Below, piece after piece: positions 1 through 30,128 of a stretch of DNA of 30,128 nt (position 1 is the stretch's first letter; each line of letters opens with the position of its first letter). A program made the position numbers and the translations under genes. The DNA is taken from IMG/VR virus record IMGVR_UViG_3300037843_000625, positions 1-30,128 of that record; one strand, given 5' to 3'. The stretch is from a virus. A model generated the notes under the pieces. It was not told the origin of the DNA. It saw only the letters and a program-made list of their open reading frames with translations, and made no database searches.

Positions 1-144
1 CACAAGGACGAAATCGCCGAGAACAAGCGCCGGTACCGCGAAGAGCACAAGGACGAAATCGCCGAGAACCAGCGCCGGTACTACGAAGAGCACAAGGACG
101 AAATCGCCGAGAACCAGCGCCGGTACCGCGAAGAGCACAAGGAC
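1..144 (+). repeat. 45-bp in-frame tandem repeat
   Basis: Three nearly identical 45-bp units lie at 1-45, 46-90 and 91-135, with the first 9 bases of a fourth at 136-144 before it diverges. The units differ at only a few bases. The array continues off the left edge, so the copy number is unknown. Such near-identical units normally expand and contract by slippage or recombination. Confidence 0.9.
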
Positions 145-225
145 AATTGGAAAGAATACGCTCGCCGGCGAAAAGAGCGAAAAGTTTCGAGGGCAGCAAA
201 GGAAAACCCCGGGGTGATTTCTTGA
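1..225 (+). CDS. C-terminus of a coiled-coil 15-residue repeat protein (5' truncated)
   Basis: The frame is open from base 1 and stops at TGA 223-225, so the start lies outside the window. It begins with three 15-residue units of the form HKDEIAEN(K/Q)RRY(R/Y)EE, then a fourth degenerate unit (HKDNWKEYARRRKE) and a basic tail. The charged pattern of alternating Lys/Arg and Glu predicts a long, highly soluble helix or coiled coil; no catalytic motif is visible. The stop overlaps the TTG start of the next gene (TTGA), so the two are probably translationally coupled. Function is unknown; it could be a DNA-binding or scaffold-like early viral protein. I am fairly sure it is coding because the repeats are exact multiples of three and keep the frame. 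Confidence 0.75.
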   Translation, partial: HKDEIAENKRRYREEHKDEIAENQRRYYEEHKDEIAENQRRYREEHKDNWKEYARRRKERKVSRAAKENPGVIS

Positions 226-1055
226 CCGAAGCCCTCGCAACCCTCTTTGAGGGTCATGAAATTCGAATCCTCGAAAAAGATGGTGCGGTCTGGATGCCCT
301 GCAAGGATCTCGGGCAGGCACTCGGCCTGGACCGGACAACGCTCTACCAGCACATCAAGCGCAACCGGGATTTCTTTGGCGAGACCACGATCGAGGGTGA
401 CATTTTGTCACACGACGGCGATGATTTCTGGGTAAACGAGCAGGGACTTTATCTGCTGCTCGCCCGGGTCAGTGTTGGCCGCGTGCAGCCGCTGGCGAAA
501 GCCGCGATCATCCAGTTCCGGAAGTCTGTGCCAGCGCTTATCCAAAAGTACCGGAAAAAAGAGCTCGGCCCGGATCTCTTGACACTAGAAGGCCAGCTCC
601 AGGCAGAGCTCGCATGGGCAAAGCGCATTGCCGAGGCCACCGGTGCGGACCTCCGGCCATTCCAGAAGATAGCCCTGCAGAAATGCGGCCTCGGCGACTA
701 TGCCCCGGCCCTGGATCAGGAACCCGCGATCGTGCATGGTGAACCCGGGTGGTACAGTCCATCCGAGCTCATCCCACTCTATGACGACAAGTTCCTGACG
801 GCCGAACGGCTCAACCAGTTCCTGAACAACCATCGCGATGAAAACAGGGAATGGAAACCGTACCAATATAAGGCAGACGGAATCTGGCGGCTCACTCCGC
901 TCGGTCTGCAGTATGGCCGCGAATACCTCTTCCGTGGCCGGGGCGGCCACATGGAGCCGAGGATCGAGTGGCGTATCGATATCCTCTATGCAAGCAGCCT
1001 GAAAAAGCAGGTTGCACCCGATCAGCTGGCACTCCCATCAAAAGCGGCGGTGTGA
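222..1055 (+). CDS. BRO-N domain antirepressor-like protein
   Basis: The 277-residue protein starts with a BRO-N-type domain (about residues 5-112). It shows the opening EIRILEKDGAVWMPCKDLG, an ALGLDRTTLYQHI helix, the VNEQGLYLLL segment and a basic helix ending IQKYRKK. BRO-N proteins are DNA-binding regulators or antirepressors common in tailed phages and proviruses. The C-terminal part (about 170-260) is a second conserved-looking domain with YSPSELIPLYD and WRLTPLGLQYGREYLF, likely the specificity or effector half. I chose TTG 222 because it overlaps the previous stop (TTGA) and follows GGGGTGAT, a good match to the archaeal ribosome-binding site; an ATG at 147 is possible but would overlap the upstream gene by 79 bases. 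It probably controls the viral early/late or lysogeny decision. Confidence 0.82.
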   Translation: MTEALATLFEGHEIRILEKDGAVWMPCKDLGQALGLDRTTLYQHIKRNRDFFGETTIEGDILSHDGDDFWVNEQGLYLLLARVSVGRVQPLAKAAIIQFRKSVPALIQKYRKKELGPDLLTLEGQLQAELAWAKRIAEATGADLRPFQKIALQKCGLGDYAPALDQEPAIVHGEPGWYSPSELIPLYDDKFLTAERLNQFLNNHRDENREWKPYQYKADGIWRLTPLGLQYGREYLFRGRGGHMEPRIEWRIDILYASSLKKQVAPDQLALPSKAAV

Positions 1056-1057
1056 TC

Positions 1058-1354
1058 ATGGGCCGAAAAACGCATCACAACCGGAGCGTACGCCGCCCTG
1101 AGAAAGAACCGGCACCCACCCGGCTCGAGATCAACCGGATGTTATTCTATGGGTACAGCCTCACGCAGGAGCTGGATTTCAAGAAGGTCCGGGAAGAGTG
1201 CCGGCTCGAACGCCAGGACCACGCGCTGAAAGTGGAAAAGGTCCGGCAGAAGCACCGGGGCGATATCCCGGCCCGGCTCTGCTGGGACCTGCTGGCCGAC
1301 CGTCGCGAGATCGTGAGCATCGTTGGCACGGAGCGATCACTTGCTCGGAGTTGA
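1058..1354 (+). CDS. Small basic hypothetical protein
   Basis: This is a 98-residue, Arg/Lys-rich protein. ATG 1058 lies two bases after the antirepressor stop and is preceded by GGTGTGATC, which acts as ribosome-binding site across the junction. The N-terminal 25 residues are very basic (MGRKTHHNRSVRRPEKEP). The middle, DFKKVREECRLERQDHALK, is strongly helical. I do not recognise a family. Its place between a regulator and an origin-binding-type protein suggests nucleic-acid binding, but that is inference. The start at 968 would overlap the antirepressor by 88 bases and is unlikely. Confidence 0.6.
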   Translation: MGRKTHHNRSVRRPEKEPAPTRLEINRMLFYGYSLTQELDFKKVREECRLERQDHALKVEKVRQKHRGDIPARLCWDLLADRREIVSIVGTERSLARS

Positions 1355-1358
1355 CATC

Positions 1359-2921
1359 ATGGAAGCACTCCAGGCACAACCGCAGTCATCCGCCGAGCTC
1401 GCCGCACAGTTCGGGGTATCGGATCGGCATATCCGCCGGACCATCGCGGACCTCATCCTCAGCAAAGAGATCATCGTGACCAGGGATGGCCGCAGTATCA
1501 TCTACTCAGCTGCCGCGGCGGTGGTGAAGGAGGATGCTGCTACTACTACTATTACAGCCCGGCCGGCAACCGCGGACAATAGCGGACATGAAATAGCGGA
1601 CATGTCCGCAATCAATAGCGGACATCCTGCCCCTTCAGGCGGGAAAATAGCGGACATCCCCGAAAATAGCGGACATAATAGCGGACATGGGAAAAAGGAA
1701 ACAAGCAAGCAGCGGCACCGGATTGCCAAAAGAGAGGCCTTCATGCGTGGTCCCTCTCCATTCGGCCCGCAGTTTCCGCCCGGAAGCGACCCCTGCGCTG
1801 ACGGTGGCACTCCATTGTGTCCTCAATTCTATGCCGGGTTCGAGCGGGATATGATCCAGTTCGTGCTCCTGGATAAGATCTTTCGGGACCTCCTCGTGAC
1901 CCGGGCCGAGGCCGAACACTGGGAAACCCGGCGCATCCGCGATACCGTCCACAGCACCATCTGGATCCGCATACCTGTCTGCCAGTTGAGTATGCAGGCC
2001 GGCAGGGACACCGTAACATTCTATAGTGCCGAGCCGGGCGATATGTCCGCAATTGCTGCATGGGTCCGGCAGGAGTTCACTGTAGGATATGCCGATATCG
2101 ACAACCTGGTATCCCGCATCAAGAGCCCCGAAAGCCTGAGTGCGGAAGAACTCACGGTAGTCGTCAGGCACCCGGAGACCATCGCCGCGATCCGGTCAAG
2201 TATCGGGAAGATGATGACGAATGGTATGTTTGACCTGCAGCACCCGAGCGAGAAACTCCCCGGCCTCAAGATTTACGAAAGCAACGGCACCATGCGCATA
2301 GAGTTCGTCAGCCACAACCGCGTATCGGCCCTGTCGGGCCTTGACATGCGGGCGGAGCTGATGGCGCTGATGCCGAGGATCCACCGGACGCCCGGCCTGT
2401 TCTGGGAATTCGTCCAGAAATATTACTCGGCCCTCCACCACCCGATCATGATTGATACCGGGGGCCACGAGTTCCTGCAGGCCCTGCAGCAGGTGTCCGG
2501 CCAGTTCACTGATGCACTCCGGATCATCGCGGACAAGATCCCGAAGGCCGCCCCCTCACCTGAAGACCTCAAGCTCCGGGAACTCCGGGACGCCATCGAG
2601 GCCTTGGAGAGCAGCGAGCTCGGCGACATCATCCGGCTCTTCCGGGACATGTTCAATGTCGAGGAGGACACAACCAAAACGTATCTCGCAGCCTGGGCCG
2701 TTTGGGCAAAGCGCAACTTCAAAGGGCGCGTCACAAAAGCGGACATCGCCAGCCTACTGCTGCGGGCAAACGAACCGATTGCCGCCCCCCGCATAGCGGA
2801 GGCTATCGATCAACTCAAGGCTACGCACCTGCTGCAGCAGGACGATCGGCTCGAAATCTGTTTCTCGCCCGAAGGTACCGAGATAGCGCGGATCCTCATG
2901 GCAAAAAGGGAGGAATTGTGA
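1359..2921 (+). CDS. Winged-helix protein, candidate replication initiator
   Basis: The 520-residue protein has an N-terminal winged helix (about 1-55: SAELAAQFGVSDRHIRRTI, then a wing with IIVTRDGRSIIYSA). A low-complexity linker (about 60-125) is encoded by the iteron cluster. A large central domain without recognisable catalytic motif follows, and a second winged helix lies near the C-terminus (about 445-515, KADIASLLLRANEPIAAPRIAEAID). HTH domains at both ends plus direct repeats inside the gene match the arrangement of iteron-type Rep proteins that bind an origin within their own coding sequence. No Walker or HUH motif is evident, so it would be an origin-binding protein rather than a helicase or nickase. 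ATG 1359 follows GGAGT at good spacing. Alternatives are a transcription factor or a partition protein. Confidence 0.7.
   Translation: MEALQAQPQSSAELAAQFGVSDRHIRRTIADLILSKEIIVTRDGRSIIYSAAAAVVKEDAATTTITARPATADNSGHEIADMSAINSGHPAPSGGKIADIPENSGHNSGHGKKETSKQRHRIAKREAFMRGPSPFGPQFPPGSDPCADGGTPLCPQFYAGFERDMIQFVLLDKIFRDLLVTRAEAEHWETRRIRDTVHSTIWIRIPVCQLSMQAGRDTVTFYSAEPGDMSAIAAWVRQEFTVGYADIDNLVSRIKSPESLSAEELTVVVRHPETIAAIRSSIGKMMTNGMFDLQHPSEKLPGLKIYESNGTMRIEFVSHNRVSALSGLDMRAELMALMPRIHRTPGLFWEFVQKYYSALHHPIMIDTGGHEFLQALQQVSGQFTDALRIIADKIPKAAPSPEDLKLRELRDAIEALESSELGDIIRLFRDMFNVEEDTTKTYLAAWAVWAKRNFKGRVTKADIASLLLRANEPIAAPRIAEAIDQLKATHLLQQDDRLEICFSPEGTEIARILMAKREEL
1578..1688 (+). repeat. Six perfect 12-bp iterons (AATAGCGGACAT), candidate origin/operator
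   Basis: Exact copies of AATAGCGGACAT start at 1578, 1592, 1614, 1646, 1665 and 1677. A 14-bp perfect palindrome (GCGGACATGTCCGC, 1596-1609) is formed by copy 2 and an inverted half copy. Four copies are read as NSGH and two in another frame as IAD(M/I), so the conservation is of DNA, not protein. Extra half sites GCGGACAT occur at 2739-2746 and, inverted, at 2043-2050. Iterons of this kind bind replication initiators or autoregulators. The host gene encodes a two-winged-helix protein, the obvious candidate ligand. Confidence 0.85.
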
Positions 2922-3088
2922 TGTCAAACATAGGTAAGAAAATCCTCTGCGAGCTCTGCGGCCGCGAGGTTCGCAAACCCAGAAAGAACGCCAGGCATCA
3001 TTTCTGCTGGCGCTGCCACTCGTACCGAAAAACCGAAGTCTTCCGGATTGCCGCGTATAAGCAACCTAAGGGAGGGGTGCCGGCATGA
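2921..3088 (+). CDS. Small zinc-finger protein (two CxxC knuckles)
   Basis: The 55-residue protein starts at ATG 2921, coupled to the preceding stop (TGATG), with GGGAGGAAT upstream as ribosome-binding site. It has CELC at residues 10-13 and CWRC about 20 residues later, separated by basic sequence (GREVRKPRKNARHHF). That is a typical treble-clef or zinc-ribbon spacing. Small zinc fingers like this in viral early operons usually bind DNA or RNA or modify transcription; the exact role cannot be read from sequence. It overlaps the next gene by 4 bases. Confidence 0.72.
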   Translation: MSNIGKKILCELCGREVRKPRKNARHHFCWRCHSYRKTEVFRIAAYKQPKGGVPA

Positions 3089-3522
3089 TCACCAAACGTG
3101 GCCCACGGGTCAAGAATGCAAAAAAGACCACAATGGAGATCGACGGCAAACCGCATACTTTCCCCTCTCATCTTGAAGCCCTGCGATATATCGAGCTCAA
3201 ACAGCTCAAAAAGGCCGGCATCGTGACCGAGATCGAATGCCAGCCGGCATTTATTCTGCAGGAACCATTCCGAAAGTGTTGTGGGCTGGTCATTCCCGAT
3301 CCTCATGGAATCAAACGTATCTGCCCGTTTTGTAAGAAAAAAACGCCCTTGACAAAACCGATCATTTACCGGGCCGATTTCCGCATCACCTATGCGGATG
3401 GCCATGAGGAAATTGAGGACGTCAAGGGTATGGAGACCGAGGTCTTCAAGCTCAAGCAGAAGATGTTCGAGTACCGGTACCCGGACCTGTCTCTCAAACT
3501 CGTCAAGAGGGTGCGGCAATGA
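3085..3522 (+). CDS. DUF1064-family putative PD-(D/E)xK nuclease with inserted zinc ribbon
   Basis: The 145-residue protein matches the pattern of the phage DUF1064 family. It has FPSHLEALRYIEL (Glu31), then KAGIVTEIECQPAF, then YRADFRI (Asp98) and EIEDVKG (Asp112, Lys114), followed by KLKQKMFEYRYPDL. The Glu/Asp/(E/D)xK layout is that of restriction-like nucleases, and family members are proposed to act like Holliday-junction resolvases during recombination or packaging. Between the first and second motifs sits an insert with CC (65-66) and CPFC (80-83) that looks like a zinc knuckle and is not part of the minimal family. It is coupled to both neighbours by ATGA overlaps. Family assignment is good; biochemical activity is inferred. 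Confidence 0.8.
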   Translation: MITKRGPRVKNAKKTTMEIDGKPHTFPSHLEALRYIELKQLKKAGIVTEIECQPAFILQEPFRKCCGLVIPDPHGIKRICPFCKKKTPLTKPIIYRADFRITYADGHEEIEDVKGMETEVFKLKQKMFEYRYPDLSLKLVKRVRQ

Positions 3523-5093
3523 ACGACGAAAAGAAAAAGTTCGGTGTGAAGATCTGCCGGGAAAGGAAGTGCCCGGACCTTAAAGTCAGGGATCCAGAAT
3601 ACCCACAATCGGGGGAACAGTGTGAAGTCACAGGATGCATGCCCGGTGCTATGGGTTGCTGCCCGAAAGAAATGGCCGATGACCAGTTCATCCACCGGGC
3701 AAACCTGAACTACGGACCTTACACTGCACGGCCCGGGCCGAAGAACTGCCCAAAGGAGTGTCCGTATAAAATCATCATTGATGGTGAGAAAATGGTCTGG
3801 GAAAAGGGAGGGATCAAAGGGCACAATGTCCCTGCGAAGATTCCTACATGTGCACTCACCGGCTGGGCTCTCAAAGATTCCAATCTTTGTCCCTGTAACG
3901 TGCTCGGCAACCCCCGCCAGGAGGACCAGATCAACCGCCTGAAAGCGCTCGTCAAGATGCGTCTTGAGTATTGTGAGGAAGATAACCCCATCATCGGAAT
4001 GTGTGCCATGGGTATCTGCCCGGATGGGAAAGACCGGGAACGATGGGGAGATGACGGCAATACGTCATTCTGCCCGGTAATCCGGCTCCCAACATCGGCA
4101 CTCATAGCAGGCCGTGGCTGTCCGCTGTGGAGGATCCCCGCGAAGCTGCTGTCGGTCGAATCTAGGATCCCATCACAACCCCAAACATCGACGAAAAAAA
4201 CCGATGTAAAAATAATGGAACAAAATAATGAAAAACAACAATTTCAAAACAAACCGCCTTCTGGTATAAAAAAGGAGCAGCAGAAACCGACCGGCCGCAA
4301 GTGCACTCTGGAAGAAATGGAGGCTGCTCGCAAGCAGGTTTTGAACGAGATGATTGCCGAAGATACGGTAAAGGAAAATCCGGTCATCATTACAACCCAT
4401 CGCGATGAAAACGGCAACGAGTGCGGCGGCTGCCTGATGCCCATCTGGCGCCGGGACCGGTGGCTCTACATCTGCGAAGAGTGCGGATACCAGGAGGTCC
4501 CGACCACGGCCCAGACACATATGATCAAGGAGATGATTGCTGACGGGATGCTCACAGCCCCACCGGCGGACAAGAGCCGGCAGGGAACGCTGTTCGAATT
4601 CCGGGAAGATGCACGAAGCTCAACCCCGAAATGCACGGAGGTAAAAACAGCTCCGTGTACGAGCAAGAACCTCACGTTCTGCGTCACCTGCGGCAAAGGA
4701 ACGGCCTGCGACCACTATGAGAAGCCATCGACTGCATGCAGCTGCGTGGACTGGGTCAAGGAAGTCTATGTGCAGCACTGCTGCGGGACCTGCGGCCATC
4801 ACAAAGGCCGGAAGACGTTCCATGAAAGCTGCCCCCGGCTCGGCGAGCTGTTGTTCAAAGGCGGCGAGAAGTCCGCGAAGATCCTGATGGAAGAGACCGC
4901 ATCAACAATCCCGTGCCGGCACTGGCTTGACAAAAAGGACCGGTGCCCTGAGCTCAGCGATGATACACCAAGTGGCTGCTTGATCGGCGGCAGTTGCACT
5001 CAGAAAACCGAAAAGGCGCGCCGGGCCCTCGGCTGCATGCTGCCAGTGAAACCGGAAAAACCCGCGAAAAAAAAGGAGCGTGAAACCTCATGA
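3519..5093 (+). CDS. Large Cys-rich protein, possible multi-zinc or Fe-S protein
   Basis: This 524-residue protein contains about 37 cysteines in clusters. The N-terminal half (1-205) has pairs such as CRERKC, GCC and CPKEC. The middle has CGGC and a CEEC knuckle (residues about 305-335). The C-terminal third (about 370-510) has CVTC, CC-GTC and further pairs. A Gln/Asn/Lys-rich linker (about 210-265) separates the halves and is encoded by conspicuously A-rich DNA, suggesting a fusion of two modules. I do not recognise a family. The clusters would hold several zinc ions or Fe-S clusters. Position between a nuclease and PCNA suggests a role in viral DNA or RNA transactions, but no catalytic motif supports a specific call. 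Confidence 0.7.
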   Translation: MNDEKKKFGVKICRERKCPDLKVRDPEYPQSGEQCEVTGCMPGAMGCCPKEMADDQFIHRANLNYGPYTARPGPKNCPKECPYKIIIDGEKMVWEKGGIKGHNVPAKIPTCALTGWALKDSNLCPCNVLGNPRQEDQINRLKALVKMRLEYCEEDNPIIGMCAMGICPDGKDRERWGDDGNTSFCPVIRLPTSALIAGRGCPLWRIPAKLLSVESRIPSQPQTSTKKTDVKIMEQNNEKQQFQNKPPSGIKKEQQKPTGRKCTLEEMEAARKQVLNEMIAEDTVKENPVIITTHRDENGNECGGCLMPIWRRDRWLYICEECGYQEVPTTAQTHMIKEMIADGMLTAPPADKSRQGTLFEFREDARSSTPKCTEVKTAPCTSKNLTFCVTCGKGTACDHYEKPSTACSCVDWVKEVYVQHCCGTCGHHKGRKTFHESCPRLGELLFKGGEKSAKILMEETASTIPCRHWLDKKDRCPELSDDTPSGCLIGGSCTQKTEKARRALGCMLPVKPEKPAKKKERETS

Positions 5094-5797
5094 TGAAAAT
5101 CGACCAGGGGCGCCTTGCAACATTCGTGAACCTGATCCGGGCCCTGGTGCCTGAGTGCCGGCTGATAATCACCTCGGATGGCCTCAACACCATGGCAGTC
5201 GACGCCGCAAATGTCGCCATGGTCAGCGTGCGGCTGCCAAAGGATGCCTTCGAGGAGTTCAAGACCCAGCCGGACGAGCTCGGCATGGACGTGACCAAAT
5301 GGAAATCAGCACTCGACATCTGCAAGAACTCACCCATCGAAATCGAGCAGAAAGACAGCAAAGTCGTGATCCGTGACGGCCATTACACCTACACCCATGC
5401 ACCGCTCGATCCTTCAACCGTCCGGAAACGGCCGAACATGCCCACCCTCTCGCTGGCAGCCACGACAGAAGTAGATGCCAAGGAACTCCTCGGGGCGATC
5501 AAAGCCATGGGTGTTGTCGGGGAAAAGATTCGATTCACCATGAAAGGTGTCGTGCTGGAAGTCAGCGCAGAAGGTGACACCGACAAACTCGTGAAAGAGA
5601 TTCAATCAAATGGTGGGAAAGGTGGCACCGCCACAGCCCTCTTCTCGCTCGATTACCTCACCGACATCGCCAAGGCGATAAAGGATTCCGGGACTGTTAC
5701 GGTCCACATGAAGACCGACAACCCGGTCCGGTTCGACTGCGATATCGACCAGATGGAGGTATCGTACCTCCTGGCACCCAGACTGGAGGGAGATTGA
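5090..5797 (+). CDS. pcn: Virus-encoded PCNA sliding clamp
   Basis: The 235-residue protein is an archaeal/eukaryotic-type PCNA: ring-shaped DNA clamp that tethers polymerase, ligase, FEN1 and other partners. Diagnostic segments are SDGLNTMAVDAANVAMVSV with the acidic ELGMDV after it in the first domain, an interdomain connector around residues 103-122, the DAKELLGAIKAM helix opening the second domain, and the C-terminal YLLAPRLEGD resembling the family's APR(I/L)E ending. Length is slightly under the usual ~245. ATG 5090 overlaps the upstream stop (ATGA). No polymerase gene is seen, so it presumably recruits the host machinery or replaces the host clamp. PCNA genes are known from some haloarchaeal tailed viruses. 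Confidence 0.92.
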   Translation: MMKIDQGRLATFVNLIRALVPECRLIITSDGLNTMAVDAANVAMVSVRLPKDAFEEFKTQPDELGMDVTKWKSALDICKNSPIEIEQKDSKVVIRDGHYTYTHAPLDPSTVRKRPNMPTLSLAATTEVDAKELLGAIKAMGVVGEKIRFTMKGVVLEVSAEGDTDKLVKEIQSNGGKGGTATALFSLDYLTDIAKAIKDSGTVTVHMKTDNPVRFDCDIDQMEVSYLLAPRLEGD

Positions 5798-5991
5798 TGC
5801 CATACGTAAATCAGTGTGACGCATTCGATGTCAAAACCCGCAACTGCAAAAAGAAAGCGGGATCCCGCTGCCCGCGATGCGTGTTCATCTGTATGGAAAG
5901 AAACTGGCGGCAATGTGGTTTTGCCACGAATCAACCGATGGCCCCGTTAAGTTTTGCCACAGATGAGGGGATCCCCGGGGTGGTGGCCTGA
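5797..5991 (+). CDS. Small Cys-rich protein
   Basis: The 64-residue protein is coupled by TGATG to PCNA and preceded by GGAGGGAG. It contains C at residue 7, CKKK, CPRC and C-x6-7-C (CMERNWRQC) within the first 41 residues, a spacing compatible with one zinc site. The C-terminal third has no obvious motif. Family not recognised; one of a run of tiny Cys-rich proteins in this block. Confidence 0.6.
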   Translation: MPYVNQCDAFDVKTRNCKKKAGSRCPRCVFICMERNWRQCGFATNQPMAPLSFATDEGIPGVVA

Positions 5992-6179
5992 TGCCCCTCC
6001 AGTTCCGCGAGATCCGGTCCACGCACCGGATCCATATCTTCGAAGTGCCCGATGGGGGGGGGGATTTCCCCGCAAAGCCGATCTGCGGTGCGAAGGTGGG
6101 CACCATGACGTATCCGCTTGAACTCAATAACGTAGAAGACCCGGCGGTCTGCCGAGGCTGTCTCAGGGGGCATACGTGA
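5991..6179 (+). CDS. Small CxxC protein containing a G10 tract
   Basis: The 62-residue protein is coupled to both neighbours by TGATG. It has a conserved-looking HRIHIFE strand, a PICGAK turn and a C-terminal CRGC, so Cys32 and the last pair may bind zinc. The codons for DGGGD contain ten consecutive G (6054-6063), a slippage-prone tract that would shift the frame if its length changed. Family not recognised. Confidence 0.6.
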   Translation: MPLQFREIRSTHRIHIFEVPDGGGDFPAKPICGAKVGTMTYPLELNNVEDPAVCRGCLRGHT

Positions 6180-6352
6180 TGTACCCACAATGTGAAAACT
6201 GTCGAGAGGGCGTCTGCTGTCCTGCCCCGTGCCTGGAAGTTGCCATCTTCCATGAGGACATGCGCAGATATCTCTACCGCAACGTGGCCTGCGAGTACCG
6301 GAAGAGCCTGAGGGACTTTCACCAGATGCCGAATGTGCCGGGATGGTCGTGA
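6179..6352 (+). CDS. 57-residue Cys-rich protein
   Basis: The ORF runs from ATG 6179 (TGATG coupling) to TGA 6350-6352. It begins MYPQCENCREGVCCPAPC, giving CxxC, CC and another C within 18 residues, then a mostly helical tail with one more Cys (VACEYRKSL). The arrangement suggests a compact zinc- or Fe-S-binding fold. It fills the gap between its neighbours exactly, which together with the coupling is the main evidence that it is real. Function unknown. Confidence 0.62.
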   Translation: MYPQCENCREGVCCPAPCLEVAIFHEDMRRYLYRNVACEYRKSLRDFHQMPNVPGWS

Positions 6353-6819
6353 TGACTCACCAAGTCGCGTATCTCAACCCCAATCGGCACATATACACCC
6401 GGACGGATGTTCCGCTCGACCGCAGCATGTCTGAGATCAAGAAGATGCTTGTGGGGGCTGGCTGTACTCGCATGGGGACGCAGGAAGACACCCGGGGGAA
6501 AGTGCCTTTCTATACGCTCCTCTTCGAGAAAGACGGCCAGCCGTTCATGATCGAGTACCCGATCATCTACGAGAGGTCCCGGGGCGGTCCTGACAAACTC
6601 CGCATGGATATCTCCGGCCGGATTATCCGGGATCGTATAAAGGCGCTCCTTATCGAAGTCGAGATCGGAGCGTCCCCGTTCGCGGGCGCCATGGCACAGT
6701 TCGTCGCGATCGCGGACCGCTCGACCGGTCGCCCAGTACCGATGGAGAACTACCTGCTGGAGCACCGACAGGAGATCCAGACCGGCACGCTGTTCCTGCC
6801 GTCAGGTAGGTCACCATGA
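6352..6819 (+). CDS. Conserved-looking hypothetical protein
   Basis: The 155-residue protein starts at ATG 6352 by the same TGATG coupling used by its neighbours; ATG 6343 is an alternative. It has an alpha/beta pattern: a helix DRSMSEIKKMLVGAGC, strands PFYTLLFEKDG and FMIEYPIIYE, and a long amphipathic helix IIRDRIKALLIEVEIG followed by FAGAMAQFVAI. No signal peptide or catalytic motif is visible. I do not recognise the family. The strand-helix make-up and early-operon position would suit a nucleic-acid-associated accessory protein. Confidence 0.7.
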   Translation: MTHQVAYLNPNRHIYTRTDVPLDRSMSEIKKMLVGAGCTRMGTQEDTRGKVPFYTLLFEKDGQPFMIEYPIIYERSRGGPDKLRMDISGRIIRDRIKALLIEVEIGASPFAGAMAQFVAIADRSTGRPVPMENYLLEHRQEIQTGTLFLPSGRSP

Positions 6820-7022
6820 CCCACGACCTCCGGCCCCGGTGTGTCGTCTGCTCGGCCACCCTCCCGCAGATGCCGCTGCCCGAAGCCCTGGCAAAAGGCA
6901 TCGCAATCGACATCGACGGCCGGATCTATTATCGCTGCATCGGCCGGCATACCGAGCAGGAGATCCACCAGATAATTAACGCGGTCCCGAAATTTACCCG
7001 GGCGAGTAAGGTAGGTGCCTGA
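6816..7022 (+). CDS. Small zinc-knuckle protein
   Basis: The 68-residue protein overlaps its upstream neighbour by ATGA and its downstream neighbour by TGATG. It carries CVVC at residues 9-12 and C at about 41 (YYRCIGRH with a nearby His), compatible with one Zn site, plus a helical C-terminus. Family not recognised. Confidence 0.62.
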   Translation: MTHDLRPRCVVCSATLPQMPLPEALAKGIAIDIDGRIYYRCIGRHTEQEIHQIINAVPKFTRASKVGA

Positions 7023-7291
7023 TGGTCGACCTCTTCGATTTCCTCCCGGATCTCGCGCCGCCGCCACCGCCGCCGGTCCCATGCACAGCTGCGCACAGTT
7101 GCACAGACCGTGCACAGATCATCCGCGATCGCACAGTCCTGGTTACCCCCTTCCCCCTCACCTCATGGTTCCGGGCAATCACTGTAGCATCCGAAGCCCT
7201 GCAGCGATATCCGGCCGTGTGGCTCACCAGCAACGGCAGCGAAGACGTGCCGGCAACGGAATGGATGGTCAGGGGGTGTATGCCGGCGTGA
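7022..7291 (+). CDS. Hypothetical protein with Pro-rich N-terminus
   Basis: The 89-residue protein starts at ATG 7022, coupled TGATG. After MVDLFDFLPDLA there is a run of six prolines. The remainder (TVLVTPFPLTSWFRAITVASEALQ) looks like strand-helix. The hydrophobic start MVDLFDFL followed by prolines could be a protein-interaction tail; it is not a canonical PCNA-interacting (QxxLxxFF) peptide. An overlapping frame starting at 7015 is open here but only its 3' end looks coding. Confidence 0.5.
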   Translation: MVDLFDFLPDLAPPPPPPVPCTAAHSCTDRAQIIRDRTVLVTPFPLTSWFRAITVASEALQRYPAVWLTSNGSEDVPATEWMVRGCMPA

Positions 7292-7521
7292 AAAAGAGCG
7301 ATATCGTGTGGGGCCGGTCGAAGAAGTCCAAAAAGGTCCACCTGTTCGTCAAGGGAAGCCGCCAGTGCATCACCGGCGGCGGCACGCCAAAAAAACCTGC
7401 CGACATCTTCCCGGACTGGGATCCCCGCGATCCGGACACCTGCCCGAAATGCCGGGAGCGACATAAGTGGTTGATGAAAGGGGCGATCCCTGCATCGCCC
7501 AATCAACCTGAATCTCCCTGA
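7288..7521 (+). CDS. Small basic protein with CxxC
   Basis: I chose GTG 7288 because it overlaps the preceding stop as GTGA; the open frame upstream to 7015 lies over another gene and has poor composition. The 77-residue product is Lys-rich (KKSDIVWGRSKKSKKVHLF), with QCITGGG and CPKCRERHKW, the latter a likely zinc half-site with Cys, Cys and His. It closes the early operon: the next 114 bases have no gene and contain a promoter. Confidence 0.6.
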   Translation: MKKSDIVWGRSKKSKKVHLFVKGSRQCITGGGTPKKPADIFPDWDPRDPDTCPKCRERHKWLMKGAIPASPNQPESP

Positions 7522-7635
7522 ACTGCTGTTTAAACCTCAAACTGCACTATCGGCCTTATCCTAAACCGATATTTAAGCCCGTCACGGACTCTCTTTCGTA
7601 TTTCCCGCCAGCAAACCGGGAAAGACGGTGTATAT
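7522..7635 (+). promoter_or_regulatory. Intergenic promoter region (TATA box near 7569-7577)
   Basis: The 114-base gap has lower GC than its surroundings. ATATTTAAG (7569-7577) preceded by AAACCG resembles an archaeal TATA box with its BRE; initiation about 25 bases downstream would fall near 7600. A second TTTAAA is at 7529-7534. It probably drives the second operon starting at 7636. Near the gene, CGGTG sits just before the ATG as a weak ribosome-binding site. Confidence 0.6.
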
Positions 7636-8079
7636 ATGTCGGACATCCTGAAAGCTGATATCCTCGGCCTGTTTTTCGGGCAGTACAATACTGCCCCGGG
7701 GGAAACACCTCCAAGTATGGATCTTACGATCAAACTGAGTGAACTCATGGGACTTGGCTCGGAACGGATCATTGTCGGACGGTTCACCTACCAGAACTCA
7801 TCCGGGCAGATCCCAACCCTCGTCACAAAGGTATCCATAGATGGTGAACCGAGCCAAGACTACGGCGGATTTAACAAGTTCCCCGGAGCGGGTGGAGTTG
7901 TCGATCTCCCGGTATTCAAGTACCCAAATACTGCAAAAGCACTCGCAGCCGGGAAGCATACGATCATCGTGACCCCGGGTCTTCACTGGGCGATATTCGG
8001 CTCCCCACAGTCGTATGAAACCGTCTGGCCCACGACCACCTGGTATCCGCCAAAGACCTTCACGATCACGCTCGTGTAA
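7636..8079 (+). CDS. Hypothetical beta-rich protein, first gene of second operon
   Basis: The 147-residue protein is rich in short strands (RIIVGRFTYQN, TLVTKVSIDGE, HTIIVTP, FTITLV) with few charges, suggesting an Ig-like or jelly-roll sandwich. It has no signal peptide or transmembrane helix. ATG 7636 is the first in frame after the promoter. Being first in the operon that leads into packaging genes it may be a virion accessory (decoration or spike) protein, but nothing in the sequence proves this. Confidence 0.65.
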   Translation: MSDILKADILGLFFGQYNTAPGETPPSMDLTIKLSELMGLGSERIIVGRFTYQNSSGQIPTLVTKVSIDGEPSQDYGGFNKFPGAGGVVDLPVFKYPNTAKALAAGKHTIIVTPGLHWAIFGSPQSYETVWPTTTWYPPKTFTITLV

Positions 8080-8082
8080 GTC

Positions 8083-8532
8083 ATGCCCCCCCTCCACCCC
8101 GATGTAGTCGGGGCTGCGGACCCGTTCGCCGGTCAGGAAAACGATCCGTTCCTGCCTAACCCGCTGGTCCTGCTCTGTTTCCTTATCGGGCAGCTTTACC
8201 CGCCGGCCCTGAACTGGATGGGCTACTTCCCGCCGCATAATTACCGGCAATGGCATGTGTTGGAGGAAGCACTCACTGCCGGTTGGAATAATGGCGCCAT
8301 CAAGAAAGGTGTGGTGCCGGCTATCCCGGGCTGCCCGAAAATGTGGTTCGATGTTTCGCATTACTGGAACTTCGGCGGAATCCTCGGCATCCTTGCATAC
8401 GAACTCGTGGCGTACATCCGCGTGGTCCTCGTAATCGCCGGTATAATCCTGGCTGCCCACTGGAATGTCCTGACGCCGCAGAAAGCGCTCACAATCATCC
8501 TGCAGCAGTTCGGAGTGGTGTTGCCGTCTTGA
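8083..8532 (+). CDS. Putative membrane protein
   Basis: The 149-residue protein has a hydrophobic stretch at about 27-43 (NPLVLLCFLIGQLYPPAL) and a clear transmembrane segment at about 98-125 (GILGILAYELVAYIRVVLVIAG). The region between is aromatic and Pro-rich (MGYFPPHNYRQWHVL). It begins three bases after the preceding stop and overlaps the next ORF by TTGA. Family not recognised. With two small single-helix proteins nearby it could belong to a holin/egress or membrane-interaction set. Confidence 0.62.
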   Translation: MPPLHPDVVGAADPFAGQENDPFLPNPLVLLCFLIGQLYPPALNWMGYFPPHNYRQWHVLEEALTAGWNNGAIKKGVVPAIPGCPKMWFDVSHYWNFGGILGILAYELVAYIRVVLVIAGIILAAHWNVLTPQKALTIILQQFGVVLPS

Positions 8533-8606
8533 CCCGCCAGGAATGGTGCACCATCGCGATCGCACTGGTCATGATGGTCGCCCTCCTCTGGTGGAGTAAA
8601 GCATGA
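8529..8606 (+). CDS. 25-residue single-helix membrane peptide
   Basis: TTG 8529 overlaps the previous stop as TTGA, and the frame runs MTRQEWCTIAIALVMMVALL then WWSKA before TGA 8604-8606. It is one transmembrane helix flanked by a short polar head and a Trp/Lys end, like a tiny holin-type peptide. Evidence is the coupling and the hydrophobic profile; it is short enough to be chance. Confidence 0.45.
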   Translation: MTRQEWCTIAIALVMMVALLWWSKA

Positions 8607-8819
8607 TGAACATCGGGCCTGTGTTTGGCTGCCGCCTGAGTACCGGCGCGGCGTAGAGCTCCTCTATGGAGCGCGGTTCATTCCGCCCAGGTCCCTCTGC
8701 CCAATCCGGCCTCCGGGTCGTCCGCCTATCGACCGGTGCGGGCAAACTTTCGACAACAGCAATGCTTTGCACGAACTCTAAACATCCGGCGGTCTGTTAG
8801 CCTCTTCCGCCGGAAAAAT
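8607..8819. other. Gene-poor stretch with doubtful small ORFs and a hairpin
   Basis: No confident gene lies here. An ATG at 8603 gives only 17 codons; an ATG at 8666 gives 44 codons without a family. A third frame, open from 8575 to TAA 8779-8781, reads protein-like (EYRRGVELLYGARFIPP) but lacks ATG, GTG or TTG, so it may be a decayed gene. CCGGCGG (8786-8792) and CCGCCGG (8807-8813) form a perfect 7-bp hairpin with a 14-base loop just before the tRNA-like element. Confidence 0.4.
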
Positions 8820-8942
8820 GCCACTGAAGCGTCTGATGGTTTGACGCGTTCAGCCTGTACCGGGAGATTACCGCGGGGAAGTTCCCGAATACCCGCTCCC
8901 GAGGGAAACTGAAAGGGCGCAGATTCAATTCCTGCCAGTGGC
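8820..8942 (+). ncRNA. tRNA-like structured RNA with intron-like insert
   Basis: The 123 bases fold as a tRNA cloverleaf. A perfect 7-bp acceptor (GCCACTG 8820-8826 with CAGTGGC 8936-8942). A perfect 5-bp D stem (8829-8833 with 8843-8847) whose loop contains GG. A perfect 5-bp anticodon stem (TTCAG 8849-8853 with CTGAA 8909-8913). A 5-base variable loop ending in C. A T arm (8919-8935) with 4 of 5 pairs and loop TTCAATT. The anticodon loop is 55 bases, about 48 too long, and the insert itself pairs (CGGGAG 8861-8866 with CTCCCG 8896-8901). U8, A14, U33 and the 53-61 G-C pair are absent, so it is either a decayed intron-containing tRNA or a tRNA mimic. Confidence 0.5.
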
Positions 8943-8947
8943 TTTCA

Positions 8948-9091
8948 ATGAACAATCCCGCTCATCTACGACATGTCTTCAATCCCGGTATCTGGTGCCG
9001 GCTTTCGCTCATCGAAAAGATAGCGGTTGTGCAGCTCGCCATCAGCGGGACAGCCCTGCTGCTGCTTGTGGTGTTGGTGATGAGAAAGTGA
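8948..9091 (+). CDS. 47-residue single-pass membrane protein
   Basis: ATG 8948 to TGA 9089-9091. The N-terminal 24 residues are polar (MNNPAHLRHVFNPGIWCRLS), then a helix of about 22 hydrophobic residues (IAVVQLAISGTALLLLVVLV) and a short basic end MRK. It starts five bases after the tRNA-like structure, so that structure may lie in its leader. No strong ribosome-binding site is visible. Holin-like by shape only. Confidence 0.5.
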   Translation: MNNPAHLRHVFNPGIWCRLSLIEKIAVVQLAISGTALLLLVVLVMRK

Positions 9092-9098
9092 GGCAGAC

Positions 9099-9296
9099 AT
9101 GATTCCCCCGCGGATTTTCTACGAAGATAAGGAACTGACGCATGTAAAATGCCCGCGGGAATATTTTCCCGCTCTTTCTCTACGAGTCTGCATATCTTGT
9201 AAATGGCATACGAGCATTCAGCTCCCACCAAAAGATCCACCATACGTCGTCTGCCATCTCGAAGGCGAGTGGTACAATGCGGCGTTGACATCATGA
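9099..9296 (+). CDS. Small Cys-containing hypothetical protein
   Basis: The 65-residue protein starts at ATG 9099 after GAGGCAG and overlaps the small terminase gene by ATGA. Cysteines at about 18, 31, 34 (CISC) and 52 (VVCHLEGEW) have the spacing of a four-Cys zinc site. The coupling to terS implies co-expression with packaging genes. Family not recognised. Confidence 0.62.
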   Translation: MIPPRIFYEDKELTHVKCPREYFPALSLRVCISCKWHTSIQLPPKDPPYVVCHLEGEWYNAALTS

Positions 9297-9796
9297 CCGC
9301 AAAAAAGAAATCCGGGCAAAAACGCCCGGCGAAGTTGTCAAAAGCGCCGCAGAAACGACCCGGAGCGACCAGTAAGTACGACCCGGATCACCACCCGTTC
9401 ATGGCATGGGCGCTTGCGATCCGGGGCAAGACCAACAAAGAGATCGCCGCCGGGCTTAGGATTTCGACCGGCACCCTCTTCACATGGGGCAAGGAACACC
9501 CCGAGTTCCTGAGCTCCCTAAAAGCGGGCAAGGATTCAGCGGATACAAAGGTTGAAAGCTCTCTTTTCATGAGGGCTTTCGGCTATGAATACGAAGAAGT
9601 CAAAACTGAAGAAGGCCCCGACGGTACGAAAATCACCCGGACCGTCAAGGCAGTACCCCCTGACACCACCGCTATGATCTTCTGGCTCAAGAACCGCAGG
9701 CCGAAAGAATGGCGCGACAAGCACGAACTCACCGGCGATGCCGGAGGCCCGCTCGTTGTCAAGGTCCTCAAAGGCGTCAGCATGGAGGATCTATGA
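9293..9796 (+). CDS. Terminase small subunit
   Basis: The 167-residue protein recognises viral DNA for packaging. After a basic N-terminal tail (to about residue 38) comes a helix-turn-helix (FMAWALAIRGKTNKEIAAGL, then RISTGTLFTWGKEHPEF). Then come an oligomerisation region (SADTKVESSLFMRAFGYEYEE) and the family-typical end PPDTTAMIFWLKNRRPKEWRD with a C-terminal tail likely to contact the large subunit. ATG 9293 overlaps the upstream stop (ATGA); longer starts are less likely. Unusually it is separated from the large terminase by a fusion enzyme gene. Confidence 0.85.
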   Translation: MTAKKKSGQKRPAKLSKAPQKRPGATSKYDPDHHPFMAWALAIRGKTNKEIAAGLRISTGTLFTWGKEHPEFLSSLKAGKDSADTKVESSLFMRAFGYEYEEVKTEEGPDGTKITRTVKAVPPDTTAMIFWLKNRRPKEWRDKHELTGDAGGPLVVKVLKGVSMEDL

Positions 9797-11265
9797 CCGG
9801 CCCGCTCGTATCGGTCATCATCCCGGCCTATCACGCAGAGAAGTTCATCGCCCGGGCCCTGGACAGCGTCAAAAAGCAGACATTCCGGGACTTCGAGGTT
9901 ATCCTTGTTGTCGACGATTTCCAGCACGATCGGACCGGCGATATCGCAGCAGAATACCTCCCAAAACTCAATATTATCCCGGTTTTCAGCGAGAAAAAGA
10001 CCAGCCCGGCCAACGCCCGCAACCGTGCGATCGAGAGGGCAGAAGGAAAATACCTCGCATTCCTCGACGCCGATGACGAATGGCTGCCCCACCACCTGGC
10101 GAATGCAATCTCTTTTCTCACGCAGAACCCGGGTATCCAGGTCTACTATGGGATGTGCGTCAACATCTTAGGCGAGCCGGTCGGGTTTCACGGCCGGCCC
10201 ATTGAAAACATCAACCAGTATTGCACGGCCCCCCACTCTGCAATTGTGTGCGTCAACCCTCCCCCGGCATTGTTCGACGAGCGGTTAGCCGCTGCCGACG
10301 ATTACCTCTGGCTCCTCGAAATGCACCGGAAGGGCGTTAAATTCCATTTCAACCCCAAGCTGGAGTCCAACTATCACATGCACGGCGGCAACCTGACCGG
10401 AGAGGCACCCGGCTTCTGGCGGCAGATGTTCCAGGTCCACTGGTACGACAAGACGCCCGGCTGGGACTGCCTCACCATGAAAGCCCCCACCGACATCCAG
10501 GTCGAGCCCACCACTCGGTGCGGATTGAAGTGCAAGATGTGTATCCGGTCGGCCGACCAGGAGATCCGCGATATCACGCCCGAAACGCTCTGGAAGATCC
10601 TTACGGCGCACCCGGAAAGCAGGCTGGTGAAACTGCAGGGGCTGGGAGAACCGTTCATGCACCCGCAGCTGGACATCCTGGCGATGATGGTACGGGCTGC
10701 CGGGAAGTATGCGATCACTATTACGAACGGCCAGCCGGAGAACGTCGTCCCGTGGTCCCGGTATTTCAACGAGGTTATGTTCTCGCTGGACTACATCAAA
10801 GGGCCGGCGCCGGCGAGCGCTCACGAAGGCAGCCCGAAAAAGGTTATCGGGAAAATCCTCGAAATCAAGGAGAAATACCCGGAAGTAAACCTCACCATCA
10901 ACCAGGTTATCTCGGCAGATACCCGCGATCGGGACATATGCGACGTCGAGACGTTCTGCTCGGACCACTGTATCAAACTCATCAGAAACCGGATCGCGAA
11001 CTGGCATAGCAACCCCTCAAAAGGAATTGCGGAAATGGTTGCCCTGGACCGGGCCATACACGGACCGCTCGATCCATTCGACCCCCACTGTCCCTGGGGA
11101 TTTACGTGGGCATATTACGACGCCCGTGGCAGGCTCCATCCCTGCTGCGTCCGGATGTCCGATGAATATTTGATGGACGGCGGCTGGAACGATCCGGCCA
11201 TGCAGGAATTCCGACGCCAGCGGCTTGACGGGGGCTGTGAAACGTGCAAGAGGTGCCCGGATTGA
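9793..11265 (+). CDS. Glycosyltransferase family 2 - radical SAM/SPASM-like fusion
   Basis: The 490-residue protein has two enzyme domains. Residues 4 to about 215 are a GT-A family 2 glycosyltransferase: PLVSVIIPAYHAEKFIARAL, nucleotide-binding VVDD (39-42), the metal-binding LDADDEW (91-97) and a likely acceptor-site acidic pair in AAADDYLWL (167-175). Residues about 232-490 are a radical SAM enzyme: VEPTTRCGLKCKMC with the CxxxCxxC 4Fe-4S motif (Cys243, 247, 250), GLGEP (283-287), and a Cys-rich C-terminus (C433, CC 451-452, C482, C485, C488) resembling a SPASM auxiliary-cluster domain. It overlaps both terminase genes by four bases, so it is made with them. It may modify a virion protein, a host surface component or DNA; the substrate is unknown. 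Confidence 0.88.
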   Translation: MTGPLVSVIIPAYHAEKFIARALDSVKKQTFRDFEVILVVDDFQHDRTGDIAAEYLPKLNIIPVFSEKKTSPANARNRAIERAEGKYLAFLDADDEWLPHHLANAISFLTQNPGIQVYYGMCVNILGEPVGFHGRPIENINQYCTAPHSAIVCVNPPPALFDERLAAADDYLWLLEMHRKGVKFHFNPKLESNYHMHGGNLTGEAPGFWRQMFQVHWYDKTPGWDCLTMKAPTDIQVEPTTRCGLKCKMCIRSADQEIRDITPETLWKILTAHPESRLVKLQGLGEPFMHPQLDILAMMVRAAGKYAITITNGQPENVVPWSRYFNEVMFSLDYIKGPAPASAHEGSPKKVIGKILEIKEKYPEVNLTINQVISADTRDRDICDVETFCSDHCIKLIRNRIANWHSNPSKGIAEMVALDRAIHGPLDPFDPHCPWGFTWAYYDARGRLHPCCVRMSDEYLMDGGWNDPAMQEFRRQRLDGGCETCKRCPD

Positions 11266-12638
11266 CCGCTGCTGCAGCCGCCCCCCCCTATCTCATTATT
11301 GAAGACCCAAAAGGCGGCAACGCCAAAGCGTTCCAGCCGTACGGGGGCGGCCTGCAGATCTGGAAATGCAAGGCGCCGGAAGTCATCATCAGCGGACCGG
11401 CAGAGACCGGCAAGACCCGGACCTGCCTGGAGAAACTCGATGCCCTCATGTGGAAATATCCCGGGGCTCAGGCAATCATCGTCAGGAAGACCTACCACAG
11501 CCTCAAGATGACCGTGCTACTCACATTCGAGAAAAAGGTGCTCGGCCCGGGCTCGCCGGTCGTGAAACTCGGCGGCGAGCATCGTGAAGGCTATGTGTAC
11601 CCGAATGGCTCCCGGATCTATCTCGGCGGCCTTGATGATCCTGACAAGGTCCTCTCCTCCGAATGGGACGTTGTCTATATCAACCAGACCGAAGAGCTCA
11701 CGCTCAATGACTGGGAAGTCATCACGACCAGGACAACCGGCCGGGCCGGCAACATGCCCTACGCCCAGGTGCTCGGCGACTGCAATCCAGACAGGCCGAC
11801 CCACTGGATCCGGCACCGTCCCAGTCTCGCCTTTTTCGAGTCCCGTCACGAAGACAACCCGGTCCTGTTCAACCCGGTCACGCACGAGATCACCGAGCAG
11901 GGCCGGCGCACGCTCGCGGTCTTGGACGGCCTGACCGGTGTCCGGTACCAGCGGCTGCGGTTGGGCAAGTGGGCTGCTGCAGAAGGCACCGTTTATGAAG
12001 AGTTCGACCGGGCGGTCCACCTGATCGACCGGTTCCCGATCCCGGACGACTGGGTCAAATTCCGGGCCATCGATTTTGGGTATACCAACCCATTCACCTG
12101 CCAGTGGTGGGCGATCGATGAAGACGGCCGGCTCTACCTATACCGCGAGCTCTACATGAGCAAGCGCCTGGTCGAGGACCACGCCCGGCAAATCCTCGAG
12201 TACACCGGCACCGAGCAGATCTATGCGACCGTGGCTGACCATGACGCCGAGGACCGGGCGACACTCGCAAAGTACGGCATCGAAACTATCCCGGCCATGA
12301 AAGCGGTTTCGCTCGGCATCCAGGCAGTCCAGTCACGGCTCCGGAAAGCCGGCGATGGACGACCGCGGTTATTCATCATGCGGGATTCGCTCATTGAGGT
12401 GGACCCCTGGCTGCAGGCTGCCCGCAAACCCCTGTGTTTCGAGCAGGAGATGGATGCGTACGTCTGGAAACAATCGGCAGACGGCAAACCGAACAAAGAG
12501 GAGCCGGTCAAGGCAGATGACCATGCCTGCGATGCTGCCCGGTACCTCGTGACCTATGTCGACAGCGTGACTGAGGCTGCCGATATGACCGAGGCCGTGC
12601 TGGTCTACGAAGACGACTACAGCATCAGCCCGTTTTAG
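11262..12638 (+). CDS. Terminase large subunit
   Basis: The 458-residue protein is the packaging motor ATPase and nuclease. Walker A is GPAETGKT (45-52), the Walker B-like strand is WDVVYINQTEEL (about 135-146), and a coupling motif with GDCNP follows. The C-terminal RNase H-like nuclease has its acidic residues in AIDFGY (Asp about 271), ADHDAED and KADDHACDAARY. I chose TTG 11262 because it overlaps the previous stop as TTGA with GAGGTG upstream; GTG 11244 would add six residues. Length is normal for the family. It is coupled to the GT2-radical SAM fusion upstream. Confidence 0.93.
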   Translation: MTAAAAAPPYLIIEDPKGGNAKAFQPYGGGLQIWKCKAPEVIISGPAETGKTRTCLEKLDALMWKYPGAQAIIVRKTYHSLKMTVLLTFEKKVLGPGSPVVKLGGEHREGYVYPNGSRIYLGGLDDPDKVLSSEWDVVYINQTEELTLNDWEVITTRTTGRAGNMPYAQVLGDCNPDRPTHWIRHRPSLAFFESRHEDNPVLFNPVTHEITEQGRRTLAVLDGLTGVRYQRLRLGKWAAAEGTVYEEFDRAVHLIDRFPIPDDWVKFRAIDFGYTNPFTCQWWAIDEDGRLYLYRELYMSKRLVEDHARQILEYTGTEQIYATVADHDAEDRATLAKYGIETIPAMKAVSLGIQAVQSRLRKAGDGRPRLFIMRDSLIEVDPWLQAARKPLCFEQEMDAYVWKQSADGKPNKEEPVKADDHACDAARYLVTYVDSVTEAADMTEAVLVYEDDYSISPF

Positions 12639-12647
12639 GAGAAAATC

Positions 12648-12959
12648 ATGACGCAACAGATTGAGACCCTAATCAACAAGAGAGCGCTCCTCGCAGCCCT
12701 CTCACAAGCAATGACCAGTGAACGCCAGGGCAACCCGAAAGAGGCGGCAAATCTCATCAAACGTCTCAAGAGCCGGATCGCCGAGGGAGAGTTCGACGAG
12801 CCCCCATCTATGGTTGTCCGGGTATCGGTGGATGAGAAGCTACTCAAGACCACAATGGACGAAATCCTCGCGCCGCATATCGAGGAGATCGAGCGCCTGA
12901 AAGGGATCGTCGATTCTCCCGCAATGAAGAAAGCAGGAGAAGAGGCCGGGAAGAAATGA
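12648..12959 (+). CDS. Small helical protein between terminase and portal
   Basis: The 103-residue protein follows a clear TAGGAG ribosome-binding site and overlaps the portal gene by ATGA. It is almost wholly helical and charged (KEAANLIKRLKSRIAEGEF; KLLKTTMDEILAPHIEEIE). Its C-terminus resembles the start of the portal's coiled-coil extension in character, so the two may interact. No family recognised. Confidence 0.68.
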   Translation: MTQQIETLINKRALLAALSQAMTSERQGNPKEAANLIKRLKSRIAEGEFDEPPSMVVRVSVDEKLLKTTMDEILAPHIEEIERLKGIVDSPAMKKAGEEAGKK

Positions 12960-15238
12960 TCGACGAGGTAAAAAAACTTAAGGAGGTGGTGGCTGACGGC
13001 GAGAAAGCCATCGCAGCCATCCACGACCAGATCACAGCGCTGGAAGAGTCCACCGCAAAGAGCCCGGTCGATGGCATGCTGTTCGAGAAAGGGCAGGCTG
13101 TCTCAGTCGAGGAAGTCCAGCAGCAGATTGCCGAGCTGAAGGAAGACAACGCCATTAAGAGCGAGAACCTGGAGCTCATGAAAGAATCCATCCAGGTCCT
13201 TGAGATGCAGCTCGCGGAGCAGGGATGGGTCCAGCTCTTTGGCGGGGGCGGTCCTTATGCCCGGGAGCTCTCGCGGGTCGCGCTCGGCCGCATCAACGAC
13301 CTGGTCCGGGTCTACTGGCTCAAGAACCCCCTGATCAAGCGTGCCGTCACGCTGCAGGCCCTCTATGTCTTCTCGCAGGGGGTCTCGGTCAAAGCCAACG
13401 ATCCCGATATCGACGACCTGGTCCAGAAGTTCCTGGAGGACCGCAAGAACAAGGTCAGCTTCACGAGCCACCAGGCGCAGATGGCCAACGATATGGAACT
13501 CACCGCGTTCGGCAACCTCTTTTACGCACTGCTCACGGACCCTGACACCGGCCGGGTCATCATCCGCCTTATCCCCTTCGACGAGGTCATGGAAATCGAC
13601 ACCAACCCGCACGATATCAAGGAAGTCTGGTTCTACAAGCGGCAGTTCATGCAGCAGACGCTCGATTACCTCACCGGCACGCTCGTTACGCGGGCATATG
13701 TGCAATGGCACCCGGATTGGAAATACCAGCCACCGGAGGACCAGCGCCCGGAGAAGATCGGGTTGTATGATGTCCGGTGGGATGCCCCGATCTACCATGT
13801 CGGGATCAACAAACTCGCCGATATGAAATTCGGGATCTCGGATATCTACAGCGGCCTTGACTGGGCACAGGCTTACAAACAGTTCCTAGAGAACCTCTCA
13901 AAGGTCTGGCAGGCCCTCGCCCGGTTCGCCTTTGATCTCAAGACCAAAGGCGGCTCCGCTGCAGTCCAGGCATCGAAACAGAAGATGGAGAGGATGGCGC
14001 ACCAGAAGAGCCCGGAGATTGGGTGGGCGGAAGGCCGCCCGGTCGCTTCCGTCTTCTCACACAGCGAAGGCGTCGAGCTCTCGGCCATCAAGGCCTCCGG
14101 CGCGACCACGTCCGCAGAAGACGGCAACAAGCTGCTGCTGATGGTCTGTTCCGCTACCGGCATCTTCCAGCACTACCTCAGCGGGGATCCCGGGAAAGGC
14201 AACATGGCGACTGCCAAGACCATGGAGCGGCCCATGGAATTGCAGTTCCTCAACCGGCGGACCCTGTGGGCGGATACCATCAAGGACATCCTGCAGTACG
14301 TGATCGATCAGTCAATCATTGCGCCGAACGGTATGCTGCACGATATGGGAGAAATCGATGACGACAAATATACCGGCGAGCAGGTTGTCGTCATGGGAAA
14401 GAAATCAGACGAGAATGGCGAAGAAACTGACGAAGTAGTTTCCCGTGAAATTGCAGTCTCGTTCCCGCCGCTCCTGGAACACGATATCACCGAATCTGTG
14501 AATGCGATCGTCAACGCTGCAACTCTCGGTGGCAACGGCCTTGCCGGCACCATCGACCTGAAGACCCTGAGCAAGCGACTGTTTGAGGTCCTCGATATCG
14601 CGGGCTCGGATGACCTGCTGGCATCGATCTACCCGGACGACGATGCAGAGCCGATCCTCATGACCAAAGACCAGAAACTCAACCTGGTCTTCAAGCTCAT
14701 GACCGGCGACCCACAGGACCCGTTCAGTATCCAGCAGCAGAAACAGCTTGCTGAGTTCCTCGGTCTGAAATATATCGAGCCGCCCAAAGAACTCGAACCA
14801 CCGGCAACACCACCCGCTGCACCAACATTCCCGGGTCGGATCCCGATGCCCGAGGAAGTCGACGGCCAGCAACCCCCGCAGCTCGCGAAGGCAAAGGAAG
14901 CAATCGACACATCCGGCGGGGGTCCCGGCGATGGCAGCCTCATAGGATGGCCTGCGCCGTATACCCCGGTCAGCGGCCCCTCGTTCCCAAGCAACGATCC
15001 GGTCCATGATGAGGAGGACCTCATCGCGATCAAGAAGTGGCGGGCGACTCACCCGGAGCTGTTCACGGGCGGTGCTGAGGATCCTATGGGCGCGACCGGC
15101 GAAGAACGCAAGAGCCGTATCGCCCAGCACAAGGCCATCATCGCGAAGTACATCCAGCAGCGGATGGAGGACCCGCCCGGCAATGCCGATGCGGGATATG
15201 GCGGTACGCTGAAAGGCGGACCGGACGACCGTTCATGA
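12956..15238 (+). CDS. Portal protein with N-terminal coiled-coil extension
   Basis: The 760-residue protein forms the dodecameric portal at one capsid vertex. Residues 1 to about 85 are a coiled coil (EVKKLKEVVADGEKAIAAI; VEEVQQQIAELKED) not present in minimal portals. The core (about 95-570) has typical features: VYWLKNPLIKRAVTL, the ELTAFGNLFYAL helix, IRLIPFDEVMEI, and LWADTIKDILQYVIDQ. The C-terminal 130 residues are Pro-rich and probably unstructured (PPKELEPPATPPAAP). Its place directly after terminase and before a gp7-like minor head gene supports the assignment. It is longer than most portals (400-550) because of both extensions. Confidence 0.88.
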   Translation: MIDEVKKLKEVVADGEKAIAAIHDQITALEESTAKSPVDGMLFEKGQAVSVEEVQQQIAELKEDNAIKSENLELMKESIQVLEMQLAEQGWVQLFGGGGPYARELSRVALGRINDLVRVYWLKNPLIKRAVTLQALYVFSQGVSVKANDPDIDDLVQKFLEDRKNKVSFTSHQAQMANDMELTAFGNLFYALLTDPDTGRVIIRLIPFDEVMEIDTNPHDIKEVWFYKRQFMQQTLDYLTGTLVTRAYVQWHPDWKYQPPEDQRPEKIGLYDVRWDAPIYHVGINKLADMKFGISDIYSGLDWAQAYKQFLENLSKVWQALARFAFDLKTKGGSAAVQASKQKMERMAHQKSPEIGWAEGRPVASVFSHSEGVELSAIKASGATTSAEDGNKLLLMVCSATGIFQHYLSGDPGKGNMATAKTMERPMELQFLNRRTLWADTIKDILQYVIDQSIIAPNGMLHDMGEIDDDKYTGEQVVVMGKKSDENGEETDEVVSREIAVSFPPLLEHDITESVNAIVNAATLGGNGLAGTIDLKTLSKRLFEVLDIAGSDDLLASIYPDDDAEPILMTKDQKLNLVFKLMTGDPQDPFSIQQQKQLAEFLGLKYIEPPKELEPPATPPAAPTFPGRIPMPEEVDGQQPPQLAKAKEAIDTSGGGPGDGSLIGWPAPYTPVSGPSFPSNDPVHDEEDLIAIKKWRATHPELFTGGAEDPMGATGEERKSRIAQHKAIIAKYIQQRMEDPPGNADAGYGGTLKGGPDDRS

Positions 15239-16053
15239 GAGATCCCAAGCCGCCCCGGCATGTCCCGCGGCGCGTGCCTAGGACCGACCCCACCCGGTCA
15301 GCCCGGCAGATCAGGCAGTATGAGGACAAGCTTGTGCACCTGGTGAAAAACTATCAGGCCGCCGTACTCAAAGAAGTCCACCGCCGCGTCATCCGTGAAG
15401 AGAAGGCCGGGGTCCCCCCGGTGAGGCTCAACACAGCCGGCCTGAAAGAAATGCTCGGCCGGATCGGTCACGATCAGATCGAGCACCCGGGCACCTATGT
15501 CGTGAACGACGAGATCCCGCAGGCATACAACCGCGGTGTTGTCTACAGCGCCATCAAGCTGAAAGTCGCCGGTATCGACACTTCCAGCCGGATAATGCCA
15601 CCGGATCAGAAGGCGATCGAGCTGCTGAAAGCCCGGAATCTGAACGGCTATGAGAAAGACGGCGAGATCGTCGGTGGCCTCAACAACATTTCAGCCGATA
15701 TGAGCGATGCCATCATGCAGACGATATCGGGCGGCCTGCAGAACCGGGACACGCTCAGCGATATCTCCCGGGCGATCGTGGCGAATGTGGACGGCATCGG
15801 CATCAACCGGGCCACCATGCTGGCACGGACCGAGATCATGAACGCGGTCAACACCGCCAACGTCCAGCGGTATCAGCAGGCAGGTGTCGACCAGGTCGAA
15901 TGGTTAGCGGCAGAGGACGAAAAAACATGCGAGGAATGCGGCGATCTTGATGGCCAGGTATTCGATATCGACGGCGCTCCCGATTGCCCGGCACATCCGA
16001 ACTGCAGGTGCACCCTGATACCGAAGATCGAGATCCCAGGAAGCAGCGAATGA
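15235..16053 (+). CDS. Minor head protein, SPP1 gp7 / Mu gpF-like
   Basis: The 272-residue protein ends in the characteristic phage Mu protein F-like domain. There is LARTEIMNAVNTANVQRYQQ, then VEWLAAEDEKTCEECGDLDG and the HPNCRC signature with Cys pairs that can bind a metal (about 195-262). In the family this protein is carried with the portal into the procapsid and helps DNA entry or ejection. ATG 15235 overlaps the portal stop (ATGA). The N-terminal part is basic (PPRHVPRRVPRTDPTRSARQ). Confidence 0.88.
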   Translation: MRDPKPPRHVPRRVPRTDPTRSARQIRQYEDKLVHLVKNYQAAVLKEVHRRVIREEKAGVPPVRLNTAGLKEMLGRIGHDQIEHPGTYVVNDEIPQAYNRGVVYSAIKLKVAGIDTSSRIMPPDQKAIELLKARNLNGYEKDGEIVGGLNNISADMSDAIMQTISGGLQNRDTLSDISRAIVANVDGIGINRATMLARTEIMNAVNTANVQRYQQAGVDQVEWLAAEDEKTCEECGDLDGQVFDIDGAPDCPAHPNCRCTLIPKIEIPGSSE

Positions 16054-16247
16054 CCGAGCCACCACTTTCTGATGATGAAAAAAAATTCATTCACACTCAT
16101 TTCAGCCTTACGCCCCGGGATCTTGCCCGCAACCTCAACCGGCTCTACCGCGATCATAACAGTGGAAAACGGAGCGCACTAATCATCCGATTTTACAAAA
16201 CACGCTGTATAAGTGAGTTCTTGGCCAAAAATCCGCCGTTTAAATAG
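16050..16247 (+). CDS. Small basic hypothetical protein
   Basis: The 65-residue protein is coupled (ATGA) to the minor head gene and ends at TAG 16245-16247, inside the TATA box of the next promoter. The segment SLTPRDLARNLNRLYRDHNS resembles a helix-turn-helix, followed by a basic stretch (GKRSALIIRFYKTR). It could be a DNA-binding regulator of the late operon that follows, but no family is recognised. Confidence 0.6.
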   Translation: MTEPPLSDDEKKFIHTHFSLTPRDLARNLNRLYRDHNSGKRSALIIRFYKTRCISEFLAKNPPFK

Positions 16248-16299
16248 ACTGCTGTTTTATCCTCTTCTTAATACCGCCTATCAGTTTGGGGGGTTTTGA
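16232..16299 (+). promoter_or_regulatory. Late promoter for the capsid/tail operon
   Basis: CGCCGTTTAAATAG (16234-16247) is a good archaeal BRE/TATA match: TTTAAATA at 16239-16246 with GC-rich bases before it. Initiation about 25 bases on would fall near 16270, in a pyrimidine- and T-rich stretch. A GGGGGG run at about 16286-16292 serves as ribosome-binding site for ATG 16300. The next gene start lacks coupling, as expected for a new transcript. Confidence 0.65.
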
Positions 16300-17730
16300 A
16301 TGGTAACTGAAGCACTTGAACAATTCGATGAAGCAGAACCGCAGAACCTGAAATCTAACTTCATCAGGGAAGACGGGACTGCCCGGATCCGCATCATCAA
16401 GCCCGGGAAAGGGTCGAGTGGCTATTACCCTGAAGCGATGCTGGCGCGTGATGCCGCGAAGGTGTACCAACCCGGCACGCACATGTACCTCGATCACCCG
16501 ACTCTGAAAGAGGAGAAGGACCGGCCGGAGCGGAGTCTCAAGGATATGGCTGGGGTCATCACCGGGAATGTCTCTTTTCAGAAAACACCGATGCCCGGTG
16601 TCTATGCGGATTGCCAGGTATTCAAGAACTACCGGCCGTTCCTGCGTGAGATGGCCCCGTATATCGGGATCTCGCACCGGGCGCTCGGCAAGAGTAAGGC
16701 CGGCACAGTGGATGGCTACACTGGTACCATCATCGAATCGCTGGACAAGTGCCTGTCTGTTGACTTCGTAACGGTGCCCGGTGCCGGTGGCGGCCTGGTG
16801 CAGATGTGGGAGAGCTGGAGGAACACGGAGAGCACTGAGAATATGAACAGTACACGATTATCTGAAGCCCTGCACCTGATCGACCAGATCGTCATGCTGC
16901 AGGAAGGCTGTAAAATCAGCCTGGAAGATGTCTTCGGCGCCGGTAAGAAATGGGAAGACCTCAGCAGCACGCAGCAGGCACATTTCAAATCGCTGTTCGC
17001 CTATGTCGACGGCGACGACCCCGAACATTGCCACCTGCCGTACCGCGACCCGAAAACCGGAGCGGTATTGCCGAACTGTGTCAAGGCAGCGCTTGCTGCG
17101 ATTGCCGGAGCCCGGCAGGGTACGCTCATGGATCTCGGCGACAAGAAAGCCGAAGTCGTCAAGAAACTGCAGGATCTCCTGCCCGACGAGAACAAGGACA
17201 AGAAGGAAAGTGGAGACATGGAACTCGGAAAACTGGACCTCAGGGTCCTCAAGGAAAACCGGCCCGATCTAATACAGGAGATCATCCAGGAAGCCGGCCA
17301 GACAGAACAGGAGAAAGCGAAAATGCAGAAACTCACCGAAGCGGCCGCCATGGTCGAGACACTGAAGACCGAGAACGCCCGGCTCAAGGAAGCCCAGGCA
17401 ATCCAGGAAGGCGTCGTGTTCATGACTAAAGCCCTGGGACCGGTCAAGCTGCCGGAAATCACCAAAGCTCGGATCGTCGAATCGCTCAAGAGCAAAGTGC
17501 CGATGAAAGACGGCAAATTTGACGAGGCTGGTATGAAGACCGTGCTCGAAGAGACCGTCAAGGCGGAATCCGCGTACCTCGCCAAGGTCACCGAGGCCGG
17601 CAAGGTCCGCGGGTTTGGCGGCGTCGGAGGCGGAACACCTGAAGATGGCCAGAAAGCGCTCGCAGAAGCGTTCAAAGGCTTGAACATGACCGAAGAGCAG
17701 GCGAAGATCGCCGCTGCAGGGAGGCTGTGA
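16300..17730 (+). CDS. Prohead protease fused to scaffold
   Basis: The 476-residue protein has an N-terminal serine protease (about 1-170) of the herpesvirus/prohead type: catalytic His66 in YLDHPT, Ser125 in IGISHRA, and the SVDFVTVPGAGGG end. A middle segment (about 215-275) with DPEHCHLPYRDPKTG and CVKAALAAIAGARQG is found in related phage head proteins. The rest (about 300-476) is a helical, charged scaffold (EKAKMQKLTEAAAMVETLK). Such proteins template capsid assembly and then digest themselves. ATG 17218 (residue 307) follows GGAAAG and GGAG and could give a separate scaffold product from an internal start, as in lambda C/Nu3. Confidence 0.85.
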   Translation: MVTEALEQFDEAEPQNLKSNFIREDGTARIRIIKPGKGSSGYYPEAMLARDAAKVYQPGTHMYLDHPTLKEEKDRPERSLKDMAGVITGNVSFQKTPMPGVYADCQVFKNYRPFLREMAPYIGISHRALGKSKAGTVDGYTGTIIESLDKCLSVDFVTVPGAGGGLVQMWESWRNTESTENMNSTRLSEALHLIDQIVMLQEGCKISLEDVFGAGKKWEDLSSTQQAHFKSLFAYVDGDDPEHCHLPYRDPKTGAVLPNCVKAALAAIAGARQGTLMDLGDKKAEVVKKLQDLLPDENKDKKESGDMELGKLDLRVLKENRPDLIQEIIQEAGQTEQEKAKMQKLTEAAAMVETLKTENARLKEAQAIQEGVVFMTKALGPVKLPEITKARIVESLKSKVPMKDGKFDEAGMKTVLEETVKAESAYLAKVTEAGKVRGFGGVGGGTPEDGQKALAEAFKGLNMTEEQAKIAAAGRL

Positions 17731-17732
17731 TC

Positions 17733-18119
17733 ATGAAGAACCTCGCAATGGCAGGCAACAAGCAGAATGTCACCTGCACGACCCCTGCAGCGCCCAAATC
17801 CGGCGGTGCAGTACGGTTCGGCAGACTGACCGGTATTGCCGAAGCAGACCAGCAGTCTGACGGCACCACGGATGTCGATTTCGGCGACGAGACCTACACC
17901 CTCACTGTCTCGGCAGCAGCAGGCGCGATCGCAGCAGGCGATGCAATCTACTATGCCGACCCGGTCGCACCGGCAACAACCCCGGTACTGAGCAACACCC
18001 GCGTAGGCGGCTACCTCTTCGGTGTCGCGATCGACCCTCTGCTCACCGGTTCCGCAGCCATACGTGTGAAACACATCCTGCAGGCCCGTGGAGACCAGTA
18101 CGGGTACTTCACTTCGTAG
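17733..18119 (+). CDS. Capsid decoration protein, DUF2190-like
   Basis: The 128-residue protein begins MKNLAMAGNKQNVTCTTPAA and has the DUF2190 pattern: SGGAVRFGRLTGIAE, YTLTVSAAAGAIAAGDAIYY, GGYLFGVAIDPL and the closing AAIRVKHIL. Members are small capsid cement or head-fibre base proteins encoded next to the major capsid gene, exactly as here. I prefer ATG 17733 over GTG 17727 because GGGAGGCTGTGATC lies before it. Ala-rich, no Cys pair. Confidence 0.82.
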   Translation: MKNLAMAGNKQNVTCTTPAAPKSGGAVRFGRLTGIAEADQQSDGTTDVDFGDETYTLTVSAAAGAIAAGDAIYYADPVAPATTPVLSNTRVGGYLFGVAIDPLLTGSAAIRVKHILQARGDQYGYFTS

Positions 18120-18134
18120 GAGGCACAGAAAACC

Positions 18135-19310
18135 ATGACAAAATCTGATATCCTGGACCTTGTCCAGACCCTCGACAGCCAGGTTGCAAGCGAGACCGCC
18201 ATCTTCCAGGGAGACGGTGTCGGTATCCGCAGCCTGCGCAGGGATTCACCCGAGTATATGCAGAGGCTCGCGGAAGCCGTCAACCTGATCAGCAAGGTCT
18301 CGAAAGGCATCCGGCCCGTGCACTACCTCACAGAAGCCCTGACCACGAGCGATTTCCCGCTCCTGTTCGCGGATGTCATTGACCGCCAGATCCTCACGGC
18401 ATATCAGGAACGGCCGCCCACCTGGGCGCTCTGGTGCCGCAGATCTACCGTCCCCGACTTCCGTATGGTCAAGCGGTTCCGTATCACCGGTGGCGACCAG
18501 GTTCTATCAGTGGTCCCGCAGGAAACCGATTACCCCGATGCCCCGATGAACGATCAGCTGGCCGAATACCAGGTGCAGAAGTACGGCCGTAAGATCCCGT
18601 TCGCATGGGAAACCATGATCAACGACGACCTCTCCGCGCTCCAGGACGTACCCCGCAGGTATGGCATTGCATCCCGGCGTACTGAGGAACACCTCGCGAC
18701 CAGTTTCATCGCGAACTCCGCTGGACCCGATCCGACGCTCTTCAATAACACTAACGGCAACCTCATCGACAACCCACTCAACGTGGACGGCCTGCAGAAA
18801 GCCTTCGCCACCATGGACACGATAGGTGTCGATGACGACGGAGAACCTATCGACAACACCCCGACCACGCTCATGGTGCCGCCCCAGCTCCGCGTCATTG
18901 CACAGAACCTGCTGCACGCACAGCAGCTCTATGTCGGCCTGCCTGCCGGTGGCCAGACTCTGTCATCCAACCAGGCAGTCCAGACGCAGAACTGGATGAG
19001 CAACCTGAAACTCGCCATCAACTGGTACCTGCCCAGGATCAACACCACCAACGGCGCGAGCTCCTGGTATCTCAGCTCGGATCCAAACCTCCTTGCAGTG
19101 GTCGAGATGGGTTTCCTCCGCGGCCACGAAGCCCCCGAGGTCTTCATGAAAGCCCCGAACGCCATGCCAATCGGTGGAGGCCAGGCACCCGCCATGATGG
19201 GAGACTTCGACACGGACAGCGTGGTCTACAAGCTCCGTCACGTCATCGGCGGCTGCCAGCTCAACTACCGCGGTATGGTTGCCAGCACCGGCGCCGGGAC
19301 CGAGACCTGA
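18135..19310 (+). CDS. Major capsid protein, HK97 fold
   Basis: The 391-residue protein follows a strong GGAGG ribosome-binding site. Features of HK97-fold capsids of the Mu/P22-like type are visible: an N-terminal helical arm (DILDLVQTLDSQ), YQERPPTWALWCRR, PDFRMVKRFRI, the E-loop-like EYQVQKYGRKIPFAWETMIN with DDLSALQDVPRRYG, and a C-terminal strand-rich P domain (WYLSSDPNLLAVVEMGFL; HVIGGCQLNYRGMV). The central NTPTTLMVPPQLRVIAQNLL is typical of the A domain. Position after protease and decoration genes fits. No delta domain is obvious because the scaffold is separate. Confidence 0.9.
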   Translation: MTKSDILDLVQTLDSQVASETAIFQGDGVGIRSLRRDSPEYMQRLAEAVNLISKVSKGIRPVHYLTEALTTSDFPLLFADVIDRQILTAYQERPPTWALWCRRSTVPDFRMVKRFRITGGDQVLSVVPQETDYPDAPMNDQLAEYQVQKYGRKIPFAWETMINDDLSALQDVPRRYGIASRRTEEHLATSFIANSAGPDPTLFNNTNGNLIDNPLNVDGLQKAFATMDTIGVDDDGEPIDNTPTTLMVPPQLRVIAQNLLHAQQLYVGLPAGGQTLSSNQAVQTQNWMSNLKLAINWYLPRINTTNGASSWYLSSDPNLLAVVEMGFLRGHEAPEVFMKAPNAMPIGGGQAPAMMGDFDTDSVVYKLRHVIGGCQLNYRGMVASTGAGTET

Positions 19311-19311
19311 A

Positions 19312-19333
19312 CCCTATCTTTTTCGAGGTAGGG
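19312..19333 (+). promoter_or_regulatory. Hairpin sequestering the ribosome-binding site after the capsid gene
   Basis: CCCTATC (19312-19318) pairs with GGTAGGG (19327-19333), seven pairs with one G-T, around a TTTTTCGA loop. The 3' arm is the Shine-Dalgarno-like GAGGTAGGG just before ATG 19335. It could lower translation of the connector gene relative to the capsid gene or mark an RNA processing/attenuation point. Confidence 0.5.
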
Positions 19334-19334
19334 A

Positions 19335-19682
19335 ATGACGTTCACCTATAATCCCGGTCCTAACCCGGACCCGATCACCATCATGCGGATGCTCATCCGC
19401 GACAGGAACGAAGCATCACCTGTCTTCCAGGATGAAGAGCTGCAGTCATACCTCGCGGTCGAGAACAACATCATCAAGCTCGCCGCGGCAAACGCGATGG
19501 ATGATATCGCCTCGGACAACGCGCTGCTCGGGTCCTACAAGACTGGCGACAAGTCAGTCAACGGGCCGGCGGTCGCTGCGGATCTCCGGGACCGGGCGAA
19601 GGAACTGCGCCGGCAGGTGAACGAAGACTTCTCGACCGGATCGTTCGACATCGTAGCCACCGATCACGAGACACGGATATGA
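19335..19682 (+). CDS. Head-tail connector protein
   Basis: The 115-residue protein is helical (PDPITIMRMLIRDRNEASP; FQDEELQSYLAVENNIIKLAA; RAKELRRQVNED) in the way of HK97 gp6/SPP1 gp15-type adaptors. Those form a ring under the portal. Its position directly after the capsid gene and before a head-closure-like gene is the usual one. It overlaps the next gene by ATGA. The name rests on fold-like pattern and synteny. Confidence 0.75.
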   Translation: MTFTYNPGPNPDPITIMRMLIRDRNEASPVFQDEELQSYLAVENNIIKLAAANAMDDIASDNALLGSYKTGDKSVNGPAVAADLRDRAKELRRQVNEDFSTGSFDIVATDHETRI

Positions 19683-20053
19683 CCTTTGTACAGACCCAGG
19701 GACTCGATCATCACTGCACTGTCCAGAAGCGGAGTGCAGGGAGTAAAAACACATCGAACGAATCCCTGGAAGTTTGGGCAAATGATCAGGTCAATATCCC
19801 TTGTTTCTTCTACACCGATACCGGGCCGACCCTTGTGCTCGATCCCGGTCAGTTCGAGGAGATGAGCACGAAGCTGCTGCTACCGGCCGGTACGGTCATC
19901 AATTCGACCGATTACCGTATCCTTTCAGCCCAGCAGGGCTTTGTCGGGTACTTCCGCATCAAGGGCAGCGTGCACTCGGTGTACGGCTACCGGCCAAATG
20001 TGGTGGACCACTTGGAGGCAGAGATCGAACAGATACCCGCAGGTGCATCTTGA
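19679..20053 (+). CDS. Head closure-like protein
   Basis: The 124-residue protein is beta-rich: LDHHCTVQKRSAG, INSTDYRILSAQQ and GYFRIKGSVHSVYGYRP. The length, fold-like pattern and place (second gene after the capsid) match the SPP1 gp16/HK97 gp7 head-closure group that plugs the portal-adaptor channel. It overlaps its downstream neighbour by TGATG. Assigned by context more than by motif. Confidence 0.65.
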   Translation: MTFVQTQGLDHHCTVQKRSAGSKNTSNESLEVWANDQVNIPCFFYTDTGPTLVLDPGQFEEMSTKLLLPAGTVINSTDYRILSAQQGFVGYFRIKGSVHSVYGYRPNVVDHLEAEIEQIPAGAS

Positions 20054-20469
20054 TGGAAACGACTCTCTATGAGCAGGGAAAGGAAATTGCCTCCCTTCAA
20101 AAAGCCGTTGAGCTTCAGGGCGAGACGCTTGGCAAGAGTATCGATCTTATCCGCAACGATCTCCGTGACCTACGAAGTGATATCACTAAGATGGCAACCA
20201 AAGATGATCTCGTGGCGATCTCCCCGAACCGGGACTGTCGCGCTGAAGTCTGCGGCCGGCTGTCTCGTATCGAGCTGGATCTCTACGGTAAGGACACCAC
20301 GGGGAAAGAATCTGGGCGCAAAGCATTCATCGCACAGATCTGCGAAAATACCAGGTTTATCGACGCCATTAGAGCGTATTGGGTGGTTATTGTCACTGGC
20401 GCCATAGTGCTTGGTTTCTTCATCGCATATGTTTTTCCACAGGTAATTAAGTTCTTCCGGGGGTCTTGA
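20053..20469 (+). CDS. Coiled-coil protein with C-terminal membrane anchor
   Basis: The 138-residue protein has a long coiled coil (EQGKEIASLQKAVELQ; GKSIDLIRNDLRDLRSDITK), two Cys in NRDCRAEVCGRL, and one transmembrane helix near the end (AYWVVIVTGAIVLGFFIAYV) followed by a basic tail. This is the architecture of XhlA-like proteins that assist holins, or of envelope-anchored virus proteins. It sits between head-closure and gp10-like genes, an unusual place for a membrane protein, so it may be an inserted accessory gene. Start ATG 20053 is coupled by TGATG. Confidence 0.65.
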   Translation: METTLYEQGKEIASLQKAVELQGETLGKSIDLIRNDLRDLRSDITKMATKDDLVAISPNRDCRAEVCGRLSRIELDLYGKDTTGKESGRKAFIAQICENTRFIDAIRAYWVVIVTGAIVLGFFIAYVFPQVIKFFRGS

Positions 20470-20474
20470 ACAAT

Positions 20475-20933
20475 ATGGCAGATCTCACCCAGGACCAGCT
20501 GCTGCAGAAACTCCGGCAGGTTTCAGCCTCGATGATTCCTGCTGCTGCAGAGGGCATGGAGATGGCTGCGCTCAATGTCGAAGGAGAGGCCCGGAAGAAC
20601 TGCGATCCCGGCAACTCACCATACGAGTCAATGGAATTCCCGACGAAGTGGAAAGGCGGTTATCAGGGCGGCGCTCCGTACATGGACGACCGCAACCCGG
20701 ATTTCATTCCTCCGCACCTGAGGGATTCCATCACCCATGAAGTTCAGGTATCGGGATCGAGCGTCCAGGGGCTTGTCGAGACCAGCGACCCGATCGCAGA
20801 GTTCGTCCATAATGGCACGAGCAAGATGCAGCCCCGGCCTTTCCTGGAAGATGCCGGGGCCGCAAAGATTGAAGAGACCACGGCAATCCTTTCTGCAGCA
20901 CTTGCCAGGAAAATCCAAGGGGCCGGGGCCTGA
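20475..20933 (+). CDS. HK97 gp10-like neck/tail protein
   Basis: The 152-residue protein shows the gp10 family pattern. An N-terminal helix with AALNVEGEARKNCDPGNSPY is followed by PPHLRDSITHEV, then the strand VQGLVETSDPIAEFVHNGTS, and the end KMQPRPFLEDA. Members join the neck or tail terminator in siphoviruses. I chose ATG 20475; TTG 20466 (TTGA overlap) is possible and adds three residues, but the GGGGG run is at better distance for the ATG. Confidence 0.82.
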   Translation: MADLTQDQLLQKLRQVSASMIPAAAEGMEMAALNVEGEARKNCDPGNSPYESMEFPTKWKGGYQGGAPYMDDRNPDFIPPHLRDSITHEVQVSGSSVQGLVETSDPIAEFVHNGTSKMQPRPFLEDAGAAKIEETTAILSAALARKIQGAGA

Positions 20934-21418
20934 TGGATGCCTTCACCACGATCTATACCGCGGTCATCGCAAAGCTGCAGGGTGACACAGTGCTGCTCGG
21001 TCTTCTCGGCAATCCCGCGGACCCGACCGCTGCCATCCGCAGGGCACAGACCCCGGAGAAAATCACAACCGCGGCCGTCACCCTTCGGGGCTCCGACGGA
21101 TCCGGTATACCGTTCTCGGGATCCGGTTTTGCACAGGCACTCGGAGGATCCGCTATCTCTGCGAAGAAAAACCCCACAATCGAGATCAGCGTCTGGGTCA
21201 ACTCGCAGAGTAGCACTGCACCAAAGACAGGGCAGGATGCCGATGCCATCGAGCAGCGGGTAAACTTCCTGCTGCTACAGGATGCCGGGAACATGATCCC
21301 GGGCACATTTAACTGGCAGGGAACCACGTTCCCGCAGTCGTTCGAGAAAGATACCTGGTTATGGCACAACATGACCCGGTACCGGTTCAATTACTTTAAT
21401 CACCAGGGAGGATCCTGA
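20933..21418 (+). CDS. Tail terminator/completion-like protein
   Basis: The 161-residue protein begins MDAFTTIYTAVIAKLQGDTV, then alternates strands and helices (PTIEISVWVNSQSS; QRVNFLLLQDAG; MTRYRFNYFNHQ), like DUF3168-type tail terminators that cap the tail tube. Its position between the gp10-like gene and the tail tube gene is the standard one. Coupled by TGATG and overlapping the tube gene at 21418. Confidence 0.72.
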   Translation: MDAFTTIYTAVIAKLQGDTVLLGLLGNPADPTAAIRRAQTPEKITTAAVTLRGSDGSGIPFSGSGFAQALGGSAISAKKNPTIEISVWVNSQSSTAPKTGQDADAIEQRVNFLLLQDAGNMIPGTFNWQGTTFPQSFEKDTWLWHNMTRYRFNYFNHQGGS

Positions 21419-22194
21419 TGTCAGGAGCACCAATCTTCGGCACGTACATTGCCACGGAATTCTTCTACAACATCAACGGTGTTGATGAGGTAGTGTCCAC
21501 TCAGCTGGATATAGGCATCGAAAATGTGACCAAGACGATCTGGCCGAATGGGGCGCCGAGCGAAGCGGAAATCTGGGTCGGCAGGAAATTCACGATCTCG
21601 GCTGACCGCAACGCCGTCGACGAGCATATGCTTGTCTGGGCCGTAAGTGCGTCCCCAAGCTCAGGAGTGGCCGGGACCCTGAAGGCAGCGACATCGTTCA
21701 CTGCAGGGACCGCAATCCCCATGACCACGCCGAACACGATCCCGGCGCAGATCTCCGCGACCCTTGCAGCGGACCCGATGACCGCGGGCGGCAGCCTGCT
21801 CTTCATCGGGGTCGATGTCAACGGCAATCCCTATACGGAAACTGTCCTCGTGAACAACGGAGATCCGGCCGGCACCGTATACCAGACAAAAGGCGTCTTC
21901 ATCTGCAACGAGGTCCTGCCGATCGGGTGTGCCTCGCTGGGGACCCTGGTCTTTGCCTCGGTTGCAGGTGCAACTAGCGGCAACGATTCCAGCCCCCCGA
22001 TGCTGTTCCCGATCATGGCAAAAGCCACCAAGCTGGACGGCAGTGGCCGCAAGGTCTGGTTCACCTTCAACAACTGCGCCATCAAGAAGACCGGCATCAG
22101 CAGCAAGGGCGGATCCGACATCTCCACAAAGGTGGAGTTCTACATGCGGAACCCGACGGTAGACTTCTCCTGGCAGGCCGTGAGCGCTTCATGA
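21418..22194 (+). CDS. Major tail (tube) protein with inserted domain
   Basis: The 258-residue protein opens with FGTYIATEFFYNINGVDEVV and closes with KVEFYMRNPTVDFSWQAVSA. That is a beta-sandwich pattern usual for siphovirus tube proteins, and it is placed just before the tail chaperone and tape measure. Residues about 107-180 form an extra domain (PAQISATLAADPMTAGGSLL; NGNPYTETVLVNNGDPAGTV) that recurs in the large tail-tip protein. Such inserts typically decorate the outside of the tube. GGAGG precedes ATG 21418. Confidence 0.8.
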   Translation: MSGAPIFGTYIATEFFYNINGVDEVVSTQLDIGIENVTKTIWPNGAPSEAEIWVGRKFTISADRNAVDEHMLVWAVSASPSSGVAGTLKAATSFTAGTAIPMTTPNTIPAQISATLAADPMTAGGSLLFIGVDVNGNPYTETVLVNNGDPAGTVYQTKGVFICNEVLPIGCASLGTLVFASVAGATSGNDSSPPMLFPIMAKATKLDGSGRKVWFTFNNCAIKKTGISSKGGSDISTKVEFYMRNPTVDFSWQAVSAS

Positions 22195-22754
22195 GCGCCG
22201 AGCAAGGCGGAACCCCTCCCTTTTCTGTCGAACATCTTGAGGGAATGTACACCAGGCATGCGGACAAGATCAAGGCCTGCCACGACAAGGGGAAAGCGGT
22301 GCCGGAGGAGCATTGGGACGAAGAGATCGCGCTCCTGGAAGGCACCGCAGAACCGGCGCCGGTCTTCGCACAGCTGGCTGATGGCCGCAGCATCCAGCTC
22401 AAGGTCCGGTTCAGCATCATCGAGCAAGTCGCTTACGAGCGCACGCTGCTGAAAATGAAGAAACTCAGCGAAGCGCCGCAGGATGACCATTCGGAAGAGC
22501 TGGCAAACTATGTGCTCGAACTCGTCGCGATGGCGACCTACAATCCGAAGATCACTGCAGAGTATCTCGAAACCCATCCGGACGTGTTCAGCAACGAAGA
22601 CATCCAGGATATCATGGAAGTCTGGAAACAGGAGCGGGGGGTCTACAACCAGCGCATCCAGTCCTTTCGCGACAAGCGCAGCCGGGATCGGGAAAGCAGG
22701 GCTGCTCCGGTGGCTGGGGATGACATGGCGTCAGTGGTCTCTCCTGGAACCTGA
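22191..22754 (+). CDS. Tail assembly chaperone
   Basis: The 187-residue protein lies between tube and tape measure genes, where lambda gpG-type chaperones are encoded. It has a helical body (FSIIEQVAYERTLLKMKKL; EELANYVLELVAMATY; DIQDIMEVWKQERG) and a loose, charged C-terminus (RDKRSRDRESRAAP). It ends 45 bases before the tape measure gene, a gap covered by another frame, which points to a frameshifted longer form. ATG 22191 overlaps the tube stop (ATGA). Confidence 0.75.
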   Translation: MSAEQGGTPPFSVEHLEGMYTRHADKIKACHDKGKAVPEEHWDEEIALLEGTAEPAPVFAQLADGRSIQLKVRFSIIEQVAYERTLLKMKKLSEAPQDDHSEELANYVLELVAMATYNPKITAEYLETHPDVFSNEDIQDIMEVWKQERGVYNQRIQSFRDKRSRDRESRAAPVAGDDMASVVSPGT

Positions 22755-22803
22755 AGAACAACTGTACTGGGAATCGGCCTATAACAAGATCGTGAAACCA
22801 TGA
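22720..22803 (+). CDS. Out-of-frame tail chaperone extension (frameshift product or tiny ORF)
   Basis: In the +1 frame relative to the chaperone gene the sequence is open to TGA 22801-22803, which overlaps the tape measure ATG as ATGA. Its end reads MTWRQWSLLEPEEQLYWESA then YNKIVKP, much like the short second domains of siphovirus tail chaperones. It could be reached by a +1 (or -2) ribosomal shift from the chaperone frame or start at ATG 22720 after GGGG. The slip site is not evident; ACC TGA A at the chaperone stop is one candidate. Confidence 0.55.
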   Translation: MTWRQWSLLEPEEQLYWESAYNKIVKP

Positions 22804-24572
22804 CTGACGTCGGCACACTGGTCTACAACATCCTTGCAAACGACCTGACGAAGATCGGGACAGAATCCGCCGCGGGTAATATGGCAAAGATGGGTCTCGC
22901 AGCGGGTGCGGCCCTGACCGCTGTAGGGGGCGGTGCGCTCCTTGCTGTCGATGCCAACACCAAACTTATGGGCTCGCTCGATTCCACCGCCCAGGAAACC
23001 GGGATCTCGTCCGATGCCCTCCGTGATCTGACCATGCAGCTGTCCAATGGCAAGGACACAATCAGCGAGGTCACCAACACCATGGCCACGCTTGGGAAAT
23101 TCAACGTCACGAGCGCGGACCAGATGCAGACCGCAGCCACTGCAGCGCTGGCGCTGGCAAATGCCAACAATACAACCGGGGATATCGTTGCGAACAATGT
23201 GATCCCCGCGCTGCAGGCATACGGCCTGACAGTTGATGACCTTGGCGACAAGAGCGACGCCCTGACTGAGATCGCTCACAACACCAAGTACGGCCTCACT
23301 GACATTACTACGATCCTTGCCAGGACCGCGCCGACCGCACACGCCGCCGGTCTTTCATTCGACGATATGACCTCGATCATCGAGGCACTCGGCGAGAAGG
23401 GCGTACCGGCCCGGAATGCAGTCAGTCTCATCGACACTGCCCTTCTTGGTGTTACAAAGACATCCGGAGAGGCGCAGAAAAAATATGACGATCTGAGTAC
23501 CTCCCAGACCAAACTCGGCCAGACTATTGATGATGACCAGCAAAAGCTCCAGATCCTCCAGAACGAGCAGGTGAAAGGCGGTACAGCCGCAGCGAACCAT
23601 GCGCTCGAAATTACCAAATTACAGCAGAAAATCTCAGATGAGAGTGCGAAATTCGAAGAAAACAAAACAACGCTCGCAACGTACCAGTCCCAAATCCAGA
23701 GCGGTACAGTCGATGTAAAGTCTCTCGCCGCCTCGCTCGGCGTATCTAACGATCAACTCACTGCAGCAAAGACTAAAATCGACGGCGCTGCCGGGTCCAC
23801 AGCCACATATAACAAGATTGCCGAGGAGCATGTCGGCATCATGGCAAACCTCTCATCCTGGGTGGAAAAGACCACGGATAATCTCGGTGCTGAACTCACA
23901 CCGCTCCAGGGCGTCTTTACGGCTATGACTATGGGTGGTTCGATCATCACCGGTGTCTCAGGTGCGCTGACACTCTACAACACCCTGACGGCAGCCAGTG
24001 CGACAACCTCGGCGGCAAAAACAGCTGCTGAAGTGGCAGATACAACCGCGACCGGGGGGCTCACCGCCTCCCAGTGGCTCCTCAATGCGGCGATGGATGC
24101 AAACCCGATCGGCATCGTGGTCCTGGCGCTCGCAGGACTCGTTGCGGGCATCGTACTCCTGGACCAGAAATTCCACTTCATCCAGCCGATCGTGCAGTGG
24201 TTCAGTACCGAGCTGGGGAAAATCGCTGATTTTGCCGGTGCAGTTGGCAAAGGTCTTGAAAGCATCCCCGGTATCGGTGCAGCTGCAAAACTGGTCGGGC
24301 TTGCAGAAGGCGGCATGATTTCGCAGCCCACCGTTGCGATGATCGGCGAGGGTAATGAGCCTGAGTACGTGGTCCCGCAGAGTAAGGTGCCCGGCTTCGC
24401 AGCAGCGATGGGCGGGCAATCTCAGCAGACCGGCTCAGGGATTACGATCATTAACCAGATCACAGTCAATGGGCTCGGAAGGAACGCCACACAAGTGGGC
24501 ATGGATCTCGGGAATGCCTTAGGGGCGACCCTGAAGAATCAGCTCAGACAGAGAGGGATCAATCTGCAATGA
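22800..24572 (+). CDS. Tape measure protein
   Basis: The 590-residue protein sets tail length and is ejected with DNA. The N-terminal region (about 45-250) matches the PhageMin_Tail pattern (AQETGISSDALRDLTMQLSN; TARTAPTAHAAGLSF-like segment; EKGVPARNAVSLIDTAL). A coiled coil follows at about 215-305. A hydrophobic helix (NPIGIVVLALAGLVAGIVLL, about 433-453) could cross a membrane. The C-terminus has AEGGMISQPTVAMIGEGNEP and YVVPQSK, very common in tape measures. At about 1.5 angstrom per residue the tail would be near 90 nm. Short for the class. Confidence 0.9.
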   Translation: MTDVGTLVYNILANDLTKIGTESAAGNMAKMGLAAGAALTAVGGGALLAVDANTKLMGSLDSTAQETGISSDALRDLTMQLSNGKDTISEVTNTMATLGKFNVTSADQMQTAATAALALANANNTTGDIVANNVIPALQAYGLTVDDLGDKSDALTEIAHNTKYGLTDITTILARTAPTAHAAGLSFDDMTSIIEALGEKGVPARNAVSLIDTALLGVTKTSGEAQKKYDDLSTSQTKLGQTIDDDQQKLQILQNEQVKGGTAAANHALEITKLQQKISDESAKFEENKTTLATYQSQIQSGTVDVKSLAASLGVSNDQLTAAKTKIDGAAGSTATYNKIAEEHVGIMANLSSWVEKTTDNLGAELTPLQGVFTAMTMGGSIITGVSGALTLYNTLTAASATTSAAKTAAEVADTTATGGLTASQWLLNAAMDANPIGIVVLALAGLVAGIVLLDQKFHFIQPIVQWFSTELGKIADFAGAVGKGLESIPGIGAAAKLVGLAEGGMISQPTVAMIGEGNEPEYVVPQSKVPGFAAAMGGQSQQTGSGITIINQITVNGLGRNATQVGMDLGNALGATLKNQLRQRGINLQ

Positions 24573-24940
24573 CAATGGGGCAGGCTACATTCGGAGCAGT
24601 GACGATACCATTAATCGGTCAGGTGACAGTTCTCCTGCCCGCCGTGGTCGCGACCAAGACGAACACCTTCGGCCCGGTCATCAACGGCGTTCTCTATATT
24701 GAAAAGAATGTCCAGACTGCATACGGCAATTCCCTGACGGTGAAGTTCACCTATACGAGTGAGTCGGAGGGCGACTCGGTCATCGGGGCTCTCTCAGAGC
24801 TCGTAGGTCAGCAGGAGACCCTTACTCTCGGGGATGGGCGGTCGTGGCCATATATGACGCTCATGCCGATAGGCGAGGGTAAGGAGGTTGGCTATCAGAC
24901 GTATCAGTATGATCTAGAGTTCGAGATGCAGACTGCATGA
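24569..24940 (+). CDS. Small tail protein after the tape measure
   Basis: The 123-residue protein overlaps the tape measure stop (ATGA). It is all-beta in character (GAVTIPLIGQVTVLLP; LTVKFTYTSESEGD; YQTYQYDLEFEMQ), as expected for a small tail-tip or distal-tail component. No family motif is clear. The following 59 bases hold no gene, only a GATCC/GGATC mini-hairpin (24967-24979) and a strong GGAGG before the next gene. Confidence 0.65.
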   Translation: MTMGQATFGAVTIPLIGQVTVLLPAVVATKTNTFGPVINGVLYIEKNVQTAYGNSLTVKFTYTSESEGDSVIGALSELVGQQETLTLGDGRSWPYMTLMPIGEGKEVGYQTYQYDLEFEMQTA

Positions 24941-24999
24941 ACACACTCGGTCGATGACGGGTCGTAGATCCTGAGGATCAATCAGCAAGGAGGAAAATC

Positions 25000-25665
25000 A
25001 TGGCATCAGCACCAAGCATGACAACGTATCTGGCGAACGCGATTCTCGGAGAACTTCTCGGAGCCGTTCCGTTCACGAAGCCAGCAGTATTGTATATCGG
25101 AATCGCGACTTCCGTCTCCGCAGGTGGGACGGTCACGGGGGAGCCCACTATTGGTAGTTATGGTTACTATCGGGTTCCAATCGCTAACCCCGTATCGAGC
25201 ACAAGTGTCGCGGTCACCTCGACCAACAACAGCACATCCATTGGGATCACGGGCGGCACGACAACCTACCCTGTGGGCACCGTCATGGTCTTGAGCGGCA
25301 CCGTGCCTAGCGGATTCTCTGCGAGCACTCCATACTATGTTACGGGCGGCTCATCGAGCACGGTGACACTTGCGGCATCCCCCGGAGGAGCTGCGATCAC
25401 CGCGACGAGCACGGTGTCTTCTGGATGCTATCTCGCATCCGTGTTCGGCACAGCCGCGAGCGCACAGATCGCCAACGGGGTTGCGCTCTCCTATGGACAG
25501 GACACATCGACAAATTGGGGCACCATCTCGATGTTTTTCATTGCAGACGCCGCGACCGGTGGGAATGTCTGGTTCTACAATACCGCGACCGGCAACACGA
25601 CAATCGTTACAGGCAACACCCCCTACTACGCCTCCGGCGGGTTGATCATCGGGCCAATGGCGTAG
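25000..25665 (+). CDS. Tail fibre-type protein with inserted beta domain
   Basis: The 221-residue protein starts like a common phage tail fibre family (YLANAILGELLGAVPFTKPA, VLYIGIATS, GYYRVPI) and resumes near the end (ALSYGQDTSTNWGTISMFF; TGNTPYYASGGLIIG). Between them (about residues 68-145) is a Ser/Thr-rich insert with GTVPSGFSASTPYYVTGG and TLAASPGGAAITATST. This is a recurring add-on module in phage structural proteins. GGAGG lies seven bases before ATG 25000. Likely part of the adsorption apparatus. Confidence 0.75.
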   Translation: MASAPSMTTYLANAILGELLGAVPFTKPAVLYIGIATSVSAGGTVTGEPTIGSYGYYRVPIANPVSSTSVAVTSTNNSTSIGITGGTTTYPVGTVMVLSGTVPSGFSASTPYYVTGGSSSTVTLAASPGGAAITATSTVSSGCYLASVFGTAASAQIANGVALSYGQDTSTNWGTISMFFIADAATGGNVWFYNTATGNTTIVTGNTPYYASGGLIIGPMA

Positions 25666-25678
25666 GGAGTGGCCTGTC

Positions 25679-25912
25679 ATGGGTCACTTCGAGAAGGGTG
25701 TCTGGGTAGAGGACACCCTGGCTTTATCAGCCGAGCAGTTAGCGACGGCTGTCTTGCAGGTGTCGCATCAGCAGTTTGAGGTGTATAACCGCGAGCACCC
25801 GCCCGGTGGTGCGATTGTCTGGATTAATTCTTCATCCGGCGGGGTGGCGATCTACACCCCCGACCCGAAATATGCCAAGAAGTTACTGCGATTCACTAAA
25901 ACATTAAAGTAA
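25679..25912 (+). CDS. Small hypothetical protein in tail-tip region
   Basis: The 77-residue protein starts at ATG 25679, 14 bases after the fibre gene. It has a helix LSAEQLATAVLQVSHQQF and a strand-turn GAIVWINSSSGGVAIYT ending in a basic tail KKLLRFTKTLK. No family recognised. It may be a chaperone or minor component for the neighbouring fibre proteins. Confidence 0.6.
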   Translation: MGHFEKGVWVEDTLALSAEQLATAVLQVSHQQFEVYNREHPPGGAIVWINSSSGGVAIYTPDPKYAKKLLRFTKTLK

Positions 25913-25924
25913 GGTTTGATCTGA

Positions 25925-28900
25925 ATGTCCGGCGTCACCGTAACCACCACCTACTACGGCTCATATGTAGTAGTCACGTTCACCGCGACGACAAACACCA
26001 CAACAGGAACGACGACGTGGACTCCGCCCGCGGGCGTTACCCAAGTTGACTATCTCGTTGTTGGCGGCGGCGGTGGTGCAGGAAGCAGTGACAATAATGG
26101 CACTGCTGGGGGTGGCGGTGGCGGAGGGGTGCTGCAAGGATTTGGGTTCTCTGTATCTGGCACAATATCGGTGCAGGTCGGGGGCGGCGGCACTCTAGGA
26201 AGTTCCGGCCGACACGGTAATAACGGCGGCAACTCGATCTTCTCCACTATCACGGCTTATGGCGGGGGCGGTGGTGGAGAAGCCGAAAGTGGTGATCTAG
26301 CACAAAATGGTGGCTGCGGCGGGGGAGCAGGTGGTATTACTAACTATACCTCCCCGGGTAGTGGTGTAGCAGGACAAGGATATGCGGGTGGGGATGGTGC
26401 TGCCGGCAGTTATCCTCAAGGTGCAGGCGGTGGCGGAGGCGGTGCTGGCGCAGTAGGTGGCAACGCTTCCGGCACAGGGACCGCAGGCTCGGGCGGTATC
26501 GGGGTTCAGAGTAGTATCGCCACGGGGACTCCGATTTACTATGGGGGAGGCGGCGGCGGCGGTTGCCACGGCGGAACCGGCGGAACCGGGGGTAATGGTG
26601 GTGGTGGCGCTGGCTCTAACACATGGAATCTATCGAACGCAGTAAGCGGGACACCTGGGCTCGGAGGTGGCAGTGGCGCGAACGCAGGGGTAGATACCGG
26701 CGCGCAGACGGGTGGCTCTGGCGTAGTTATCATTAGGTATCTTGTTCCCGGTTGGATCGCTGTCGCTGCACCTGTAGGGGTGGGTGCCACCGGCGTCCTA
26801 TCGACATTTGGTTCGGCCCTGTCCGCGCACGCCCCGGTCAGCGTGGTGGCTTCTGGGGTTCTGCTAAATAAGATAAAAATAGCCGGGCAGGCTCCGGTGG
26901 GCGTCAAGGCAACGGTAATCCTATCAGATAACGCGGGAATGAAAGGACAGGCTCCCGTGGCCGTTAAGGCGGGAGGGGCTCTCGCGAATAAGACCCCTAT
27001 GGGTGGCCACGCCCCGGTCGCCGTGCATGCCGGCGCGGCTCTCGCGAATAGTGCACTCCTATATGGTCAGGCCCCGGTTAGTGTAGCCGCCGTGGCCCTC
27101 GTGCTCGAAGCGGGGTCGATGGTCGGGCTGGCCCCGGTCGGGGTTGCCGCCACCGGACAACTATCAGCCGATATCCCCATTGGTGTTCAGGCCCCGGTGG
27201 GCGTCAAGGCATCCGGGGTTCTGATCGAAGCGGGGTCGATGGTCGGGCTGGCTCCCGTCTCCGTACAGGCTACCGGGGTTCTGACGAATGGCCTGCCCCT
27301 CGCGGGGCATGCGCCGGTCAATGTGGCTACCACCGGGGTTCTGACGATCAAATACGGCCTATTAGGTACGGCCCCGGTGGCGGTTAAGGCGACCGGAGTT
27401 TTAGGGGATAATGCGATTCTGATCGGTCAGGCCCCGGTTGGTGTGCAGGCTACCGGGGTTCTATGGGAGAAAGAGGCGCTCTATGGTCAGGCCCTAGTCG
27501 GGGTGGCTGCTCTGGGGGTCCTTAACGGCCCAATCGCATTCTACGGGTCTGCTCCTATCAGGGTAGTCGCTAGGGCTTCCCTCACATGTGTCACGCAGAT
27601 CCTTCCTCCCTCAAGCATCACCTATGAGCCCGGTCTCTACAGGGTTACCGATATCACAGTCGAGCGGACGGTGCAGGACGCCTACTATAAGTGCACGATC
27701 AACACCAGTGGATACTCAGACTATCCGGCGTGGTCTCGAGTGGTCCCGTGGATGCCAAACTACGACGGCACTCTTCCGACAGTATTCCTTGGGATGCTAC
27801 CCTATGCTACGCACAGCATGAAGACCGCGAATAACGTGACGACGCTTCTGGCCTACAGTTACGATTACTATCTCGCTAAGAACCCTGTGCCGAGATATCT
27901 CTGGACTACGAATGGCATCTCAGATCCCGGCGCGATCATCACCGCTCTGGTCAACTCAACCGGAGTGAGTGGCTTCCCACCGATATCCTGCGCATCCTGT
28001 ATGTCCACCCCTGGCTGGGGGACGACTATTCCTTATAAGCAGTTCTCGTGGACTGAGAAGACCACGATTCAGGACGCGATTAATGAGATTCAAGCATATA
28101 CTCAGATGATATTCATTTGCTCATGGCATGCCGTAGGGGGGGTACTTGAACCCGTCTGGTTCTGGATCCCGGCAGACGCCATCGACACATATTTTACAGA
28201 TCTTCCGCCAGTGGCGACAATCACCTTGGGATCCGGGGAGGGAGCCCATGTGGATTCAGATGCGGGCGCAGACGTCACCGATAAACCCGACGACGGATAC
28301 AACACAGTCATCGCCCGTGGCACGGATTCTCTTGGTAACCTCTATGAGTGCATGATTGACAGCACAGGTCTGATCTGGCTAAATAATGGTTCGGCCTCTA
28401 CCCTGCTGCCTGCGCAGACGTGGCTTGATAGCGTAGAGATCGCGCTCGGCACACCCAACACGAATAATCCGGCTCAGATTGTGGTCACACTATCTGGTAG
28501 CCCCATGACTACCGGGGGGACTCTAATCATCGGAGGTTCGATCTACGGCCAACCCTACTCGGAAACACTTGCAGTCGGTGCATCCGACCCGGTCGGCACA
28601 GTCTATAAGACCTGTGCAAAGATGATCTGCAACTACTTAATTCCCAACTGCGCCTCATCCGGCGGGGGGAAGTTAGCCGTTACGACTCAGCCCGATCTCG
28701 CATCTACGGGGCAATATGTGACAAGTCCGCCGGGTGCGCCGTTCAATCAAGATTTCCCCTGTACCTATACCGACCCGACTAATTCAGCTTTTGGCTCATT
28801 CGCTCTCGTGCAGGCAAGAGCTCAGTTGCTATATCAGTACGTGACAGTCGTGCCCTTCGTTTACAGGGTTGAACTCATCGGCAGAGTGGATCTTCAGATC

Positions 28901-29269
28901 TACCAGAGGATCCAGTTCACGAACTTCCAGATCATCAACTCCCAAGGAGTGCCTGAGACCGCAATCCCCTACCTCGGCACGTCGTATTTCCGTATCATCG
29001 GCATCACGAAGAAGATGACCGTGACTGATAGCGGGATCGATGTGCGGAGTCAGATACAGTTCACAGCCGATACGTATCTCTCGCAGAAGAACCTCCTGAT
29101 TCCCGTGATGGCCGACGACGCGGTCACAGAGCTGAACAACCTCGTTGACTATAAGCAGAATAAAGTGAAGAAGACGAAGACCGCCACGATCACCTCTGTG
29201 AGCTCGAAAAACCAGATCACAGTCACAACCCCTGATGGCTCTACAGTAACCGCTCAGGTGCCACAATGA
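25925..29269 (+). CDS. 1114-residue tail-tip protein: Gly-rich domain, 20-residue repeats, hub-like C-terminus
   Basis: Residues 1-40 are Thr-rich strands. About 38-275 is a Gly-rich domain starting YLVVGGGGG, a motif shared with many phage adhesins that fold as polyglycine-II bundles, and ending GGSGVVIIRYLVPG. About 282-553 is a tandem array of 20-residue units APVxVxAxGVL. From about 560 a hub-like domain follows (YEPGLYRVTDITVERTVQDA; KQFSWTEKTTIQDAINEIQA; YRVELIGRVDLQIYQRIQF). It contains an insert (about 848-920) related to the tail tube insert. The end (TATITSVSSKNQITVTTP) is strand-rich. It probably combines tail tip and receptor binding in one chain. Confidence 0.82.
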   Translation: MSGVTVTTTYYGSYVVVTFTATTNTTTGTTTWTPPAGVTQVDYLVVGGGGGAGSSDNNGTAGGGGGGGVLQGFGFSVSGTISVQVGGGGTLGSSGRHGNNGGNSIFSTITAYGGGGGGEAESGDLAQNGGCGGGAGGITNYTSPGSGVAGQGYAGGDGAAGSYPQGAGGGGGGAGAVGGNASGTGTAGSGGIGVQSSIATGTPIYYGGGGGGGCHGGTGGTGGNGGGGAGSNTWNLSNAVSGTPGLGGGSGANAGVDTGAQTGGSGVVIIRYLVPGWIAVAAPVGVGATGVLSTFGSALSAHAPVSVVASGVLLNKIKIAGQAPVGVKATVILSDNAGMKGQAPVAVKAGGALANKTPMGGHAPVAVHAGAALANSALLYGQAPVSVAAVALVLEAGSMVGLAPVGVAATGQLSADIPIGVQAPVGVKASGVLIEAGSMVGLAPVSVQATGVLTNGLPLAGHAPVNVATTGVLTIKYGLLGTAPVAVKATGVLGDNAILIGQAPVGVQATGVLWEKEALYGQALVGVAALGVLNGPIAFYGSAPIRVVARASLTCVTQILPPSSITYEPGLYRVTDITVERTVQDAYYKCTINTSGYSDYPAWSRVVPWMPNYDGTLPTVFLGMLPYATHSMKTANNVTTLLAYSYDYYLAKNPVPRYLWTTNGISDPGAIITALVNSTGVSGFPPISCASCMSTPGWGTTIPYKQFSWTEKTTIQDAINEIQAYTQMIFICSWHAVGGVLEPVWFWIPADAIDTYFTDLPPVATITLGSGEGAHVDSDAGADVTDKPDDGYNTVIARGTDSLGNLYECMIDSTGLIWLNNGSASTLLPAQTWLDSVEIALGTPNTNNPAQIVVTLSGSPMTTGGTLIIGGSIYGQPYSETLAVGASDPVGTVYKTCAKMICNYLIPNCASSGGGKLAVTTQPDLASTGQYVTSPPGAPFNQDFPCTYTDPTNSAFGSFALVQARAQLLYQYVTVVPFVYRVELIGRVDLQIYQRIQFTNFQIINSQGVPETAIPYLGTSYFRIIGITKKMTVTDSGIDVRSQIQFTADTYLSQKNLLIPVMADDAVTELNNLVDYKQNKVKKTKTATITSVSSKNQITVTTPDGSTVTAQVPQ
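26768..27583 (+). repeat. 60-bp tandem repeats (20-residue APVxV units)
   Basis: A first unit of 63 bp (26768-26830) is followed by twelve units of exactly 60 bp to 27550 and a partial unit to 27583. Each unit starts with codons for APV or a variant (ALV, API). Units differ at many silent and coding sites, so the array is old, but two copies of the EAGSMVGL linker are nearly identical in DNA (around 27108-27130 and 27228-27250), indicating more recent duplication or conversion. Repeats of this length likely make a regular beta-solenoid or fibre shaft. Confidence 0.9.
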
Positions 29270-29793
29270 GCTACGCCCCTCAGATCGGGGATAAAGGGAT
29301 CATCTTAGATGACGGCAAAGGAGGCTGGATATTCGTTAAGGCATCAGCTCCTCTCATAGGTCAGGCTGGCACTCTGCATGAAACCCCCGGGGAGCTCCCG
29401 GTTTTCGTCAAGGCCAATACCCCTGTAGTTGGGGGCGCTGTGACTCTGGTGGACGTGCCGGGCAGTCTGCCAGTCGCTCTTGTGGCCACATCCTGCAATC
29501 GCATTCCGAGCTTCCCGTATACGTTCATATGGGATGGAGTGAAGAACGTCGCCATTAGTGGATCCTCTGAGGCTTGGTATCCGCCGATCACCGGGACCAG
29601 TGGTCAGTTCACGGTAGAGGTGATTGTGGGCTCGCACCATAATCTCTGTATGAACAACCCGGGCTGCATTTATTTCTCGCCACTCTGGACGCTCAATAAT
29701 CTGCTGACGAACGGCCCGGGCCAATACACTGTGTATTTCTATACTATAGGCGCCCTGAACTGGGTTTCTCCTTTATATCTCTGTATGACATGA
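29266..29793 (+). CDS. Putative tail-tip/receptor-binding protein
   Basis: The 175-residue protein overlaps the large tail-tip gene (ATGA) and is the last viral gene seen. The N-terminal half has repeat-like segments (WIFVKASAPLIGQAGTL; PVFVKANTPVVGGAVTLVDV) that echo the APV units of its neighbour. The C-terminal half is aromatic, beta-rich and holds four Cys (SCNRIPSFPY; HNLCMNNPGC; LCMT). A terminal, variable tail gene is often the receptor binder; this is inferred from position. Confidence 0.68.
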   Translation: MSYAPQIGDKGIILDDGKGGWIFVKASAPLIGQAGTLHETPGELPVFVKANTPVVGGAVTLVDVPGSLPVALVATSCNRIPSFPYTFIWDGVKNVAISGSSEAWYPPITGTSGQFTVEVIVGSHHNLCMNNPGCIYFSPLWTLNNLLTNGPGQYTVYFYTIGALNWVSPLYLCMT

Positions 29794-29835
29794 TATTCCC
29801 AAGGGATAGCCCGGTTACTTCACATCGAATAATAT

Positions 29836-29919
29836 GCGAGGGATGGGATTCGAACCCAAGAACTCCTGCGAGACTGGGCCCTGAACCCAGCGCCGTTGAC
29901 CTGGCTTGGCTACCCTCGC
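29836..29919 (-). tRNA. tRNA-Leu (anticodon CAG), class II
   Basis: Read on the minus strand, the 84 bases fold with a perfect acceptor (GCGAGGG with CCCTCGC), a D arm containing AGGTCAA, an anticodon stem CTGGG/CCCAG with loop TTCAGGG (anticodon CAG, reading CUG), a long variable arm of about 14 bases typical of leucine tRNAs, and the T arm GGGTTCGAATCCC. CCA is not encoded. Its 3' end lies 42 bases from the last viral gene, the usual position for a provirus attachment site. Confidence 0.93.
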
Positions 29920-29971
29920 CCGTTTTTGGTTGTGTTGCGCGATCGTGACCTGATACCATATTCCGTCGTGC

Positions 29972-30014
29972 GGCCCTGAACCTGGCGCCGTTGACCTGGC
30001 TTGGCTACCCTCGC
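29972..30014 (-). repeat. Duplicated 5' half of tRNA-Leu, possible att scar
   Basis: This 43-bp segment repeats 29877-29919 with only two differences, both in the 5' strand of the anticodon stem (CTGGG versus CCAGG in tRNA sense). It covers acceptor, D arm and anticodon loop and then stops matching after GGGCC. The tRNA's 3' half is missing. It is a tRNA gene fragment, most simply a remnant of integration or tRNA replacement. Confidence 0.85.
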
Positions 30015-30034
30015 GCCTGTATAGATTACGTTCA

Positions 30035-30048
30035 CGGTTTAATAAAGG
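30035..30048 (-). promoter_or_regulatory. TATA box upstream of the tRNA-Leu fragment
   Basis: On the minus strand CCTTTATTAAACCG carries TTTATTAAA (plus 30038-30046), an archaeal TATA box whose near edge is about 24 bases before the first base of the tRNA fragment at 30014. The original tRNA promoter therefore now faces the truncated copy, and the complete tRNA lies 95 bases further downstream. Confidence 0.6.
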
Positions 30049-30082
30049 TAGGGGAAAATATACCGGTGACGGGAGGCGGTGG

Positions 30083-30128
30083 TTACTGCTTCTGCCCGTT
30101 CGCATACCGTTTGAGTTCCCGCTCCCGC
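30083..30128 (-). CDS. C-terminal fragment of a gene entering from the right
   Basis: On the minus strand the sequence reads RERELKRYANGQKQ then TAA (plus 30083-30085), a charged tail like that of a real protein. Everything upstream is outside the window. It may be a host gene flanking the tRNA or a viral gene such as an integrase; 14 residues do not allow a choice. Confidence 0.4.
   Translation of the reverse strand, partial: RERELKRYANGQKQ

Follow-up and report, generated by a model that had tools for sequence, protein, structure and literature searches.

A glycosyltransferase–radical SAM fusion gene inserted in the packaging operon of a Methanoregulaceae provirus: a putative glycan-decoration cassette

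Introduction

Radical SAM enzymes that act on sugars are known from antibiotic pathways, and the mycofactocin pathway uses both a radical SAM enzyme (MftC) and a GT2 enzyme (MftF). Among viruses, the host-recognition cluster of pelagimyophages has radical SAM cassettes together with glycosyltransferases (PMC7029224), and GT2, GT4 and GT9 genes are found in methanogen viruses (PMC9723712). Little is known about methanogen viruses, for which surface glycans are likely receptors. Virus-borne glycan-modification genes are thus already known, and the GT2–radical SAM fusion described here would, judged from its sequence, be a new form of them. No paper on such fusions was found in the literature searched, and among annotated phages we obtained matches to the GT domain or weak radical SAM matches only, none of which spans the fusion protein.

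The fusion is encoded in a 30,128-base virus record (the window). It resembles mycofactocin in bringing a radical SAM enzyme together with a GT2 enzyme, and SuiB in the fold of the radical SAM domain, but the substrates of these two systems are ribosomal peptides and no precursor-like motif was found in the window. The C-terminal domain also resembles in fold the carbohydrate-acting radical SAM enzymes BtrN (Z 16.9), DesII (Z 16.9), BlsE (Z 17.6) and SpeY (Z 12.9), which differ from it in belonging to antibiotic pathways, in lacking a GT fusion and in an identity of 13–18 %. A stand-alone viral radical SAM protein of the twitch type (L003, IMGVR_UViG_3300027418_000290) aligns with the domain end to end at ∼20 % identity with the same cysteines, and its neighbours, as read from their sequence, resemble sugar-nucleotide genes; it differs in having no GT2 domain.

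Results and Discussion

The features of the locus are collected in Table 1. The fusion gene runs for 490 codons without an internal stop and shares four bases with each terminase gene, ATGA at 9793–9796 with terS and TTGA at 11262–11265 with terL, the latter provided that TerL starts at TTG 11262, a start that matches the aligned TerL start of a close relative (L029). An earlier note on this DNA had described a single 490-residue protein combining GT2 and radical SAM domains with their key motifs intact, overlapping both terminase genes by four bases; the single ORF, motifs and predicted folds agree with this, and both overlaps are found in the sequence. Additionally, the gene was intact in two further contigs, one from the virus collection (L002; 6677/6677 bases aligned, one mismatch to the window) and one from a Methanoregulaceae MAG from SPRUCE peat (L008; 3065 bases, one mismatch). 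As both contain the same fusion, a chimera of two genes made in assembly, which the note had named as a possible refutation, was ruled out.

Table 1. Features of the fusion locus and of the virus–host junction (positions in the window)
Feature	Position	Strand	Basis or remark
GT2–radical SAM/twitch fusion gene, 490 aa	9793..11265	+	Single ORF; intact in L002 and L008
GT2 (GT-A fold) domain, residues 1–218	9793..10446	+	Pfam, alignment with L025/L116, fold
Radical SAM domain with twitch/SPASM-like tail, residues ~225–490	10447..11265	+	Alignment, motifs, predicted fold
Shine–Dalgarno-like GGAGGA (9784–9789) and ATGA stop/start overlap of terS and fusion gene	9784..9796	+	Sequence
GAGGTG within the fusion-gene end and TTGA stop/start overlap with terL	11250..11265	+	Sequence
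Terminase small subunit gene (terS)	9203..9796	+	PHROG 309 E 2e-43; 9203 is the longest listed ORF, real start probably near 9293
Terminase large subunit gene (terL)	11262..12638	+	TIGR01547 E 3e-18 (below the TIGR01547 cut-off); PHROG 2 E 1e-35
tRNA-Leu(CAG)	29835–29919	-	At virus–host junction region 29835–30128
Repeat of tRNA-Leu 5' part	about 29972–30014		
End of host acyl-CoA synthetase gene	from 30083		

The N-terminal part matches PF00535 (GT2) in Pfam at E 7e-28 and carries the nucleotide-binding Asp, DxD motif and catalytic-base Asp of such enzymes. Its motifs are VVDD (residues 39–42), DADD (92–95), a catalytic-base-like DD (169–170) and H197, and D42, D92, D94 and D170 are invariant across eight aligned sequences. 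The model of this domain matches solved GT2 enzymes (WrtF, a Leptospira GT, AvpGT and TarS) with Z 23–25 and rmsd 1.7–2.0 Å over 181–194 residues, the best fold matches being polysaccharide and teichoic-acid enzymes. By motif and model, the domain is an intact GT2 glycosyltransferase of the GT-A fold, with putative sugar-transfer activity.

The C-terminal part scores below the Pfam cut-offs, both for Radical_SAM (PF04055; E 4e-4, 21 bits vs 29.5, a cut-off that aids recognition and does not define membership, which rests on motif and fold) and for SPASM (PF13186; E 0.003, 18.2 bits vs 21.5). It has the cluster motif CX3CX2C at C243/C247/C250, residue numbers that the earlier note had given correctly, and a GEP motif at 285–287. 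We assign it to the radical SAM superfamily despite these scores because its predicted model (mean pLDDT 78, pTM 0.81) places CX3CX2C on a partial TIM barrel and matches radical SAM enzymes of known structure (VIA Z 15–18.6, about 180–250 residues). SuiB, which modifies peptides, comes first (Z 18.6), but the sugar enzymes trail it by no more than about 2 Z units, and the modelled fold cannot tell the substrate. The tail contains C433-x17-C451 (C433-x12-G-x4-C451) and C482-x2-C485, with C452 and C488 as additional cysteines. The three cluster cysteines, the GEP motif, the TN strand end and the four tail cysteines are common to 13 aligned sequences, in which the relatives are 16–22 % identical across the whole domain.

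This arrangement is the twitch pattern of four cysteines and one auxiliary cluster (CX9-15GX4C ... CX2C), invariant in the 13 sequences. The full SPASM pattern of seven cysteines and two auxiliary clusters (CX9-15GX4C ... CX2CX5CX3C ... C) is absent, the tail having its first half and a terminal CX2CX2C only. The Cys-rich, SPASM-like end proposed earlier is thus upheld for the conserved tail cysteines and corrected from SPASM to a single-auxiliary-cluster twitch; by sequence the tail is divergent. Structure prediction, suggested as a check on degeneration, gave a GT2 domain that matches GT2 enzymes at Z ∼25 and a radical SAM domain with its active-site motifs kept.

Among 80 TerL relatives, some on contigs that start too near terL to show the preceding gene, tblastn matches to the fusion gene were found only in L002 (the same virus) and L025. 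In a set of TerL relatives, the gene preceding terL usually encodes 120–210 residues, often with a four-base overlap. In the closest (L026–L030 and L034) it encodes TerS (tblastn), and in these, as in provirus L226, terS stands immediately before terL with no insert. A more distant provirus in G198 (PCNA 54 %, TerS 47 %, portal 46 % and capsid 34 % identical to those of the window) has no insert. Because the nearest relatives with sequence upstream of terL and the G198 provirus are without it, the fusion gene is a lineage-specific, moron-like addition to the late (packaging) operon. A conserved coupling of the gene to packaging was rejected on the distribution among the 80 TerL relatives. The earlier note had argued for expression with the packaging motor rather than as a separate moron; this we abandon, given that terS lies directly against terL in the relatives and that the GT2 gene of L116 (see below) is upstream of terS. 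The gene is embedded between the terminase genes by its overlaps, as that note had it, but is not a functional part of the packaging operon. A search of 232 host-order genomes gave no donor of the radical SAM domain: the only matches to the domain were the MAG itself and a stand-alone protein (L115; 44 % over 75 aa).

At the same position before terL, a close relative (L025, IMGVR_UViG_3300033402_000176; TerL 93 % and portal 94 % identical, DNA 91 % identical from terL onward) has a GT2 gene 60 % identical to the GT2 domain of the window and, after it, a Methyltransf_24 gene; the overlaps are of four bases (ATGA). Its cassette is unlike that of the window in that the GT2 is a separate gene and the second enzyme is a methyltransferase, not a radical SAM protein; this methyltransferase matches a PHROG annotated 'DNA methyltransferase'. 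A second relative (L116) has the order GT2 (57 % identical to that of the window), a 103-residue ORF, a methyltransferase 61–62 % identical to that of L025, a DNA methyltransferase, terS and an unrelated TerL. Its Methyltransf_24 gene and the ParB-domain DNA methyltransferase gene that follows occupy L116:1195–2987, just upstream of terS. Since these two independent relatives, beyond which our search gave no further GT2–methyltransferase cassettes, pair the same GT2 family with a methyltransferase, the simplest reading of the gene orders is that the GT2 was kept and its partner exchanged, radical SAM (fused) against methyltransferase (separate). The GT2-plus-partner cassette would then move among these viruses. 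Between the window and L025 the GT2 has a dS of about 1.5 (1.55) and a dN/dS of about 0.2, against a dS of 0.4–0.5 for the flanking TerL and portal genes (0.48 for TerL). These values agree with a GT2 that was acquired by exchange and kept under selection rather than one that drifted fast in place.

With regard to the host, the MAG (G001) contains three pieces of the virus at 99.9–100 % identity to the window, and one of these contigs continues from the virus beyond tRNA-Leu(CAG) and reaches an acyl-CoA synthetase gene. The related genomes G176 and G162 have the tRNA-Leu and the matching flank without the virus. Thus, the right end of the window is a virus–host junction and, as the virus pieces sit in a Methanoregulaceae MAG beside tRNA-Leu, a Methanoregulaceae methanogen, a peatland archaeon, is well supported as host. 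The virus-encoded PCNA (5090–5797; PF00705/PF02747), related to that of the G198 provirus, agrees with this assignment. No CRISPR spacers targeting the virus were recognized among the short, weak matches obtained.

The search for the same two-domain architecture proposed in the earlier note returned fused proteins in two other contigs. One, classed as viral by IMG/VR (L118, IMGVR_UViG_3300033064_006579), encodes a 652-aa protein with the same domain order in a sugar-gene cluster (with genes for a GDP-mannose-dehydratase-like protein, a PIG-L deacetylase and a B12-radical SAM protein), but its GT2 is ∼43 % identical over ∼110 aa only, its radical SAM part 16 %, and no terminase adjoins it in the stretch seen. 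The other, from a Pelobacter sp. UBA5610 MAG (L009), encodes a 616-aa protein with GT2, radical SAM and SPASM in the same order, all above Pfam cut-offs, but with a long linker, 25 % identity over residues 5–314 and no recognized viral genes nearby on its bacterial contig. Furthermore, in a viral contig with an unfused pair (L156:2159–9829), genes for PIG-L, radical SAM/SPASM, GT4 and GT2 stand side by side, and after them come an ORF of 608 residues and a terminase large subunit with a weak match; by gene order this may be an independent sugar cassette near packaging genes. The GT2–radical SAM architecture is thus not unique to the window, although our searches found it rarely.

On balance, we think that the fusion, inserted among the packaging genes of a Methanoregulaceae provirus, probably serves the virus in glycan decoration. 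The GT2 domain would take a sugar from a donor, either nucleotide- or lipid-linked, and pass it to a glycan acceptor, and the radical SAM domain, which would hold a single auxiliary [4Fe-4S] cluster, would radically alter the sugar or the acceptor after or before transfer, candidate changes being dehydrogenation, epimerization and deoxygenation. No nucleotide-sugar gene was seen in the fusion-carrying virus, so the donors would have to be supplied by the host. The product probably alters the host surface (S-layer or exopolysaccharide glycan) or decorates the virion, and receptor switching or superinfection exclusion may result. In the related viruses the methyltransferase would carry out the second step, the cassette then being a GT2 with an exchangeable sugar-tailoring enzyme. 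We infer a sugar as the substrate of the radical SAM domain, the surface as the target and an effect on infection. The methyltransferase swap speaks for surface or virion glycan decoration, and so do the sugar genes around the other viral pairs and the carbohydrate-acting enzymes among the fold matches of the radical SAM domain; of the earlier proposal that capsid, tail or S-layer is modified we retain the target in this form. By analogy, surface remodelling or virion decoration would follow the precedent of pelagimyophages and methanogen viruses (PMC7029224, PMC9723712).

More tentatively, an archaeal virus may radically edit a sugar on the host surface or its own virion through one GT-fused polypeptide, in a group that trades this step against methylation. 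To our knowledge, such modular, radical-based serotype conversion has no prior description. If right, a radical SAM enzyme would join the glycan-tailoring tools of viruses, and a defined two-domain enzyme with a natural radical SAM/methyltransferase exchange would be at hand to probe archaeal surface-sugar change.

The other part of the earlier proposal, a two-step, mycofactocin-like modification in which a capsid, tail or S-layer protein first receives an attachment point from the radical SAM domain and is then glycosylated by the GT2, we regard as unlikely. SuiB as best fold match speaks for it, as do weak similarities to YydG/EpeE, a peptide epimerase, and to the GT2 MftF, but the N-terminal partner is a GT2 and no RRE-like peptide-recognition domain was seen, the conserved cysteines suffice for one auxiliary cluster and not the full SPASM set, and in relatives a methyltransferase stands in for the radical SAM part. 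Moreover, a mycofactocin-type pathway of MftA-like precursor and MftC-family maturase was not found in the window: no frame has an MftA-like C-terminal motif, and the radical SAM part gave no match to the mycofactocin maturase (TIGR03962) at E 0.01. The fusion might instead glycosylate and radically edit a modified DNA base, with the L025 methyltransferase in the same role. The adjoining packaging genes, the ParB/DNA methyltransferase gene next to the L116 cassette and the PHROG match of the L025 methyltransferase point this way, and given that match the methyltransferase swap does not prove a sugar substrate. Such DNA hypermodification is nevertheless quite improbable, as the GT2 folds best onto polysaccharide and teichoic-acid enzymes and the Pfam scan of window proteins gave no hydroxymethylase, TET/JBP or base-kinase family, a scan in which several late genes were compared with PHROGs only and the left end of the provirus was missing, so that absence is no proof.

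The sub-cut-off Pfam scores and the low identity of the aligned relatives would also suit a radical SAM domain whose catalytic role was lost or changed and which serves the GT2 as scaffold or specificity domain. Since the fold is confident and none of the cluster cysteines, nor the GEP motif or TN strand end, is lost, we give this very little credence. An assembly or binning artefact joining two genes would recall the nearest viral relatives, in which GT2 and partner genes are separate, but is scarcely conceivable with the same fused gene in a virus-collection contig and a MAG contig and same-order fusions in L009 and L118.

Apart from the fusion gene, several features of the window were recorded. 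Its left end (1–225) cuts into a tandem-repeat ORF (HKDEIAENQRRYREE...), and the provirus is incomplete on that side. A 524-residue protein encoded at 3519–5093 is very cysteine-rich with many CxxC pairs; it had no match in Pfam or PHROG, and a segment shares 75 % identity with a related provirus. The gene at 25925–29269 encodes 1114 residues; its product, probably a tail fibre, has a glycine-rich domain (PF21722) at the N terminus and many APVxVxATGVL-type repeats.
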